This document shows positions 1 through 64,000 of a DNA stretch of 64,000 bases, piece by piece. The position numbers and the translations under genes were made by a program. Numbering within the stretch: the first letter of the stretch is position 1; each line of letters opens with the position of its first letter. The stretch is taken from the NCBI GenBank assembly GCA_001796335.1, contig MGMF01000021.1, forward strand, positions 310,001 through 374,000. The letters are read 5' to 3'. Origin of the DNA: Chloroflexi bacterium GWB2_49_20. Its GTDB lineage: Bacteria > Chloroflexota > Anaerolineae > Anaerolineales > Villigracilaceae. The notes below the pieces were generated by a model. That model did not search any database. It saw nothing but the letters and a program-made list of their open reading frames with translations, and had not been told where the DNA came from.

Positions 1-80
1 ACAACGATGGCGTATACGCCGGATTTATTGAACTGGCACTTGAAATACCCTTCGAAATGGAACATTTTTTGCGTGATTAG
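1..80 (+). CDS. C-terminal end of a truncated gene, possibly PAS-like domain
   Basis: The window opens inside a gene. A frame open from base 3 ends at TAG 78-80 and gives 25 residues that include GVYAGFIELALEIP and end EHFLRD. The GxYxGFIE...P pattern resembles the end of PAS/DUF438-type sensor domains, but this is too short for a firm call. Confidence 0.45.
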   Translation, partial: NDGVYAGFIELALEIPFEMEHFLRD

Positions 81-145
81 CTGCTCCATTTCTTTAGCCA
101 ATTGATATTATTTATTGTGTCTGCTTATGAAGGAAAGGAGTCCCC

Positions 146-1291
146 ATGACATCCGTGATCGACTTTATTCGTGAGCGTTTCACCCAAACAAAACCACTGC
201 CTGCCGGCTCGCATATTTTCCAATCTGCCCCGGATGAGCCTCCTTACCGGCTGCACTTGCGCATGCAGGCGGATGGCTCCGGCATGCTCATCGTCAACGC
301 CGCCACGGTACTTCACCTCAACCCGACTGCCACCGAGTATGCCTATCACATGATGAAAGGCGCCAACCCGGAGGATGCCGCCCGGCAGGTGGCCTCCCGC
401 TACAACATCAACCGATCGACAGCACAGCAGGATTTTGTGGAATTCCGTGACCGCATTCAGACCCTGATCCATACTCCCGATCTCGATCCGGTCACCTATC
501 TCGATTTTCAGCGGGTTTCTCCACACTCACAGGTGCTTTCCGCGCCTCTGCGTCTCGATTGCGCCCTAACCTACCTGCTGCCTGCAGACGCCGAACCATC
601 TGCCGCTCCAACCAAACGGGTGGAACGCGAACTGAACGCGGACGAGTGGAAAACCATCCTGGATAAAGCCTGGCAGGCTGGCATCCCCCATATTACGCTG
701 ACGGGGGGCGAGCCGACCTTGCGGGCAGACTTGCCCGAGATCATTGCCCATGCCGAGAAGAACGGACAGGTGTGCGGTTTGCTGAGTGATGGTCTGAAAC
801 TGGCTGATAAGGAATACCTGGAGACTCTCCTGCAAACGGGTCTGGATCACCTGCTATTCATTCTACAGCCTGAAAATAGTGCTTCCTGGAAAGCCCTCGA
901 AACCATTCTGCCAGAGGACCTTTTCACAACGGTTCATCTCACCATCACCACCAGAAACGCCACACAGGCTGCCGAAACCCTGGAGAAACTGGCAAAGCTG
1001 GGGGTCACCAGCCTGTCTCTGAGCGTGGCAGATCCATCCTTGAAAGAAACGCTCGATAGTCTGCGGAATCTGGCCGCCAAACTGGAACTGACACTTCGCT
1101 GGGATCTACCGGTACCCTATTCCCTGGAAAACCCGGTTGCAATTGAAACCCGAGAGGAAAATCTCCCGGCAGGTGCTGGCAAAGCTTGGTTGTATGTCGA
1201 GCCAGACGGGGATGTACTCCCCGCGCAGGGCATGGCTGATCAAATCCTGGGCAATTTCCTGAAAAATAAATTTGAAGAGATCTACCACTGA
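146..1291 (+). CDS. PqqD-like domain plus radical-SAM-like barrel lacking the cluster cysteines
   Basis: 381 residues, with a good ribosome site (AGGAAAGGAG) just before the ATG. Residues about 45-110 look like a PqqD/peptide-recognition winged helix (LNPTATEYAY, then a helical stretch). The second half resembles a radical SAM barrel: it has a TLTGGEPTLR motif (GGEP at about 187-190) that normally contacts S-adenosylmethionine. At the point where CxxxCxxC should follow the first strand, residues 137-146 read LDCALTYLLP, and only one Cys is present. The [4Fe-4S] cluster therefore probably cannot form. It may be a scaffold or peptide chaperone descended from a PqqE/SPASM-type enzyme. The fold call is fairly secure and the function is unknown. 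Confidence 0.75.
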   Translation: MTSVIDFIRERFTQTKPLPAGSHIFQSAPDEPPYRLHLRMQADGSGMLIVNAATVLHLNPTATEYAYHMMKGANPEDAARQVASRYNINRSTAQQDFVEFRDRIQTLIHTPDLDPVTYLDFQRVSPHSQVLSAPLRLDCALTYLLPADAEPSAAPTKRVERELNADEWKTILDKAWQAGIPHITLTGGEPTLRADLPEIIAHAEKNGQVCGLLSDGLKLADKEYLETLLQTGLDHLLFILQPENSASWKALETILPEDLFTTVHLTITTRNATQAAETLEKLAKLGVTSLSLSVADPSLKETLDSLRNLAAKLELTLRWDLPVPYSLENPVAIETREENLPAGAGKAWLYVEPDGDVLPAQGMADQILGNFLKNKFEEIYH

Positions 1292-1317
1292 CCCATATTA
1301 TTTTAATGTGAGAAAAC

Positions 1318-1368
1318 TCGCACCGACCCGTTATATTGCCTGGTATACGCAGTCGGTGCGAACTTTTT
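1318..1368 (+). terminator. Rho-independent terminator between convergent genes
   Basis: Perfect 10-bp arms TCGCACCGAC (1318-1327) and GTCGGTGCGA (1352-1361) are followed by ACTTTTT. It ends the plus-strand gene at 1291; the stem could also act on the facing minus-strand gene. Confidence 0.75.
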
Positions 1369-1398
1369 GATATTGAAGCGTTTTCTAATTTGCGTTCT

Positions 1399-1938
1399 TT
1401 ATGAGTGATTTATATACAGCCAGTAGAGCTGAACAACCGCCAGCATAATGCCCAATTGTATAATTCCGGCGCACACGAAAATACCTAAATGAGCGAATAT
1501 AGGTTTTTTGTGTTTAATATCCGAGAAAATGGAGAGACCCCCAAAAATTATGAATACCGGAATATATAAAAATCCTACCGTGAAACCGGCCAGCACACTG
1601 AAAACAACGAGAACCCCGCTATACATCCAGGATATCAGGGAAGCCCGTGGAAACCAAAACAAATAAGCCAAAAAACAGATAACAGCCCCGCTCATCAGTT
1701 CCAGAAAATAAGCTCCAGGCAACAACCAGATGGGCTGGTATGAAACCAGGCTGATCCAAATCGTCACGGTGATAACCAGGCAAACAGCAGCACCAATCCC
1801 GGCAACCATCAACTCAAAGCGGCTTGCTTTATCTTCAGGGGTTGAATTTCCCATTTTTTTGCCTGCACTTTCTAATAGTGGGCTGTTGGGGTACACCCCA
1901 ACCTTCGCCAACTTATTGAGATGATACAATAAAACCAT
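1399..1938 (-). CDS. Hypothetical multi-pass membrane protein
   Basis: 179 residues with about four or five hydrophobic helices (from about residue 44 to the C-terminus) and a short soluble N-terminus. I recognise no family. The start is uncertain. A TATAAT box on the minus strand at 1949-1944 lies only 5 bases before the first ATG, so either the message is nearly leaderless or translation starts at the internal Met at 1854 (MGNSTPEDKA). It is divergent from the redox protein gene at 1976. Confidence 0.55.
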   Translation of the reverse strand: MVLLYHLNKLAKVGVYPNSPLLESAGKKMGNSTPEDKASRFELMVAGIGAAVCLVITVTIWISLVSYQPIWLLPGAYFLELMSGAVICFLAYLFWFPRASLISWMYSGVLVVFSVLAGFTVGFLYIPVFIIFGGLSIFSDIKHKKPIFAHLGIFVCAGIIQLGIMLAVVQLYWLYINHS

Positions 1939-1975
1939 GCCAAATTATAACCACTTTACGATCTGAGGAGTAAGC

Positions 1976-2416
1976 ATGTCCGATCCCATCCAGCTTGCGA
2001 CAGACCGATTTGAGCAGGGATATTCCTGTTCCCAGTCTCTGCTCACAGCCTTTGCTCCCCAATTTGGACTTGCGGAGGAATTTGCAATTAAAATTACTTC
2101 CCCTTTCGGAGGCGGCATTGCCCGCCAGGGAGAAACTTGTGGCGCGGTGACAGGCGCTCTAATGGTTCTGGGGCTAAAATTCGGCCCAAATATGGGAGAA
2201 AGCAATGACACCATTTATCAGCTCTCGCAAGATTTTCTGTGCCGCTTCCAGGAACAGCATACTTTCATCAAATGTAAACAATTGATCAACTTCGACCTCA
2301 GCCAACCGGATGAACTTATCGCGGCGCGTGAGGCTAATGTATTTAAACAGACCTGCCCGCTCCTGGTTAAAACTGCAGCCGGGATCGTCCAATCCATGCT
2401 GGTTTCCAGATCATGA
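1976..2416 (+). CDS. C_GCAxxG_C_C family putative redox-active protein
   Basis: 146 residues. It has the family hallmarks: an early YSCSQ (C18), then GGGIARQGETCGAVTGA (C55 onward), and Cys-bearing C-terminal helices (FLCRF, FIKCK, QTCPLL). The family is annotated as putative redox-active or metal-binding. A ribosome site (GAGGAG) precedes ATG 1976. It leads a co-directional run with the phosphatase and methyltransferase genes. Confidence 0.85.
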   Translation: MSDPIQLATDRFEQGYSCSQSLLTAFAPQFGLAEEFAIKITSPFGGGIARQGETCGAVTGALMVLGLKFGPNMGESNDTIYQLSQDFLCRFQEQHTFIKCKQLINFDLSQPDELIAAREANVFKQTCPLLVKTAAGIVQSMLVSRS

Positions 2417-2455
2417 ACCATTTCATCCAACACAAACAGGAGCGAACTTCAGCTT

Positions 2456-2986
2456 ATGGACAGCAGTGATAACCGCCCAATCCCAAATTCCTACTGGGTC
2501 ATACCTGGCAGGTTCCTGGCAGGTGCATATCCCGCAGAATATGATCGTTCCCTGACCCGCAGCAAGATGACGGCATTTTTGAATGCCGGATTTGATACGT
2601 TTTTCAACCTGACAGGTGAAAACGAACTGCCTGCCTACCAACCCACCCTGATGGATGAGGCTGTATTTTATGATCGTCAAGTTTTCCATGAAAGGTTCAG
2701 CATTACAGACAAAGGTTTGCCATCCCGCACCAGTATGATCACAATCCTGGATGCCATCGATCAGTCCCTTGCATCCGGGCATAAACTCTACCTGCATTGC
2801 TGGGGTGGAATTGGCAGAACCGGCACCACTGTGGGCTGCTTCCTGGTACGGCACGGGTTGTCCGGGCAGGCAGCCCTGCATAAACTCGCCAGTCTGTATC
2901 GCACAGCCGCACAAAGCAAACTCTATCCCAACTCGCCCGAAACCCGGGAGCAGATCGATTTTATTTTAAATTGGCATGAATCCTGA
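2456..2986 (+). CDS. Dual-specificity/tyrosine phosphatase-like protein
   Basis: 176 residues with the cysteine phosphatase signature HCxxGxxR at residues 114-121 (HCWGGIGRTGT), Cys115 being the expected nucleophile. The length and central acidic segment fit a compact dual-specificity phosphatase. The target is unknown. The gene overlaps the next one by 11 bases, so the two are probably translated together. Confidence 0.85.
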   Translation: MDSSDNRPIPNSYWVIPGRFLAGAYPAEYDRSLTRSKMTAFLNAGFDTFFNLTGENELPAYQPTLMDEAVFYDRQVFHERFSITDKGLPSRTSMITILDAIDQSLASGHKLYLHCWGGIGRTGTTVGCFLVRHGLSGQAALHKLASLYRTAAQSKLYPNSPETREQIDFILNWHES

Positions 2987-3725
2987 GATCAATTGGCACG
3001 TCCGTTTTACCCAGCAGGCAGGGTGGACCGCCTCCCTGCGCAAACATCTGTATGCAAAGGCAAACCTGTCACAAGCCAGCGCCATCCTGGAGGTTGGCTG
3101 CGGAACTGGCGCGGTTTTGGCAGACCTCCCAACGTTCACAAGCGCTCATATCCATGCTCTCGACCTGGATCATTCACGCTTGCAGGAAGCTTGTCAACAT
3201 GCTCCTTTCGCCCAATTCGTGAATGGCAATGCGCTGGCCCTGCCCTACCCCCCCCACATTTTTGATGTGACCTTCTGTCATTTCCTTTTGCTGTGGGTCA
3301 GGGATCCCGTCCAGGTCCTGAGCGAAATGTCCCGGGTTACCCGAACAGGCGGCTCTGTCCTGGTCATGGCTGAGCCTGACTACAGCCATCGAATTGACCA
3401 ACCCCAGGGGTTGGCACGACTTGGAGGATTGCAAACCCAGGCATTGCAGGAACAGGGCGCAGATCCAGCCATCGGTCTAAAATTGCCAGCCTTATTGGAT
3501 CAGGCAGACATAAAACTGATGGAAACCGGTATTTTGAAAAATTTAAAAGCCGAAGCCTTGAGTCCGGCAGATTGGGAGTTGGAATGGTCAGTCCTGGAAT
3601 CTGACCTGGCTGGCAGGCTGCCCGCATCAGAAATTGCTTCCCTGAAGGAATTTGATATACAGTCCCGCAAGCAAGGGGAACGTTCCCTGTTCGTTCCCAC
3701 GCATTTTGCCTGGGGACGGGTTTAG
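2976..3725 (+). CDS. Class I SAM-dependent methyltransferase
   Basis: 249 residues. Motif I ILEVGCGTGAVLADL lies near residue 36, followed by an acidic loop (HALDLDHSRL) and a motif IV-like segment (FDVTFCHFLLLWV), typical of the Methyltransf_11 fold. The substrate cannot be told. Its start lies inside the phosphatase gene, so the two form one transcription unit ending at the hairpin at 3802. Confidence 0.85.
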   Translation: MNPEINWHVRFTQQAGWTASLRKHLYAKANLSQASAILEVGCGTGAVLADLPTFTSAHIHALDLDHSRLQEACQHAPFAQFVNGNALALPYPPHIFDVTFCHFLLLWVRDPVQVLSEMSRVTRTGGSVLVMAEPDYSHRIDQPQGLARLGGLQTQALQEQGADPAIGLKLPALLDQADIKLMETGILKNLKAEALSPADWELEWSVLESDLAGRLPASEIASLKEFDIQSRKQGERSLFVPTHFAWGRV

Positions 3726-3801
3726 GTTCTTCCCTTGCCCTACCCTGTAACCGGTCTTATAATCATCTCCAGCAAGTATCTTATCGTTAGAAAGATGTGG
3801 A

Positions 3802-3831
3802 GTGGGGTGTTTCCATCCGAAAACACCCCAC
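3802..3831 (+). terminator. Hairpin after the 1976-3725 gene run
   Basis: Perfect 11-bp arms GTGGGGTGTTT and AAACACCCCAC with an 8-base loop. No long T-run follows (only CTGTTTA), so termination is likely but not textbook. Confidence 0.6.
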
Positions 3832-3879
3832 ACCCCTGTTTATTGAGAAGATACTCCAGCAATTTATTGGAGGTTAAGT

Positions 3880-4467
3880 TTGTCTGAATTTTCACCTGAT
3901 ATCGAAGCCCAACCCGAGATCAAGCCTAAAGGCACGGATGTTAAACGGTTCATACTCGATCTGCTTGAAACCCTGATTTTGTCAGTGATCCTGTTCCTGG
4001 TCATCAACGCGGTTTCCGCGCGGGTGCGCGTGGATGGATTCTCAATGCGCCCCACCCTTGAAGATGGCGAATTTATTCTCGTCAATCGCCTGGCGTATAA
4101 ATTGGGTGTCCCCAAACGGGGCGAGATCATTGTCTTCCGTTCGCCCGTAACCCCGGATGAAGATCTCATCAAGCGCATTATCGGGCTGCCAGGTGACGAG
4201 GTCGTAATTCGTGAAGGGCGTGTATATATAAACGGGGATGTATTGGAAGAACCTTATATAGCCGCCTCCCCCATCTACTCAGGCACCTGGCAAGTCGTGG
4301 ATGGTTATTTATTTGTGCTGGGTGACAATCGCAATGATTCATCCGACTCGCACAGTTGGGGGCTGGTACCGCTGCCGAATGTGGTTGGCAGATCGATCCT
4401 GATCTATTGGCCTTTTGCAGAGTGGGGCATCTTGAATCATAATATAATTACTGCCGTGGTTCCATAA
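3880..4467 (+). CDS. lepB: Signal peptidase I
   Basis: 195 residues with a TTG start preceded by TTGGAGG. A short cytoplasmic N-terminus is followed by one membrane helix (about 30-46). Box B GFSMRPTLEDGE carries the catalytic Ser55. Box D contains the general base Lys98 (DLIKRIIGLPGDEV), and box E is GDNRNDSSDSHSWG. All catalytic elements are present. It cleaves signal peptides of exported proteins on the outer face of the membrane. Confidence 0.95.
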   Translation: MSEFSPDIEAQPEIKPKGTDVKRFILDLLETLILSVILFLVINAVSARVRVDGFSMRPTLEDGEFILVNRLAYKLGVPKRGEIIVFRSPVTPDEDLIKRIIGLPGDEVVIREGRVYINGDVLEEPYIAASPIYSGTWQVVDGYLFVLGDNRNDSSDSHSWGLVPLPNVVGRSILIYWPFAEWGILNHNIITAVVP

Positions 4468-4545
4468 TATGATATTATTCCAATATACCCGGTGTCATGG
4501 GTGCGTCACACCCCTGATCTCTTATTTCGATAAAGGCAGCCAGGA

Positions 4546-4833
4546 ATGACCGAACCTCAAGAAACCCAGGAATACCCTTGTAATGAGTGTTCTGCAGGTG
4601 TGATGCACCTGAAATTCATCACCTACTTTACCTGGCTGGGTGAAGAATTGATCACTGTGCCAAATTTCCCAGCCTGGATCTGTGATGTATGCGGCCGGAG
4701 GGAATATGATAAAAAAGCGCGTTCCTGGCTGACCGCGTTATTAAATCCCGAAACAGGCAAAGATGTCAGCATTAAAAATCCCATCCGCACCAGGCTGGAT
4801 CCACGTCCTCCCACACGCCCAACCCCCGAATAG
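4546..4833 (+). CDS. YgiT-type (MqsA-like) zinc-finger protein
   Basis: 95 residues with two CxxC knuckles: CNEC near residue 12 and CDVC near residue 45, spaced as in the zinc domain of MqsA/YgiT antitoxins. The DNA-binding HTH half of MqsA is absent, and no toxin partner gene lies beside it. It may be an orphan regulator. Confidence 0.7.
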   Translation: MTEPQETQEYPCNECSAGVMHLKFITYFTWLGEELITVPNFPAWICDVCGRREYDKKARSWLTALLNPETGKDVSIKNPIRTRLDPRPPTRPTPE

Positions 4834-5004
4834 AAAATTTACCACACACAGGAAATTGACTGCGGAGACCTGATATTTCATCCCGCAGGCAGGTGGACTT
4901 ATTGGGGGCAACTCAAGGAGAAATTCGAAAAATAATTAATTTTCCCCTGTAATTTGCCTTGACCTGATAACCAGTGGATGGTAAAATCCGTCCGCTCAAG
5001 AAAA

Positions 5005-5077
5005 GCCCCCATCGTCTAGTGGACCAGGACGTAGCCCTTTCAAGGCTCAAACCGGAGTTCGAATCTCCGTGGGGGCA
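5005..5077 (+). tRNA. tRNA-Glu (anticodon TTC)
   Basis: Acceptor arms GCCCCCA (5005-5011) and TGGGGGC (5070-5076) pair fully, with discriminator A at 5077. The D arm is GTCTAGTGGACCAGGAC. The anticodon loop CTTTCAA gives TTC, and the T arm is GGAG-TTCGAAT-CTCC. The outermost anticodon-stem pair is mismatched. CCA is not encoded. Confidence 0.93.
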
Positions 5078-5121
5078 CCTCCTCATAGGCCAATATTTCG
5101 AATATTTGATCACCAGAAAAA

Positions 5122-5150
5122 AATACACCCGCCATTAAAGCGGGTGTATT
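5122..5150. terminator. Bidirectional terminator after tRNA-Glu
   Basis: 11-bp arms AATACACCCGC and GCGGGTGTATT with a 7-base loop. There are A residues before the stem and TT after it, so it can serve the tRNA on the plus strand and the small gene ending at 5164 on the minus strand. Confidence 0.8.
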
Positions 5151-5163
5151 TTAGTTCCACTAC

Positions 5164-5313
5164 TCACTTTTTTTTAGGGGTTTTTTGGACTGGAACTTTA
5201 TCAGTTTCTTTTACGGTGGTTTTTGGATGTTTTATTGCGTAATCTTTAGGGACAAATTTTCCAGTCTCTGCGTCGCGATAGTTGGTCTGGGTTTTGGTTT
5301 TGGTATTTGGCAT
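5164..5313 (-). CDS. Small basic protein of the YRDAxTGKFV...HPxTTVKE type
   Basis: 49 residues. The ATG at 5313 has a clear AAGGAG site, while the longer upstream frame to 5529 has none. The core NYRDAETGKFVPKDYAIKHP followed by KTTVKET matches a widespread family of tiny basic proteins that databases often mislabel as multidrug transporters; their role is unknown. It sits at the edge of the AT-rich defence island. Confidence 0.7.
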   Translation of the reverse strand: MPNTKTKTQTNYRDAETGKFVPKDYAIKHPKTTVKETDKVPVQKTPKKK

Positions 5314-5520
5314 AATAAAACTCCTTTCTTGATTGGTGTACTTGATTATTGCACAAAATGGAGATAGATTCAACAACGAAAAAGCACTGCCTAACCGCTG
5401 GGGATAGTAAAATAAAACGAGTGCTACGTCTCGCCCCCCTTTGGGGGCACCTTTCTGTTCGGTAGTAAAATGATTAAAGTTAGTTGGGGGTAAAAATTTG
5501 GAGTTCTCGTTAATGGAACA

Positions 5521-5545
5521 AACGCCCATGTATTGGGCGTTTTTG
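5521..5545 (+). terminator. Strong plus-strand terminator with no obvious upstream gene
   Basis: 8-bp arms AACGCCCA and TGGGCGTT, 5-base loop, then TTTTG. On the plus strand there is no coding gene between the tRNA terminator (5150) and here, so it may insulate the minus-strand island or end an unannotated short RNA. Confidence 0.6.
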
Positions 5546-5574
5546 TTATTACCCTCGATCAGGAACCAAGCCTA

Positions 5575-5604
5575 TAACCTAGCGGTTAAAGGGTTTAATC
5601 CTAT
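5575..5604. repeat. Left copy of an imperfect direct repeat flanking the TIR cassette
   Basis: TAACCTAGCGGTTAA is followed by GGGTTTAATCCTATT. It is closely similar to 6713-6744, which reads TAACCTAGCGGTAA and then CGGTTCAACTCCAATT. The two copies bracket the TIR/membrane gene pair. The second half resembles a tRNA T arm. Confidence 0.5.
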
Positions 5605-5696
5605 TCGAGTACATTTCTCAATAGTGTATATATTAAACACATAGGCATTAGCAGTAGAGCAACGCGTCTCCTAACCCATGGTAATGTTGCTGGAAA

Positions 5697-6143
5697 TTAC
5701 TTTCCTGCTGCCCTAGCTGCTTCTTCAATCCACCGTCCAAGAGATTCGTGGTCAGTGTACTTGTAGGCTTTATAGCCACCGGCTGCGATCTTGGGAGGTA
5801 TCGCTCCCGCAAAGTCCGTATTTCCAGCCTTATCTTTCAGATGGTGTATCTGAACGGCAACAATTCCATTCCTGCGGGAGATAGACTGATCGATCTCGTA
5901 GTTTATGTATTTCCGGTTAGAAGTCATTGCACCGACGAATACAACAGTAACGGTTGTATTTTCAAGACCATTATTGATAAGCGCTTTAATCGCCGGATCA
6001 CCTTTCCTTTTAGCATCCTCCCAGAGTGATGCATCTTGGAAGCCAGCGGCTGCACAACCAATGATATTAGGAATGTTACGGATCTGATTCACACGCCAAA
6101 TATCGCGTTGGTAGTGAAAACTAAAAAAAACCCTCCTGGTCAT
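5697..6143 (-). CDS. TIR-like (MTH538/ThsB-type) domain protein
   Basis: 148 residues. The ATG at 6143 follows a clear AAGGAG, and the longer frame upstream overlaps the partner gene and has no site. The start MTRRVFFSFHYQRDIWRV, then DASLWEDA and INNGLENTTVTVVFVG, match the TIR-like domain (DUF1863/MTH538) found in ThsB of Thoeris anti-phage systems. Glu83 in NYEI is the likely catalytic acid. Family TIR proteins make NAD-derived signals during phage infection. The gene lies 17 bases after a membrane-protein gene, which is a plausible effector. Confidence 0.85.
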   Translation of the reverse strand: MTRRVFFSFHYQRDIWRVNQIRNIPNIIGCAAAGFQDASLWEDAKRKGDPAIKALINNGLENTTVTVVFVGAMTSNRKYINYEIDQSISRRNGIVAVQIHHLKDKAGNTDFAGAIPPKIAAGGYKAYKYTDHESLGRWIEEAARAAGK

Positions 6144-6160
6144 AGCGTTGTCTCCTTTTT

Positions 6161-6583
6161 TTATAAAAACAAAGATATTATCATGACAAGTAAAATCAAA
6201 ATAAAAATAATTCCATGAAATATTGATATTGTTTTTGAAAAAATTACTCTTTCCCACGGTGCAACTCTTTCTTTTACGAAAGATGTATTCATAGAATAAT
6301 CAATATCGTTTTCTTTTAACAATCTAACATGATCAAATAAAGCGCGAAATAATTTTTCTTGCCAAAGATAATAACCGTCAAGAATCCAAAAAGAAATCGC
6401 TGGGAAATAAGCTAAATAAAGGAAGTATTTATTAGAATTATTGGCTGCCAATGCAAATAAAGAAGATATTAATAATACAGTCCAACCCTTAATTAGAAAT
6501 GAATTATGAGCTATTCTATTGATGACCCCTTGAATCATTTCAAGATGAAATTGCTTTTTTTCGTCCAACGTTTTCTCCTTCAA
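6161..6583 (-). CDS. Three-helix membrane protein paired with the TIR gene
   Basis: 140 residues: a soluble start (KKQFHLEMIQGVINRIA), two helices (about 33-73), a charged middle, and a C-terminal helix (about 115-140). To my knowledge, similar proteins accompany ThsB-like TIR genes in other genomes. No Macro, SLOG or NADase domain is visible, so it differs from ThsA. I infer a membrane effector or sensor opened by a TIR product. RBS GAAGGAGAA precedes the start. Confidence 0.65.
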   Translation of the reverse strand: MKEKTLDEKKQFHLEMIQGVINRIAHNSFLIKGWTVLLISSLFALAANNSNKYFLYLAYFPAISFWILDGYYLWQEKLFRALFDHVRLLKENDIDYSMNTSFVKERVAPWERVIFSKTISIFHGIIFILILLVMIISLFL

Positions 6584-6712
6584 TTATTGTAGAAAGAGTA
6601 TTACCTGGCACGATATATTAGTTATTATATGACATTAATTGTATTATGAAAAGGAGGCGAGTCTTCGAAATAGAAAGAATGTTGCATTGTTATACTTAAT
6701 AGTTATTTATCT

Positions 6713-6744
6713 TAACCTAGCGGTAATCGGTTCAACTCCAATTG
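6713..6744. repeat. Right copy of the direct repeat flanking the TIR cassette
   Basis: TAACCTAGCGGTAA, then CGGTTCAACTCCAATT. Compare 5575-5604. It lies just past the end of the restriction endonuclease gene and 130 bases upstream of the membrane-protein start. Confidence 0.5.
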
Positions 6745-8124
6745 TCAAATAACACCAATTTGGTTCCTTTTTAGGGTCATTGCAAGTTCAGATTGTGCCT
6801 GTAGAATATTTGTTATCTCAGATGGATCTTTTTTAATTTTTTGTAAATGGGTTTTATCTAACAATATTACCTGATAGTTTGTTTCTCGCATTATTCTTTC
6901 TGCAAATGTTCTGGCTTTATCTCCAATTCGCCCTGTAGTAACAATCATTATTACATTGGTTCGTATAAGTTGAGCAATTCCAACTTCTTTAGCAATATCT
7001 TCAAGAGTTGCTTGTGTTGAATTCTTACACTGAATCTGCCATCGGCTAAAAATCAGGTTGGCTCCTTCCATAATGACATCCAACTCGCCACCACCTGTCT
7101 CTACTGATCTTAATCGCCACTTAACAAAATCTAAACCAATTAGCCTACCCAAATAAAAGGCCAAAGCTTCTAACGCCAAACCTTTTTTATGTTTAGATTC
7201 ATTATTTAATCCAACAAGAATTTCATCAAAAGACATCCTGATTAGTTTGCGATATTGTATGCCAGCGGAATTTTCAATTGCTATAAATATAGGCTCTAAA
7301 TATTTATTCATTAATTTTTCTGTGGATTTAACAACATATGGTTTTGCACCTTGACCAGATGTAGTTTTTTGACAGACAATTAAACCTATATCTTGCAATC
7401 CAAATAAAGTGCTTTGGGGTAAACCGCCCTCAGGAAAATCAACTCCATAGAGTGCATGAGCATAGCTTGCGACTTTATTCGATAAAGCTTCATCTAAACC
7501 CATTCTGGCAAATGCCATGGCAAACGCTCGCTGTCCATGGGTAAGTTGTGCGTATTCATCAATCTCAACACCATCTAAATTTCCAAGAAGCTTTTTTAAT
7601 ATTTCTTGGTTAACTTGCCATTTTCCATGTTCAACCAAGTTTGCCTGTTCAAGCCATTGGCGCATACCATTTAGATGTGTTCCATTATTGGGAATATGAT
7701 AACCCCGGTATTGAAGCTCTTTGGAAATAGTTGCTTTTGTAAGTTTTGTTCCCTGGAAAGCTAAATCATCTATACATTGTACTAACTCTAATCCGTGTAA
7801 ATTTAATAGAATGTGTCTGGCGAATTCATTATACATTTCTGGCAATTGATTTTTTATTACCTTTTCCGCTAATGATTCGCCAAGAGGTGTTAATGTTGCA
7901 TAAGATGTATTATCTTTAGGTTTATCTAATAATTGAAATTCAGAAAGTGCATAAATAGTATTATCAGATATGTTCTTATCGGGACTGCTTGAAAAGAATC
8001 GATTAGATATTTCTTGTTTAATTTTGTCTCGGTCCGGTTGAAATTGTTTAACGATAAGCAATAAGTCTGGCAGCGTAGTTTGAGTAGGCGAAAATTGACT
8101 TGAATTTGGAAAAGAAGATTTCAT
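6745..8124 (-). CDS. Restriction endonuclease with Mrr-like PD-(D/E)XK domain
   Basis: 459 residues. The N-terminal two-thirds is helical with winged-helix-like segments, probably for DNA reading. Residues about 315-430 form an Mrr_cat-type nuclease: GLALEALAFYLGRLIGL, then GGGELDVIM (acidic residue near 349) and WQIQCKN (QxK near 365). It starts in a 4-base ATGA overlap with the methyltransferase gene, so the two form one restriction-modification unit. The recognition site cannot be predicted. Confidence 0.85.
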   Translation of the reverse strand: MKSSFPNSSQFSPTQTTLPDLLLIVKQFQPDRDKIKQEISNRFFSSSPDKNISDNTIYALSEFQLLDKPKDNTSYATLTPLGESLAEKVIKNQLPEMYNEFARHILLNLHGLELVQCIDDLAFQGTKLTKATISKELQYRGYHIPNNGTHLNGMRQWLEQANLVEHGKWQVNQEILKKLLGNLDGVEIDEYAQLTHGQRAFAMAFARMGLDEALSNKVASYAHALYGVDFPEGGLPQSTLFGLQDIGLIVCQKTTSGQGAKPYVVKSTEKLMNKYLEPIFIAIENSAGIQYRKLIRMSFDEILVGLNNESKHKKGLALEALAFYLGRLIGLDFVKWRLRSVETGGGELDVIMEGANLIFSRWQIQCKNSTQATLEDIAKEVGIAQLIRTNVIMIVTTGRIGDKARTFAERIMRETNYQVILLDKTHLQKIKKDPSEITNILQAQSELAMTLKRNQIGVI

Positions 8125-9167
8125 TGGTTAATTCCTTTGCCCTCTGACGACTTCTTGATTTTTAATCGTCGCTCTTTACCGCCATCAGTATTTAATGGTT
8201 CGATATCGTTTACTTCCCAAAGACTAGATGGGTTAAATATTTTGTAAAAGGTGGCATCATAAATTTGTTCTTTTTGAGATTCGACATCAAAACGACCAAT
8301 TGCTCCTAATGTATATTTACGATCTAATTCACAGCAAATCCAATGACGGTTGAGTCTTTCACACACATCACCAACAACACAACTACCTCCGAAAGGGTCT
8401 ATAACCAGGTCGCCTTCATCAGTCAACATTCTAATAAAAAACTCTGGAAGTATTGAAGGGAAACGTGCCGGGTGAATTGTTAGATTTCTTTCTCTACAAT
8501 ATCGAAGGTAATATGAATTGCTTTCGGTATTTGGAATAGCCAAAAGATTAGGCGGAATAGCAGCCTGGTTATCAACAGAAAAATTATTGCTTATATCGTG
8601 TCCGGAAGGACGAGTTTTTGCATGATAGCCATTTTTAAGTAGCGACTTCATAGAATCAGAATATGGATAAAGTATTCTTCGGTTTGAGGCTTTAGGCCAA
8701 GGAGTTTTTGATAACCAATAGACACTATTAACAGCATCTTTAACTCTAATTCGGCGAATATTTACCCATTCAGCAGGAGTAGGAAGTTTGCTTGGATTCC
8801 ACCAGTAAAATTCCTGTGCTAAATGAAATCCTAATTTTCGGCATAACATAATCAGAAGTTCAAAGTGATATAGTGAACGTGTAGGTTGACCAGGTATCCA
8901 AGAACCACCAATATCGATACATAGAGAACCTGATGGTTTCAAAATTCTAAAAAACTCTTTCCCAAAAGCTTCAAACCAATTTACATATTCACCTTCAGCC
9001 ATGTTTCCGTAATCTTTTTTCCGGAGAAGCGCAAAAGGTGGGCTAGTCATCACTAGATCAATTGAATTGTCAGAAATACTCTCTCTCATGTATGAAAGAG
9101 AGTCCACTTCTTGAATACTACCTAAGGTTGTTTTAAATATTTCAGTCAATTTAATCCCCGGGAACAA
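8121..9167 (-). CDS. DNA methyltransferase, probably N4-cytosine (beta class)
   Basis: 348 residues. Motif IV TSPPF (41-45) is the form typical of N4-cytosine enzymes. Motif I comes late, DPFGGSCVVGD near residue 257 followed by CCELD, which is the beta-class order. The start is a TTG at 9167 with a weak ribosome site, so the true start may be a few codons later. It should protect host DNA from the endonuclease encoded downstream. Confidence 0.88.
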   Translation of the reverse strand: MFPGIKLTEIFKTTLGSIQEVDSLSYMRESISDNSIDLVMTSPPFALLRKKDYGNMAEGEYVNWFEAFGKEFFRILKPSGSLCIDIGGSWIPGQPTRSLYHFELLIMLCRKLGFHLAQEFYWWNPSKLPTPAEWVNIRRIRVKDAVNSVYWLSKTPWPKASNRRILYPYSDSMKSLLKNGYHAKTRPSGHDISNNFSVDNQAAIPPNLLAIPNTESNSYYLRYCRERNLTIHPARFPSILPEFFIRMLTDEGDLVIDPFGGSCVVGDVCERLNRHWICCELDRKYTLGAIGRFDVESQKEQIYDATFYKIFNPSSLWEVNDIEPLNTDGGKERRLKIKKSSEGKGINQ

Positions 9168-9281
9168 ATTTCTTTGTGTTATCTTCGAATAATTCGATTC
9201 CCATTTATGAGTTTAGGTTATGGAGTAGTTTTTATATTATTATTCTATCATTCTTTCGGAAACCGCAATCGGCAGAGTTAG

Positions 9282-9468
9282 TAAGTAGGTTGGGTTGAGC
9301 GGAACTGAAACCTGCAACCCCATCTCACAACCTGGCGAAACCCAACAATCGGGCTGACCCCCACCCAGCCTCCCCCAAATCCGAAAATCAGGATTTGGGG
9401 GCACCCCTCGGGTATGCTTCGCGAAGGTGCCAAAGGCGGAGGGGGTTTCACTCAACCCAACCAACTTA
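9282..9468. repeat. MITE-like element with 18-bp terminal inverted repeats
   Basis: The left end TAAGTAGGTTGGGTTGAG (9282-9299) and the right end CTCAACCCAACCAACTTA (9451-9468) pair at 17 of 18 positions. Inside is a perfect 11-bp hairpin (9372-9401, arms CCCCCAAATCC/GGATTTGGGGG) and a second AACCCAAC block (9333-9341). No open frame. GTTGGGTT...AACCCAAC repeats of this kind are common dispersed elements in several phyla. It lies about 25 bases beyond the stop of the terminase-like gene. Confidence 0.7.
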
Positions 9469-9492
9469 AGAACCTGCTTTGCGCACATACCC

Positions 9493-10260
9493 TCAGGCAT
9501 TCTTCAGGATCTCTGCATCCACTTCTTCACTAAAATACTGTGTCTTAACCAATGGATTCTCACGCCCATACCTTTGCACCACGTCATCTATGAAATTTGC
9601 ATAATTCTGGTTCTCTTTGCCAACATCCAGTGCGGTGATCCGGAACAAGCGCTGGATCCCATCCTTGTCTTCATCCCTTCTGGCATGTCTTATTTCCCTG
9701 GACAACAGGCTTTGCTCATCCCAGCTCGAACCGCATACCAGGCGGGTGAGCTTGGGCCGTGCAGCCAGGTGGGAAAATTCCATATCAAACCAGGCGGGCC
9801 AGATGTCCTGCGCATCATTGACAATAAAGAGCAGGCTGGCAGGCGCCACTTTGCCATCCGGAACACCATCCGCAGGCAGAAAAGTGGTTCTGCATTTATC
9901 AATGGCAACAGTATCCCCAAGCCTGGCCCAGCGTGACCTGGTGAAGACATTTGAGCTTAACCTTTCTTCCAAACGCCATAATGCGATCCGGTGGTTTTCA
10001 AGGTTGGAATTCACCTCTAGGATGGTTCGATCCTTATCATTTGACATTCGCATCAAGTAAGCTTGCAAATGAGCCAGGAGCTCATCCTTGCCGCTCTGGC
10101 GGGGGAAGTTCAAGACGAAGGTAAGACCTTGACCCAGGCGCACACTTTCAAGGACCGCCTGGGCGGGCAGCAATTGATAGTCATACAGATCGACCCCGCA
10201 ACCCTCCGCTACGAATCCGGAAAAAGAACGAATACTTTTAGACAGGCAAAGATCATCCAT
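9493..10260 (-). CDS. Terminase-large-subunit-like ATPase, truncated
   Basis: 255 residues. The Walker A-like FPRQSGKDELL (Lys58) is the phage TerL form. The Walker B region reads LLFIVNDAQDI, with Asn148 where DEAQ-type terminases have an acidic residue. The C-terminal part (GRENPLVKTQYFSEEVDAE) is where the TerL ATPase domain ends, and the roughly 200-residue RNase H-like nuclease is missing. A MITE-like repeat begins just downstream. It may be a decayed packaging gene or a repurposed ATPase. Confidence 0.65.
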   Translation of the reverse strand: MDDLCLSKSIRSFSGFVAEGCGVDLYDYQLLPAQAVLESVRLGQGLTFVLNFPRQSGKDELLAHLQAYLMRMSNDKDRTILEVNSNLENHRIALWRLEERLSSNVFTRSRWARLGDTVAIDKCRTTFLPADGVPDGKVAPASLLFIVNDAQDIWPAWFDMEFSHLAARPKLTRLVCGSSWDEQSLLSREIRHARRDEDKDGIQRLFRITALDVGKENQNYANFIDDVVQRYGRENPLVKTQYFSEEVDAEILKNA

Positions 10261-10390
10261 GAATACCTCGCTGTGTTATTAACGCTTGAGAAAATGCAGC
10301 TAAATTCTGCCCGTACCCGTCATAAAGGGTCATGTCGGCAACCCCCCCTTCTCAAATTCTTCTTGAGAAAGTCGGAATTTTTCCGACTTT

Positions 10391-10410
10391 TTATCCACAG
10401 GTTTTCCACA
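10391..10410 (+). promoter_or_regulatory. DnaA-box pair, repeat unit 1
   Basis: TTATCCACA at 10391-10399 is the consensus DnaA box. TTTTCCACA at 10402-10410 has one mismatch. Spacing is 11 bases, one helical turn. Confidence 0.7.
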
Positions 10411-10632
10411 GGCTCCCGGGTGGCTGTCATACCGGCAAACCCTCCCTTCTCCTGCACCCCATAGTCCATTTATCCTTAGGGTCACGGATGCGGCATGGAT
10501 GGCGGCGGTGAAACAGAGTCGGAATTTTTCCGATTCTTGTTCTAGTAGTGGTGGTAGTGTTTTCTCTTTGATCAATATTTAAACTACTACCACTACTACT
10601 ACCAGGCAGAAAGTCGGAATTTTTCCGATTTT

Positions 10633-10652
10633 TTATCCACAGGTTTTCCACA
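10633..10652 (+). promoter_or_regulatory. DnaA-box pair, repeat unit 2
   Basis: TTATCCACA at 10633-10641 and TTTTCCACA at 10644-10652 repeat unit 1 exactly, 242 bases on. Confidence 0.7.
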
Positions 10653-10925
10653 GGCTCCCGGGGTGGCTGTCATGTCGGCAAAATCCCCTTCTCCTGCACC
10701 CCATAGTCCATTTGTCCTTAGGGTCAAGGATGCGGCATGGATGGCGGCGGTGTGACAGAGTCGGAATTTTTCCGACTCTGTTTCTAGTAGTTCTAGTAGT
10801 GGTAGTAGTATTTTCTCTTTGATTAATATTTAAACTACTACCACTACTACTACCAGGCAGAAAGTCGGAATTTTTCCGACTTTTTTTTCTGTTTCAATTT
10901 CGTTGCCTTTTTTGTAACAATTCTC

Positions 10926-11267
10926 CTAATGTTTTGTTACAAATTCGTTCCTTTTTCTATGTTCCCTGACGCGCTCCGCACTGGTTAATGCAGCCTGCCT
11001 TTCCTGAAAATGTGTAACGACCCAACCTTCAGGCGTTTCATGCACTACCCCGATTTTAGATAAGGTCCGCAGCGACTTGACCAGATCAGATTCAGTGATC
11101 CGCAAGCGCCACGCCATATCCGATACGGGTTGTAGCCGACCATCCGCCCCGTTCTCGCCTGCCAGCAGGAACAGTTCTATGGCGCGCCTCCACAACCAAT
11201 TGGGCAGATGCCCAATTTTTGGGTCGTCCAATATTTCAGGGTAAAGTTTGATCCAGGAATGTTTCAT
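10926..11267 (-). CDS. Rep-like winged-helix protein (phage replisome organiser N-domain type)
   Basis: 113 residues. The opening HSWIKLYPEILDDPKIGHLP and the following winged-helix segment (AWRLRITESDLVKSL, then a beta wing GVVHETPEGWVVTHF) match the N-terminal domain of phage replisome-organiser or DnaD-like initiators. The basic tail SAERVREHRKRN ends early at TAA, just before the origin-like repeats, so it is shorter than typical. Its promoter carries a LexA-type operator. Confidence 0.7.
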   Translation of the reverse strand: MKHSWIKLYPEILDDPKIGHLPNWLWRRAIELFLLAGENGADGRLQPVSDMAWRLRITESDLVKSLRTLSKIGVVHETPEGWVVTHFQERQAALTSAERVREHRKRNEFVTKH

Positions 11268-11272
11268 AATTA

Positions 11273-11316
11273 GAACTTATGTTCTATAATTATAGCGGCT
11301 TTTTGGGATTTGTCAA
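11273..11316 (-). promoter_or_regulatory. Strong sigma-70 promoter overlapped by a LexA-type operator
   Basis: Read on the minus strand: TTGACA (11316-11311), 16-bp spacer, TATAAT (11294-11289), then the palindrome GAAC-ATAA-GTTC (11284-11273), which covers the expected transcription start. GAAC-N4-GTTC is the Gram-positive-type SOS box. The Rep-like ATG follows at 11267. The sequence is clear; that LexA is the regulator is inferred. Confidence 0.75.
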
Positions 11317-11405
11317 TCAGCATTTCTAAATTGGATTTCCTGAGTAGATAGGGTCCAGGTTTTGAGACCGGCACGGTGCTGGCGATTCAACCTGCCAGGG
11401 AACAA

Positions 11406-11429
11406 AAAAACCGCCTAAATGCGGTTTTT
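11406..11429. terminator. Bidirectional terminator upstream of the Rep promoter
   Basis: Perfect 9-bp arms AAAAACCGC and GCGGTTTTT with a 6-base loop, A-run before and T-run within. It separates the mobile-element relic from the chromosomal block to its right. Confidence 0.75.
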
Positions 11430-11796
11430 GTATTCAGTTACCATCCCCAAGTCTGTCACCATAAGCCTCTACACGTGATCTTTCAGCCTGCCCGTTTCAT
11501 ACGGATCAAGGGTAACGATCAATCCAAAGCCTGCCAGGTCTGCGAATCACAACGGCGCTAAAATATGCGCGCCGCGTAAGAACCTCCCGCTCACAAAAAG
11601 GCCTGCACGGGTCAGACTGGTCAGCAAGTGCAAGACAACACCTGTTACCCCCGCCAGGGTGACCAGGCCGCGACCGTCCAACCTGCCCCTTTTATGGGGA
11701 CTATATTTTCAGGTGCAGGCAGGTTGTTGGGTACTCCAATTGCGTTATCTCCCACGCTTCTTCGTGGGGTTCCATCCTCAGCATTGTAAGGTTAAT
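11430..11796. other. Gene-free stretch
   Basis: No convincing open frame on either strand. A 6-bp hairpin (CCCACG/CGTGGG, 11751-11768) lies downstream of the YkuD gene and may end its transcript, though no T-run follows. The rest shows nothing I recognise and may be decayed element DNA. Confidence 0.4.
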
Positions 11797-12891
11797 TCAC
11801 CTTTCAACCACCTGCACTTTCGTTCCTCCAGGCATTTGTACCGTCACATCACCAGGGTCGTAGGAGACAGATGGAAGTGTCCAACGAAAGACCCACCTGG
11901 CATCTTCAGGTTTGGCGTTGACGCAGCCGCGCGACGACGGTTCACCGTAATTATTGTGCCAATACGTGGAATGAATAGCTACGCCAGATCCTACGAACAG
12001 GCTGACCCAGCCAACCGCTGGCAGACTCCAGCCAGCCGCAGCGCTGCCCCCGCTTAAGGGTAGCGAGACGACCTTGCGCCAGATGGGAAATTCTCCAAGA
12101 GGTGTTGACCAGGCATCTACTTTATTTCCCAAATTATTATACAATGCCCCGCTGGAAATACGGGTAAAATAAACTTCCCGATTCCCTTCAAAACAAGACA
12201 TCGTTTGATATGCGGTATTCACAACCACATGCTTCTCTTCCACATCGGGATGGATGGGTGTCAGCTCTTCGGCAATCAGTGGACGGAATGCTACGGCCAA
12301 AGCCCAGAAAATATCTCCGGAGCCGTAACGCTCATTGAGACGATACCAAATCTGGCCTTTTTCGTCTATGCGGATCTGATCTGCCCAAACAATCTGGCTG
12401 TAGAATAAGCGTGCTGGCAGGCCGATGTCACTGCGATATTGCAACCAGGGCGCACGAATGGGTGGGTTATCCAATTCCAGATCCACATAAGGGACTGTCA
12501 CCTCAACCCACATCCCCGCTCCGAGGCTGGTCATCGGAAGCTTTGTTAGCGGATCGTTGAGCTGGTTTTGCACCGGCTGGACATATCCGCCCCAGATAAA
12601 TCCATCCGATGTCTCGACAAAGCGCTGGTTGATACGTCCTGGTTGTGAGCCAACGGTTTCCCGCAGCCAGGGAATGACAGCATCTTCATAAAGAACGCCT
12701 GCCGTTTGGCTGTCTGCATCGGGCCGGGTTTTGATGTCCATCCTGCCAACAGTGATACGCCCCAATAATTTTTCCGGGGGGAATTCTGGCAGCAGCGTCC
12801 GATCGAATGAGCGCAAAGCCAACCCACCCAGACTCAATCCGGACAGCTTCAGAAAATCGCGGCGGGTAAGCCTTGCAATTGAATTATTCAT
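11797..12891 (-). CDS. L,D-transpeptidase (YkuD) with Tat-type leader
   Basis: 364 residues. The N-terminus has TRRDFLKLSG followed by a hydrophobic stretch, a twin-arginine leader. The catalytic YkuD motif is near the C-terminus: His307 in AIHSTYWHNNYG and SRGCVN with nucleophile Cys323. The middle (about 40-220) may be an SH3-like and linker region. The family makes 3-3 peptide cross-links or attaches proteins to peptidoglycan. The gene is 56 bases after the Rieske genes and probably co-transcribed. Confidence 0.9.
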   Translation of the reverse strand: MNNSIARLTRRDFLKLSGLSLGGLALRSFDRTLLPEFPPEKLLGRITVGRMDIKTRPDADSQTAGVLYEDAVIPWLRETVGSQPGRINQRFVETSDGFIWGGYVQPVQNQLNDPLTKLPMTSLGAGMWVEVTVPYVDLELDNPPIRAPWLQYRSDIGLPARLFYSQIVWADQIRIDEKGQIWYRLNERYGSGDIFWALAVAFRPLIAEELTPIHPDVEEKHVVVNTAYQTMSCFEGNREVYFTRISSGALYNNLGNKVDAWSTPLGEFPIWRKVVSLPLSGGSAAAGWSLPAVGWVSLFVGSGVAIHSTYWHNNYGEPSSRGCVNAKPEDARWVFRWTLPSVSYDPGDVTVQMPGGTKVQVVER

Positions 12892-12947
12892 TTTGGCAGG
12901 TAAATAAGGAACTGATCGACATGATCAGGATTTTTTACAAGTCAAGT

Positions 12948-13472
12948 TTAACTTCTTCTGAAGGGTGGAGTCAAGATATAAAGGATCCCATCCTCGACTT
13001 TAGTCGTGTATTCATCCAAAGGCCGTGGAGGAGGCCCGCTCACGTTATTTCCATACAGGTCAAAATGCCCATCGTGACAGGGGCTGACATAATGCTGCAA
13101 GTCTTCATGCCAGGATACGCGGCATCCCAGGTGTGTGCAGATATTGGAAAATACCCTGATATTTGTTTCGTCCTTTCGGACAGCAAACACACCGTAGCTG
13201 ATGCCTGTCCTTTCCCAGCCATTGATGCTGGATCGTGTGAATTCGAATGGTGTTGGAATCCCAATGGGAATGTTTTCCAAAGTCCCTAAAGGGACCCAGG
13301 CATCGGATTCCTGCTTCCGCAGCGCAGGCGAAATCAGAAAGATGATCATTGGCACACCATACGTAAAAGCTATGATCGAGCCAATTCCACCAATGACGCC
13401 CTTAAGGAAATCACGACGGTTTATACGAACGGAATGTTGTGGTTTATTCACGGCTGTTACCTTTCCTGACAA
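12948..13472 (-). CDS. Rieske [2Fe-2S] protein with a ligand Cys replaced by Ser
   Basis: 174 residues. A Tat-like start (NRRDFLKGVIGGIG) merges into a membrane anchor (about 30-48). Box I CTHLGC (C112, H114, C117) is intact. Box II reads SPCHDGHFD: by the H-x15-C spacing, Ser130 occupies the position of the second cluster-ligand Cys, while Cys132 (disulfide) and His133 (ligand) remain. The downstream GPPPRPL is typical of quinol-oxidising Rieske proteins. No cytochrome b gene is in the window. Confidence 0.88.
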   Translation of the reverse strand: MSGKVTAVNKPQHSVRINRRDFLKGVIGGIGSIIAFTYGVPMIIFLISPALRKQESDAWVPLGTLENIPIGIPTPFEFTRSSINGWERTGISYGVFAVRKDETNIRVFSNICTHLGCRVSWHEDLQHYVSPCHDGHFDLYGNNVSGPPPRPLDEYTTKVEDGILYILTPPFRRS

Positions 13473-13476
13473 TTCG

Positions 13477-13911
13477 TCATGTCTTTTCGCCTACATAAAT
13501 TACGCCTTCCACAATCTTCACCGGGAAGGATGTAAGCGGACGCGGCGGAGGACCAGAAATTACATGACCATCCAGTGGATCGTAAAAGCCGGCATGGCAG
13601 GGGCACGCAAACTGGCCTATTTCCTTGTTCCACTTGACGATGCAGGCAAAGTGGGTACACACCGCTGAGTACGCCCGCAACCCTTGAGGTGTGTTTAACA
13701 CGATAGTAGGGTAGCGTCCATATTTGATGACCCTGGCCTCGTTTTCAGGCAATTCTTCAACTTTACCCACCCTGATGGGCTCAGCAGGTGTTTCCTGCAG
13801 GGAGGCTGGATAAAAGTAGGCTATAACCGGTGCGACCAGGATGCCTACCCCGGTACCTGCCAGAATCCGGTTGACAATCTTGATAAAATCCCGGCGGGTT
13901 ATATCACTCAT
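13477..13911 (-). CDS. Rieske [2Fe-2S] protein, complete ligand set
   Basis: 144 residues with a Tat-type start (TRRDFIKIVN) and anchor helix. Box I is CTHFAC (C85, H87, C90) and box II CPCHAG (C103, C105, H106), so the cluster ligands and disulfide are complete. GPPPRPL follows. It ends 4 bases before the second Rieske gene, and the tandem copies look like a duplication that diverged. It is expected to pass electrons from quinol at the outer membrane face. Confidence 0.9.
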   Translation of the reverse strand: MSDITRRDFIKIVNRILAGTGVGILVAPVIAYFYPASLQETPAEPIRVGKVEELPENEARVIKYGRYPTIVLNTPQGLRAYSAVCTHFACIVKWNKEIGQFACPCHAGFYDPLDGHVISGPPPRPLTSFPVKIVEGVIYVGEKT

Positions 13912-13998
13912 GTTCGCACAACCTCCTTAGAAAAGAGTGGCTATCAGAAAATTGTTGGGAAATCCTGCTGAAAAGAGGAAAGATTCTTTACTTCCTCA

Positions 13999-14505
13999 TC
14001 AGGGCAAATCCCAAATGAAGACTCGTTCTGGCGCGTCCACGTCCTTAATAGTCAAAATTAACTTCGTGGCTCCTTCCAACACCGGTTTCCCTTCCACACT
14101 GGCCGGGAAGGATAGCGTACCGGAAACATGGTGGCCTCCATTTTCGCCGTCCCATAAAATGGCCTGATCCACAAGACCGGTATCTGTAACCAGGGTGGAA
14201 AGGGTTACCAGATCCATGCCCAAGTCAACTGAATGCGTCTCCAAAGAAACCTGGAAATCCAAAGTCTCTCCAGGTTGATCAAAATTCAAGGGTGTCACTG
14301 CCACGACCACTGCCCCTTGTTGATCGGTACGCGTCAGGCTTTCGGATGTCGACAGAGTGGAAGCAGGTGAGGTTTCCGTGGATGGAACAATGGATGGTTG
14401 TGTCAGGGTCGCTAAAATAACAGGTGGCTGCTTCTGTGTTGTTGGACTACAGGCAGATAGGAGCAGCGCGAGCCCGGCCGCTAAAGAGAGAAGAACCGGT
14501 TTCAT
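13999..14505 (-). CDS. Lipoprotein of unknown function
   Basis: 168 residues from the ATG at 14505, which has GGAGG upstream; the longer frame to 14619 overlaps the previous gene. The leader ends in the lipobox LSAC, followed by a Ser/Thr/Pro linker and an all-beta domain (from about residue 65). It overlaps the membrane-protein gene by 4 bases, suggesting the two work together. Confidence 0.7.
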   Translation of the reverse strand: MKPVLLSLAAGLALLLSACSPTTQKQPPVILATLTQPSIVPSTETSPASTLSTSESLTRTDQQGAVVVAVTPLNFDQPGETLDFQVSLETHSVDLGMDLVTLSTLVTDTGLVDQAILWDGENGGHHVSGTLSFPASVEGKPVLEGATKLILTIKDVDAPERVFIWDLP

Positions 14506-14999
14506 TTGGCCTCCGCTGAATGGATACGATTTGCGATTTGGATTGTTTTTTGACGTTCTTTTAATAAGATGAACAACATGATAAGGATACCGATCAGGTT
14601 TGTCCCCAGGCCACCCCACAAGAATAACGTACGGTATCGGCCCAGAAATGTGGCAGCGACGGTCAGACCCAGGATAGGTAATACATCAGTGACATGGTGT
14701 ACACAGCAGGCCAGCATGGCAACTGTGGAGGTAGTTCCGGAGGCACCCATGAGCGCTCCGCTGGGACCAGTTGTCGTTACTGGGGTGAACAGTCGGAACT
14801 TCAATATGGCATAGAGAGCTGCCTGGATGCCAAATCCGACGATGATCGGAATAATGATCCAACGATCACTCCAGAACAACTCACGGGCTGCCTTAAAGCC
14901 CTCTGCCCACGACATGATCCCGAAATACAGGCCTGTCAAAAAGAACATCCCGGCCAGGCCGGCACCCAGGGGGATAAAGATACGTTTTACAATTTGCAC
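14502..14999 (-). CDS. Multi-pass membrane protein with CCxHH motif
   Basis: About 165 residues from a GTG at 14999 preceded by GAAGGTG; the frame upstream to 15092 lacks a start signal. Four or five helices. A conserved-looking MLACCVHHVTDVLPILGL lies in a helix, and its Cys-Cys-x-His-His suggests a metal or thiol site, as in mercury or copper uptake proteins, though the family is not one I can name. Confidence 0.65.
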   Translation of the reverse strand: MQIVKRIFIPLGAGLAGMFFLTGLYFGIMSWAEGFKAARELFWSDRWIIIPIIVGFGIQAALYAILKFRLFTPVTTTGPSGALMGASGTTSTVAMLACCVHHVTDVLPILGLTVAATFLGRYRTLFLWGGLGTNLIGILIMLFILLKERQKTIQIANRIHSAEAK

Positions 15000-15058
15000 A
15001 TTGAAATTACACCTTCTTATGGAGAAATCTAAAATCTTCTCACGTGGTAAAGGAAGAT

Positions 15059-15096
15059 AGGGCTTGTGCAGGCGGCATGGCTGCCCACACAAGCTC
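15059..15096 (-). terminator. Hairpin downstream of the 15236 gene
   Basis: Outer arms GCTTGTG (15062-15068) and CACAAGC (15087-15093), with GGC/GCC pairs inside. On the minus strand it is followed by CTATCTTCCTTT. Confidence 0.45.
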
Positions 15097-15235
15097 TACC
15101 CTAATTAAATTGAAATCATGCGAACACCACTTATATAATACTCTTTCCAGGCATATTTATCATGCGCCACCTGGCTGTTTCCAGAATAAGCAATCTTGCG
15201 TACAAAGGAAACCAATATCTTTTGAAACACAGACG

Positions 15236-16459
15236 TCAAGAAGGATCGTTTTGCTGGTCCAATATGCTCTTCGCCTGCTGGCGTAAACGCATTCTTTCCT
15301 GGTGGTATTCTTCTTCATCAACGAACTCGCCTCGCTCGTGGGCGTCATCCAGGTGAGCTATTTCAGAGATCACCACATCCAAAGGACTTTCACCCGAAGG
15401 TACTTCCATCCCGGTCGCTTCATTCTCATTATCTTCCTCTTCCGGCTTGCGCCACCACCAGATTCCGGTGCCAACCATTACCAATCCCAGGAGGAGACCT
15501 CCCAGGACAAGCGGCAATGTTGTTTTACTGGAGGTGTTTTCCTCACCCAGAATGGGTTTCCCGGAGAATGTCACTTGAAAAGTTTGTCCTGCATTGATCC
15601 CGGATAATGAATAAACCAAATAAGATTCACCATTATTAAAATTCGTAAGCTCAGGAGCAGATAAACCCTCTCCATGTAAAATTACTCCCGACTTTTCAGG
15701 CAGGAGTAAATTGATCGCCTGGATATTAACCGGTGCTGTGTAGGTGTAATTATGATTTTCCTGGAAAGGAGTCAGATACTTGACCGTAAACTGTTCGGAA
15801 CCTTGCCCAATCATCAAGGGGTTGGTATCAGCAAATCCGCCTGAAAATTTGACGAAACGATCCTGTTGGTCAGGTTGAAAAAAGATAAAATCTGCATCGG
15901 TTGGAAGCGGGAAACTCAGAGTAGCCAGCTGGCCATCCTCCAGGGTGACGGATCCTTTGACAGTCCGTTCCCCCTGGTTGGAAAGGATGTAGACCTCCGT
16001 CGTCTCCAAACCATCAGCTGCGAAGTTAAACAAAATATGCATCTGGTCTATCTGCACAGCAGTGAGGTCAGTGGTTGTATCATAAACAGGCACTTCCAGC
16101 TCCAGTTGGTCCGATCCAGCCACTGCCGGGATGGCTTCCGAAAGATAAATTACATCCTCATAAATGGCCATCACACCATATAACTGTCCCGGTTTTAAAT
16201 CCACTTCGGTAAACATAAAGGAGCCGTCAGGTTGAGATTGAGCATGCAGCATGCCCAACTCCACATACTCTTCGTCATATATATGCAACATCAATTCCAG
16301 GATGTCCTTGACAACAGTTCCCAGGTTTTGGTTAACGATTTTTCCAGTAACTTTGCCTGTTGCGGCCGGAGGTATCGGTGTTTGAGCATTGACTGAAGTG
16401 GGGCTGGCAGTCCAGGCCATGAAAACTACGAACAAGATTAATACAAAATATTTTTTCAT
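15236..16459 (-). CDS. Secreted beta-sandwich protein with C-terminal membrane anchor
   Basis: 407 residues. The signal peptide ends near SVNAQ (residue 26). Residues about 35-130 resemble a carboxypeptidase-regulatory-like beta domain (GKVTGKIVNQNLGTVV...PDGSFMFTEVDL). More beta-rich sequence follows, then a membrane helix (about 315-335, ending WWWRK) and an acidic cytoplasmic tail that forms a helical hairpin. It lies first after the Ccm genes and overlaps its upstream neighbour by 4 bases, so a role in cytochrome maturation or the envelope is inferred only. Confidence 0.65.
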   Translation of the reverse strand: MKKYFVLILFVVFMAWTASPTSVNAQTPIPPAATGKVTGKIVNQNLGTVVKDILELMLHIYDEEYVELGMLHAQSQPDGSFMFTEVDLKPGQLYGVMAIYEDVIYLSEAIPAVAGSDQLELEVPVYDTTTDLTAVQIDQMHILFNFAADGLETTEVYILSNQGERTVKGSVTLEDGQLATLSFPLPTDADFIFFQPDQQDRFVKFSGGFADTNPLMIGQGSEQFTVKYLTPFQENHNYTYTAPVNIQAINLLLPEKSGVILHGEGLSAPELTNFNNGESYLVYSLSGINAGQTFQVTFSGKPILGEENTSSKTTLPLVLGGLLLGLVMVGTGIWWWRKPEEEDNENEATGMEVPSGESPLDVVISEIAHLDDAHERGEFVDEEEYHQERMRLRQQAKSILDQQNDPS

Positions 16460-16950
16460 GATGCCACCCCGGCTTGGGTTATCAATTTATACCCGCATGA
16501 TGAACAGAACAGGTCGCCTGCTTTTAAGTTCTTTCCACAGGAAGGGCATGAGGATTTAACTGCGGTTCCACAGCGTGGGCAAAAGCGGATACCTGATTCA
16601 ATTGCCTGTCCGCAGTTTTCACAGGCAGGGGACTTTGCCTTTGAGGCTTTACGAGCCTGGATCAGGGCTTCGACTTCGTCAACTTTGTCAGCCTCCTGCA
16701 AGGATTGGGCAGCCTCCGCCATCAATCTTGCCCGCAGACTGGCGTAATCATCCTCGCTTACTTTACCTAATTGAAAATCGAAATCCAGATCGCGCAAAGA
16801 GGATAAAACTGCCAGCCGGTGTTCTTCCGGCTCCATGTGTTTTACAGGCAGGGCATGTTTTTTCTTGCTCCTTTGCTGAAAAGGGATTGCTACAAACGTC
16901 ACAGAAATGACCAGCATACTCAAACCAATAAGAATGGCTCCAAAGTTCAT
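16456..16950 (-). CDS. CcmI-like membrane protein with double zinc ribbon
   Basis: 164 residues. An N-terminal helix is followed by a CcmI/CycH-like segment (LAVLSSLRDLDFDFQLGKVSEDDYASL), then two zinc ribbons (CENC...CPRC and CPSC...CSSC). Placed directly after ccmH, it probably takes the CcmI role in apocytochrome handling, with the zinc ribbons as an addition. Confidence 0.7.
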   Translation of the reverse strand: MNFGAILIGLSMLVISVTFVAIPFQQRSKKKHALPVKHMEPEEHRLAVLSSLRDLDFDFQLGKVSEDDYASLRARLMAEAAQSLQEADKVDEVEALIQARKASKAKSPACENCGQAIESGIRFCPRCGTAVKSSCPSCGKNLKAGDLFCSSCGYKLITQAGVAS

Positions 16951-16965
16951 GATTTACGCTCCACT

Positions 16966-17463
16966 TCAATTCAGTTTACGAATTTCTTCTTCAATCTTTG
17001 CCAGTACCTCTGGAGAGATCTGCGAATTTTCAACAATAGGTATCGTGACTTGTTTTTTCGCCCGCCAGCCTTTCAATATCTCATAGCTTATCCATAAGCC
17101 AAGCAAGGCTGCTATGACCGGGAATAGCCATACTAGCGAAGTAAACCCTTTCCGTTGTGGTTCGGCCAGCACGCGTTCACCATACTGGGCAACAAAATAG
17201 TCAATCACCTGTTGTTCTGTCCACCCCTCGGACAACTGGTCACGGATCTGTCCGCGCCAGTCCTTGCAAGCCTGGGTTTCACACACATCCAGCGGAGTGT
17301 TCGGGCAAACCGGGCAGTACAGCTTCTTGGCAATTTGGTTGACATCATTATCGGTTGGATAACCGGGTGTCGTCCCCTGGGCATAGACCAGGGTAGCAAG
17401 GTATAAGGATGCCAAAGTAACCAGCAGTGCAAGGATCAGTTTACGTTTCAAATTGTGACCCAT
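16966..17463 (-). CDS. ccmH: Cytochrome c-type biogenesis protein CcmH
   Basis: 165 residues from the ATG at 17463, which has AGGAGG upstream; the longer frame lies inside ccmF. A signal peptide is followed by the redox motif LYCPVC (C50, C53), the helical bundle typical of CcmH (WRGQIRDQLSEGWTEQQVIDYF) and a C-terminal membrane helix. CcmH reduces apocytochrome c for haem attachment. The ATG comes right after the ccmF stop. Confidence 0.9.
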   Translation of the reverse strand: MGHNLKRKLILALLVTLASLYLATLVYAQGTTPGYPTDNDVNQIAKKLYCPVCPNTPLDVCETQACKDWRGQIRDQLSEGWTEQQVIDYFVAQYGERVLAEPQRKGFTSLVWLFPVIAALLGLWISYEILKGWRAKKQVTIPIVENSQISPEVLAKIEEEIRKLN

Positions 17464-17464
17464 C

Positions 17465-19543
17465 TTAAACCTCCTGAACGGCGGGAAGCGAGGTTGACAT
17501 ACCTGGCTTGAGAACGTAAGTTGTTTCCAATTGTTTGGGACTGCTCCAGGCCGCAATGATCGTTCCGAAAATCATGACAAACCCTCCAATCCAGACCCAA
17601 TTGATCAGTGAGTTGATGTAAATCTTAAATGTCGCCTGCTGATCAATATCGGAAACCTCCCAATCAAGCAGCATAATGTATACATCCTTGCCTGCGGTAG
17701 AGTACACACCCGGAACGGTTACCGGTTGTTCCTGAACGACAAAGTAATCGCGGCGGGGCTGCAGGCTGCGTACCTCCTTCCCATCCTTGAAAAGGGTTAG
17801 ATTCGCCTCAACTATCTCGCGCCCGTCCGAACCCGGGTAGCCTCGCAGCCCATCAAAACGCATCTGGTAATTCCCGATCACCAGTCTTTCGCCAGCCGTT
17901 ACAGTTCCCTGAGTCTCCTGCTTGAAGTACGAATCACCAATGAATCCCAGTGCGATCAGGATCACCCCGAGGTGGATGAAGTACCCCCCATAACGGCGGT
18001 GGTTGCGACCGATCAGGTGAATAAGCGCCTGGATCGGGTTTTCGCCTTTTGAACTGGTGCGTGCTTTAACCCCTTTCCAGAACTCGGCCAGAATACAGAA
18101 GACAACAAAAGCCACCAACCAAAGCCCGATGATGGACATGGGGTGCATGCGGTGCAGGTAACCCCAGCCAATTGATACGACCAGAGAACCGGCGAATGGC
18201 TGCCAAATGGCCTTGCCCAAATTCTTAACCGTTTGTTTGCGCCAGGCAAATAGCGGAGCAATCCCCATAAGCAGCAACTCGACAAAGAAAAGCGGGCCGG
18301 TAACGCTTTTGAAGTAAGGCGGCCCAACGGTAATTTTGGTACCCGTGACGAGTTCGGAAATGAGTGGGAAGACTGTTCCCCAGAATACCGCGAAGGTGAT
18401 CGCCAGGAAAAGCATGTTTTGCAGGACGAAGACAGTTTCGCGCGAAACAAAACTTTCCAGCGAATGCTCCGTTTCCAGGGTATCCCAGCGCCAATAAAGA
18501 AGGTAAATCGAACCAATGAACGTCAGACCGATAAAGGTGAAGAACGCTGGCCCCAAAGCAGATTTGCTGAAGGCATGCACTGAACTGATCACGCCAGTTC
18601 GAGTGATGAATGTGCCAAATAGCGAAAGGGAGTAGGTCAGTATGATCAAGACCATGTTCCACTTTTTCATCATGCCACGCTTCTCGGTCATCATCACCGA
18701 ATGCAGGAAAGCCGTGCCTGTCAACCAGGGCATGAGCATGGCATTCTCTATCGGGTCCCAACCCCAGAAGCCTCCCCAACCGAGTACGTCATAAGCCCAA
18801 CGCCCGCCCAGGATCAGCCCGATTGAAAGGAATATCCAGGCGACAAGGGTCCAGCGGCGTGTAGTGCGGATCCACTCATCACCGCGCGATTTGCCGGTGA
18901 TGAGCGCCGCGATGGCATATGCGAATGGGATGATAAAGCCGGTAAAACCAATGTACGTCGTCGGAGGGTGACCGATCATGCCAAAATGGCGCAGCAAAGG
19001 GTTCAATCCGCCGCCATCTTGAGGAATATACAATGTGGTATTTGCCGGTTGGAAGACAGCCTTAATCGCATCTGGCGCACCATATTGATACCATAGATGT
19101 TGAAAGGGATTGGTGATAAAAAGGACAAGCCCAACAAAAAAGGCTGTGGTTAACATGGATGTGGCGATCACATAAGGCATCAACTCCCGGTCGCGCTCCC
19201 ATTTACGTAAAAGCACGATGACTACAAAGCCAGCCATGAGCCAGGCCCAGAATAACACCGAACCATCTTGTCCACCCCATAGCGCTGTCACACGCAAGAA
19301 GGGTGACATAGCCTGGCTGGAAACATCATAGACGTATGCCAGAGAGAAATCCAGCGTGATAAGCGAATAAACGATCGCCAGGACAGAAACGGTCAGCAGC
19401 GGGAAAACGAGCAGAGACGCATTCCGGGCGCTTTCCACCCATTTTGAGCGATTGCGCCAGCCACCGTATGCGGATGCAACCGTGGCGTATACCGAAAATA
19501 AAAAAGCAATTGTCAGGGCGATCAAACCAATATCAGCAATCAT
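17465..19543 (-). CDS. ccmF: Haem lyase CcmF
   Basis: 692 residues with about 13-15 membrane helices. The haem-handling WWD-type motif [13 protein letters not shown] lies near residues 250-262, and [13 protein letters not shown] near 90 is also typical of CcmF. The soluble periplasmic loop is near the C-terminus. CcmF attaches haem to CxxCH motifs together with CcmH. The window encodes a CxxCH cytochrome (48169) as a possible client. ccmABCE are not in the window. Confidence 0.95.
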
Positions 19544-19591
19544 AAATACTCCTGGTAGGGATTATCATTTTAAATAGGGAGTTCAACCAAA

Positions 19592-20176
19592 TCATGGATA
19601 TGATTCGGCTAGCATTTCATCAATTTTTTCATCGAGTTGTGGTGTAGACAAGGGGCCAATGTGCATACCGCGTAATTTGCCTAATTTATCAACGTAAAAC
19701 GTCTCAGGGACACCCTTGATGTTGTATGCCTGCGCAATCCGTGTACCAATGTCTGGCCCATTGAAGTAGGTGAGATCGAATTCATCCATGTATGCCAGGG
19801 CGGCTTTCTCTGTATCCACATAGTCAACACCTATGAAGATAACTCCCTGGTCTTTGTATTTGCGCCAGGTTGCCTCCAGGTAAGCGGCCTCCTCGCGGCA
19901 GGGCGGACACCACGAAGCCCAGAAGTTGATGATCACCACTTGTCCACGTAGTTCACTCAAAGTTATCGTCGAGCCATTGAAATCAACCAGGGTGAAGTCG
20001 GGAGCATCCCCCGAATCAACAGGACCTTTTCCCGATTGGATCAATCCCCATGCAAACAGTCCAAGCAAAGCGAGGACGACGGCAAGAACTATGAATACAC
20101 TACCTTTTGTTCGTCTGGACTTTGGAACTTCCAGGTTTATACCATCATCAGTAAGGCTGTTGTTCTGGTCAATCAT
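19592..20176 (-). CDS. TlpA/ResA-type membrane-anchored thioredoxin
   Basis: 194 residues with an anchor helix at about 26-46 and a thioredoxin fold with WASWCPPC (C90, C93). The GVPETFYVD cis-proline segment is present. It probably keeps apocytochrome cysteines reduced ahead of CcmF/CcmH, whose genes follow on the same strand. Confidence 0.9.
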   Translation of the reverse strand: MIDQNNSLTDDGINLEVPKSRRTKGSVFIVLAVVLALLGLFAWGLIQSGKGPVDSGDAPDFTLVDFNGSTITLSELRGQVVIINFWASWCPPCREEAAYLEATWRKYKDQGVIFIGVDYVDTEKAALAYMDEFDLTYFNGPDIGTRIAQAYNIKGVPETFYVDKLGKLRGMHIGPLSTPQLDEKIDEMLAESYP

Positions 20177-20179
20177 GGA

Positions 20180-20425
20180 TTATTTCTCTTTTGTAACGAC
20201 TTCGATAGTCTCGGAATGGCAACTGGGGGTACCGGCTTTCGTGGAGCCAGGTTTGTCATCGTGCATCATAAATTTCATCATCAGGATGTGTGATAGCGGA
20301 CAAAACAGGATCAAAGCCCCATATACTACGGTATTGACTGGGAGTTTGAAAATATAAACAGCCGCCAGACCCGCGACGGGGACAAGGCAGCACAGGATCA
20401 TGATCAGCATATGTTTTTTGTTCAT
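20180..20425 (-). CDS. DUF2933-like small membrane protein
   Basis: 81 residues: two helices and a His/Met-containing tail (MMKFMMHDDK). The LCCLVP...ILFCPLSHILMMKFM pattern resembles DUF2933, often found beside copper genes. The gene overlaps its upstream neighbour by 4 bases and sits 3 bases before the TlpA gene. Confidence 0.6.
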   Translation of the reverse strand: MNKKHMLIMILCCLVPVAGLAAVYIFKLPVNTVVYGALILFCPLSHILMMKFMMHDDKPGSTKAGTPSCHSETIEVVTKEK

Positions 20426-20958
20426 GGGTAAAACTCCTTTAGTTGTTGAAGTGCGATTTCGGCAATCTCCGCATCCGCGGTTAACCAGATCACCAGATTC
20501 TTGGATTGGAAGTAAAAATGTTTTTGTCCCATGCCTTCCAGTTTGTAAATTGTGCGCTTGTTATCCAGATATTCTCCACTGGGAGTAAATGGGGAATTAC
20601 CTACCGCAATCTTATCGTGCATGTCAGTCACCATATTGGCTGCCATAAAATTAATAGGTGCGCCTGCAACCCATAGGGTCGCCTGCTGATTTCCATAGAT
20701 TCCGAGCGCGCCTGAAGTCAGCGGAAATTGTTTGCCATGCAGATTACTGAAATCCTCAACAGCCTGTGGGCCGTTCATCTGACTCGAGAGAGGCAAACCG
20801 GCAAGTTGTTCAGGCAAAAACAGCGTAGCAGGATTACGCATGGTATTGTCAAAGTAAACCCATCCAATGGCAGCAATAACAAATAGGGTTCCTAAACCGA
20901 TCAGAGTAAAAGGGATGATGCGTTTCATCAAGCCAATTATGTCCAATAGTTTCTCCAT
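20422..20958 (-). CDS. Membrane-anchored protein of unknown function
   Basis: 178 residues: one N-terminal helix (about 13-34) and an extracytoplasmic domain without Cys or a recognisable motif. It heads the minus-strand operon that runs to the Ccm genes and starts 100 bases from the operator-like palindrome at 21059. A second possible start is Met11. Confidence 0.55.
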   Translation of the reverse strand: MEKLLDIIGLMKRIIPFTLIGLGTLFVIAAIGWVYFDNTMRNPATLFLPEQLAGLPLSSQMNGPQAVEDFSNLHGKQFPLTSGALGIYGNQQATLWVAGAPINFMAANMVTDMHDKIAVGNSPFTPSGEYLDNKRTIYKLEGMGQKHFYFQSKNLVIWLTADAEIAEIALQQLKEFYP

Positions 20959-21058
20959 TCACAAGCGCTTAATAGCGTATTCTATATTTAAGCAGAATAG
21001 CCCGTGAGGATAAATCGGATAAATAATGTCGATTATAATTTGCCTCAAGAAGAGACGT

Positions 21059-21082
21059 CTTATAAGCAAAATTGCTTATAAG
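21059..21082. promoter_or_regulatory. Operator-like palindrome, best copy of a recurring motif
   Basis: Perfect 10-bp arms CTTATAAGCA and TGCTTATAAG with spacer AAAT, between the divergent genes at 20958 and 21243. Related sites are at 25797, 29669, 35551, 43368, 52156 and 60398. Confidence 0.6.
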
Positions 21083-21242
21083 ATAATGAGGTAAATAGCG
21101 CTTAGTGATATACAATATAAAGTCTATACTGGCATGATAAAAAGGGTCCATACAAAATTTGGTTCCCAGTTTTTTCGCGTTTGAAGGGCTTATCAACAAC
21201 AGCGCAAAATCGATCCATGATTCTTCAGGAGGTGTTTGCTTA

Positions 21243-22028
21243 ATGATCACGATTTCGATCGACCCCATCATTTTTTCCTTCGGACCTTTTACGTTACGCT
21301 GGTATAGCCTTATCGTCCTTACGGCAATAGGCGTTGCCACATGGTTAACCGCATACGAAGCTTCAAAAAAAGGGTTTAAAAAGGATGATATCTATGAATT
21401 AGCCATGTGGGTCATTCCTGGCGGGTTGATAGGTGCACGTCTCTTCCATGTTCTCGATCATTGGTCAGACCTCTTTGCAGCAAACCCGATCTCGTCCCTG
21501 TACATCTGGGAAGGTGGGTTAGCCATTTGGGGAGCGCTGGCAGGCGGATTATTGACAATTGCCATCCTGGCCTGGCGCAAAGGCTGGCGGCTTCCATCCC
21601 TGCTGGATGCGGCTGTCCCGGGAGTGGTCCTGGCCCAGGCAATTGGGCGGGTCGCCTGCGTCATCACTGGGGATGCAATGGGAAAGCCGACCACAGGTCC
21701 CTTTGGGTTTGCTTATACAAACCCCCATGCCCTGGTTCCTCAATTAGGTGTTTTCTATACACCGATGCCGGTGTATGAGATTATCGTCAACCTGGGTATT
21801 TTTGCACTTCTTTGGCAATTACGTAAACGCCGCTGGCCAGATGGAATGTTGTTTCTCGTCTATCTTAGTCTGTACAGCCTGGAACGCTTATTTCTGGGCT
21901 TCACCAGTTCCTATAACATCCTTGCCTGGGGATTGACCCAATCGCAAATTATTGCCCTGACTGGATTAGTAATTTCCCTGGCTTTGTTCATTTTGTTGCG
22001 CAAGAAGGCTGCAGCTCGATCAGTCTGA
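21243..22028 (+). CDS. lgt: Prolipoprotein diacylglyceryl transferase
   Basis: 261 residues from the ATG at 21243, which has CAGGAGG upstream; the longer frame to 21159 is less likely. About seven membrane helices. Conserved segments include GARLFHVLDHW and the Lgt signature region IGRVACVITGDAMGKPT. It transfers diacylglycerol to the lipobox Cys of lipoproteins such as those at 13999, 30760 and 50936. A close paralog is at 60986. Confidence 0.9.
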   Translation: MITISIDPIIFSFGPFTLRWYSLIVLTAIGVATWLTAYEASKKGFKKDDIYELAMWVIPGGLIGARLFHVLDHWSDLFAANPISSLYIWEGGLAIWGALAGGLLTIAILAWRKGWRLPSLLDAAVPGVVLAQAIGRVACVITGDAMGKPTTGPFGFAYTNPHALVPQLGVFYTPMPVYEIIVNLGIFALLWQLRKRRWPDGMLFLVYLSLYSLERLFLGFTSSYNILAWGLTQSQIIALTGLVISLALFILLRKKAAARSV

Positions 22029-22080
22029 GTGGTTGCGACCAAACAACAAGAGAAATTTTGTTCAAGCATTGGAGAAGACC

Positions 22081-23244
22081 ATGAAATTTGAAACTCAAAT
22101 TATTCATGCCGGACAGCATCCTGACCCGACAACCGGGGCAGTGATGGTACCCATATACCAGACTTCCACCTACAAGCAGGATGGTGTTGGGAAACATCGC
22201 GGTTACGAATACTCACGAACCGGCAATCCCACCCGTGCAGCGTTGGAAGCTTGTATCGCCTCTTTGGAGGGCGGACAATACGGTCTGGCTTTTGCCTCGG
22301 GCATGGCAGCCACTGATACTGTTCTGCGCCTGCTCGAGCCAGGCGATCACGTTCTGGCCGGGAATGATATCTACGGGGGAACATTTCGATTGTTCGATAA
22401 AGAGTATCGCCGCTACGGAATGGAGTTCTCCTATGTGGACACAACCGACACAACCAATGTGGAGGCAGGTTTGCGTGGCAACACTCGCATGGTCTGGCTG
22501 GAGACGCCCACCAACCCATTGCTCAACGTGTGCGATATCCAGGCAATTGCTGAGATCGTCCATACCCACAATCCGGATACCCTGCTGGTGGTGGATAATA
22601 CTTTCGCCACCCCCTATCTGCAACGCCCTTTGGAATTAGGCGCTGATATTGTTGTGCATTCCACGACTAAATACCTGGGTGGGCATTCCGACGTGGTGGG
22701 AGGCGCAATCATCACACACCGACCTCCCATCCACGGACGTCTGGCCTTTCTGCAAAACGCTGCCGGAGCCGTACCAGGGCCGATGGATTGCTTCCTGGTT
22801 TTACGGGGCATCAAAACCCTGCCAGTGCGTATGGATCGCCACGCCCACAACGCAACTGCAGTAGCCAACTTTCTTGACGGACATCCCAGCGTGGCTCGCT
22901 TGTTTTATCCTTTCCATGTTACCCACCCCGGTGTGGATATTGCTCGCAAGCAAATGCGAAACGGCGGGGGAATGGTTTCATTCATCCACAAAGATGGAGC
23001 GAAGGCTGCCCAGAACCTGGTCGAGCACACCCAAATCTTTACCCTGGCTGAATCGTTGGGCGGAGCGGAATCATTGATCGAAGTTCCCGCAACGATGACT
23101 CACGCCTCCACCGCAAATTCACCTTTGGCTGTTGACCCGGGACTGGTACGTTTATCCGTCGGGCTTGAACACGAGGTTGACCTGATCGCTGATTTGGAGC
23201 GTGCCTTTTCTTACTCATCGAACAAAACGGTTGTTTCATCGTAA
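22081..23244 (+). CDS. Cystathionine gamma-lyase/synthase family PLP enzyme
   Basis: 387 residues from the ATG at 22081 (GGAGAAG upstream). Cys/Met-metabolism PLP fold: YSRTGNPTR near the start, SGMAATDTVL for the cofactor phosphate, VVDNTFATP, and the PLP lysine in STTKYLGGHSD (about residue 197). Next to a CBS gene, a gamma-lyase role (cystathionine to cysteine) is likely. Its 3' end overlaps the convergent SerK-like gene by 34 bases. Confidence 0.9.
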   Translation: MKFETQIIHAGQHPDPTTGAVMVPIYQTSTYKQDGVGKHRGYEYSRTGNPTRAALEACIASLEGGQYGLAFASGMAATDTVLRLLEPGDHVLAGNDIYGGTFRLFDKEYRRYGMEFSYVDTTDTTNVEAGLRGNTRMVWLETPTNPLLNVCDIQAIAEIVHTHNPDTLLVVDNTFATPYLQRPLELGADIVVHSTTKYLGGHSDVVGGAIITHRPPIHGRLAFLQNAAGAVPGPMDCFLVLRGIKTLPVRMDRHAHNATAVANFLDGHPSVARLFYPFHVTHPGVDIARKQMRNGGGMVSFIHKDGAKAAQNLVEHTQIFTLAESLGGAESLIEVPATMTHASTANSPLAVDPGLVRLSVGLEHEVDLIADLERAFSYSSNKTVVSS

Positions 23245-24062
23245 GAACGGACTCCCTTCCGGGTGACACGCACATGAAGCCAGGACTTGAGCGCCTCGTC
23301 TTTTTCGACCAGTGATTTTTCCGAACTCAGTTCACTCAGCCTATAGTTCACCCGCAATGCCCGAGGCGAAATGATAAAACGGGTAATACCTGCAGGGATC
23401 ATCTGTCTGGCTGACGCCAGTTGGATGATTTCTTCATTTTTGAAACGCGGGAAAACGAGCAATCCAGCCAGATCAGAATACATGTTCGTCAGAGAATCGA
23501 TAGAATCCAGATGTGTGCGATCCATCCTGGCACATTTTCCAATCCTGTCCATGATAATGTTCAGTATTTCAACTCGACACTGCAAGTCTGAGGTCGGTGC
23601 AAAAACAGTATAGACCTCTCCTGTGGGTAAGTGGATTTGAATGACAGAGCGGCCGTCCACACTGTCCGAAAGAAGCCTTTTGCCCCCATCCAATTTAACC
23701 ATCAGGCCAGGAATATCGCCAAATTGTGCCAGCAACTCATCATGAGTGGCCCCCAGGGCAACCTGGTTCCAGGTTTTTAAATTCAAACCTGGCTCACCTG
23801 GCCAAACGACCTGTACCAGAATGTGGGGAATGTCCATCGTTTGAAATGCCCTGGTGCGGTTTGCGCCATCCAACACAACGTAATTACCCTGGGCATCCTG
23901 CATGGGGGCAACAATTGGGGGATTGCGCAATATCTTTTCAGCCTTCAACCTTTCTATAAGGGACAGAGTGCGCAACTCATCGCATTTTTCGTGGGGCACC
24001 AGTCTATCAACCGGTAGAATACGCAAAGATGGAAAGGTTGGATTTTTAGAGGGTGTGTTCAT
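23211..24062 (-). CDS. ParB-fold protein, probable free serine kinase (SerK/SbnI-like)
   Basis: 283 residues. The N-terminal ParB-like region has HEKCDE (His24, Glu25) and VVLDGANRTRAF (Asp65-Arg69), as in SerK and SbnI, which phosphorylate free L-serine. No ParB DNA-binding HTH is seen. The gene begins 6 bases after the CBS gene, so O-phosphoserine made here could be the CBS substrate. I take the kinase call as likely but unproven. Confidence 0.75.
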   Translation of the reverse strand: MNTPSKNPTFPSLRILPVDRLVPHEKCDELRTLSLIERLKAEKILRNPPIVAPMQDAQGNYVVLDGANRTRAFQTMDIPHILVQVVWPGEPGLNLKTWNQVALGATHDELLAQFGDIPGLMVKLDGGKRLLSDSVDGRSVIQIHLPTGEVYTVFAPTSDLQCRVEILNIIMDRIGKCARMDRTHLDSIDSLTNMYSDLAGLLVFPRFKNEEIIQLASARQMIPAGITRFIISPRALRVNYRLSELSSEKSLVEKDEALKSWLHVRVTRKGVRSYDETTVLFDE

Positions 24063-24068
24063 CCTGGC

Positions 24069-25487
24069 CTATATCGTTCGGGCAATGAAATCAAGTGCGT
24101 CAATTTTTGTCAGCAAACCTACAACGCGTTCGGCGTCGCTCACCAAAACAACCGGTCCAGCAACAAAGGAAGGCAAGGCATCAGACAACAGCATGTGCGC
24201 AGGATAGGATGGAGGCGCAGGTTCAAGAATGGAGGCTACTGTTTCGTCTTCGGTGTGATTATGCCCGGCTTCGAGCATGTGCTTTAGCAGGTTTGCTTCG
24301 GTGACCATACCCGCCACTTTTCCGTCGGGGTGTAAAACAGGTGTTTGCGAAATATCATTCTTTTTCAACAAAATGATCACATCCGTCATGTGAGCCTCTG
24401 ACGATACAGAGATCACACCAGGAAAGCTCTTGGATGCCAAAACCTCACCAAGAGTGACCTCATTCCATTTGACTTCCATGAAGCCGTTTTCGTACATCCA
24501 TTTGTCATCATAGATTTTTGACAGATAACGCGATCCTGAATCAGGAAAAAGTACGACCACAAGCCGATCATAATCAAGGCTTTGAGCATAGCGGAAGGCA
24601 CCTGCCAGGGTTGCACCGGATGACCCGCCGCAGAAAATTCCTTCTTCCCTGACCAGGCGACGTGCCCATTGGAAAGATTCTTTATCTGTGACCCGGATTA
24701 CATCATCAATCACAGAAAGGTCCAATGTGCCGGGCAAGAAATCTTCCCCGATTCCTTCCACTTTATAGGGCCTGGCAAGCACATCATCAGGCACTTTGCC
24801 GCGCTGCCATGTTTCCAGCAAGATGGAACCGGTGGCGTCCACGCCAATAATGTGTATGTGCGGGTTTCGCTCTTTCAGATAGCGTCCTACCCCGGAGATA
24901 GTCCCGCCTGTGCCCATGCTGATGACTACATCTGTCACTTTACCCTGGGTCTGCTCCCAGATTTCAGGACCAGTCGTCGCATAATGGCTGCCTGGATTTT
25001 CAGGATTGAAATATTGGTTTGCCAGGATGGCATTAGGCGTTTCAGCTACAATGCGTTTGGCAACACTGTAATACGAACGGGGGTCATCAGGCTCGACTGA
25101 AGTTGGCGTGACGACCACTTTGGCGCCGAAAGCGCGCAACAACTGAATTTTCTCCTGGCTCATCTTGTCTGGCAGGACAAAAACCGACTTGTATCCTTTT
25201 ATAGCGCAGACCATAGCCAAACCGAGGCCGGTGTTCCCGGAGGTGGACTCAACAACAGTTCCACCGGGTCGAAGCCGTTCGCTTCTTTCGGCTTCAGCAA
25301 TGATATTCATGGCGATGCGATCCTTTACTGAACCACCAGGGTTAAAGAATTCCACCTTTGCATATATCGGGCAAGTTATTTCGTGCCCTACATGATTCAG
25401 GCGCACCAGGGGCGTTTTACCGATAACTTGCAATATATTATCGTAAACTCGAAGAGAGTCGGATGTGGGAAGATCGTTTTTTTTCAT
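24069..25487 (-). CDS. Cystathionine beta-synthase-like PLP enzyme with two CBS domains
   Basis: 472 residues. The catalytic half carries the PLP lysine in NPGGSVKDRIAM (Lys55), STSGNTGLGLA for the substrate and GTGGTISGVGRYL for the cofactor phosphate. Residues about 340-470 are a pair of CBS domains (PVLHPDGKVAGMVTEANLL and VSDAERVVGLLTKIDAL) that probably sense an adenosyl ligand. It condenses serine or phosphoserine with homocysteine, or makes cysteine from sulfide. Confidence 0.92.
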   Translation of the reverse strand: MKKNDLPTSDSLRVYDNILQVIGKTPLVRLNHVGHEITCPIYAKVEFFNPGGSVKDRIAMNIIAEAERSERLRPGGTVVESTSGNTGLGLAMVCAIKGYKSVFVLPDKMSQEKIQLLRAFGAKVVVTPTSVEPDDPRSYYSVAKRIVAETPNAILANQYFNPENPGSHYATTGPEIWEQTQGKVTDVVISMGTGGTISGVGRYLKERNPHIHIIGVDATGSILLETWQRGKVPDDVLARPYKVEGIGEDFLPGTLDLSVIDDVIRVTDKESFQWARRLVREEGIFCGGSSGATLAGAFRYAQSLDYDRLVVVLFPDSGSRYLSKIYDDKWMYENGFMEVKWNEVTLGEVLASKSFPGVISVSSEAHMTDVIILLKKNDISQTPVLHPDGKVAGMVTEANLLKHMLEAGHNHTEDETVASILEPAPPSYPAHMLLSDALPSFVAGPVVLVSDAERVVGLLTKIDALDFIARTI

Positions 25488-25542
25488 TTTTCAACTGTAC
25501 CTTTCGTGAGTTTGTTAGGAATATTCAGGGCTTAAATAAAGG

Positions 25543-25569
25543 CCGCCCGCACGGGTTTCCGGCGGGCGG
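25543..25569 (-). promoter_or_regulatory. GC-rich hairpin in the CBS leader
   Basis: 8-bp arms CCGCCCGC and GCGGGCGG (25543-25550, 25562-25569). On the minus strand CCTTTATTT follows, so it could be a terminator or attenuator before the CBS gene, 56 bases from its start. I could not match the rest of the leader to a T-box or SAM riboswitch. Confidence 0.5.
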
Positions 25570-25796
25570 TAACTATTTTGGTATGATGAGAAGTTTATGC
25601 GTTAATGCTGGCTTCCCGTTCTCCCAGGCCGGAATCAAAAAACCGTGCAGAGGATATCTCGCATGTACAGGAGCAAAAGCAGGTCGGGAAAATGATCATC
25701 ATGAGGTAATAAGTATTTATCAGTCTTTATTGTTTAATTAGAATTCCCAATTCTTTCGGGTGTAGTAATTTTATCACCTGAGAGTGAACTCGGTAA

Positions 25797-25812
25797 TAGG
25801 CAAAATTGCTTA
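25797..25812. promoter_or_regulatory. Operator-like motif
   Basis: TAGGCA-AAAT-TGCTTA, one mismatch from the 21059 palindrome, between the CBS gene and the HMA-protein gene. Confidence 0.5.
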
Positions 25813-25988
25813 CTTTGCGCCTGTTCGGTTGGTAAAGATGGGAAGAACAATCATGAAGACCCATTAAACGAGAAATATGAGATATCTATACGCCAAAGTG
25901 CTCATAGAAGAACAGGCAAAGTTACGCTCTACCCCTGAACCAGTATGTCATAAAATCATAGTGCGTTTTTCGATCAAGGAGAAAAATA

Positions 25989-26309
25989 ATGAAAAAGGAT
26001 TGTCATGTTGAACCAATCAGAAAAACACCAAATCTTGAAGAAATCCAAAATATCAATGAGGTATTTTTGACAGTTTGGGGAATGGGATGTCCTAATTGTG
26101 CGGCTCGCGTCCGCAATAGCCTGGTATCGCTCCAGGGCGTTGTAGAAGCCCAGGTTGACCATCAGGCGGGTGTGGCCAAGGTCACTTACAATCCCACGCT
26201 CGTTTCAATGCAGGAACTGGCTGATGCAGTTTTCCGCGCTGGTGGTGATGGCCGTCACGAATACCGCGCAGTCCTTACACCTGTTAATTTTGAGGAAACT
26301 TCAAATTGA
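25989..26309 (+). CDS. Heavy-metal-associated (CopZ-like) domain protein
   Basis: 106 residues: an N-terminal extension, then an HMA fold with metal loop GMGCPNC (C34, C37) and the usual beta-alpha-beta continuation (VEAQVDHQAGVAKVTYNP). Likely a cytosolic Cu(I) carrier. The AAGGAGAAAAATA site precedes the start. It overlaps the next gene by 4 bases. Confidence 0.85.
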   Translation: MKKDCHVEPIRKTPNLEEIQNINEVFLTVWGMGCPNCAARVRNSLVSLQGVVEAQVDHQAGVAKVTYNPTLVSMQELADAVFRAGGDGRHEYRAVLTPVNFEETSN

Positions 26310-26968
26310 TCAAAAGTCTAAGGATCATCCTTATTCTCGCAATCCCTTTCTTCCTTCTGCTGGGGTCAGTGCGCTTGATAACCAGCAACCAATACCTGGC
26401 ATTCGAATATTGGAAATCAGATTTTCCTCCCGATCCATTTGGTTTTACAGCCTCTCAGCGTTTAACAATTGCCTCGGCAAACTTACGTTTTGTGCGCGAT
26501 AACCTGACATTAGACGCTCTCTCCAGTCAGGTTTTTGACGGGGACCCTGTTTACAATTCACGTGAATTGAGCCACATGGTGGATGTTCAGAGAGTTTATC
26601 AATCTGTGTGGCGTGGATGGCAGGCGATCGTACTACTCATCTTGTTGACCAGTTTTCTCCTTTTGCGCTTCTCAGATCGTATCACCCTGCTCTCTTCTTT
26701 TCAGACAGGGGGCCTTTTAACCAGTGGTCTGATCTTTATGTTGGGTTTGCTAGCCGTTGTCGCCTGGCAAGTCTGGTTTACGTCTTTTCACCAAATTTTC
26801 TTTCAGCCAGGTTCATGGCTTTTTGAATATACGGATACGCTCATCCGGCTATTCCCGGAAAAATTTTGGTTTGACTCAGCCTTGACCTTGCTCAGTATCA
26901 GTTTCTTAGAAGGATTACTGCTGGCTTTTATAGGATGGCGTTGGAGACTTTCCATTAATCTGAAATAA
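26306..26968 (+). CDS. TIGR01906/DUF1461 family integral membrane protein
   Basis: 220 residues with a TTG start inside the end of the HMA gene. About four or five helices. The extracellular loop ending RELSHMVDVQRVYQ and the segment WFTSFHQIFFQPGSW...LFPEKFWFD are hallmarks of this family, whose function is unknown. Confidence 0.85.
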   Translation: MIKSLRIILILAIPFFLLLGSVRLITSNQYLAFEYWKSDFPPDPFGFTASQRLTIASANLRFVRDNLTLDALSSQVFDGDPVYNSRELSHMVDVQRVYQSVWRGWQAIVLLILLTSFLLLRFSDRITLLSSFQTGGLLTSGLIFMLGLLAVVAWQVWFTSFHQIFFQPGSWLFEYTDTLIRLFPEKFWFDSALTLLSISFLEGLLLAFIGWRWRLSINLK

Positions 26969-27103
26969 TAAGGAAGAGTTATGTATCTTCCATATACTTA
27001 ATTTTGTGGACAACTCTTATTCGCGAAATAGCCTGATTTTTTCTAAATAAGACCTTAGTTTTAAAGCTAACTTCAAAACAATGATTCAACAAGAGGTAAA
27101 TCA

Positions 27104-27562
27104 ATGTCCAAAACATTACGTATGACCCGCAAACAAGCCCACCAACGACAGATGCGAATTCGCAAGACGATTTTTTCAGTCCTTATCGTAAGTGTACTCG
27201 GACTGGCCGGTTATTTTCTCGTTTCTGCTTTTTTTCGCCCACCACCTCCTGTCATGGCTGGTAATGTGATTGACATTGCAGCAGACATGAGTGGTTTCGA
27301 CCAAAAAGAGATCCTCGTTAAAGTTGGCGAACCAGTAACCATCCGCCTGACCAGCCTGGATAACTCACATCATACTGATGGTGGGGGCAAGCACCAGTGG
27401 GCGGTGGACGAATTGGACCTGAATATCATCACTCAACCTGAGAAATCGAATTACATCACTTTTACGCCCGATAAGCCCGGTGAGTATACATTTTATTGTG
27501 ACATCTGCTGCGGCGGGCGCGCCAACCCGACAATGAGCGGCAAGTTGATTGTCGAGGGGTAA
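27104..27562 (+). CDS. Membrane-anchored cupredoxin-like protein
   Basis: 152 residues: a basic start, an anchor helix (about 22-44), then a cupredoxin barrel. Potential ligands are His in NSHHTDGGGKHQW and the cluster FYCDICCGGRANPTMSG. This resembles a CuA loop, but the usual His after the second Cys is absent, so the copper site is of a variant type. It is followed 3 bases later by a CcdA gene. Confidence 0.75.
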   Translation: MSKTLRMTRKQAHQRQMRIRKTIFSVLIVSVLGLAGYFLVSAFFRPPPPVMAGNVIDIAADMSGFDQKEILVKVGEPVTIRLTSLDNSHHTDGGGKHQWAVDELDLNIITQPEKSNYITFTPDKPGEYTFYCDICCGGRANPTMSGKLIVEG

Positions 27563-27565
27563 GCC

Positions 27566-28387
27566 ATGACCACTTCGCACCTGCGTCGCATCGTCATCAT
27601 TTCCATCCTCGCAGCCATTGGGTTGGGCGCGGTTGCACTGGCAGGTTTCTGGCATCCCAATGCTCCGGCAGAGGCCATGCAGATGTATCTGCCCCAAATA
27701 ACCCTGCCTGCAGTCTTATTTGCCGCCACAGTGGATGGGATCAATCCCTGTGCATTCACGGTACTGTTGCTATTCATCACGTCCATGCTGGCAACTTTTC
27801 AGGCTGGCGAACAGAGTGTCAATGCCATCCGGGGGCGCTTGCTAACCCAGGGCGGAATTTATATAGCCGCCATTTTTCTAACCTATTTGAGCCTGGGAAT
27901 TGGACTGCTTAAAACGGTTGATCTATTCACCCGTCAGCATCTTCCAGCCCGTTTTGGCGCTTTGGCAGCCATCCTGTTTGGGTTGTGGATGCTCAAAGAT
28001 TTCTTCATCCCTGATTTCGGCTGGCGTTTGCAGGCTCCAGCTAAAATTGGCAGTATAGCGCGAAATATGGCTCAAAAAGCCACAGTCCCGGCTCTGATAG
28101 TTGGTGGATTTCTCATTGGTCTTTGTACTGTCCCTTGCAGCGGTGCGGTTTATCTGGGCGTGCTCAGCCTGTTGGCTCTCCAGCCCACTGCCATGCTAGG
28201 TTATAGCTACCTGATGCTCTATAATATCGTCTTTGTTCTGCCCCTGATCATCATCTTGATCGCTGCCTCAGCCCGCCCAACCTTGAATCGTCTCGCACAT
28301 TGGAATCTGCATCATAAAGAATGGGTGCGCTTAGTCTTGGGAGGCGGAGTTGTTGTAATGGGATTGATCATCCTGGCCACTGTTTAA
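27566..28387 (+). CDS. CcdA/DsbD-type thiol electron transporter
   Basis: 273 residues. About seven helices, with the two Pro-Cys elements in normal order: DGINPCAFTVLLLF (about residue 60) and GLCTVPCSGAVY (about 190). It moves reducing power across the membrane, probably to thioredoxin-like or copper proteins such as its upstream neighbour. GAGGGG precedes its ATG. Confidence 0.88.
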   Translation: MTTSHLRRIVIISILAAIGLGAVALAGFWHPNAPAEAMQMYLPQITLPAVLFAATVDGINPCAFTVLLLFITSMLATFQAGEQSVNAIRGRLLTQGGIYIAAIFLTYLSLGIGLLKTVDLFTRQHLPARFGALAAILFGLWMLKDFFIPDFGWRLQAPAKIGSIARNMAQKATVPALIVGGFLIGLCTVPCSGAVYLGVLSLLALQPTAMLGYSYLMLYNIVFVLPLIIILIAASARPTLNRLAHWNLHHKEWVRLVLGGGVVVMGLIILATV

Positions 28388-28432
28388 AATGGTGATCTTC
28401 TCTGTATCTTTTAATGGTTCCCCCTGGATCAT

Positions 28433-29101
28433 ATGAATACATCAGACCCGTTTTCTAAACCAGATCTGCTAGCAAATGCCATCACCCGACGTCGCTATCA
28501 ACACCTTGCTCCATTTTATGATTCCATGGAAGCGCTGACTGAGCGTCGCTTTAGTGATTGGCGTCGCCGGTTGTGGTCGTTGGTGAAAGGCAACTATGTA
28601 TTGGAAGTCGGAATAGGCACGGGTAAGAACATGCCATTCTACCCGACAGGAGTTTTCATCACTGGAATTGATCTGACCCCAGGAATGCTGGACCATGCTC
28701 GCACTCGTTTACGGAGGACAGACCTGCAAGACTGGGTGACACTTCAGCTCGGTGATGCCCAGGCGCTGAATTTCCCGGATGCATCGTTTGATATGGCGGT
28801 TGCCACGTTTGTTTTTTGCTCGGTGCCAGACCCGGTACTCGGTCTGCGTGAGATGAAACGTGTTGTCAAGCCTGGTGGATGCATATTGTTGCTGGAACAC
28901 ATGCGCTCGCCCAATCCTTTTCTAGGTTTCTTGATGGATATGCTCAATCCGCTGGTAGTACGCATGATGGGCGCCAATATCAATCGACGCACGGTCGAAA
29001 ATATTCAAAAAGCCGGTTTGGAACTGGAAAGAGTGGAAGACCTGGGAATGGGTGGAGTTTTCAAGCTGATTGTCACCCACGGACCTACCAAAGGTGAGTG
29101 A
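28433..29101 (+). CDS. Class I methyltransferase (UbiE/PmtA-like)
   Basis: 222 residues. Motif I VLEVGIGTGKNMPFYP near residue 58, then GIDLTPGMLDHAR and MKRVVKPGGCILLLEHM. The LAPFYD start is common in membrane-lipid and quinone methylases, but arsenic or other metal substrates are possible in this setting. Confidence 0.82.
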   Translation: MNTSDPFSKPDLLANAITRRRYQHLAPFYDSMEALTERRFSDWRRRLWSLVKGNYVLEVGIGTGKNMPFYPTGVFITGIDLTPGMLDHARTRLRRTDLQDWVTLQLGDAQALNFPDASFDMAVATFVFCSVPDPVLGLREMKRVVKPGGCILLLEHMRSPNPFLGFLMDMLNPLVVRMMGANINRRTVENIQKAGLELERVEDLGMGGVFKLIVTHGPTKGE

Positions 29102-29103
29102 TT

Positions 29104-29523
29104 ATGGCAAACAATCGTCTTATCCTGACATTCGAATTGGATTGCGATTCGACCCTTGCTTTGTTGCAAATCTGTTTGCATAAACAAGGCTTTCGTGCGA
29201 TACATAGTTTTGAATTGGAATCTGCCTGCGCCTCGTTCTCTGACCCAACTTGTCCGCACCACCCTGGTGAGGTCTGTGAGTGTCTTTTGGTTACATTGAC
29301 CATCTATCGAGATGATATTGGAACCATTCCCATCGTTCTACACGGACATGGCAACAAAACCGAAATATGGAATCTCGAATCCCACCTTCTGCCCCTTGCC
29401 CTGGATGATTGTCTGAAATTTACTCGTCTCGAGGGACAAGTGCTCAAGAGAAGACTGTGTTCGACTGAGGTCTCCAACACAAAGGGATCTTTTTCATCCA
29501 CAGTTGAGGGTGGAAGGTATTAA
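29104..29523 (+). CDS. Cys/His-rich protein, paralog of the 29743 gene
   Basis: 139 residues; ATG 29104 has AAGGTGA upstream and is preferred over GTG 29098. The shared core is a FELES..CASF start, a C..HH....CEC motif (CPHHPGEVCECLL), and a PIVLHGHGNKT segment. The Cys/His spacing suggests a metal site. No family is recognised. The C-terminus is longer than in its paralog. Confidence 0.65.
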   Translation: MANNRLILTFELDCDSTLALLQICLHKQGFRAIHSFELESACASFSDPTCPHHPGEVCECLLVTLTIYRDDIGTIPIVLHGHGNKTEIWNLESHLLPLALDDCLKFTRLEGQVLKRRLCSTEVSNTKGSFSSTVEGGRY

Positions 29524-29668
29524 GGGAATGTCAAAAATAGATATCATCAGTCCGATCGATATAGACCGGTTGTTGTAACAAGCAAGAGAAATTTCATTCT
29601 TTACTGCTGCAATAGATTTCAAGATTCCTACCTTTTCCATGATCCCATCCGAAAACAAGAGCAAGATT

Positions 29669-29690
29669 GAATAAGCAAAAATGCTTATTC
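29669..29690. promoter_or_regulatory. Operator-like palindrome
   Basis: Perfect 9-bp arms GAATAAGCA and TGCTTATTC with spacer AAAA, 53 bases before the gene at 29743. Confidence 0.6.
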
Positions 29691-29742
29691 TGAAATAAGG
29701 GTATATGCGCTTTTCTGGGAGGAGCATAAGGGATAGACTGAT

Positions 29743-30078
29743 ATGAGTATGATACTCACGACACCCCTTCTTACGTTTGATCAGACCTGTGAGCAGGTAC
29801 AGGAAATAGTTGCCGCACGACTGCAAGCTGCAGGCCTGCAAGTGATGCGCACATTTGACCTGCAAAGTACACAGGCTTTTGTGGATGGTTGTCCATGCCA
29901 GCATCACGGGACTGATGTGTGTAATTGTCAGATGGTGGTGATGTTGGTCTACGGCGCAGGCGAGCAACCATTGACTCTCATCCTGCATGGCTACGACATG
30001 CACACCTGTCTCTCGCTGGCAGGTATTGGGGTGGCAGGCGATTTCATCCAAAATATTCTTAACCCGGAGACTGAATGA
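29743..30078 (+). CDS. Cys/His-rich protein, paralog of the 29104 gene
   Basis: 111 residues. It has RTFDLQSTQAF, then CPCQHHGTDVCNCQMVVMLVYG, then LTLILHGYDMHT. The CxC-x-HH...CxC cluster is stronger than in the paralog. It has its own promoter region with the recurring palindrome. The fold resembles a small alpha-beta protein. Function unknown; metal sensing or carriage is a guess. Confidence 0.65.
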   Translation: MSMILTTPLLTFDQTCEQVQEIVAARLQAAGLQVMRTFDLQSTQAFVDGCPCQHHGTDVCNCQMVVMLVYGAGEQPLTLILHGYDMHTCLSLAGIGVAGDFIQNILNPETE

Positions 30079-30746
30079 CAACAACTGCAAGTGGGTCCTC
30101 GTTTTTAAGCCGCAACTGGTTCTGGTTGTTTGTATCAATTTCCGGGGTGTACGTCATTCTGCCATTCCTGGCCCCAGTATTCATGGCACTTGGATGGAAT
30201 GGCATGGGGCGGGTGATTTACTTCATCTACTCCTTCCTTTGCCACCAACTCCCGCAACGGTCGTATTTTTTGTTTGGCCAACACTTCACTTATCCGCTGG
30301 CACAAATTCAACAGGTTACGGGAGTTTCTGACCCTAATAATTTTTTTGCCTTACGAAGTTTTATTGGAAATCCAGAAATGGGCTGGAAGGTTGCCTGGTC
30401 CGACCGGATGATCTCGATGTTCACCAGCATCCCGTTGTTTGCACTGGTGTGGTATCCGCTTCGACGGTGGATCAAAGCATTGCCCTGGTGGGTATTTATT
30501 CTGATGATCTTACCGGTGGCGCTGGACGGAACGACGCATTTTATCAGCGACTTTAATGGAATCGGCCAGGGATTTCGGGATACCAACCTTTGGTTAGCAA
30601 CTCTGACAAAGGGTGTTTTCTCTCCCGCTTTTTACGCTGGGGATGCCTGGGGTTCATTCAATTCAATCACCCGCCTGCTGACAGGCATTTTATTTGGAAT
30701 GGGAATTGTTTGGTTCGGGTTCCCATATCTGGAAGAACAATTTTGA
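30075..30746 (+). CDS. DUF2085-like membrane protein
   Basis: 223 residues and four or five helices. The [16 protein letters not shown] motif is the DUF2085 hallmark. Two further conserved loops are [18 protein letters not shown] and [16 protein letters not shown]. It overlaps the previous gene by 4 bases. A paralog (42463) shares all three segments. Role unknown. Confidence 0.75.
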
Positions 30747-30759
30747 GTGGAGGCTAATC

Positions 30760-31182
30760 ATGCGCCAATTATTATTACTACTGGTTTTGGGGTTAACCAT
30801 CCTCCCGTTGACAGCCTGCCAGAACGCACCAGCAGAAATCAAAGGGCAGGAAGTGCAGGCGACTGACGGTGTTTATTATAATGGTACGCCTGATGATCTG
30901 AATGCCATGTTGAAAAATAAGGATTTCATCCTGGTCAACGTCCATATCCCGCTGGATGGGGATATCCCTGGAACAGATTTATCCATCCCGTATGACACGA
31001 TTGCTGAAAACTTGTCACAACTGCCTGCCGATAAAACTGCAAAAATTTTTCTATATTGCCGCAGCGGACACATGTCCACCATTGCAGCAGAGACACTTGT
31101 AAGCCTGGGTTATACCAATGTCTGGAGTCTGGATGGCGGTATGGCAGCCTGGGAAGCAGCTGGATTGCCTACCCAAAAATAA
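30760..31182 (+). CDS. Rhodanese-like lipoprotein
   Basis: 140 residues from the ATG at 30760 (GTGGAGG upstream); the frame from 30694 overlaps the previous gene. The lipobox is PLTAC. The rhodanese active loop [10 protein letters not shown] holds the persulfide Cys near residue 100, and [12 protein letters not shown] closes the domain. Being outside the cytoplasm, it probably binds sulfane sulfur at the envelope. Confidence 0.85.
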
Positions 31183-31397
31183 TGGATAGAAAATTATTGA
31201 TGACCAGGGATTTTGTTTGGCGCTGGTTATTATCCTGGCAAAAATATGCCCACATTAACTTAACCGAGAAGAACATCACACTTGGTTTTTAGAAACGCTC
31301 TGGTATTTTTTTTATTGCAAAGTTTAGCCCGATTAATGGTAAATGCAACACCGTTCAAATCATAAATTTTTTATATAGCAACCTGGGAGATTGGACA

Positions 31398-32405
31398 ATG
31401 ACTATGGAAACAAGCAATTTGAATATGGATAAGAACACTGAAGACAAGCTGCCAGAACAGGTGAAACCCACACGACCCCGTCGCAGATTCTCCATCAACC
31501 TGCAAAAATACTGGCTCATCATCACTTTGATCACATTTTTAGCCGGATCGTTTGGTGGCTTTGGCTTGGGCAGGTATTCCGTGCATCACGAAATGGAAGT
31601 TGCAGAACAGAACCAGTCACAAGATATTGCTGCACTGGCTGTCGAGGTGATTCCTCCTGATGGCTACCAACTCCCGGCTAAATTCGGGAATATCGGACCC
31701 GAACTGATAGCCGCTGGTGTAATTGATTACACTGCCATCGTAAACCTTTACGAAAAGAATGGACAGCCTCTCACCGAAGAGCAACTTGCCATTCTGTCCC
31801 AGGGCAGCGATCAGCCGATTATTATCAATTCACAAAATGCCTATTTCCTGCTAAATCTGTTCTGGGCTTTTGGACTGGCGAATGCCAACCCAATCCTTAC
31901 AGAAGGACCAATTTCACAACAAGGGCAGGGAGATGTTACCCGCTTTGCTTCGACAGGCGGTTGGGGCCTGGGGACAAAACCTATCAACGAGTTGTTTGCC
32001 AGCACGGCGATTGTCACGCTGAAGGTTGACCAACAGGCACTCGTGGAAAAGGTCGCGGCGCTGATCTACCGCCCGTGTTGTGACAATCCGACCCTCTTCC
32101 CGGATTGCAACCATGGTATGGCCATGTTGGGCCTGTTGGAGTTAATGGCTGCTCAAGATGCCAATGAAGATGAAATGCTGGAGGCTGCCAAATATATCAA
32201 TGCTTTCTGGTATCCCCAACAAGCGTATGAAACTGCGCTTTATCTTAAGTATACACAGGATATAAATTTTTCCAGTGCTAAACCGCAGTCTGTTATAGGG
32301 AAACAACTTTTCTCCGGCTCCGGCTTTGCCACGGTGCACCAGTGGCTGCAAAGCAACGGAAAGTTGGAACAAGCCCCCGGTGGAGCAAACGGTTGCAGTA
32401 ATTAG
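31398..32405 (+). CDS. Membrane-anchored protein with PCC...C-H motif, possible metal-binding partner of the ABC transporter
   Basis: 335 residues: one anchor helix (about 38-60), then an extracytoplasmic domain. A striking segment near residues 226-240 reads RPCCDNPTLFPDCNHGMAML, with three Cys and one His in 14 residues; another Cys lies at the C-terminus. I recognise no named family. The gene directly precedes the two permeases and the YHS-bearing ATPase, so I infer a metal or thiol ligand for that transporter. Confidence 0.6.
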   Translation: MTMETSNLNMDKNTEDKLPEQVKPTRPRRRFSINLQKYWLIITLITFLAGSFGGFGLGRYSVHHEMEVAEQNQSQDIAALAVEVIPPDGYQLPAKFGNIGPELIAAGVIDYTAIVNLYEKNGQPLTEEQLAILSQGSDQPIIINSQNAYFLLNLFWAFGLANANPILTEGPISQQGQGDVTRFASTGGWGLGTKPINELFASTAIVTLKVDQQALVEKVAALIYRPCCDNPTLFPDCNHGMAMLGLLELMAAQDANEDEMLEAAKYINAFWYPQQAYETALYLKYTQDINFSSAKPQSVIGKQLFSGSGFATVHQWLQSNGKLEQAPGGANGCSN

Positions 32406-32419
32406 CAAAGGATACGACC

Positions 32420-33520
32420 TTGTCACTTGCACATCGAAATCTCTTCCAGGATAAAACCCGTCTTTTATTGAGTGTAGCTGGTGTGGCGCTGGCTGTCATG
32501 CTAATCTTGATCTTGTCCGGCTTCCTGGCCGGGATGAATCACCAGATTACTTCGTATCTGAATAACTCACCCGGTTCGGTCATGGTAACCCAAAAAGGGG
32601 TCGTTAACATGCTGGGTGCGACCTCGCTGTTGCCTCCTGGGGCAGATGTGCAAGTCGAGGCGGAGCAGGGGGTCGAACAGGTCATCCCCATTCTTTCACA
32701 GTTTGTTATCCTCGATCTTCATGATAAGAAATTACCCGCCTATATGATCGGGTACGATCCTGGACAAGGAGGGGGTCCGTGGCGCATCCGGGCAGGGCGC
32801 GAACCCCAGACCGACGACGAGATGGTTTTTGACTGGGTACTTGCCGGGCGGCATGATCTATCCCTTGGAGATAGTCTCGACCTGATGGGACAAACCTTCA
32901 AAATCGTTGGTCTCACAGACGGAACAACCTCCTGGATGACCAGTTTTTTCTTCATCACCAGGAAAGCTGCCGAGAATTTGCTACGCACACCTGGCGCGGT
33001 TAGTTTCTTGCTGATAACCCCGGTTGAAGGAACGAACTCCGAGGATCTCATCCGTCGACTCGATGACTTGCCGGGTATCAATGCCCTGACGAAGGCCAGG
33101 ATGGCAGCCAACGATCTCGAGTTGTTCGCCAACATATTCTCAATGCCGTTGAGGCTGATGGTCGCAATTGCCTTTCTGGTCGGGACGATGATCGTCGGAT
33201 TGGTGATCTACACGGCCACTGTCGAGAGGCAGCGTGAGTACGGTGTGCTGAAAGCCATCGGCGCACCTAATCGTGTGCTTTACAGGGTCGTGACAACCCA
33301 GGCTCTGTTCGCCTCCCTGGCCGGATCGCTTGTTGGGATCCTGCTGGCGTATGGCTTGGCTGGATGGATCATGGGAGCCCGTCCGCAATTCTTGATCGTT
33401 CTTGATCCAGCGGATATGCTTTGGGCATTGTTGTCTGGGCTGGGAATGGCGCTGGCAGCAGCACTCTTTCCAGCACGTATGATAGCCGGGTTGGCTCCGG
33501 CGGAGGTATTCCGCAAATGA
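32420..33520 (+). CDS. ABC transporter permease (MacB/FtsX type)
   Basis: 366 residues with a TTG start 14 bases after the previous stop. Layout: one helix, a large extracytoplasmic MacB_PCD-like domain, then three C-terminal FtsX helices (about 245-360) with EYGVLKAIGAPNRVLYRVV before the second. It overlaps its partner by 4 bases. Confidence 0.88.
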   Translation: MSLAHRNLFQDKTRLLLSVAGVALAVMLILILSGFLAGMNHQITSYLNNSPGSVMVTQKGVVNMLGATSLLPPGADVQVEAEQGVEQVIPILSQFVILDLHDKKLPAYMIGYDPGQGGGPWRIRAGREPQTDDEMVFDWVLAGRHDLSLGDSLDLMGQTFKIVGLTDGTTSWMTSFFFITRKAAENLLRTPGAVSFLLITPVEGTNSEDLIRRLDDLPGINALTKARMAANDLELFANIFSMPLRLMVAIAFLVGTMIVGLVIYTATVERQREYGVLKAIGAPNRVLYRVVTTQALFASLAGSLVGILLAYGLAGWIMGARPQFLIVLDPADMLWALLSGLGMALAAALFPARMIAGLAPAEVFRK

Positions 33521-34629
33521 TCCTTCTGGCTTTCCACAACTTGTTCCAAAACAAAACCCGCCTGGTGATTTCGGTCGGAGGCGTGGCATTGGCACTACTG
33601 CTGATCCTTTCACTGGACGCAATTTTCGCAGGTGTAGAGCACCAGATCACAGCCTACATTGACAACAGCGGGGCGGATATCTTTGTGGCGCAGAAAGATG
33701 TCCGTAATATGCATATGGCTGCTTCCGCTATTCCCGCATCGATCATAGACCAGGTAAAAGCTATCGAAGGCGTCGAGATTGTCACCCCGATCCTGTATGT
33801 GTCGAATATGGTAGTTACAGGCGACAAACGCAACCTGGCTTATATCATCGGTCTGACAGAAAATTCTCCGATAGGTGGGGTTTGGAATCTCGCTTCTGGG
33901 CGCGGTCAACCGGGAAAAAGTGAAACAATTATTGATCGTAGCATAGCCGAAATGTCTGACGTGGAATTGGGGGATACGGTCGAGATCCTCGGACAACGTT
34001 TTACGGTTGTTGGCTTTTCAAATGAAACCGCAAATATCGTCAACTCAATTGCCTTCATTTCGCTGGATGATTTTCAAGCGCTGCGCGGCAGCCCAGATGT
34101 AGTTTCCTTCCTGCTGATTAAGACCCATAGTGGCTTGTCAGCAGATGCAGTGGCAGCCCTGCTCGAATCAAAAATAGATGGTGTGACCGCCCTGTCGCGC
34201 ACAGCTTTTTCAAGCCAGGAACGGCGCGTTGTCAAGGATATGAGCACTGATGTGATCACCATCATGAACTTGATCGGTTTTCTGATCGGCCTGGCAGTGA
34301 TGGCATTGATGGTTTACACGGCCATCCTGTCACGCCGCAAAGAATTCGGCGTGCTTAAGGCGCTCGGGGCACGCAACGGACAACTTTACCAGGTAGTATT
34401 AGCCCAGGCATTCATGAGCGTTGTGCTGGGATTCGGTCTGGGGGTTGTTTTTGTATTGCTTTTATCTGGAATTATCCCGCGTCTGGGTTTGCCACTTTCA
34501 CTTGAGATCAGACCAATTTCGTTGCTAAAGGTAGGCGGAACTTCGTTAATCATCGCTGCGCTTTCAGCTATTTTGCCCATTCGTCAAATTTCCGGCTTCG
34601 ACCCGGCTATGGTTTTTCGAGGGACATAA
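33517..34629 (+). CDS. ABC transporter permease, second subunit
   Basis: 370 residues from the ATG at 33517 in an ATGA overlap; the frame from 33421 is a shadow of the first permease. It has the same architecture as its neighbour (FHNLFQNKTRLVISVGG opening, EFGVLKALGARNGQLYQVV near the second FtsX helix), so the two are paralogs and probably form a heterodimer. Confidence 0.88.
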   Translation: MILLAFHNLFQNKTRLVISVGGVALALLLILSLDAIFAGVEHQITAYIDNSGADIFVAQKDVRNMHMAASAIPASIIDQVKAIEGVEIVTPILYVSNMVVTGDKRNLAYIIGLTENSPIGGVWNLASGRGQPGKSETIIDRSIAEMSDVELGDTVEILGQRFTVVGFSNETANIVNSIAFISLDDFQALRGSPDVVSFLLIKTHSGLSADAVAALLESKIDGVTALSRTAFSSQERRVVKDMSTDVITIMNLIGFLIGLAVMALMVYTAILSRRKEFGVLKALGARNGQLYQVVLAQAFMSVVLGFGLGVVFVLLLSGIIPRLGLPLSLEIRPISLLKVGGTSLIIAALSAILPIRQISGFDPAMVFRGT

Positions 34630-34630
34630 A

Positions 34631-35473
34631 ATGACAGACACAACTTTGAATGTGGATCACGTCACAAAGCGGTACGGTTCCAGCTCAACCGAAGTCACCG
34701 CCGTAAAAGATGTTTCTTTGAGCGTCAAACCTGGCGAGATCGTCCTGATCATGGGGCCATCGGGATCGGGCAAGACCACCCTGTTATCGATGCTGGGAGC
34801 GCTACTTAAACCGACCGAGGGCGAGATCCATCTGAACGGCACCATCATCAGCGCCCTTTCTGAAAAACACCTGCCAGATATCCGCCTGAAACAATTCGGT
34901 TTTATCTTTCAGGATTTTAACCTGCTCTCGGCATTGACCGCATTGGAGAACGTTTCCATTGTGGCAGAATTGGCCGGGATGAAAGGCGTTGCGGCGCGTA
35001 AGAAGTCGGCAGAACTTCTTGCTGATCTTGGGCTGGCAGGACGGTTAAACTTTCTGCCCGAAAAACTTTCCGGAGGCGAGAAGCAGCGTGTGGCAATCGC
35101 CCGCGCACTTATCAATAACCCGACTCTGATCCTGGCAGACGAGCCAACCGCCAATCTGGATTCCAAGATCGGTCACGAGATCATGCGCCTGCTGCGACAG
35201 ATCGCCAAAGAACAGAATCGGAGTGTGGTCATCGTTTCGCACGACCAGCGTATCAAAGACATTGCTGACCATGTCCTTTGGTTGGAAGACGGCCAGTTCA
35301 AAGAAATCGTCAGCATGGCGATAGACCCGGTTTGCGGGATGTCAGTGGAGCGGGAGAAGGCCTTTCATCTCTCATTGAACGGCATGGATTATTATTTCTG
35401 CGCCAAAGGTTGCCGGGATGAGTTCGCCGCTGATGCAGAAAAGTACCAGCAAACAAATGAAGCTTCGTTTTGA
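34631..35473 (+). CDS. ABC transporter ATPase fused to a YHS domain
   Basis: 280 residues. Residues 1-228 are a LolD/MacB-type ATPase: Walker [10 protein letters not shown] (43-51), signature LSGGEKQR, Walker B LILADEPT, and a switch His. Residues about 233-275 form a YHS domain ([13 protein letters not shown], then [12 protein letters not shown]), a heavy-metal-linked module. The gene follows the permeases by one base. The fusion links transport to a metal. Confidence 0.9.
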
Positions 35474-35550
35474 CATTACATGTTCATTATGGTGAGCCAA
35501 AGGAGGGCTGTTCTGCCATGAGATTTCTGTTCAAACAAACCAGGTAGTCT

Positions 35551-35570
35551 AACGGGCAGGAATGCTTACT
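35551..35570. promoter_or_regulatory. Operator-like motif, weaker copy
   Basis: GGGCA-GGAA-TGCTTACT keeps the TGCTTA half-site and GGCA of the 25797 and 60398 copies. It lies about 85 bases before the small gene of the copper operon. Confidence 0.4.
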
Positions 35571-35654
35571 GGAGAATAGGTCTTTTTGCGCTTTGCATGG
35601 GTCATGGGATTGTCTATACTCAAAAAAGACAGGTTGAAGAAAGGAAATGAAAAA

Positions 35655-35786
35655 ATGGGACATGATGAACAGGCACGGTTTTCGACAGAATGGGTCATCA
35701 GCCTGTGTCCCGATCCACATTATCAGGCAGCTATCCGCCGTATCCTTGTTCCGGTTGAAAATGCGAACACTGGTTTAGAGGAGTAG
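35655..35786 (+). CDS. Small hypothetical protein leading the copper operon
   Basis: 43 residues from the ATG at 35655 with AAGGAAA upstream. It has FSTEWVISLCPDPHYQAAIR and no recognised family; one Cys and one His lie close together (C-x3-H). It ends 6 bases before the CsoR-like gene. Confidence 0.5.
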   Translation: MGHDEQARFSTEWVISLCPDPHYQAAIRRILVPVENANTGLEE

Positions 35787-35792
35787 GGCGCG

Positions 35793-36098
35793 GTGGAACT
35801 TAATCAACGCCAGGATGTTCTTCAAAGTTTACGTTCAGCAGCAGGGTATCTGAATGATGTTATTGAAATGATCACGGCCGGAGCACCCTGCGACCAAGTT
35901 TTGCGCCAATCCTTCGCTGTCCAGGCTACCTTGCGGAATGCAAGCATACGCATGCTCGTTTATCAGGCTCAATACAGTGGAACCGTCATTGTGGAAAGTT
36001 CATGTCCCGAAGAAATCAAGTCTGAACTCAAGCGGCTAAGCGAACTTTACTTAATTCTGATCCAATACTCTAATAAAAGTGAGGATAATATCTCATGA
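35793..36098 (+). CDS. CsoR/FrmR-like protein lacking two metal ligands
   Basis: 101 residues with a GTG start after GAGGAG. The helical CsoR fold is visible ([20 protein letters not shown], then [17 protein letters not shown]). Cys33 matches the first Cu(I) ligand, but Gln58 and Ser62 stand where CsoR has His and Cys. Copper binding by the normal X-x25-H-x3-C set is therefore unlikely, and persulfide or formaldehyde sensing, or loss of sensing, is possible. It overlaps copA by 4 bases. Confidence 0.75.
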
Positions 36099-38674
36099 CT
36101 GAAACCAAAATCTCTCTTTCTTTGCCCATCTCGGGCATGACCTGCGCCTCGTGCGTCTCGCATGTGGAGGATGCGCTCAAGGAGCTGCCAGGTGTCTCCA
36201 ATGTGGTTGTCAACCTGGCTACCAACAAAGCCAGTCTGGCTTACGACCCTGTCCGTGTAAAGTTGACTGATATGCAGCGAACTGTTGAAAACGCCGGCTA
36301 CGCAATATCCATCTCTGAGGTAACACTGGATGTAGTTGGTATGACCTGCGCATCCTGTGTAGCGCATGTCGAAGATGCACTCAAAGAATTACCCGGGGTA
36401 ACCAGCGCAGTGGTCAACCTGGGGTTAAATACAGCCCGGGTTGCCTATATTCCTGGTGTGATTTCGGTCAGTGCAATGAAACGCGCCGTTCGAGAGGTTG
36501 GCTATGATGCCCAGGAACGCAGCGAAGGGGCGGATGCTCTCGACCGGGAGCGCCAGGCACGTGAGGAAGAGATCAAACGCCAGGGACGCAACCTGCTCAT
36601 CGCCGGGATCATCGGTATGATCGTCATGGTTGGCACGTTTTACGACATGTTCGGCTCGCTCCAGGCCTTTATTCCCAAATTTCTTTCTTACAAATGGGTG
36701 ATTGGCCTTTTAACCACACCCATTGTGTTGGGACCAGGCAGACAATTCTTCATTAACTCGTGGCGTGGCCTCAAGCATGGCGTCACCGACATGAACCTGC
36801 TCTATGCCACCGGTATCGGCGCGGCTTATGGTATCGCGGTGATCAACACTCTCTTCCCAAACGCAGGTTTCGGCGGTGAGGGAGCAACCTTCTTCGAGAG
36901 CGCAGCCTTGCTAACGACCTTCATCATCCTGGGCCGCTGGCTGGAAGCGTTGACGCGCGGTCGGACCTCAGAGTCGATTCGCAAATTGATGAAGCTCCAA
37001 CCCAAGGTCGCGCGCGTTATGCGGAATGGTCAAGAAGAGGAGATTCCTGCTGATGAAGTGGAAATTGGAGATTTGATCCTCGTCCGGCCCGGTGAAAGTA
37101 TTCCCGTGGACGGTATCGTCACGGAGGGTTACTCGGCAGTGGACGAATCCATGCTGACCGGCGAAAGTTTGCCGGTTGAGAAGAAAACGGGCGATAATAT
37201 CATTGGCGGTACGATCAACAAGACAGGCGCCTTCAAATTCACAGCATCCCGTGTGGGCAAGGATACCGCCCTGGCTCAGATTATCAAGCTGGTTGAAGAT
37301 GCCCAAGCCAGCAAAGCTCCTATTCAAAAACTGGCTGACTGGGTGGCCGGGAATTTTATCCTGGGTGTTCACTTGCTGGCAGTGGTGGTATTCATTTTCT
37401 GGTTTTTCTTTGGGTATCAGATGTTCTTCGACCCAAATTCCAGTTTCATCCTATCGCCATACAAACTGGGTGAGATCGGGGTTTTCGGTTTTTCGTTGCT
37501 TCTCTCGGTGACTGTGTTAGTTGTTTCGTGTCCCTGCGCGGTGGGTTTGGCAACGCCCAGCGCCATGATGGCCGGAACCGGCAAAGCCGCTGAATTCGGT
37601 GTTCTGTTCAAAGGTGCTGAAGCTCTCGAGAACGCCAGCCATTTGCAAACGATTGTATTCGACAAGACCGGTACTCTGACCAAAGGCGAGCCTTCGGTCA
37701 CAGATGTGATCGCTTTAGCGAACCAGGAAGCAGATGTACTGCGGCTGGCAGCCATCGCTGAGAAGAACAGTGAACATCCCCTCGGGGAGGCCATCGTCCG
37801 CGGCGCTCAAGATCGTAACCTAAAAGTGGTTGACCCCACCTCCTTCAACTCTATTCCAGGACACGGTATCGAAGCCCGTGTGGAAAACCGCGATGTTCTA
37901 ATGGGTAACCGCAAACTGATGCGCGAACGCAGTGTCGATTTTGCCAGTCTGATGAGTAAAGCTGAAAAGCTGGAAATGGAAGGCAAAACAGTGATGTTCC
38001 TGGCAATTGATGGTCAACCCGCTGGGTTGATCGCCGTAGCAGATACATTGAAAGAACATACCGCTGAAGCGATCCAGCGTCTGCACAAGATGGGCGTCGA
38101 GACAGTCATGATCACCGGCGACAACCTTCGAACGGCAGAGGCCATCGCCCGCCAGGTCGGGATTGACCGAGTGCTGGCCGAGGTGCTACCCCAGGACAAA
38201 GCCGAGGAAGTCAAGAAATTACAGGCACAAGGCAGGAAGGTCGCCATGGTGGGTGATGGTGTAAATGACGCCCCGGCCTTAGCCCAGGCTGAGGTGGGCA
38301 TGGCGATTGGTTCCGGGACAGACGTGGCCAAAGAAACCGGCGACATCATCTTGATCAAAGATGACATCCGCGATGTTGTGACAGCTCTCGAAGTGGCCCA
38401 CGCCACGATGCGCAAGGTCAAGCAAAACCTGTTCTGGGCATTCGTTTACAATACGCTGGGCATCCCGTTAGCTGCCGGGCTGTTCTACCCCTTTGCTTCT
38501 CTGGTCATCAGCCCCGAACTAGCTGGCTTGATGATGGCAGTAAGCTCCATCTCGGTAACACTCAATACCCTGTTGTTGAAAGGGTTCAAACCCTCGCTTT
38601 GGAGTGGACGCGGGCAAAACCTCTCCACCACGGTGCAACTTAAGACCGCTCAAGCATCCACAGGCAATGATTGA
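36095..38674 (+). CDS. copA: Cu(I)-exporting P1B-type ATPase
   Basis: 859 residues: two N-terminal HMA domains (GMTCASC at about 14 and 83), eight membrane helices with the transport motif CPC (about 479), phosphorylation site DKTGTLTKG (about 523), HP in the N-domain (SEHPLG) and hinge GDGVNDAP (about 720). It exports Cu(I) from the cytoplasm. Operon: small protein, CsoR-like, copA, membrane protein, YHS protein. Confidence 0.95.
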
Positions 38675-38695
38675 CAGGAAAGGAGAAAATTAATT

Positions 38696-38932
38696 ATGGA
38701 ACATGAACAGGTTGAAAAAGAGGTCGCTCGCCTTAGTGTGCGAATTTACATCCCCATTGCTCTAGGAGCAGCAGTGTTGTTCTTGTTGGCAGCCAGCCTG
38801 ACAGGAGACTACCCTCTGGTTGCACGTATCGGCGGTACGGTTTGGGTAGGGCTGCTTGGACTGATCGTCTCCATGCCAGTAGTCATTTCGCGGGTCAAAA
38901 AACAATTTCAGTCTGTCCTGCTCGAAAAGTGA
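38696..38932 (+). CDS. Small two-helix membrane protein
   Basis: 78 residues, two helices (about 20-38 and 45-65), charged ends, no Cys. AAAGGAGAAAATTA precedes the start. It is part of the copA operon; function unknown. Confidence 0.65.
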   Translation: MEHEQVEKEVARLSVRIYIPIALGAAVLFLLAASLTGDYPLVARIGGTVWVGLLGLIVSMPVVISRVKKQFQSVLLEK

Positions 38933-38958
38933 GATGACCTTGAAAGGAGGTGATCAGA

Positions 38959-39135
38959 ATGGTGAAAGACCCTGTTTGCGGAATGACTATTGATCCCAAG
39001 ACCGCAGCCGGTAAGTCCGAATACAAAGGCGAGACGTACTACTTCTGCTCGGCTGGCTGCAAGAAATCCTTCGATGCCAAACCGGAAGAATATGCCGGCA
39101 AGTCGAAAGAAGGATCCAGCCACGGCTGCTGTTAA
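38959..39135 (+). CDS. YHS domain protein
   Basis: 58 residues. ATG 38959 has AAAGGAGGTG at ideal distance, so it is preferred over GTG 38950. The metal-binding pattern is KDPVCGM, YYFCSAGCKKSF, plus a C-terminal HGCC that could add ligands. Probably a small copper-binding or buffering protein of the copA operon. Confidence 0.85.
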   Translation: MVKDPVCGMTIDPKTAAGKSEYKGETYYFCSAGCKKSFDAKPEEYAGKSKEGSSHGCC

Positions 39136-39154
39136 GCCGTAATGTTCACTGGAT

Positions 39155-39194
39155 AATTAGGCGGCCTGGGCCTTACCTTTCAGGCCGCCTAATT
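39155..39194 (+). terminator. Terminator of the copA operon
   Basis: Perfect 14-bp arms AATTAGGCGGCCTG and CAGGCCGCCTAATT with a 12-base loop, 20 bases after the YHS stop. Confidence 0.8.
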
Positions 39195-39229
39195 GTTACA
39201 CTAAAAATATTTTCGCTGGAGAATTGAAC

Positions 39230-39466
39230 ATGAGTAAGACCAGAGTGGTGAAAAAAAAGAAAAGCAATAATCCTGTCAGAAAAAAAGAATGGCCCCTTGT
39301 AGTCATTGTAGGTCTGATCGGAGGGTTTTTCCTTGGATATGTAATTGGCCGCGTTGTGCTGGATCCCTACCCCCATCCTTATCACTGGGCTTCGGGATTG
39401 GTCGGCAGCCTAATCGGCTTTCTACTCGGATGGGTTTGGTATTGGCGTCGTGGCGATGTGGTCTGA
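39230..39466 (+). CDS. Small two-helix membrane protein
   Basis: 78 residues from ATG 39230 (GGAGAA upstream). Lys-rich start, two glycine-bearing helices with PYPHPYHW between them. No family recognised. It leads a TlpA/Lgt-like gene set. Confidence 0.55.
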   Translation: MSKTRVVKKKKSNNPVRKKEWPLVVIVGLIGGFFLGYVIGRVVLDPYPHPYHWASGLVGSLIGFLLGWVWYWRRGDVV

Positions 39467-39493
39467 TTTCCTCGTCCAGGATGGCAATCTCGC

Positions 39494-40075
39494 ATGAAGG
39501 CTGAATCATCAAATACTTCAAGACTGATTCACCGCACAATAATCTGGGCATTGTGTGCGCTTATTCTGGGGGTTCTCTGGATGTACATCTCAAGAGCGCC
39601 ATCCACTTTAAATATGTCAGTTGGGCCGCCTCCCAGCCCTAAAGAGGGGTTCAGCGCTCCCGATTTCACTCTTGAGCTGTTGGACGGTGGGCAGATCACG
39701 CTCTCAGGACTTCGCGGCCAGCCGGTCGTTTTGAATCTGTGGACGACCTGGTGTGGACCTTGCCGCGAGGAAATGCCGGCTATTGAGAAAGTTTATCGCG
39801 ACTACAAGGATCTGGGGCTGGTTGTGATCGGTCTCAATCTCACCTCGCAAGATTCTGAGGAGTCAGTGGCCGCGTTTGTGCAGGAACTGGGACTGTCCTT
39901 TCCGATTGCCCTGGATCGGGACGGATCGGTCAGCAATCGCTACCAGTTGCTTGGATTACCTACGACGTTCTTTATCGACCGGGAAGGTGTGATCAGGTCA
40001 ATGGTCGTCGGTGGACCAATGAGCGAGGCTTTAATCCAGTCCAAAGTTAAGAATTTACTAAGTGAGAATCCTTAA
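39494..40075 (+). CDS. TlpA-type membrane-anchored thioredoxin
   Basis: 193 residues: an anchor helix (about 16-33), then a thioredoxin domain with WTTWCGPC. GLPTTFFIDREG holds the cis-Pro. It is a paralog of the 19592 gene and translationally coupled (TAATG) to the Lgt-like gene. Confidence 0.9.
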   Translation: MKAESSNTSRLIHRTIIWALCALILGVLWMYISRAPSTLNMSVGPPPSPKEGFSAPDFTLELLDGGQITLSGLRGQPVVLNLWTTWCGPCREEMPAIEKVYRDYKDLGLVVIGLNLTSQDSEESVAAFVQELGLSFPIALDRDGSVSNRYQLLGLPTTFFIDREGVIRSMVVGGPMSEALIQSKVKNLLSENP

Positions 40076-40803
40076 TGTTTCCCTACTTACAGATTGGTCC
40101 ATTCCTTCTCCAATTGTCCGGCCTGGCCCTATTGGCTGGTCTTTGGTTCGGGATCATTTTAATTGAAAAAGAGTCGCTCAAATTAAATCTCGATTCGACG
40201 AGAGTAATCAAATCCTTCTTCTACGGTCTGATCTTCGGGATAGTGGCTGCTCGCATCAGCTTTGTGTTCCAGTACTCGAAAGTTTATCTGGTCGATCCGC
40301 TCAGTGCCCTGTCTTTGAACATCAATACCCTTTCGCCAAATTTCGGACTACTTGCCGGATTAAGTTTCTTTTTTCTATATGCCTTTCGCAAACAACTGCC
40401 AATTCGCACGACCCTCGACTCTCTCGCTCCTGGACTGGCTATCTTTATGGTTGCCCTGGGTATTGCGCATATCTTGAGTGGCAACGCTTACGGTGGACCG
40501 ACCCGCCTGCCCTGGGCGATTTATCTATGGTCGGATTACCGTCACCCGTCCCAGATCTATGAGACGGTGGCAGCTCTTGGGATCCTTCTGGTCACACTGC
40601 GCAAGCCGCTCGGCAATCCAGGTGCAGGGCTGAACTTTCTTCTGGTGGTTGCGCTCTCGGCTGCCGCACGCATATTTCTGGAGGCCTTTCGTGGTGACAG
40701 TTTAATCTGGAACGGCGGTGTTCGCGCTGCGCAGCTAATCGGATTGGTCATTCTTGCCGCTACTATTGTACTTTTCAAAAAATGGGGAGAAGCATCGGAA
40801 TGA
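40075..40803 (+). CDS. Lgt-family membrane protein, divergent
   Basis: 242 residues, about seven helices. The Lgt-like segments are AARISFVFQ, then GIAHILSGNAYGGPTRLPW and RHPSQIYE, which correspond to the catalytic-loop region of Lgt. The usual GRxGNFIN is changed. With true Lgt copies at 21243 and 60986, this may serve another role with its TlpA partner. Confidence 0.75.
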   Translation: MFPYLQIGPFLLQLSGLALLAGLWFGIILIEKESLKLNLDSTRVIKSFFYGLIFGIVAARISFVFQYSKVYLVDPLSALSLNINTLSPNFGLLAGLSFFFLYAFRKQLPIRTTLDSLAPGLAIFMVALGIAHILSGNAYGGPTRLPWAIYLWSDYRHPSQIYETVAALGILLVTLRKPLGNPGAGLNFLLVVALSAAARIFLEAFRGDSLIWNGGVRAAQLIGLVILAATIVLFKKWGEASE

Positions 40804-40993
40804 TGAACAGGTTCGGTAGTTTTATCAAGTTTGTTGGGCTGTCCGGGCAAATCATCAATCAACCCGCAATACCTGTTAGGGTTAATTTTTACATCCACAT
40901 GTAATTTGCGTCTATATAACAGATTATTGGTCGTTTATTAAATCCTTCAAGATATATTTCCTGGCACATTTACGATTGGGAATCAGAGGCAAG

Positions 40994-41881
40994 ATGAGGA
41001 ATAAGCAACCGGAAGACATTTCAGTTGAAGAACTGCGCCGTCTTTTGATGAATACACATAGGACGTCACGTCGAAACCGTATGGAATTCTTCCGCTATAC
41101 CGGACGAATTCAACGAGATCCAAAAGAAAGCTATATTCTGAAGGGCAATGTTGAACTGTCTGAGAAATCCAATGGCGTCCATATAAGGGATTCCCGTCAC
41201 ACCTGGTTGAACCGCATCTTGACCGGTTTGGAAGCTCTATCCATCCTGATGTTATTCGGATTGGTTCTGAACGGTGCATCGGTTTTAAAAAGGTTGAACC
41301 AGGAAGTGGCTGCATCCTTCCAACAACCCACTTTCGAACCAACACCTCTGATTTCAGCCATTGTACTGCCGGAAGGTCATACGCCACCCAATGCACCAGG
41401 GGGAGCCCAGCCCAACGAAGCGGAAATTCCCGAGTATCTGAGACCGTTGGCGCAATCGCTGGCAAACATCCCTATTTCCACACCAGGTAGTCAGCAGGCG
41501 GTCCGCATCCAGATCCCTGCTCTTGATATAGATTCTCCCGTCGTGCAAGGAGACGGCTGGGAACAGCTCAAGCTAGGTGTCGCCCAGCACGCTGGAACAC
41601 CAAATCCTGGTGAGAATGGAAATATCGTTCTTTCCGGTCATAACGATGTTTACGGCGAGGTCTTCCGATATCTGGACAGGCTCATGCCCGGAGACATTGT
41701 CATTTTGTTTACATTTCAACGTCAATATACCTACGTGATAACCGGGACACAGATTGTGGAGCCAACCCAGATCGAAGTAATGAATCCTACTCCCCGCCCA
41801 ACGCTGACCCTCATCTCGTGCTACCCGTACCTGGTGGATAACCGCCGGATTGTAGTTTCAGCTGTTTTGCAAACCCCTTAG
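40994..41881 (+). CDS. Sortase (class D/E-like)
   Basis: 295 residues; ATG 40994 with AGAGG is preferred over TTG 40976. A cytoplasmic N-terminus (about 70 residues), an anchor helix, a Pro-rich linker, then the sortase barrel with catalytic His in LSGHNDVYGEVF (about 216), Cys in LTLISCYPY (about 276) and Arg in NRRIVV. The inner-face N-terminal extension is unusually long. The substrate sorting signal is unknown. Confidence 0.85.
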   Translation: MRNKQPEDISVEELRRLLMNTHRTSRRNRMEFFRYTGRIQRDPKESYILKGNVELSEKSNGVHIRDSRHTWLNRILTGLEALSILMLFGLVLNGASVLKRLNQEVAASFQQPTFEPTPLISAIVLPEGHTPPNAPGGAQPNEAEIPEYLRPLAQSLANIPISTPGSQQAVRIQIPALDIDSPVVQGDGWEQLKLGVAQHAGTPNPGENGNIVLSGHNDVYGEVFRYLDRLMPGDIVILFTFQRQYTYVITGTQIVEPTQIEVMNPTPRPTLTLISCYPYLVDNRRIVVSAVLQTP

Positions 41882-42462
41882 AAGTTTTGAGAAAATAAAC
41901 CGTGGAGATTAAATACCGAGAAAACTGGGTGTCGTTTTTAGATAATCAAGAAAAAAAATGAAGATGGTGTTTAAAATATTATAGGTTTTGATCATCCTAT
42001 TCGAAGGCAGTAAATTTTTTGATAGGTAATCGATATATTTAGAAATTTCCAAGACAGATTTGCATCGTCGGGATTGAGCAGGTGCGCTGAAAGATAATAT
42101 CAACCCGCCGCGCAGTCATCATGGCTCGTAGAGAGAATAATATTTGCATCAAACGCCTCATGCAGTTTTAGGATGCATTGTTGATAATCAGTCAATTCAA
42201 ATCGTTAAGAGAATCAAGAACATCATCGCAAAGCTGTCTCCCAATTCCTGCAGTGCTCAATAAAGAGGAAATGACAAATACTTCTGATTAAGAAAACTGC
42301 AATTATTATTTGAGGGAAGTTCTACCGGAGATTAAGTTGTTATATACATCTTGCCTGCTCAACAATCGAGCTGCTAAATAGATTAATAAGCAAGTCTGAA
42401 AATTGCTGCCAAAATCGTTTTGGGTTCTAAATTTTGGATGCTCAAGCCTAAGGGAGATAGCT
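41882..42462. other. AT-rich gene-free stretch with a possible gene relic
   Basis: No intact gene. On the minus strand, about 42000-42220, a broken reading (FELTDYQQCILKLHEAF, then HDDCAAG, stop, then YYLSAHLLNPDDANLSW) looks protein-like, with a stop and a frame change inside. I could not assign it. Confidence 0.3.
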
Positions 42463-43236
42463 TCAGCCAGAAGAGTCTCGATTCTGGTTTTTGATCTGTT
42501 CGATGATTTTTGCGTAACTTAACCTATCCAGTTCTTTTTTATAGATAGTTGCTTGCGAGAAAAATGGAAACACCAACCAGATGATGCCAAGTCCAGCCAG
42601 GGGTCCTGTGATAAGGCGCATCCAGGAGTTAAAAGAACCGAGTGCATCACCCGCGTAGAATGAAGCTGGAAAGATGCTATTCGTCAATGTTGCCAGCCAG
42701 AGATTGTTATCTCGGAAACCCAGACCAATACCAGCGAAGTCACTGATCATATGCGTGCCACCATCCAGAACAATGGGGAGCAGGAAGAGCATGAACCCCC
42801 ACCACGGTAAAGGCTTCACCTTACGGCGGAATGGTATCCACAAAACCGCAAATATCCACACACTTGTATAGAATGAAATCATGCGATCCGACCAGGCCAT
42901 CTTCCAACCCATGTCTGGGTTTCCGATGAAATTTCGCAGGATTGTTGGATTAATCGTATTCTGCCAGGCAGCCTGAATCTCGGTAAGCGAATACATGGAC
43001 TTTTGCCCATAAAAAAAGAAGGAACGTTCTGGCAATTGGTGGCAGAAAATAGAGTAGATAGCGTATAACATTCTGCCCGCTCCACTCCAGCCAATATGCA
43101 TAAAGATGGGAGCCAGCCAGGGCAGCCCAACCCAAAGGCCATAGACAGTTAAGAAGATTTCCAACCAATGGCCTGCTACCCAGTCCATTAAGGATTTTTT
43201 AGATTCATGCCGAACGACCACTTTTTCAGTAGACAT
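42463..43236 (-). CDS. DUF2085-like membrane protein, paralog of 30075
   Basis: 257 residues, four or five helices, SIFCHQLPERSFFFYG and the conserved loops [18 protein letters not shown] and THMISDFAGIGLGFRDN, as in the paralog. It has extra charged tails at both ends. Alone in its unit, with a variant of the recurring operator motif 130 bases upstream. Confidence 0.75.
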   Translation of the reverse strand: MSTEKVVVRHESKKSLMDWVAGHWLEIFLTVYGLWVGLPWLAPIFMHIGWSGAGRMLYAIYSIFCHQLPERSFFFYGQKSMYSLTEIQAAWQNTINPTILRNFIGNPDMGWKMAWSDRMISFYTSVWIFAVLWIPFRRKVKPLPWWGFMLFLLPIVLDGGTHMISDFAGIGLGFRDNNLWLATLTNSIFPASFYAGDALGSFNSWMRLITGPLAGLGIIWLVFPFFSQATIYKKELDRLSYAKIIEQIKNQNRDSSG

Positions 43237-43367
43237 AGAACTCCTTATCTTGGTAAGACAGGCTGACCTTCATTGTTCAAATTTCATCTTAAGAACTAGA
43301 CCAATAATATCGGAATTATAAGTAGATTTCCTCGCTTCTACCAGCGCCATTTTACGCGGGATATATT

Positions 43368-43383
43368 GGCAATTTAGCTTATA
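43368..43383. promoter_or_regulatory. Operator-like motif, weak copy
   Basis: GGCAATTTAGCTTATA shares GGCA, T and GCTTA with the 25797 copy (11 of 14). It lies upstream of the DUF2085 gene. Confidence 0.35.
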
Positions 43384-43493
43384 TTTCAGCAAGCAACCGG
43401 ATTTCCAAGCCTACGTTGGGAGACGATCGTATTTGCATCTGACCGATGACCCAGGGTGTTTAATAGTGAAAGCCAACTTCGCACTATGTTACC

Positions 43494-43528
43494 AGGTAAA
43501 AAGGAACCCATCCGGGTTACTTTACCTT
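43494..43528. terminator. Imperfect hairpin between 43237 and 43639
   Basis: AGGTAAA...GAACCC / GGGTT...TTTACCT with a short mismatch and a 4-base loop, followed by TTTT on the plus strand. It may end the feoABC transcript from the right. The rest of the 400-base gap shows nothing clear. Confidence 0.4.
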
Positions 43529-43638
43529 TTCAATAGATAAGATCGTGTGGAGTTATGCAAGGTATACTGATAAAACTTAAAATTTGCGATAATATATCTT
43601 TATAGAATCTTTATATCCCCTTGTTCAGAATTAATCAC

Positions 43639-43884
43639 CTACTTGCCAGAACTTTGCCACAAGCGAATTGTTCCGGCTTTCTCATCACGACCGCAAGAAC
43701 TCTTCAAGCTGCAACCCTGACAGACATCCCCACAATTGGAATATGCCTGGATATATCCTCCGAGCCGTAGGTGTTCCAGCATCGCGTCCACCATTTGGGG
43801 TGACGTACCCAGTCTCACAGCCAGTGTACCAGTTTCAAGTGTACCACCGGCGCGAATTTCAGCCATAAGTTGTTCTAACATCAT
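43639..43884 (-). CDS. feoC: FeoC-like protein
   Basis: 81 residues: a winged helix (LMAEIRAGGTLETGTLAVRL, then helix LGGYIQAY) and a four-Cys loop CGDVCQGCSLKSSC that in FeoC can bind a cluster. It overlaps feoB by 4 bases. It probably modulates FeoB. Confidence 0.85.
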   Translation of the reverse strand: MMLEQLMAEIRAGGTLETGTLAVRLGTSPQMVDAMLEHLRLGGYIQAYSNCGDVCQGCSLKSSCGRDEKAGTIRLWQSSGK

Positions 43885-45926
43885 GAGAGCCTCAAAAGAA
43901 CTGCAAGATGATATACGCTGATTCCGGCAATGAAAGATAATGTCAACATCATAACTATATTAAGCAGCGTCCAGCGCCACGAGCCGGTCTCCTGGCGAAT
44001 GACCGCCACCGTCGCCATACAGGGAATGAAGAGCATGGTCACTACCAGGAAGGACAATGCCGATGCGGTGGAGTAGGAAGCTGTCAGCATCTGGGTCAAT
44101 CCGCCCTGTGGGCTGCTGCCAAACAGTACACCCAGCGCGGCAATGGCATTTTCCTTGGCTGGAAAGCTGGCGATCAGCGCCACAGTCAGGCGCCAGTCCA
44201 TCCCCATCAGCTTTCCGATTGGCTCGATCAATTTCCCAAATTGAGCCAAATAACTGGTGTTCAGTTCGCCTCCAGGCAATACGGATAGCGCCCAAATAAC
44301 CAGGGCCATTGCAAGAATTTTCGTGCCGGCTTTCTTTGTAAACGACATGGATCGCTGCCAGACCAGCAAACCAATCGTGCGTGCGTTGGGTAAGTGATAA
44401 AGAGGCATTTCCATGATAAAGGCTGACCGTTGTCCCTTGAAAATGATTTTGCTTAGCAGAGTTCCACTAAGCACTAGCATGAACATGGAAAGCAATACCA
44501 ATCCCCAGGAGACATATAGTGCATTAGATCCAAAAAAGGCTGGCGCCAGGAACGCCACCACCGCCAGGCGGGCTGTACAAGGTACGAGAGGAGCAATCAG
44601 AATGGTCAGCAAACGCCCCGGCCGAGAGTCGACTACGCGGGTGCCCATGATTGATGGTACATTGCAGCCAAATCCCAAGAACAACGGCAGAAATGACTTG
44701 CCGTGCAATCCCATCAAATGCATCAAATTGTCCATCACATAAGCGGCTCGAGCCATATACCCGACGTCTTCAAGAAACGCAAAGGTGGCAAAGAATATGA
44801 CCATGATCGGCAGGAATGTGATCACCGCTCCTACACCGCCCAGCAAGCCATTCGCCACAAGGCCTGACAGCCAGGCTGGAGTCCCCGCCAGGGCCAAGCG
44901 CGCCAGCGTTGCCAGTCGAGCTACCACCTCCACGCTCAACCAGTTCTGGACCGGCGCCCCGATCTTGAAGGTAATCCAAAACACCAACCCCAGAATTCCC
45001 GCCAGGATCAACAGTCCCCAAATGGGATGTGCCGCCCAGCGGTCCAGCCGCTCGGTCAGACTGATCTGTCCCATTTTCGGGCGTTCCACAGCGACTTGGA
45101 GGATCTGCCCAATCCATTCATAGCGACCGGATGCGACTGCAAGAAGCGCATCGTCATGTTGAAGCAGGATCGCCTGGACTGCCTCCCAGTTGCAGGAGGG
45201 CAGCGCCGTCTGCATGGTATGGGCGATTTCGGAGTCGCCTTCGAGTAGTTTGAGCGCCACCCATTCAGGCGGGTAAGGCAAAGGAACGTGACTGTCGATT
45301 TGGCGGGTTATCTCTTCCATAACCAGGCGATGGTCGGCCCGGACCTCAGGCCGGCACGGAACGACCGGGCATTTCCCGGCCAGGACCTGTTCGATCGCTT
45401 CCATCAGTTCGTTAACTCCGGTGGCGCGGGTTGCCGTCATGGGCACGACCGGTACGCCCAGGGCGGATTCCAGGATTTTTGCTGAGACGGAGATGCCCTC
45501 CTGATCGGCCACATCCATCATGTTCAGTGCCACCACCAGAGGAACCGGCAGGCAGACCAACTCCGAGACCAGGTACAGGCTGCGCTCCAAGTTGGCTGCG
45601 CTGACGATGGCCACGACCAGGCTGGGATTTTCGCGCAAAATGAACTCGCGGGCAATGACCTCCTCCGGCGAGTTGGCCGTCAGACTGTACGTGCCGGGGA
45701 GATCCACCATGCGGTATGGATGGCCTTTATAAGCGAAATCCCCCTCCCGCCGTTCAATGGTCTTGCCAGGCCAGTTGCCAACATGCTGGTTTAGGCCTGT
45801 TAGTATGTTGAAGAGCGTGGACTTGCCCATATTGGGCTGCCCGGCCAGGGCGATCAAGCGGGCGTCTGCGCCGCCAGTGGCTGGCCGGCGCGAGACCCGG
45901 GGGGGAGCGGTATGACAATCGCTCAT
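43881..45926 (-). CDS. feoB: Fe(II) transporter FeoB
   Basis: 681 residues. An N-terminal G domain with G1 GQPNMGKST (about 29-37), G3 DLPGTYS and G4 NMMD, then a helical domain and two Gate-containing membrane halves (CNVPSIMGTR and CMATVAVIRQETGSW). Imports ferrous iron. Overlaps feoA and feoC by 4 bases each. Confidence 0.95.
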   Translation of the reverse strand: MSDCHTAPPRVSRRPATGGADARLIALAGQPNMGKSTLFNILTGLNQHVGNWPGKTIERREGDFAYKGHPYRMVDLPGTYSLTANSPEEVIAREFILRENPSLVVAIVSAANLERSLYLVSELVCLPVPLVVALNMMDVADQEGISVSAKILESALGVPVVPMTATRATGVNELMEAIEQVLAGKCPVVPCRPEVRADHRLVMEEITRQIDSHVPLPYPPEWVALKLLEGDSEIAHTMQTALPSCNWEAVQAILLQHDDALLAVASGRYEWIGQILQVAVERPKMGQISLTERLDRWAAHPIWGLLILAGILGLVFWITFKIGAPVQNWLSVEVVARLATLARLALAGTPAWLSGLVANGLLGGVGAVITFLPIMVIFFATFAFLEDVGYMARAAYVMDNLMHLMGLHGKSFLPLFLGFGCNVPSIMGTRVVDSRPGRLLTILIAPLVPCTARLAVVAFLAPAFFGSNALYVSWGLVLLSMFMLVLSGTLLSKIIFKGQRSAFIMEMPLYHLPNARTIGLLVWQRSMSFTKKAGTKILAMALVIWALSVLPGGELNTSYLAQFGKLIEPIGKLMGMDWRLTVALIASFPAKENAIAALGVLFGSSPQGGLTQMLTASYSTASALSFLVVTMLFIPCMATVAVIRQETGSWRWTLLNIVMMLTLSFIAGISVYHLAVLLRLS

Positions 45927-46171
45927 TCACTCATCCGCTGGACGATGATCTTCTGTGCCTCGCGCCGGCCAAGAGCTACGTGTGTGCCACGCACATTGAC
46001 CAGCAGTGGACCACGCCCTTGATTCTGCATCATCATGACCCGTACACTGGGCGTGAATCCGAGTGATGTCAAGCGACCGGCAACCTCGCGCATATTTTGA
46101 AATGATAAGATGGTGGCCTGTTCGCCTGCCACCAATTCTGCCAATGGGATTTGACTCGTCCTCGTGACCAT
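45923..46171 (-). CDS. feoA: FeoA SH3-like protein
   Basis: 82 residues from the ATG at 46171 (GGAGAAG upstream), preferred over 46204. SH3-like fold: GRLTSLGFTPSVRVMM and VRGTHVALGRREAQKI. Accessory factor of FeoB. Divergent from the DtxR-type regulator gene. Confidence 0.9.
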   Translation of the reverse strand: MVTRTSQIPLAELVAGEQATILSFQNMREVAGRLTSLGFTPSVRVMMMQNQGRGPLLVNVRGTHVALGRREAQKIIVQRMSE

Positions 46172-46252
46172 TTCTTCTCCGATGTAAAGAATTGATATAA
46201 TCAATAGTGATGTCTATAAAAACTATATGTTATTATATACTAATGTGGGTAA

Positions 46253-46266
46253 TTAGCATAGACTAA
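46253..46266. promoter_or_regulatory. Possible DtxR-type operator between feoA and its regulator
   Basis: TTAG-N6-CTAA in the 140-base divergent intergenic region; this is a short form of the DtxR/IdeR-type palindrome. The match is only partial. Confidence 0.4.
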
Positions 46267-46311
46267 GTATCACATATCGACGTGACAGTTATCCTCGATT
46301 AAGGAGGCTGG

Positions 46312-46974
46312 ATGGAAGCACTCAAATTATCCCCTACGGTGGAAAATTACCTCTCCCTGATTTACGTGCTGGAACGGGACGACGAGCCGATTGTGGGAGC
46401 GCGCCTGGCCGAACTGATCGGTGTAACGCATCCCACAGTTACCAACACACTCAAACGTATTTCACGGGATGGTTTTATCACTATGGATAAAAGTGGCACG
46501 CACCTGACCGAGGCGGGTTGGCAAGCAGCGCGCACGGTTATGCGCCGCCACATGCTCACAGAATGGATGATGGTGCGCATGTTGCCCTGGTCGAAATTGC
46601 ACTTGGAGGCGCACAACCTGGAACATGCCATCTCGGCGGAAGCAGAAGCAGCTTTACTCGAACAACTCGGGCATCCACAGACCTGCCCGCACGGCAATCC
46701 TTTACCTGGGTCGGAAGCCGCGGTGGCAAGTTGGGTGCGTTTGACACAAATTCCTCCGGATGCAAAAGTGATCATCCGTCGCGTGCATGAACTGGCGGAG
46801 GAAAACCCACAGACGATGGCATTTCTAGAAGAGAAGAGGATTATGCCCGGCGTGCAGGCTACAGTCGTGGAAATTCTAGAGTTTAATGAGACAACTACAT
46901 TACACGTCGAACAGCATTCAGTAACGCTAGGCTTTGCCGTGGCACGCTATATTTTTGTTGAGCAACAGATATGA
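46312..46974 (+). CDS. DtxR/MntR-family iron- or manganese-dependent regulator
   Basis: 220 residues: a winged helix (VENYLSLIYVLERDDEPIVG, then HPTVTNTLKRI), a dimerisation/metal domain with RRHMLTEWMM, HNLEHAISAEAE and CPHGNPLP, and a C-terminal FeoA/SH3-like domain (about 145-220). Located divergently from feoABC, it most likely represses it when metal is plentiful. AAGGAGGCTGG precedes the start. Confidence 0.9.
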   Translation: MEALKLSPTVENYLSLIYVLERDDEPIVGARLAELIGVTHPTVTNTLKRISRDGFITMDKSGTHLTEAGWQAARTVMRRHMLTEWMMVRMLPWSKLHLEAHNLEHAISAEAEAALLEQLGHPQTCPHGNPLPGSEAAVASWVRLTQIPPDAKVIIRRVHELAEENPQTMAFLEEKRIMPGVQATVVEILEFNETTTLHVEQHSVTLGFAVARYIFVEQQI

Positions 46975-47026
46975 TCATTTGGGAGTATAAGTCATCAGTG
47001 ATTGGAAACGGAAAAGATCTTTTAAA

Positions 47027-47059
47027 CAAGACGACTCTGATTTTCCCAGAGTCGTCTTG
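47027..47059 (+). terminator. Terminator of the DtxR-type gene
   Basis: Perfect 13-bp arms beginning CAAGACGACTCTG with a 7-base loop, ending in GTCTTG. Confidence 0.75.
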
Positions 47060-47370
47060 AGTTAATAAAACCGCGATCCCATTTACGCTGTGATCATTAT
47101 TCGTCACGATAAGACAGTGAGGCCTTGCCATTCATACCTCCAGTGCTTGTGCAGGAGTCGCTTTTAAACCCTGTGTCGTCGGGGATCCATAGGGTGAGGC
47201 TGCCATTTTGCTCTGCTTGTCAAAGATGCTTATTTCCGGATTCACTGGGATTGTTGCCCTGGTTGCTGCACTAATAGAGCATGTGTTTGGCACATTGATG
47301 CTCCAGGGTTATCCCGAGGTGGGCAGGTCATTTCCCTTTTGAATGCGCATGGTTGTTTAAGCACATTCTT
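47060..47370. other. Gene-poor stretch with a possible 38-residue membrane peptide
   Basis: A plus-strand frame 47226-47342 encodes a short hydrophobic peptide (ISGFTGIVALVAALIEHV...) without a good ribosome site; it could be the relic of a larger membrane gene. Nothing else is evident. Confidence 0.3.
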
Positions 47371-47631
47371 TCACCTTTTATTTGCAGATGCTCCACAAAA
47401 GCGGCAGGTTTGTTCTCCAGGACTGATGGTTTGACCACAATATGCACAAGGGTGGGCATTTAGTGAAGCTCCGCATTTTGGACACCAGACAAACTCAGGC
47501 GATGTCGCGGTACCACAATTGGAACAGGAGGGTTCTGATGAATCTGTTCTTGTATTGTGTGTTCGCGCGACCTGCTCTACGGGGTTGGAGGTAAGCGGAA
47601 TGAGCATACGGACCAAATTACCACCGCACAT
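47371..47631 (-). CDS. MCG-start zinc-ribbon protein
   Basis: 86 residues from ATG 47631 (AGAAGGA upstream). The longer frame to 48114 is excluded because it runs through the neighbouring gene. It starts MCGGNLV, followed by a linker and two zinc ribbons (CSNC...CPKC and CAYC...CRFC). Its architecture equals that of the 55144 gene. It lies 11 bases after its membrane partner. Confidence 0.7.
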   Translation of the reverse strand: MCGGNLVRMLIPLTSNPVEQVARTHNTRTDSSEPSCSNCGTATSPEFVWCPKCGASLNAHPCAYCGQTISPGEQTCRFCGASANKR

Positions 47632-47642
47632 AGGAATCCTTC

Positions 47643-48005
47643 TTACTGTAACGGTTTTCCACAATAGGGGCAGGTCATCCAACCGGATTGAGCCTGTTTG
47701 CCACAATTGGAGCATGTCCGGGTAGGCAAAGGAGTTGACGAGTTTCCAGGATTGGTCAAACCATTGATCAGCGCAACCGCGCCAAATACCGATAAAACAA
47801 GTAAGCCAATTGGAATCAGCCACATCAGTGCCATTCCCAAGAATCCGAATGGGTTCATGTATCCAAAACCACCCATCATTCCTGGACCCATCATACCGCC
47901 ATAACCACCTATCCAGGATCGCCCCGTCATGAAGATCCCAGGTAAGACCAGTAATAAGATCAGACCTAATACAATTACAACGATCCATCCAGTTTTCGAT
48001 TTCAT
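47643..48005 (-). CDS. Membrane protein with Gly/Met-rich loop and zinc ribbon
   Basis: 120 residues: helix (about 7-26), a loop GYGGMMGPGMMGGFGYM rich in Met and Gly, a second helix (about 57-80), and a C-terminal ribbon CSNCGKQ...CPYCGKP. The Met-rich outer loop suggests Cu(I) contact. Its paralog is at 55478; both pair with an MCG-start zinc-ribbon gene. Confidence 0.75.
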   Translation of the reverse strand: MKSKTGWIVVIVLGLILLLVLPGIFMTGRSWIGGYGGMMGPGMMGGFGYMNPFGFLGMALMWLIPIGLLVLSVFGAVALINGLTNPGNSSTPLPTRTCSNCGKQAQSGWMTCPYCGKPLQ

Positions 48006-48168
48006 CTTGATACCTCCAAAAATTAGGTTGACTTGACTTCACTAAAGGATAACAGTCTTGTATAAAGGTTGTGTAAAGGAAAGACAAACCTTCGGTAAAG
48101 ACTTTGATATTCACAACCTCGTAACAACAATTTAATAATGCTACTCATTTTTTCAATCTTGTGGCCTC

Positions 48169-49125
48169 TTACTTGAATTGAAAAGTGTAAAGGTAGCTGA
48201 CAAGATCCCAGGTCTGCTGGTTGGTGAAAATCGGTCCCCAGGATGGCATACCCGTGCCCATCCCGCCGCGCAGGATTTTGCCTTGCAGGAGGGCAGGTCC
48301 AGCTCCCAGCAAGCTGGCCGGGTCGGAAAAGTTGGCCGGATATTTACCAGCCAGAGCATTGATATCCGCGGAGAAAACGCCATCGCCATTACCCGTCTCG
48401 CCGTGGCAGGCTGCACAGTTCTGGGCGAACAGGCGTTGCCCTTCAGTCAATCCTTCCGGTGTGGTATTGGATTGCCAGATATAGGCAACCAGTCCCCAAA
48501 GATCGGAATTGCTCAGAGTAGCCAGAGCCGGATCCACTTGCACATCCAGGTAGACTTGCGCCGGGGAATGGCTGAGATAGTAATCAGGTAACAGGTAACT
48601 GTCAGGCAGAAGAGCGGAGAATATTGCACCGCGTTGGGCATCGGGGATTACAGCCGGTGTCGCGGAGGCCAGGTGGGGGGTGTCGATGTCCAGATTGAGC
48701 TTGATATAAAGTGGGGGATTTATAGCCTGCGAAGAAGGCATTTCATTACCCGTAACTTCGATCGTACCGCGCATACGCCAATGGTTGGGACCGCACCAGC
48801 GCGTACAATAATAGGTGTAAGTTCCGGGTTTGTCAAAAGCCACAGTAACTTCGGTTATTTTGCCCGGGAGAACATCCACTGCCGGATTGTCGCTTTGTCC
48901 GATTGCAAAACCGTGCATCACGTCATCCGATGTCAGCCGCAGATACAGCGGAATACCAGTCTGAGCCTGGATGGTGCCGGGCATCCAGCCGCCGGATTCT
49001 GCCATCCGCGCATGGACTTCAACGATATCTTGTGTGTCAACGCTTCGGGCAACAAAAGGGAGAGCGATCACAATCAATAATCCAACGGTGATCAAGAGCC
49101 GGCTCAATTGTTCTGAATTTTTCAT
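48169..49125 (-). CDS. CuA-type cupredoxin fused to cytochrome c
   Basis: 318 residues from ATG 49125. One N-terminal helix, a cupredoxin with the complete CuA set (His71, C107-x3-C111-x3-H115-x2-M118, in YYCTRWCGPNHWRM), then a class I cytochrome c with CAACH (237-241) and Met in GTGMPSW. It looks like a soluble oxidase-subunit-II analogue, but no subunit I gene is near. It overlaps the ferredoxin gene by 4 bases. Confidence 0.85.
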   Translation of the reverse strand: MKNSEQLSRLLITVGLLIVIALPFVARSVDTQDIVEVHARMAESGGWMPGTIQAQTGIPLYLRLTSDDVMHGFAIGQSDNPAVDVLPGKITEVTVAFDKPGTYTYYCTRWCGPNHWRMRGTIEVTGNEMPSSQAINPPLYIKLNLDIDTPHLASATPAVIPDAQRGAIFSALLPDSYLLPDYYLSHSPAQVYLDVQVDPALATLSNSDLWGLVAYIWQSNTTPEGLTEGQRLFAQNCAACHGETGNGDGVFSADINALAGKYPANFSDPASLLGAGPALLQGKILRGGMGTGMPSWGPIFTNQQTWDLVSYLYTFQFK

Positions 49126-50462
49126 AACAACAACCCCAACATCGTAAGCGTGACAACTGTGGAGAAGATGATCACCGGTATGGGCGAGATATTTACTTTC
49201 GAACCGACTTTCTGAGTCGTGCGTGCCGTCCAAAGCAAACCACCGACCAGTACCCCCGTTTGAAGAGGCAACAGCAGGGAGGTGAGGTATGGTTGCCAAC
49301 TGATGGCGGCGGTGCCAAACAGGTCCCAACCCCAGCCGAACGGGTCGGATAAGGATGAGAAGATGTAAGCAGCATTGGTCAGGACGAAGGACAGGCTAAA
49401 GGCGACCCAAAACATCAGACCAAGTGGGACAATTGCAGTGGCAAAAGCAGTAAAAGATTGCTTGAGAGCCAATGTGGATTTCGTAAGCACTTTCCCGATC
49501 CCGACTGCCCCCAGGAATAATGCCGGAAGCAGACCGAAGATGAATGCCAGGAACACCGCAGTGTAACCAAACCAGGATAACGAACCGACTGAATAAGCAG
49601 CCAATTTGATCTTCCCCCAGGGGCCGAGCAGTACACCGGCATAGATCATAGCTGCGCCCAGCATGATGAAGGCTTTGAAAGCCTCATCCATCCGTCCAGA
49701 CGGTTTCGACAGGTCAGCCGAGAAGGGGCGGGTGTTGACGGAAATATTGTCATAAGGGCAGGTGCGCAGGCATTCCATGCACAAACCGCAGTACGTGTTC
49801 TTCGTCAGGCCACCAGGAAAAACATCCCATGGGCAGCCATAACCGGCCTCCGAACCGTTGTAACAGGGTTTGTCTTTGCAGGCCAGGCAGACTTGTTTGT
49901 TCTTTACACGCAGTTCCATCGGTGCCGCCTGGGCATATAAGCCAATAAACCCGCCCACCGGACAGAGATATCGGCAAAAGGTGCGCCGCTCGAAGACGAT
50001 GCTCATCCCAATTGCCAGGAATAGCATCGCTGCCAGGACAATGGAGGTCACCTTGGGAGTGGTCAGGATAACGCTGCTGAAGAGCGCCACCAGCGTAAAG
50101 GTCAGGTTTTGCAGCCAGATGTTGCGCAGCTTGTTCGGCCAGCGCAGGTTGAACCAGCGCGGCTTTTTCCCTGGTGGGTTCATGATCGCGCCGCGCTGGA
50201 GCCACTCCCCTGGCAGAGGGATCGGGCAAACTGAGCACCAACCGCGTCCAAAGAAAGGCACGGCAACCAGGATCAGAACTGCCCACCAGGCGATCCAGAC
50301 GAATACGATGCCGAAGTTCCGGTTCCCAACCGGCGTCCCAAAGAATCCGGATAGAATGGCGAAAAGAAAGCCGGCCAGCATCACAAACCAGACCAGGAAT
50401 TGTGGCCAGCGATTCTTGAGCAAGGATTTGACGAACGGGAAACGGGTCAGGTCAGAACGCAT
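49122..50462 (-). CDS. NapH/NosR-like membrane 4Fe-4S protein
   Basis: 446 residues, about ten helices. A CxxxC-like pair RGWCSVCPIPLPGEWL and CRYLCPVGGF mark the NapH/NosR polyferredoxin fold. The cytoplasmic loop has two cluster sites: CLACKDKPC and CGLCMECLRTCPY. It probably moves electrons from quinol or ferredoxin across the membrane to the two CuA proteins encoded around it. Confidence 0.85.
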   Translation of the reverse strand: MRSDLTRFPFVKSLLKNRWPQFLVWFVMLAGFLFAILSGFFGTPVGNRNFGIVFVWIAWWAVLILVAVPFFGRGWCSVCPIPLPGEWLQRGAIMNPPGKKPRWFNLRWPNKLRNIWLQNLTFTLVALFSSVILTTPKVTSIVLAAMLFLAIGMSIVFERRTFCRYLCPVGGFIGLYAQAAPMELRVKNKQVCLACKDKPCYNGSEAGYGCPWDVFPGGLTKNTYCGLCMECLRTCPYDNISVNTRPFSADLSKPSGRMDEAFKAFIMLGAAMIYAGVLLGPWGKIKLAAYSVGSLSWFGYTAVFLAFIFGLLPALFLGAVGIGKVLTKSTLALKQSFTAFATAIVPLGLMFWVAFSLSFVLTNAAYIFSSLSDPFGWGWDLFGTAAISWQPYLTSLLLPLQTGVLVGGLLWTARTTQKVGSKVNISPIPVIIFSTVVTLTMLGLLL

Positions 50463-50926
50463 CAGGTGACCTGTGCCTTTGGGGGGCTGGGGCGTAAAAT
50501 TAGAATGGCAAGCGCGGCGAGCACGGTCAGACCGCTGGCCCGCCAGAGCCAGGTGTTCGGTCCCACTTGAAGCTTACCGATCATGAATGGATGCAGCGCG
50601 CCGCAAGTGACATTGCAACGGAAGCGAAACGAACCAGGCTTGTCTGCGGTAAAGGTCAGACGGGCAGTCTGACCCGGGTCGGCTGTGACCGAGATGCCGT
50701 ATTCATCTACATAAAGTCCGTGAACCACATCCGTGCTGATCAGTTCGATGCTGATTATATCGCCAGGGTTTACCTTGAGAATTGCCGGAGAATAGGTGTA
50801 CTGACTCGCCTCAACCCGAAATGTACGCTGGGTGGGCGCTGTCGCGTGGACTGGCAGGGGCGCAAAAACGATCACCATTCCCGCCAGTACGACAAAGATA
50901 GCAAAAAACCACTGCTTCTTGGACAA
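50462..50926 (-). CDS. Membrane-anchored CuA-type cupredoxin
   Basis: 154 residues with a TTG start after AAGGAAT. Signal peptide, cupredoxin with the complete CuA ligand set (His69, C104-x3-C108-x3-H112-x2-M115), then a C-terminal helix. It overlaps the ferredoxin gene by one base. A second CuA site in one operon without an oxidase is unusual. Confidence 0.85.
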   Translation of the reverse strand: MSKKQWFFAIFVVLAGMVIVFAPLPVHATAPTQRTFRVEASQYTYSPAILKVNPGDIISIELISTDVVHGLYVDEYGISVTADPGQTARLTFTADKPGSFRFRCNVTCGALHPFMIGKLQVGPNTWLWRASGLTVLAALAILILRPSPPKAQVT

Positions 50927-50935
50927 CGCTATTCC

Positions 50936-51376
50936 TTAGGGCATATTGGATGGACCGTACTGGCTGTACGTTTTATCTACATAGGCCCCGATATCCTGGG
51001 AGCTCTTGCCTTCCTTTTGAAGCCGCATCACGTCCTGGGTGATATCCACGCAGATCGAGCAACCCAAAGCATGCGTGTCAAAAGTGATCTTCCCATTGGC
51101 GTCAACAGCCTGGACATAGCAGGAGTAATTAGAGGTATGCCCCATCGCTCCGCATCCACAATAACAGGGGATCTGTTTCATGATGTCCGGGTTGGCCGAT
51201 GCAAACTGGTACGCCTGTTGAACTGAGACCGGTGCAGATTGCACCTCATCCGGCATCTGGTCGAGGGGCATCATGGTTTGTTGGTTTTGCGACTGGCCGG
51301 AACATGCAGGCAGAGCTACCAGCAAAAGGATGGAAAATATGGAAAGTAAGAGTAATTTATGGGATTTTGAGACCAT
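50936..51376 (-). CDS. Lipoprotein with PCYCGC motif
   Basis: 146 residues from ATG 51376 (AAAAGGAAAAA upstream), preferred over the frame to 51550. Lipobox LPAC. The defining motif PCYCGCGAMGHTSNYSCYV is followed by HALGCSICVD, as in the PCYCGC family (DUF4115-independent, function unknown). The Cys density suggests metal or thiol chemistry at the outer face. Confidence 0.8.
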   Translation of the reverse strand: MVSKSHKLLLLSIFSILLLVALPACSGQSQNQQTMMPLDQMPDEVQSAPVSVQQAYQFASANPDIMKQIPCYCGCGAMGHTSNYSCYVQAVDANGKITFDTHALGCSICVDITQDVMRLQKEGKSSQDIGAYVDKTYSQYGPSNMP

Positions 51377-51398
51377 CGTTTTTCCTTTTAAAGCAATA

Positions 51399-51599
51399 TC
51401 ATTCTTCATCAAGCGGATGTTCAATCTCTCCGGCCATGAAACGCTCCGGATCGGATTCAAAAGCTCGCAGGCAGGCCTGTGTACAAAAAAAGACCCGCTC
51501 ACCGCGGAAAATGGCACTGGGATAACACTCCGGGTCTTTGATCTTACCACCGCAGGTGGTAACTGGATTAATCTCTTGCGAAGTTGGTTTTAGAACCAT
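51399..51599 (-). CDS. YHS/TRASH-like zinc-binding protein
   Basis: 66 residues. TCGGKIKDPECYPSA then RVFFCTQACLRAFESDP, a YHS-type pattern with a changed first half. It overlaps the end of its upstream neighbour by 32 bases in another frame. Confidence 0.7.
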   Translation of the reverse strand: MVLKPTSQEINPVTTCGGKIKDPECYPSAIFRGERVFFCTQACLRAFESDPERFMAGEIEHPLDEE

Positions 51600-51816
51600 T
51601 TTTCATCACCAATTGGAACCAGATCCAGCCCACAAAGCTCCCTGTCAAAGCGCCGATTACATCCGCCATCCAATGGTTTGCGTGAAAATAGCTGACCAAA
51701 CCGATCCAGGCGAAAACATAACCCAGGATGCAACCTCCTGCTATCCCGATGTCCACCGGCCAATCCGGGCGGAGTTTGAACTCATAAGGGTGGGCGAATT
51801 CAAAGAGGGTATTCAT
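51568..51816 (-). CDS. Small two-helix membrane protein
   Basis: 82 residues from ATG 51816 (GAGGG upstream); the frame to 51957 is a shadow of the next gene. Two helices (about 22-42 and 52-72) with HANHW between them. No family recognised. Confidence 0.55.
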   Translation of the reverse strand: MNTLFEFAHPYEFKLRPDWPVDIGIAGGCILGYVFAWIGLVSYFHANHWMADVIGALTGSFVGWIWFQLVMKNGSKTNFARD

Positions 51817-51832
51817 ACCAATACCCTCTTTT

Positions 51833-52066
51833 TCAGACCAGCGCCCCACACTGGGGGCAGTGAGACCAGGCATCATGCAGAGCTGCTCTACACTGTATAC
51901 AGGTACGCGTGGAAGCCATGTTTTGATGAACAGGTACGGGTACAGGAGAATTTTCATGATGGGTCAAAGCCCAAATCAGAACAGCGATCAGCACAACCGG
52001 TAGACCGATTACCAATAACATCGTAATTAATCCAAATCCAAACATGAACAAACCACCAGTCATCAT
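51833..52066 (-). CDS. Membrane protein with C-terminal zinc ribbon
   Basis: 77 residues: one Met-bearing helix (about 7-36) and a ribbon CIQCRAALHDAWSHCPQC. It is related in plan to the 47643 and 55478 genes but lacks the Gly/Met loop. First gene of the minus-strand run to 48169; divergent from ArsR. Confidence 0.65.
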   Translation of the reverse strand: MMTGGLFMFGFGLITMLLVIGLPVVLIAVLIWALTHHENSPVPVPVHQNMASTRTCIQCRAALHDAWSHCPQCGALV

Positions 52067-52155
52067 AGTTTTAATCTCCTTTCAAAGATCCTTAACCAAT
52101 TGAATTTTATGCCAAGTTATCTTCGACCATGAGCGTCATATGGCGGATTTAAATA

Positions 52156-52171
52156 TAGGCAATTTGGCGTA
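52156..52171. promoter_or_regulatory. Operator-like motif before arsR, weak copy
   Basis: TAGGCAATTTGGCGTA, 12 of 16 positions equal to the 25797 copy, flanked by ATA/TAT. It is in the divergent region between 52066 and 52244, where an autoregulatory ArsR site would be expected. Confidence 0.4.
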
Positions 52172-52243
52172 TATTATGAAAGTTGACGAATCTGAATTAG
52201 GATATTACAATATTCGATAATTATAATATATAAAGGAAGTCAA

Positions 52244-52588
52244 ATGACCGACCCTCAATTGTATAAACTACATGCCAACATCTGCCACACATTGGCTCAT
52301 CCAAAACGGTTGGAAATAATCGACCAACTGAGCCGAGGGGAAATGTCGGTGACCAAATTAGCAGAAACTTTGGGTATCAGCCAGTCTAACCTGTCACAAC
52401 ATCTGGCGATCATGCGGCAGAAGGGTATCGTAATAACGCGGCGGGAGGGGTTGATTGTTCACTATCGGTTAAGTAATCCCAAGATTACCCAAGCTTGTGA
52501 CCTGATGCGGCAAGTACTATTGGAACACTTAGAAGCTAATGCCGAATTGACCAGGGGAGAATTGATGAAAAAGGAACCTGTTTTATGA
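52244..52588 (+). CDS. ArsR/SmtB-family repressor
   Basis: 114 residues: ICHTLAHPKRLEIIDQL, helix-turn-helix MSVTKLAETLGISQSNLSQHL, and a wing ITRREGLIVHYRL, all typical. Cys14 and Cys84 could be sensor residues for metal or reactive sulfur. Leads an operon with a DsrE protein, a tRNA-editing-like protein, a ferredoxin and SQR. Confidence 0.92.
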   Translation: MTDPQLYKLHANICHTLAHPKRLEIIDQLSRGEMSVTKLAETLGISQSNLSQHLAIMRQKGIVITRREGLIVHYRLSNPKITQACDLMRQVLLEHLEANAELTRGELMKKEPVL

Positions 52589-52950
52589 CCGCGCTCGAGA
52601 AAGCAAGTTATTTATTCATCGTCAACGATTCGCCCTATGGCAACGAACGTTCTTACAATGCCCTACGTCTGGCGATAAACCTTGTAAAACGTCCAGAAGC
52701 TCATGTGCAGGTGTTTTTAATGGGTGATGGTGTCAATTGCGCCATCAGCGGGCAGAAGACACCCGAAGGATATTACAATGTCGAGCGGATGCTGAAGTCG
52801 CTTGCCCAACGAGGCGAGGTTGCTACTTGAAGGACTTGCACAGAGGCTCGCGGGGTCGAGCCCGAACGATTTATCGAAGGTGTTCAATCGGGCAACATGG
52901 ATCTGGCTGGCAATTGGTCGGTGGCAGCCGAAAAAGTGTTCGTGTTCTGA
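52585..52950 (+). CDS. DsrE-family sulfur carrier with in-frame TGA (candidate selenoprotein)
   Basis: 121 codons if TGA 52828-52830 is read through. Before the TGA: FLMGDGVNCAISGQKTPEGY and NVERMLKSLAQRGEVAT. After it, same frame: RTCTEARGVEPERFIEGVQ, NMDLAGNWSVAAEKVFVF, natural TGA at 52950. Family members have CGTC or similar where this has stop-R-T-C, so the TGA sits on the first redox Cys (UxxC). A hairpin with a G-bearing loop follows at the right distance. The alternative is a nonsense mutation or sequencing error. ATGA overlap with arsR. Confidence 0.75.
52845..52862 (+). promoter_or_regulatory. SECIS-like hairpin after the DsrE TGA
   Basis: GGCTCG-CGGGGT-CGAGCC: perfect 6-bp GC-rich stem, 6-base loop with G at position 2, loop starting 20 bases after the TGA. 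These values fit the usual description of bacterial SECIS elements. No structure test was possible here. Confidence 0.5.
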
Positions 52951-52960
52951 CAAATATGCA

Positions 52961-53371
52961 ATGAGAATCTTGATGTTCCTCGCCAAACAGTATACCTTCC
53001 ACCCGTTTGAAAAAACGCTGCCAAGTGCAAAAGACAGCACAGGCCAAGAAGAGGTAACCGATGCAGCTGTGGTATTCGTCCATAGTGAACCCCAGGACGA
53101 GCTGGATTCTTCCGGCTTGGAAACCAGGTTCGTAAAGAACGTCAAGTGGATTGCCGGTAAGCGCGGCTTTCGGAATGTCGTGTTGCATTCATTTACACAC
53201 CTGGCTGAGACCAGCGCATCTCCACAATTCGCTGAAGCATTTTTACAGGGTGCAGCTCAACGATTGCGCAGTACCGGTTATCAGGTGACACTCACACCAT
53301 TCGGCTGGATGTGTGAATGGAATCTATCCGTATATGGTGAAAGTCTTGCCAAAGTGTACAAATCCTTATAG
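52961..53371 (+). CDS. Stand-alone threonyl-tRNA synthetase editing-domain-like protein
   Basis: 136 residues from ATG 52961; the longer frame from 52802 lies in the DsrE gene. RILMFLAKQYTFHP at the start, VLHSFTHLAETSASPQFAEA and PFGWMCEWNLSVYGESLAKV match the archaeal ThrRS N-terminal editing fold (DTD-like), which removes serine from tRNA-Thr. A free copy in a bacterial sulfur operon is odd, and its substrate here may differ. Confidence 0.65.
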   Translation: MRILMFLAKQYTFHPFEKTLPSAKDSTGQEEVTDAAVVFVHSEPQDELDSSGLETRFVKNVKWIAGKRGFRNVVLHSFTHLAETSASPQFAEAFLQGAAQRLRSTGYQVTLTPFGWMCEWNLSVYGESLAKVYKSL

Positions 53372-53422
53372 ACCAACACAAACGATTGATCAATTTCGGG
53401 TAAGTCTCGAAAGGAGCACAAT

Positions 53423-53548
53423 GTGTGCGGTTGTATATTAATGCAGGCGACGGTGAATCATGACGAGCACCATCACCCGGCTCAATCCGCGCCTGCGCCT
53501 ATGGCAGGCGGGTGGACCGTCGCAGCGAACAAGATGCTGGTGCTTTAG
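53423..53548 (+). CDS. 41-residue MCGC-start His-rich peptide
   Basis: GTG start at 53423 with AAAGGAG upstream. It reads MCGCILMQATVNHDEHHHP, then a Pro/Ala linker and GGWTVAANKMLVL. The opening is the same as in the 55144 gene (MCGCMLMHAAMDHE). Cys and His suggest metal binding. An ATG two bases earlier is out of frame and stops at once. Confidence 0.6.
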   Translation: MCGCILMQATVNHDEHHHPAQSAPAPMAGGWTVAANKMLVL

Positions 53549-53562
53549 ATTGAGAGGATTTT

Positions 53563-53793
53563 ATGGTCCGGGAGATTAAAATTAAGATCCAGACTGAAAC
53601 CTGTCAAATCTGCCACCGTTGTCTAGCAGCTGAATCCTGCAAAGTGCGCGCCATCATGCGGATTGATTTTGACGATCTTCCATACATTGATGTCGAACGC
53701 TGTTACGACTGCCGTTTTTGCATCCCCGCCTGTCCCTTCGGCGCGGTTCGAACAGTGGGCGATATTCGATTATCGGTAAATGCCGTAAGTTAA
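53563..53793 (+). CDS. 4Fe-4S ferredoxin-like protein
   Basis: 76 residues with CQICHRCLAAESC (imperfect first site) and CYDCRFCIPACPFGAV (complete second site). Likely carries electrons for the next gene's flavoprotein. GAGAGGATTTT precedes the ATG. Confidence 0.85.
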   Translation: MVREIKIKIQTETCQICHRCLAAESCKVRAIMRIDFDDLPYIDVERCYDCRFCIPACPFGAVRTVGDIRLSVNAVS

Positions 53794-53809
53794 AATTGGA
53801 GGTAATATC

Positions 53810-55051
53810 ATGTCTGGTAAAACTGTGCTTATACTGGGTGGAGGCATCGGCGGACTCGTCTCCGCCAACGAATTGCGGCGGCTCCTGCCCTCCGAACACC
53901 GTATCGTGTTGGTCGAGAAAAATCTCAGACACGCTTTTGCACCCTCCTTCCTGTGGCTGATGACTGGTGACCGCCGACCAGAACAGATCACGCGGGACGT
54001 GCGCCAACTCGTTCACCCCGGCGTTGAGGTGATCCTGACTGAAGCGCAGGCGATTGACCTGTCCAATCGCCGTGTGCAGACCAGTGCGCAGGCGCTGAAT
54101 TACGATTATCTTATCGTCGCCCTCGGAGCGGAACTAGCCCCCGGTGCCATCCCCGGTTTGGCGGAGAGCGCACAGACCTATTTCACATTCGATGGAGCAA
54201 TGAAATTACGAGATACATTGCAAAACTTCGCTGGTGGAAAGGTGGCTGTGGTCGTAAGCTCCTTGCCCTATAAATGCCCCGGCGCGCCGCACGAAGGCGC
54301 TATGCTCATTGCCAATACGCTCTGCAAGCGCGGCTTGAACAACAACACCGAAGTACATTTATTCACGCCGGAGCCTCAGCCCATGCCGGTGGCGGGACCA
54401 AATTTGGGTGACGCGGTGAAACAGATGCTCGAAGATCGAGGTGTTGCCTTTCATCCTCTGCACAAACTGAGCCATGTAAATCCTGATGTCGGCGAACTTA
54501 CCTTCGACGGAAAAGAATCATTCCGTTACAACTTACTGGTCGCCATCCCGCCTCACCGCGGGCCGCACATCGCTCAAGAAGCTGGGTTGACCAATGAGGC
54601 TGGCTGGATCCCGGTGGATCGCGCTACCCTCCAGACAAAGCACGAAAATGTGTACGCGATCGGCGACGCGGCAGCCATCTCCATCCCCGGGCGCTGGAAG
54701 CCCGACGTGCCTATGATGTTGCCAAAAGCTGGCGTGTTTGCCCATGCCCAAGCAGAGGTAGTTGCGCGCCGCGTCGCCGCTGAGATCGCGGGGACTGGCG
54801 AGCGAGCAAATTTTCCTGGCATTGGCTATTGCATGCTGGAGGCAGGCGAAAGTCTGGCAGGATTCGCGTACGGCAATTTTTACGCTGAACCGTCTCCGCA
54901 GATCGAACTCCGCAAGATGGGCAAATCCTGGCATTTCGGCAAAGTGCTGTTCGAGCAGTGGTGGTTGTCTCCCTACGGCTTGAAACGCGAGGCGCTGCAC
55001 ATGATTCTGTCGCTTGGCGGCAGGACGCTAGGCATACCGATCATCATTTAA
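53810..55051 (+). CDS. Sulfide:quinone oxidoreductase-like flavoprotein
   Basis: 413 residues. FAD motif LILGGGIGGL at the start, a second dinucleotide segment (KVAVVVSSLPYKCPGAP) with Cys near 155, GDAAAI for FAD ribityl, and GYCMLEAGESL with Cys near 340, so two Cys for a sulfur bridge are plausible. A C-terminal amphipathic segment (WWLSPYGLKREALHMI) fits membrane association. Oxidises sulfide to polysulfide in SQR relatives. Confidence 0.88.
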   Translation: MSGKTVLILGGGIGGLVSANELRRLLPSEHRIVLVEKNLRHAFAPSFLWLMTGDRRPEQITRDVRQLVHPGVEVILTEAQAIDLSNRRVQTSAQALNYDYLIVALGAELAPGAIPGLAESAQTYFTFDGAMKLRDTLQNFAGGKVAVVVSSLPYKCPGAPHEGAMLIANTLCKRGLNNNTEVHLFTPEPQPMPVAGPNLGDAVKQMLEDRGVAFHPLHKLSHVNPDVGELTFDGKESFRYNLLVAIPPHRGPHIAQEAGLTNEAGWIPVDRATLQTKHENVYAIGDAAAISIPGRWKPDVPMMLPKAGVFAHAQAEVVARRVAAEIAGTGERANFPGIGYCMLEAGESLAGFAYGNFYAEPSPQIELRKMGKSWHFGKVLFEQWWLSPYGLKREALHMILSLGGRTLGIPIII

Positions 55052-55143
55052 TCTACCTTTACGAATTCTTTATCAAATCTTTACATCAGCGTGGGAGAAT
55101 ATAAAGAAACGTAATTGATAATACTTTTGAAAGGAGAACGACT

Positions 55144-55434
55144 ATGTGTGGTTGTATGTTAATGCACGCGGCGATGGATCACGAGGGACACCAGACCTCC
55201 ACCCAGCCTGCCTCTACGCCGCAAGCCAACGTGACGTCTGCCGTCAGCGGGCAACTATGCGTCGATTGCAGTTTCCCTCTGGGACAGGGTTTTGCTTTTT
55301 GCCCCAACTGCGGCATGAACCTCAAAACGTCCGAATGTTCCGCCTGTGGGCAAAAAGTTGATCCTAGTTGGTCTGTGTGCGCCTTTTGCGGATCGCTGCT
55401 TAATGAAACGGAAAAACAACCAGCCCATCATTAG
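55144..55434 (+). CDS. MCGC-start protein with zinc ribbons
   Basis: 96 residues: MCGCMLMHAAMDHEGH opening, a linker, then two ribbons (CVDC...CPNC and CSAC...CAFC) and a His tail. AAAGGAGAACGACT precedes the ATG. Same plan as 47371, and its opening matches the 53423 peptide. Confidence 0.72.
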   Translation: MCGCMLMHAAMDHEGHQTSTQPASTPQANVTSAVSGQLCVDCSFPLGQGFAFCPNCGMNLKTSECSACGQKVDPSWSVCAFCGSLLNETEKQPAHH

Positions 55435-55477
55435 GCTGAGGTGTTTTACCAGATAATGAATCTTAAAGGAATGACCG

Positions 55478-55813
55478 ATGAATAAAGTTAATTGGACTGT
55501 GGTCGTTGTGACCGTCATCATCGCCCTGTTCGTCTTGATGGTTGGCGCAAGCCTGCTGGGCGGGTGGGGATACGGCAATTACGGATACGGCGGATGGGGA
55601 ATGATGGGCCCATGGATGATGGGTGGTATGTTCTTCATGTTGCTGATTCCTAGTGGCTTTCTCGTGTTGACCGTGCTGGGTATCGCCTGGCTCGTACGGG
55701 CTATCAGCGGCGGGACCAATCCTGCCGCCCCTGCTCATCCTTGTCCATCCTGCGGGCGCGGCGTACAGACCGACTGGCGCAATTGCCCATACTGTGGCGC
55801 GCCACTAACTTAG
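55478..55813 (+). CDS. Membrane protein with Gly/Met-rich loop and zinc ribbon
   Basis: 111 residues: helix (about 7-27), loop GYGGWGMMGPWMMGGMFFM, second helix (about 50-72), ribbon CPSCGRG...CPYCGAP. Paralog of the 47643 gene, again next to an MCG-start zinc-ribbon gene. Confidence 0.75.
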   Translation: MNKVNWTVVVVTVIIALFVLMVGASLLGGWGYGNYGYGGWGMMGPWMMGGMFFMLLIPSGFLVLTVLGIAWLVRAISGGTNPAAPAHPCPSCGRGVQTDWRNCPYCGAPLT

Positions 55814-55836
55814 TAATCTGCTTATCCCGGCAAATA

Positions 55837-55862
55837 CGAGCGCAGAGATTTCTCTGCGCTCG
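55837..55862. terminator. Terminator between convergent genes
   Basis: Perfect 12-bp arms CGAGCGCAGAGA and TCTCTGCGCTCG with a tight loop, between 55813 (plus) and 55878 (minus). Confidence 0.75.
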
Positions 55863-55877
55863 CTGCTATTAACTGCA

Positions 55878-56255
55878 CTACTCAGCGATTAGCTTACCAC
55901 GCAACATCCCCATCTTGCACTGGAAGCCGTACTCTCCGGGCTTTTCCGGGGTAAATTCCAGCGTCACTGGCTGACCTTCAGGTAAAAGCGAACTCTTGTT
56001 AAAATCCGGGAAAAGCACTTCCTCGGAGCAAGCTGAACTTTCCTGGCGTGTGAACGTCAGGCGCACCGGACGGCCGGACTTGACCACGATCACATCCGGA
56101 GTGTAACCGCCCTTGACAGTTATGGCTACTTCCTGCGCGCCGGTCGCGCTCATGGCAGCGCGCGTCTGCCCCTTGGGAGCGAACCAGAAAAACCAGGCAA
56201 TGAAAAAACCAAGAGCAATCCCACCCAGGGTGACGATGATTTGTGCGGTTGTCAT
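55878..56255 (-). CDS. Membrane-anchored cupredoxin-like protein
   Basis: 125 residues from ATG 56255 (GAGAGGAGA upstream). One helix, then a cupredoxin with QESSACSEEVLFP and FQCKMGMLRGK. This Cys/Met-rich type is usual beside copper ATPases. It overlaps the next gene by 4 bases. Confidence 0.8.
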   Translation of the reverse strand: MTTAQIIVTLGGIALGFFIAWFFWFAPKGQTRAAMSATGAQEVAITVKGGYTPDVIVVKSGRPVRLTFTRQESSACSEEVLFPDFNKSSLLPEGQPVTLEFTPEKPGEYGFQCKMGMLRGKLIAE

Positions 56256-56569
56256 CGAAAATCTCCTCTCGCAGCTTTTAATTTTTCTCGCAACATCTCC
56301 ACCGATGGCCAGCCTCTCAGGCCCTCTGGTGTTATGTAAACCCGGCAACTGAGTGAATAGGTATCCCGCTCTTCCGGCCATAAATCCTGGCCATCTGCGA
56401 GGAAGGACGGTGAGCCCAGGAATTTTAAACGGGCTGCATCAGTGTCATTTTTGACCTTGATCACTTCCACAAAATCCTCAAGTTGTTCCATTTGTAGGGC
56501 GGTTTTTAACTTTTCCAATCCCGTTTGCCAGGAAGGGCAACCATCAAAGTACAATAGTTCGATTTTCAT
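56252..56569 (-). CDS. Thioredoxin-like protein with single Cys
   Basis: 105 residues from ATG 56569; a GTG at 56581 is also possible. KIELLYFDGCPSW is a shortened thioredoxin active site found in proteins beside copper or mercury genes, followed by a cis-Pro-type segment GSPSFLADGQDLW. May carry metal or thiol equivalents. Confidence 0.65.
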   Translation of the reverse strand: MKIELLYFDGCPSWQTGLEKLKTALQMEQLEDFVEVIKVKNDTDAARLKFLGSPSFLADGQDLWPEERDTYSLSCRVYITPEGLRGWPSVEMLREKLKAARGDFR

Positions 56570-56577
56570 CACACATC

Positions 56578-59211
56578 TCACTTTACAGAAAATTTCGGCT
56601 TGAAGCTGCGCAGACGGTTGGCATTGCCTACCACTGTCACAGATGAGAAGGCCATCGCTGCGCCAGCGATCAACGGATTGAGCAGTATGCCAAAGAAGGG
56701 GAACAGCACACCCATCGCCACCGGCAAACCAAGCGCATTGTAGATAAAGGCTCCAAACAGATTTTGTTTGATATTGCCCATCGTGGCCCGGCTGACTTCA
56801 ATGGCAGTCACAACACCTTTTAAGCTGCCCTTGATCAGGGTGATGTCAGAAGCTTCGATGGCTACATCCGTGCCGGTTCCGATGGCCAGGCCAACATCCG
56901 CCTGAGCCAAAGCCGGGGCGTCATTAATTCCATCGCCAACCATTGCCACCAGCTTGCCTTCGGCCTGCAATAAGTGAACATTTTTCGCCTTGTCTTCGGG
57001 CAGTACTTCTGCCAACACTCGATCAACGCCCACCTTGCGGGCAATAGCCTGGGCGGTGCGCTGGTTGTCTCCGGTGATCATGACCACTTCGATGCCCATT
57101 TTTTGCAAGGCAGAAATGGCTTCGGCGGAGTCTTCCTTGACCGTATCGGCTACAGCCACAATCCCGGCCGCCTGGCCATCCACTGCCATATACATGGGTG
57201 TTTTGCCGTCATCGGCCAGGGAGGTTGCTTTTTGTTCGAGATCACCCAGGTTGATCTTTTCACGATTCATCATTTTCAGATTACCAAGCACCACCCGCCT
57301 GCCGTCCACGGTAGCGATCACACCGAACCCCGGAACCGCCTCGAAAGCGGATGGTTCGCTCAAGGCGATACCCTTCGCCTTTGCACCTTCGACAATCGCT
57401 TCTGCCAGGGGATGTTCGGAAGAACGCTCCACCGAGGCAGCCAGGTGCAAGAGGTCATTTTCCTGCCAGGCAGCAGCTAAAACTGTATCGGTCAATTCGG
57501 GCTTGCCCTTGGTGATCGTCCCGGTCTTGTCCAATATCACGATTTTGATCCCCTGAGCAGTTTGCAGGGCTTCGCCGGAGCGGATCAGGATGCCATTTTC
57601 CGCACCTTTGCCAATCCCAACCATCAGGCTCATTGGAGTGGCCAGACCCAGGGCGCACGGGCAGGCTATGATCAGGACTGTCACGGCTGTGACCAGGGCG
57701 TATACTAACTGCGGTTGCGGACCGAAGTCGAACCAGAGTATGAAGGTCAGTACGGCCAGAATCATTACAACCGGAACAAAGTAGCCAGACACCTTATCAG
57801 CCATGCGGGCGATGGGAGCTTTGCTGTTCTGGGCATCCTGCACCATCTTTACAATCTGCGCCAGTGCTGTATCCTTGCCAACTTTGGTGGCGCGGAACTT
57901 GAAAGCGCCAGTCTTGTTGAGCGTAGCCCCTATGACCTCGTCACCCGGTCTTTTGGATGCGGGCAGCGACTCTCCGGTCAGCATGGATTCATCCACCGCA
58001 GAGCTTCCTTCCAGGATCAGGCCATCCACCGGCACCTTCTCTCCGGGGCGGACCTGCACCACGTCACCCACCAGGACTTCCTCGACCGGGATGTCCAGTT
58101 CCTGGCCATTCCTGACCACACGGGCGGTCTTGGCTTGCAGACCCATCAGTTTCTTTATGGCCTCGCTGGTACGGCCTTTGGCACGCAGTTCGAGCGCCTG
58201 ACCGAGTACCACCAGGGCGATAACCACCGCCACCACATCATAGAACGGCTCAGATGTGCCTTCTGGAAAGATGGATGGAAATAGAATGGCAATGGTGGAA
58301 TAGAGCCAGGCCGCCGCTGTCCCCAGGGCGATCAGGCTGTTCATATTGGCGGAGCGATGCTTGAGGGCCGCCCATGCACCGGTAAAAAAGTCGCTGCCTG
58401 ACCAGAACAGCACTGGCAGAGTCAGTAGAGCTGTCATTCCCCATGCCAGGCGCAGGGTCTCCATACTCCAATCACGCACGAAAGGTACGAATTTGGAATA
58501 GGCAGTCACCAGAACCGGCAGTGATATGAAAGCTGCAAACCAAAACCGGTTCATCAATCGCCGGTACTCTTTTTCGTGGGCTGCTTGTTGCTTGTCAATT
58601 GGCTCTTCACTGGTCGCAGGATTGGGCTTGTACCCCCAGGACTCGATGGCAGTATTAAGATCAGCCAGGGTTGTCTTCTCAGGGAGGTAATCAACCGTGG
58701 CTTCCTGGGTGGCAACGTTGACAGAAACGCTTAATACGCCTGGCGTGGCCCGCAATTCGCCTTCGATAAATTTCACACACGATGCGCAACGTAAATTCTG
58801 GATGCCAATGCGCGTCTGTGTACCACCAATTTGGTATCCTGCTGAACGGACCAGTTCTGCCAATTTGGTCAGAGTTATCACTTTAGGGTCGTATGTCACC
58901 TGGGCAATTCCGGCAGCGCGATTGACCACCACGCGACTCATCCCGGATTGTGCTTTCAGCGAGGATTCAAGCTGTACTGAGTCGCTATTTTTCTTTAACC
59001 CCTGGATAGGTATATTAAGTTGTGCCAGCGATAATTCCGGGTTGACGCCGGTTGTGGCAGAAGTAGCCATGGCATAACGATGTGGGTCAGTGTCAAATTT
59101 CCCTACACAGTCTTCCGAGCAGAAGTAAAATTTCTGCCCCATATGCTCCCGAGATGCAAAAACAGTATCTGGGTCAATTTCCATTCCGCAGACCGGGTCT
59201 TTTTTAGTCAT
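56578..59211 (-). CDS. Cu(I) P1B-type ATPase with N-terminal YHS domain
   Basis: 877 residues from ATG 59211 (GGAAGG upstream); the frame to 59277 is less likely. Order: YHS domain (about 3-45, DPVCGM and YFCSEDC), an HMA-like domain without CxxC (about 62-125), an HMA with CASC (about 145), eight helices with CPC (about 518), [11 protein letters not shown] (SEHPLA) and GDGINDAP. Second copper pump of the window, co-transcribed with a thioredoxin-like and a cupredoxin gene. Confidence 0.93.
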
Positions 59212-59535
59212 AGGTTCCAACCTTCCTTTTTTGGACATACATAATTTGTGATGTTTACTTCCTTCAGTATACGTCAAAGAAAGATGAGCCGAACAGCGGA
59301 TTTGTGCCTGTTATGTATAAGTGAAATGGCCTATGCTGCATAGAAAACTTAGGTCATTTTGGCAGGATAGATGAGTCAGGTTTGTCAGCATATCGAAGGA
59401 ATATCTGGTTACAGTGTTGATATTCCAAAGAATATACACATCTGAGATCAATGCCGCGATTTGCGATTGGATCAATTCATTTGCCCACTTCTCGCTTGTT
59501 GGGGCATGGGGGAAGGTTTTCTAGGTGGGGGCCCA
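59212..59535. other. Intergenic region before the copper ATPase
   Basis: 324 bases with no convincing gene. It must hold the ATPase promoter, but I could not pick a clear -35/-10 pair or a copy of the recurring operator. Confidence 0.35.
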
Positions 59536-60018
59536 CTATTCTGCTGCTGCATGCCTGAAAAACAGCCTGTAGTACCACGATCCAAGACACCAGAGCGAAA
59601 TGGTAAGGATCGTGGCTCCTATGACAACCATTCCTCCCAAAATAACCCCCAACACTGATAGCCCGAAATAGAAGGACAGGGCTGAACCTGTCAGAAAGGT
59701 GGTGGAAATGAGGTAGGAAAAGCGCCGCGGCTTTGGCGTGGATGGCAGTGGTGGCGCATGAAATAAATGGCGCACACCGAGGTTGTAAACCAGATCAATA
59801 AGCATGGCACTGGGGAATAGAGCCCCACTTAAGGTAACTAGAGCCATTGACCCAATCCAAATAGGCGATTGCAGGACCAATCCGATTACAATCAAGAGGG
59901 TACCTGCTGCGGGTGCGAACCGCAGCGGCAAGGCGTAGCAAGCTTTGGCCTCATCATCAAGGTTTCCAAATCCTTGCTTATTTAGATTATTTTTCGTAAA
60001 CTCACTTAGTTTTGCCAT
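59536..60018 (-). CDS. DUF4395 family membrane protein
   Basis: 160 residues from ATG 60018 (AGAGGATC upstream). Four helices; conserved opening LNKQGFGNLDDEAKACYALP followed by RFAPA. Function unknown; often near thiol-redox genes. Confidence 0.75.
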   Translation of the reverse strand: MAKLSEFTKNNLNKQGFGNLDDEAKACYALPLRFAPAAGTLLIVIGLVLQSPIWIGSMALVTLSGALFPSAMLIDLVYNLGVRHLFHAPPLPSTPKPRRFSYLISTTFLTGSALSFYFGLSVLGVILGGMVVIGATILTISLWCLGSWYYRLFFRHAAAE

Positions 60019-60081
60019 TTTCAAGATCCTCTTTCAGTCTGGAATCGATCATGCACTTCGTCAAATAGCCGCTCATCTGGA

Positions 60082-60323
60082 TCACTTGAGGCTTGCAATC
60101 ACGCGTTGCAACCTGGCTCTGGCTTCCATGGCAACCTCGTTCATCACAGGCTCTCCTTTGAGAGCTCCGATTATTGATAAAGTCTGTCCGCAGTGCGGGC
60201 AGTATTTTCAGTCGTTCCGCCTCATCAATTACTTCTACCTTCAAATCAAGCAGGAATAGACGAAGAGCTGAATGTTCTTCTTCTGTCAGCGCTTCATCTA
60301 AATATAAGCAGGTATCTACTCAT
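60082..60323 (-). pseudogene. Frameshifted small zinc-knuckle protein
   Basis: Minus-strand reading: YLDEALTEEEHSALRLFLLD, then VEVIDEAERLK in one frame, then YCPHCGQTLSIIGALKGEP, MNEVAMEARARLQRVIASLK and stop in the next. The change falls in an AAAA run near 60209, and removing one A joins the parts. The start region (ATG 60323) needs another shift. Either a decayed gene or homopolymer errors. Confidence 0.5.
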
Positions 60324-60332
60324 ACTACAACA

Positions 60333-60369
60333 AACACCCCCCAGCCACCTCCATCAACCGGGGGGTGTT
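60333..60369. terminator. Hairpin upstream of the frameshifted gene
   Basis: 10-bp arms AACACCCCCC and GGGGGGTGTT; can end the minus-strand YHS transcript that stops at 60467. Confidence 0.6.
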
Positions 60370-60397
60370 AATCTCCGCCACTTAGGGGAAGGCCCAA

Positions 60398-60413
60398 TAG
60401 GCAGAAATGCTTA
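60398..60413. promoter_or_regulatory. Operator-like motif
   Basis: TAGGCA-GAAA-TGCTTA, same arms as the 25797 copy, about 75 bases upstream of the frameshifted gene start. Confidence 0.5.
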
Positions 60414-60466
60414 TGGAAACAACCAAAACAGCTTGTCTTTTGGATAAGCCATTTTGAGGGAGCAAT

Positions 60467-60640
60467 TTAGTGATGAGGCGCGTATTTGTCCGCTTTGCCG
60501 AGATACTTCTCAAGTTCTTTGTCAAAGGATTTCTTGCACCCGAACGAGCAGAAGTAGTAGGTTTGTCCTTTATACTTGGATGTGCCAGCGGCGGTTGCGG
60601 GGTCAATATCCATTCCGCAGGCGAGATCTTTAATAGTCAT
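60467..60640 (-). CDS. YHS domain protein
   Basis: 57 residues: TIKDLACGMDIDPATAAG at the start and YYFCSFGCKKSF in the middle, ending in a His pair. Start ATG 60640 with AAAGGCTGG upstream. Nearly the same as 38959 and 61935. Small metal-binding protein. Confidence 0.85.
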   Translation of the reverse strand: MTIKDLACGMDIDPATAAGTSKYKGQTYYFCSFGCKKSFDKELEKYLGKADKYAPHH

Positions 60641-60748
60641 AGGTTCCAGCCTTTCTTAGATAGAGATCTAAATTTCATGAAGTATTTCTTACCTGGTATA
60701 GGACAAAAGAAAAGTGCGGAACAGTGAAATTATGCCTGCTTGAAACTG

Positions 60749-60793
60749 TCAGAAATAGTCTATGCTCATAAGGAAGCATAGACTATTTCTGAC
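60749..60793. terminator. Long imperfect hairpin
   Basis: GTCAGAAATAGTC (60749-60761) pairs with GACTATTTCTGAC (60781-60793), with ATGCT/AGCAT added inside after a bulged T. It follows the small gene at 60821 on the minus strand. Confidence 0.5.
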
Positions 60794-60820
60794 AATGAAG
60801 ATAGTTAAATTGGTGGATGG

Positions 60821-60982
60821 TCATACGTGATGGCTGATCAAAGCGACAATTCTCCAAAAAAGAAATGCGGCAGCCAATATGAGGATCACAATGGTCCAGA
60901 ATTTATCCCAAAAATCCTTGCGCTGCTGTTTGGCTAACCTGACATCCAATTTCTCCTGAGAGGAAACACGCGCCTTCGACAT
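60821..60982 (-). CDS. 53-residue single-helix membrane protein
   Basis: Starts at ATG 60982, 3 bases after the Lgt stop, so it is probably coupled to it. A charged N-terminus (SSQEKLDVRLAKQQRKDF), one helix rich in Trp/Ile/Ala, and a His-His end. No family recognised. Confidence 0.55.
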   Translation of the reverse strand: MSKARVSSQEKLDVRLAKQQRKDFWDKFWTIVILILAAAFLFWRIVALISHHV

Positions 60983-60985
60983 CGC

Positions 60986-61777
60986 TCACCCGGCGGATAC
61001 CATCTGTTGATGGCGCTTCAAGGTTCGCACAATCAGCGGTATTGCAATCACAAAAGAAATCATTGCCACAACCTGTGACTGGGTCAAGCCATAGACCATG
61101 ATCTGGTATGAACTCGTAAAGGCCAGGAAGAAGCGTTCCACGCTGTAAAGGGTCAGGTAGATCAGAAAGAGCAAACCATCCGGCCAGTTCTTCTTGCGCA
61201 GGCTCCAGAGCAGGGCAAAGATGCCAAGGTTGGCGATGATCTCGTACACTGGCATGGGGGTGTAGTACACTCCCAACTGGGGCACCATGGCGTTAGGACT
61301 GGTATAGGCAAAACCGAATGGTCCGTTGGTGGGTTTTCCCATGGCGTCACCGGTAATGACACAAGCGACACGCCCTATAGCCTGCGCCAACACCAAGCCG
61401 GGTGCGGCAGCATCCAGCAGGCGCGGAAACCGCCAGCCCCGTCGCCGCGCCAGTATGGCTCCCACGATTAAACCACCCGTGATTCCGCCCCAAATAGCCA
61501 GTCCTCCTTCCCAGATATTTAGAACACGAATCGGGTCGGCAGCGAAGGTGTCAGACCAGTGGTCGATCACATGAAAGAGCCTAGCGCCGATCAGCCCACC
61601 TAGTACAATCCAAACGGCAATATCATAGATGGCATCTTTTTTGAATCCCTTTCGGGAGGCTTCTTTCGCCACTAGCCAGATGCCCACGATAATGGCAGTC
61701 AGGACAATCAGGCTATACCAGCGAATGTGCAGGTGACCGATGCTGAAGATGATCGGGTCCAGTGTAATAGTAAACAT
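60986..61777 (-). CDS. lgt: Prolipoprotein diacylglyceryl transferase, second copy
   Basis: 263 residues, about seven helices, sharing with the 21243 copy the segments HVIDHWSDTFAADPIRVL, IGRVACVITGDAMGKPT and PMPVYEI. Recent duplication or transfer is likely. It sits among YHS, CcdA and copper genes, so it may be kept for the lipoproteins of that set. Confidence 0.9.
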   Translation of the reverse strand: MFTITLDPIIFSIGHLHIRWYSLIVLTAIIVGIWLVAKEASRKGFKKDAIYDIAVWIVLGGLIGARLFHVIDHWSDTFAADPIRVLNIWEGGLAIWGGITGGLIVGAILARRRGWRFPRLLDAAAPGLVLAQAIGRVACVITGDAMGKPTNGPFGFAYTSPNAMVPQLGVYYTPMPVYEIIANLGIFALLWSLRKKNWPDGLLFLIYLTLYSVERFFLAFTSSYQIMVYGLTQSQVVAMISFVIAIPLIVRTLKRHQQMVSAG

Positions 61778-61835
61778 GTTGGGCTATCTCCTATGCTAAC
61801 TTAAACTGCCCCACAAACCCACGTTTAAGTATAAC

Positions 61836-61870
61836 AATCAAGCTTTCGGGTTTGCACCGAAAGCTTGATT
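61836..61870. terminator. Terminator between the Lgt promoter region and the YHS gene
   Basis: Perfect 14-bp arms AATCAAGCTTTCGG and CCGAAAGCTTGATT with a 7-base loop; on the minus strand it follows the YHS gene ending at 61935. Confidence 0.75.
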
Positions 61871-61934
61871 ACCTGAGGTTATCAAGATGCAGTTCACTTA
61901 AAAGGTAAGGTTTGAATAAAACGTCTGATGATTG

Positions 61935-62111
61935 TCAGTGACTGTGATGCTGGCTGTGATCTTCGGTTTTAATAAATTTCTGCGGTTCTTTATCGAATGC
62001 TTTTTTGCATCCGAGCGAACAAAAATAGAACGTTTGTCCCTTGTATTCGGATTTGCCGGCAGCAGTCTTGGGGTCAACATCCATACCACATACGGGATCT
62101 TTTGTATTCAT
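61935..62111 (-). CDS. YHS domain protein with His-rich tail
   Basis: 58 residues: NTKDPVCGMDVDPKTAAG and FYFCSLGCKKAF, then a tail HSQHHSH that could bind metal. ATG 62111 has AAAGGAT upstream. Same family as 38959 and 60467. Confidence 0.85.
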   Translation of the reverse strand: MNTKDPVCGMDVDPKTAAGKSEYKGQTFYFCSLGCKKAFDKEPQKFIKTEDHSQHHSH

Positions 62112-62169
62112 GGTTTATCCTTTCACTAATAAGAATTGTTGGTATTGTTCGGTTTATAAATCGCAGCAT

Positions 62170-62351
62170 CTACAAATGAATCTGATTATTGTTGTGCACT
62201 GGCTTTGCATGAACTACATACTTATCAGGCTCACGGTCGAACTTGCGTTTGATAACAAGGAACAATAGATGTACATCAGGTCATGATAGACAGTCTTGGC
62301 AGCGGCTTTTTGGGGATCAACCTGCATTCCGCAGATGAGATCTTTTACCAT
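62170..62351 (-). pseudogene. YHS domain gene with frameshift
   Basis: Begins MVKDLICGMQVDPQKAAA then YIYCS, then the frame changes. The expected end (KRKFDREPDKYVVHAKPVH to TAG 62170) is in the next frame. The second Cys of the YHS pair is lost at the junction near 62261. Probably dead. Confidence 0.6.
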
Positions 62352-62454
62352 AACGAAGTCCTTCCCGGGACGATCAAGATGCTCAACTATACGCTTTTTT
62401 CTGCGAATCACCCAGCGCTGATTTGCTTAATGGAAAATAAGCATTTTGGCGCGT

Positions 62455-63216
62455 TTATGCCTCCTGCCGGAGGGCATGACCACTCAAATATCCCAGGTAT
62501 GCAGGAACCAGCGGAATAACACATGGTGATAAGAAAGATAATGTCCCAGCCAGGATAGCAGTTAGGTAGGAGGGAACCCCACTACCGGTGGAGAAGATAT
62601 CGATAAAAAGCTTGTTCTTAAAAGCCCAGATTGCGATCAACGACATCCAGTTCGTCACCAGGAGCACCCCGATGGAAATGATCAGGATGCCGCTCGCTAT
62701 CTGGAAAGCACGACGAAAACGGGACAACTTGCGCATCCAGCCGGTCGCCCGATCCAAACCGAGGGCCAATAGTAAGAATGGGATGCCAAGACCCAAAGAA
62801 TAGCCAGATGCAAGCCACATGGCCTGCGCGGCGCCACTCTGGCTGACGCCAAGAGTCAGGATCGCCCCTAGTGTCGCACCGATACAGGGAGTCCAGCCAG
62901 CCGCGAAGAAGAGCCCCATCAAGGCAGAGCTGGCATAGGTGCCTGTCCGGCCGCTGAATTGCGGTCGGGTGTCATAATAAAACCAGGGAATGCGGATAAT
63001 GTCCAGGGTGGCCAGACCAAACAGGATAACCAATACACCGCCGATGCGAGCGATGATGGTTTTGTAAGAGCTGAACAATTGCCCAATGATGGTTGCAGTA
63101 CCGCCCCAACCGATGATAAAAACGAGCGAGAAGCTGATGACGAAGATCAGAGCATGTACTAATACCCGGATACGGCTGTTGCTTTTCTGGTTTTTCTGGC
63201 TACCCGTAAGTTCCAT
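62455..63216 (-). CDS. CcdA-type thiol transporter with permuted helix order
   Basis: 253 residues, start ATG 63216 with AAGGAG upstream. It begins at what is normally CcdA helix 2 (HALIFVISFSLVFIIGWGG), continues through FAAGWTPCIGATLGAIL (normally the second Pro-Cys), and after a linker ends with GTLSFLSPCVIPLVPAYLGY, which is normally helix 1. Six helices make this topologically possible. Both redox Cys are present. Confidence 0.85.
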   Translation of the reverse strand: MELTGSQKNQKSNSRIRVLVHALIFVISFSLVFIIGWGGTATIIGQLFSSYKTIIARIGGVLVILFGLATLDIIRIPWFYYDTRPQFSGRTGTYASSALMGLFFAAGWTPCIGATLGAILTLGVSQSGAAQAMWLASGYSLGLGIPFLLLALGLDRATGWMRKLSRFRRAFQIASGILIISIGVLLVTNWMSLIAIWAFKNKLFIDIFSTGSGVPSYLTAILAGTLSFLSPCVIPLVPAYLGYLSGHALRQEA

Positions 63217-63240
63217 TTATTCTTATACTCCTTGTCACTT

Positions 63241-64000
63241 TCAGTGAGGAAATGGTAAATAAATCTTGAGACATGCGCCTTTTCCCTGCGAAGAGGATAT
63301 CTCCAGGCGCGCTCCAATCAGCTCGGACCGTTCATAAAGACCCAGAAGCCCAAAGTGACCTTGTGGTGTGAATTCAGCAGGAGTTTTGGGGACTTCAAAA
63401 CCTTGCCCATCATCAGTAATTTCAAGCCTTGCGGCTTGAGGATTGAATTCCACACGGACCGAGATTTTCCTGGCCTGGGAATGACGGACAGCGTTATTGA
63501 GTGCCTCCTGAACCATGCGGTAGAGCGCCAGCTCTACCTCAGCCGGCAAGCGGCGTTCCATGCCAGAAGATTGGAAATCAACCAGTACCCCACTACTTTG
63601 GCTGGTTTCATGTGCCAGCATATCCAATGCCGCCACCAACCCCAGGTCTTCCAGGTAAATGGGTCGCAGGGCGCGAGTCGTCCTGCGCAAGTCATTGATG
63701 GTTTGTTCAATCAAACTTTCCAACTCCTCCAACTCAGAAGCAGGGGACTCTTTCTTCCGGGGCATTCGGGCCAATTGCACCCTCTGTTTGAGGGCGATCA
63801 AGGACTGAATGGTATCATCGTGAAGCTCACGTGCCAGGCGTAACCGCTCAGCTTCCTGGCCCTGCGTGATCGCACCTATATAACTATGCAGGCTTTTCTG
63901 GGCAGCCTGGAGCTGGCCTGCCATGTGGATCAGTTCATTCTGCAAATCGCGAATTTCAGCGATACCCCCCACCGGTATCTCGATTTCCTGAAAATTTCCC
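63241..64000 (-). CDS. Sensor histidine kinase (NarL/DegS type), 5' end outside window
   Basis: The frame is open to the window edge (253 residues seen). End of a HAMP-like segment (EIPVGGIAEIRDL), a coiled coil, HisKA_3 with phospho-acceptor His in ARELHDDTIQSLIALKQR, and an HATPase domain with EALNNAVRHS (N box) and DDGQGFEV (G1). The partner regulator gene is not in the window. The stop is 24 bases before the CcdA start, so the two may be co-transcribed. Confidence 0.88.
   Translation of the reverse strand, partial: GNFQEIEIPVGGIAEIRDLQNELIHMAGQLQAAQKSLHSYIGAITQGQEAERLRLARELHDDTIQSLIALKQRVQLARMPRKKESPASELEELESLIEQTINDLRRTTRALRPIYLEDLGLVAALDMLAHETSQSSGVLVDFQSSGMERRLPAEVELALYRMVQEALNNAVRHSQARKISVRVEFNPQAARLEITDDGQGFEVPKTPAEFTPQGHFGLLGLYERSELIGARLEISSSQGKGACLKIYLPFPH

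Follow-up and report, generated by a model that had tools for sequence, protein, structure and literature searches.

The genome of Chloroflexi bacterium GWB2_49_20 carries a DsrE/YchN-like gene that almost certainly encodes a selenoprotein, as judged from its sequence and that of its relatives. The gene lies at positions 52585–52950, on the forward strand, of the 64,000-nucleotide stretch of DNA analysed here (the window), and its predicted product has 121 residues, in which an in-frame TGA (52828–52830) would be read as selenocysteine (Sec82) at the first position of a UxxC motif. This interpretation had been proposed in a first-pass annotation of the window and is now strongly supported. The ATG at 52585 overlaps the stop codon of an ArsR gene (52244–52588), and the frame is interrupted only once, by the TGA, after which 39 sense codons (52831–52947) lead to a natural TGA stop (52948–52950) located 10 bases before the next ATG at 52961; all of these coordinates were confirmed as annotated. 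Around Sec82, the predicted product reads RGEVAT-U-RTC-TEARGVEPERF, and the partner cysteine of the U82-R-T-C85 motif, Cys85 (TGC, 52837–52839, forward strand), is invariant in both a 12-row and a 40-row alignment of DsrE homologues. The proposed UxxC pattern therefore holds, but the residue that follows Sec82 is Arg (codon 52831–52833), which occurs in 2 of the 71 rows with Sec, whereas 64 have Gly.

The read-through frame scores 61.5 bits against the Pfam DsrE family (PF02635, gathering cut-off 22.7), and the part before the TGA alone scores 44.8 bits. Against the TusD/DsrE sulfurtransferase equivalog TIGR03012, the protein stays below the curated cut-off (37.8 versus 89.25 bits), and with NCBIfam release 20.0, neither the full protein nor any of three relatives tried reached the cut-off of a model. 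Since the conventional reading of the open reading frame ends at 81 residues and no NCBIfam model is above its cut-off, Sec-containing DsrE genes of this kind probably carry annotations as truncated DsrE.

The TGA is shared by the close relatives. Of 61 genomes searched (the host itself, the same family, and the same order), 11 contained a total of 12 matches. Every match has one in-frame TGA, aligned at a single column; the 11 besides the window gene share 58–76% identity. In an even sample of the phylum comprising 400 genomes, a match was found in 54, and at E ≤ 1e-20 there were six matches (five genomes) with one TGA and 28 matches (25 genomes) with an uninterrupted frame. Named genomes were also scanned, and here the share of Sec forms is inflated, because the 80 loci retained are the best of 460 matches to a profile built from Sec members only. 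Across the 120 alignable matches, which include copies of one gene from two collections, the column holds TGA in 81, TGC in 34, TGT in 5, and no other codon, so that every one of the 39 matches without TGA has a cysteine codon there; this count omits loci L019, L031, and L032 (window gene, copy of L030), and the alignment of locus L058 does not reach the column. The TGA had been placed at the first redox cysteine of a CxxC motif, and both this codon distribution and the alignment with Cys78 of YchN bear this out; the same TGA recurs in related genomes, in all 12 matches of the narrow search (the window gene included) as well as in the 81 of the wider set, and TGA-bearing relatives reach down to about 55% protein identity.

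Removal of identical downstream stretches and addition of the window gene left 71 Sec rows and 37 Cys rows. Among the 71 Sec rows, one comes from locus L068, where a second, broken copy of DsrE (6229–6309), downstream of an intact one, retains the Sec/SECIS part amid further stops. When the Sec/Cys residue was masked, a quick tree of 107 rows placed all 70 Sec rows on one side of a single branch (70 versus 37 rows, support 90), corresponding to one change versus about 31 under shuffled labels, in a tree that is based on few columns, with 43 of 103 inner branches drawn open, and on a sample that favours Sec. Six of the Sec rows carry other labels, namely Acidobacteriota (2), Bacillota (2), Thermodesulfobacteriota (1), and Pseudomonadota (1), and the rest come from records labelled Chloroflexota or from genomes of the window's phylum. 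The Sec-DsrE loci of the same clade with outside-phylum labels (L102, L113, L123, L091, L096, and L098, labelled Desulfobacteraceae, Thermoanaerobaculia, Acidobacteria, Pseudomonadota, and Firmicutes) reflect either transfer or misbinned contigs. A search of plasmids returned 36 records, every one of them below 60% identity.

The DsrE frame past the TGA evolves as a protein. Over codons 13–39 downstream, the per-site differences at codon positions 1, 2, and 3 are 0.26, 0.19, and 0.56, similar in kind to the values of 0.17, 0.11, and 0.50 before the TGA (746 pairs of 81 rows, copies included). The next stop follows after exactly 39 codons in 67 of the 69 non-redundant relatives, after 44 codons in one, and after 31 in one, so that the downstream frame of these 67 TGA-bearing relatives is intact rather than decayed. 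The sole early stop among the 69 is the TAG in L122, situated 31 codons past the Sec codon and 8 before the usual end, which reflects either decay or an assembly error. For the window gene, one could likewise imagine an ordinary Cys-type DsrE gene that was hit by a nonsense mutation or misassembled at this codon; its genome is a 28-contig assembly, and the TAG of L122 is a further point in favour. However, a single TGA in 12 of 12 matches, its presence at this position throughout the 70-row side of the tree, down to about 55% identity, and an intact downstream frame in 67 of 69 relatives make this explanation extremely improbable.

The terminal stop codons of the 69 relatives are TAA in 29, TGA in 29, and TAG in 11, and TGA therefore still works as the stop of that gene in the 29. 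This bears on a genome-wide change of the code, under which TGA would specify an ordinary amino acid rather than selenocysteine. The frame is indeed open once TGA counts as a sense codon, as such a change would predict, but the window gene itself ends at TGA, as do the 29 relatives, the other 39 matches carry a cysteine codon at the column, and the genome possesses a complete set of selenocysteine genes, so that a code change has next to no probability. All four genes of that set, selA, selB, selC, and selD, were found in the host genome (3.37 Mb in 28 contigs): selA (549 bits), selB (340 bits), and selD (369 bits) are each above the cut-off, and the tRNA-Sec scores 67 bits against a gathering score of 47 and is called by ARAGORN as tRNA-SeC with anticodon TCA. 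The host SelD gene (locus L015, minus strand) contains one in-frame TGA of its own (SNCAG-U-ASK), as known Sec-containing SelD genes do.

The presence of selA was also considered as a discriminator between Sec and Cys genomes and was rejected. Matches to selA occur in 13 of 13 Sec-DsrE genomes, in one of them as a 27-bit fragment near a contig start only, versus 19 of 24 Cys-DsrE genomes (of the 25 genomes whose match at E ≤ 1e-20 is uninterrupted, all but G182); because selA is present in these 19 as well, the sel machinery and Sec-DsrE are not tightly linked. A crude codon-usage scan of the window for further genes with an in-frame TGA gave one weak candidate at 38672, where the TGA is flanked by weakly coding-like sequence (861 codons upstream and 85 downstream); the scan is too insensitive to show the absence of other such genes, since it missed the DsrE TGA itself.

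Downstream of the TGA, a bacterial SECIS-type hairpin is predicted on the forward strand, with the stem at 52845–52850 / 52857–52862 and the loop at 52851–52856. Six pairs (GGCTCG/CGAGCC) begin at nt 15 after the TGA, and the loop, CGGGGT, occupies nt 21–26; both the place of the hairpin and its G-bearing loop fit the bacterial SECIS features given in PMC1088965. The first-pass annotation had located the hairpin correctly, from nt 15 onward, but its folding energy alone is unremarkable, with a z-score of +0.36 against dinucleotide shuffles (125 of 200 shuffles fold as well) and p = 0.27 against synonymous recodings. The corresponding z-scores are +0.24, −1.79, and −2.65 in the Sec genes of L064, L090, and L113, and −0.57 and +0.40 in the Cys genes of L127 and L139. 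In the recoding test, the 71 Sec rows have a median z of −1.2, with p ≤ 0.05 in 18, and the 37 Cys rows a median z of −0.06, with p ≤ 0.05 in 3. Folding energy was thus rejected as evidence, since neither the single-sequence z-scores nor the synonymous recodings are special, and the weight of the hairpin comes from its fixed place and its covariation across relatives.

The five core pairs (nt 16–20 with nt 27–31) are complete in 65 of 71 Sec rows versus none of the 37 Cys rows, the best of which form three of the five; this distribution upholds the reading of the hairpin as a SECIS element. The core is incomplete in six Sec rows, one of them a broken gene copy, and the sixth, outermost pair (nt 15–32) is formed in 54 Sec rows and missing in 17. 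Within the core, nt 18, the synonymous third base of an Ala codon in nearly all rows, pairs with nt 29, the second base of a Glu/Gly codon, and the 71 Sec rows show T-A in 19, C-G in 46, T-G in 3, and C-A in 3 (Fisher 2e-11, uncorrected for relatedness). On a tree of the Sec rows alone, for which the hairpin codons were masked, nt 18 and nt 29 each changed at least 11 times. Its well-supported branches provide three independent pairs, of which an average of 2.6 saw both sites change in the same direction and 0.0 in opposite directions; this link is below significance, three independent pairs being too few. Among the control sites listed, the counts for the same way and the other way are 0.8 and 0.8 of five pairs for nt 33/29, 0.2 and 1.9 of six pairs for nt 36/29, and 0.7 and 0.2 of five pairs for nt 6/29, and neither any control pair among those listed nor the true partner 18/29 is significant. 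The outermost pair 15/32 shows no clear link over three pairs under two codings (1.7 versus 0.2 and 0.4 versus 0.1). Among the 12 sequences of the narrow search, one pair has changes on both sides; shuffles equalled its covariation score in 1 of 500 cases, the count of pairs changed on both sides in 351, and the count of pair types in 497.

The loop exists in two types, CGGGNT and A-GGTC-T, in which the synonymous bases nt 21 and nt 24 are linked (C/G in 44 and A/T in 23 of the 71 Sec rows). G22 and G23 are present in 71 of 71 Sec rows; they give no independent evidence for a SECIS element, because both begin a Gly codon that is common in Cys rows, where G22 is present in 37 of 37 and G23 in 32 of 37. 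The Sec-DsrE branch provides a well-populated, covarying SECIS set.

A second lineage with Sec was met among the weak matches of the even phylum sample, two of which (G345 and G352), each with one TGA, belong to another, distant DsrE protein with U-K/R-G-C at the same place as UxxC. In 14 loci of this lineage (13 genes, closely related; L140 963–1310 and L141 902–1249, both on the minus strand, and L142–L153), the hairpin starts 12–15 nt after the TGA. A match to this protein occurs in 36 of 42 genomes of another order of the phylum; 35 of these matches, each in a different genome, contain one TGA, and the match in the 36th genome (G310) covers the part after the TGA only. Both genomes of this lineage that were tested contain selA.

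The kind of selenoprotein is itself already known, since publications on DsrE-like UxxC selenoproteins date back to 2005. Two sequences were reported from the Sargasso Sea in 2005 (PMC1088965), one was listed for Desulfovibrio vulgaris in 2006 (PMC1794560), and the GOS set of 2008 contains DsrE 1 with 19 sequences and DsrE 2 with 2 sequences (PMC2398784); DsrE-like selenoproteins are also included in reviews of 2022 and 2026. The accessible part of the 2006 paper also counts three selenoproteins in Chloroflexi, whose names are not given there (PMC1794560). As described in the accessible parts of these sources, the published proteins share with the window protein the DsrE domain, Sec as the first residue of UxxC, and a bacterial SECIS element just downstream; however, the published sets hold few sequences, with no Chloroflexota member named in those parts, whereas the window's branch comprises 70 non-redundant rows. 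Full-text literature searches, viewed as titles and the starts of abstracts, returned no account of a Chloroflexota DsrE selenoprotein. Within this scope, the large, mostly Chloroflexota branch appears to be undescribed.

With the 12-row profile, the solved sequences matching at E ≤ 0.1 were YchN (1jx7, 6e-25), DsrF (0.013), and DsrE (0.018), the latter two from 2hy5. The TGA column falls on Cys78 of YchN (E 6e-25) and, by a weak alignment (E 0.018), on Cys78 of DsrE, the residue numbers having been counted from the end positions of the alignments. In the AlphaFold model of the window protein (pLDDT 94.5), Sec82 terminates a strand and directly precedes a helix; the model matches the structures of YchN, DsrEFH, and TusBCD. 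The closest solved protein in both sequence and fold is YchN of E. coli (1jx7; 37% identity, rmsd 1.5), which has CxxC (Cys78 and Cys81) where the window protein has UxxC, that is, Cys instead of Sec. DsrE of DsrEFH (2hy5) and TusD of TusBCD (2d1p) have the same fold with 17% identity to the window protein; DsrE is without a cysteine three residues on, whereas the window protein has Cys85. A full-text search for literature on YchN together with DsrE found none, and a DsrF/DsrH-like gene was not found among the scanned neighbours of the window gene.

Some thiol or sulfur redox role of the protein at Sec82 is very likely. In DsrEFH, sulfur is bound in vitro at DsrE-Cys78 (PMC3397948), and this binding, together with the fold match, suggests that Sec82 may be the sulfur-carrying or sulfur-reducing residue and Cys85 the resolving one. 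For the narrower assignment, that Sec-DsrE handles sulfane sulfur, the chances appear about even. In the mechanism proposed, SelB and Sec-tRNA(UCA) would read the UGA (52828–52830) with the help of the hairpin 15–32 nt downstream and would insert Sec82 as the first residue of U-x-x-C, where it would replace the sulfane-sulfur-binding cysteine of DsrE (Cys78), with the adjoining Cys85 serving as the resolving thiol. Most likely, Sec82 would then receive sulfane sulfur as Sec-Se-SH, for example from an SQR-like enzyme of the same gene row, and the sulfur would be either passed on or released as sulfide via a Sec-Cys85 selenenyl sulfide. The two-cysteine ArsR regulator upstream would switch the gene row on when reactive sulfur rises.

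The genes on both sides of DsrE, all on the forward strand, provide the context for this mechanism. The upstream gene (52244–52588) encodes an ArsR/SmtB-type regulator (NF033788, 89.9 bits, cut-off 55) with Cys14 and Cys85; all 16 distinct close homologues (at least 55% identity), every one in a Sec-DsrE locus, retain both cysteines. Directly downstream lies a stand-alone, archaeal-type ThrRS editing-domain protein (52961–53371; PF08915, 123.6 bits), for which no match was found at E ≤ 1e-4 in 104 related loci; it is probably an extra gene between DsrE and the ferredoxin, outside the conserved set. A two-cluster ferredoxin of the Fer4 families (53563–53793) is followed by a flavoprotein (53810–55051) related to type III sulfide:quinone reductase (SQR) and by an MCGC zinc-ribbon-like small protein (55144–55434), the last named by eye. 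The best NCBIfam match of the flavoprotein is NF049943, type III SQR of the selenoprotein subtype, of which it is not a member (226 bits, cut-off 525); that subtype is listed as HxxU in a review (PMC13188914), whereas the flavoprotein is without Sec, its frame containing no in-frame TGA and being open to its TAA.

Neighbours were counted in 104 loci (69 Sec and 35 Cys) with flanks of about 1.5–4 kb, many of which end at contig ends. Under these conditions, DsrE has a nearby SQR-like gene in the same orientation in 18 of the 69 Sec loci and 13 of the 35 Cys loci; for an ArsR gene, the counts are 24 and 18, respectively. A ferredoxin gene likewise accompanies DsrE in 9 Sec loci and an MCGC gene in 10 Sec loci; the order ArsR–DsrE–ferredoxin–SQR–MCGC is found in L064, L066, and L090. 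The two-cysteine ArsR regulator, the ferredoxin, and the SQR-like flavoprotein nearby suggest the handling of sulfane sulfur. The fullest form of the proposal, a selenium-based sulfane-sulfur relay of Chloroflexota in which a DsrE carrier, holding sulfur as a Sec perselenosulfide (Se-SH) where the Dsr/Tus carriers use their persulfide cysteine, would be fed by an SQR-type flavoprotein within a sulfide-regulated operon, and in which Cys would have changed to Sec separately in two lineages, is offered tentatively.

A Sec protein for thiol-disulfide or peroxide redox reactions, or for binding a metal or metalloid, rather than for sulfane-sulfur transfer, is a possibility of some weight, though not the probable one. 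The model shows UxxC immediately before a helix, an arrangement common to thiol-redox proteins in general; metals are a frequent signal of ArsR-family regulators, a copper-ATPase-like gene (56578–59277, named by eye) lies nearby, its relatives sharing the strand of DsrE in 4 of 69 Sec loci, and to our knowledge YchN has no assigned function. In fold and sequence, however, the protein agrees with the DsrE/TusD sulfur carriers, its Sec standing where they bind sulfur on a cysteine, and SQR-like genes stand near the Sec and Cys forms alike (18 of 69 and 13 of 35 loci), which argues for the sulfane-sulfur reading. With 70 non-redundant Sec rows and one Sec/Cys change on the tree, the DsrE family lends itself to studying what selenium contributes to the chemistry of sulfur carriers: the fold also occurs in Cys forms, some of them with similar neighbours, which allow a direct comparison.

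In addition, a 41-residue frame at 53423–53548 of the window starts like the MCGC protein (20 of 22 DNA positions identical) and ends in GGWTVAANKMLVL, which by eye resembles the tail of DsrE; this frame is probably the scar of a rearrangement.
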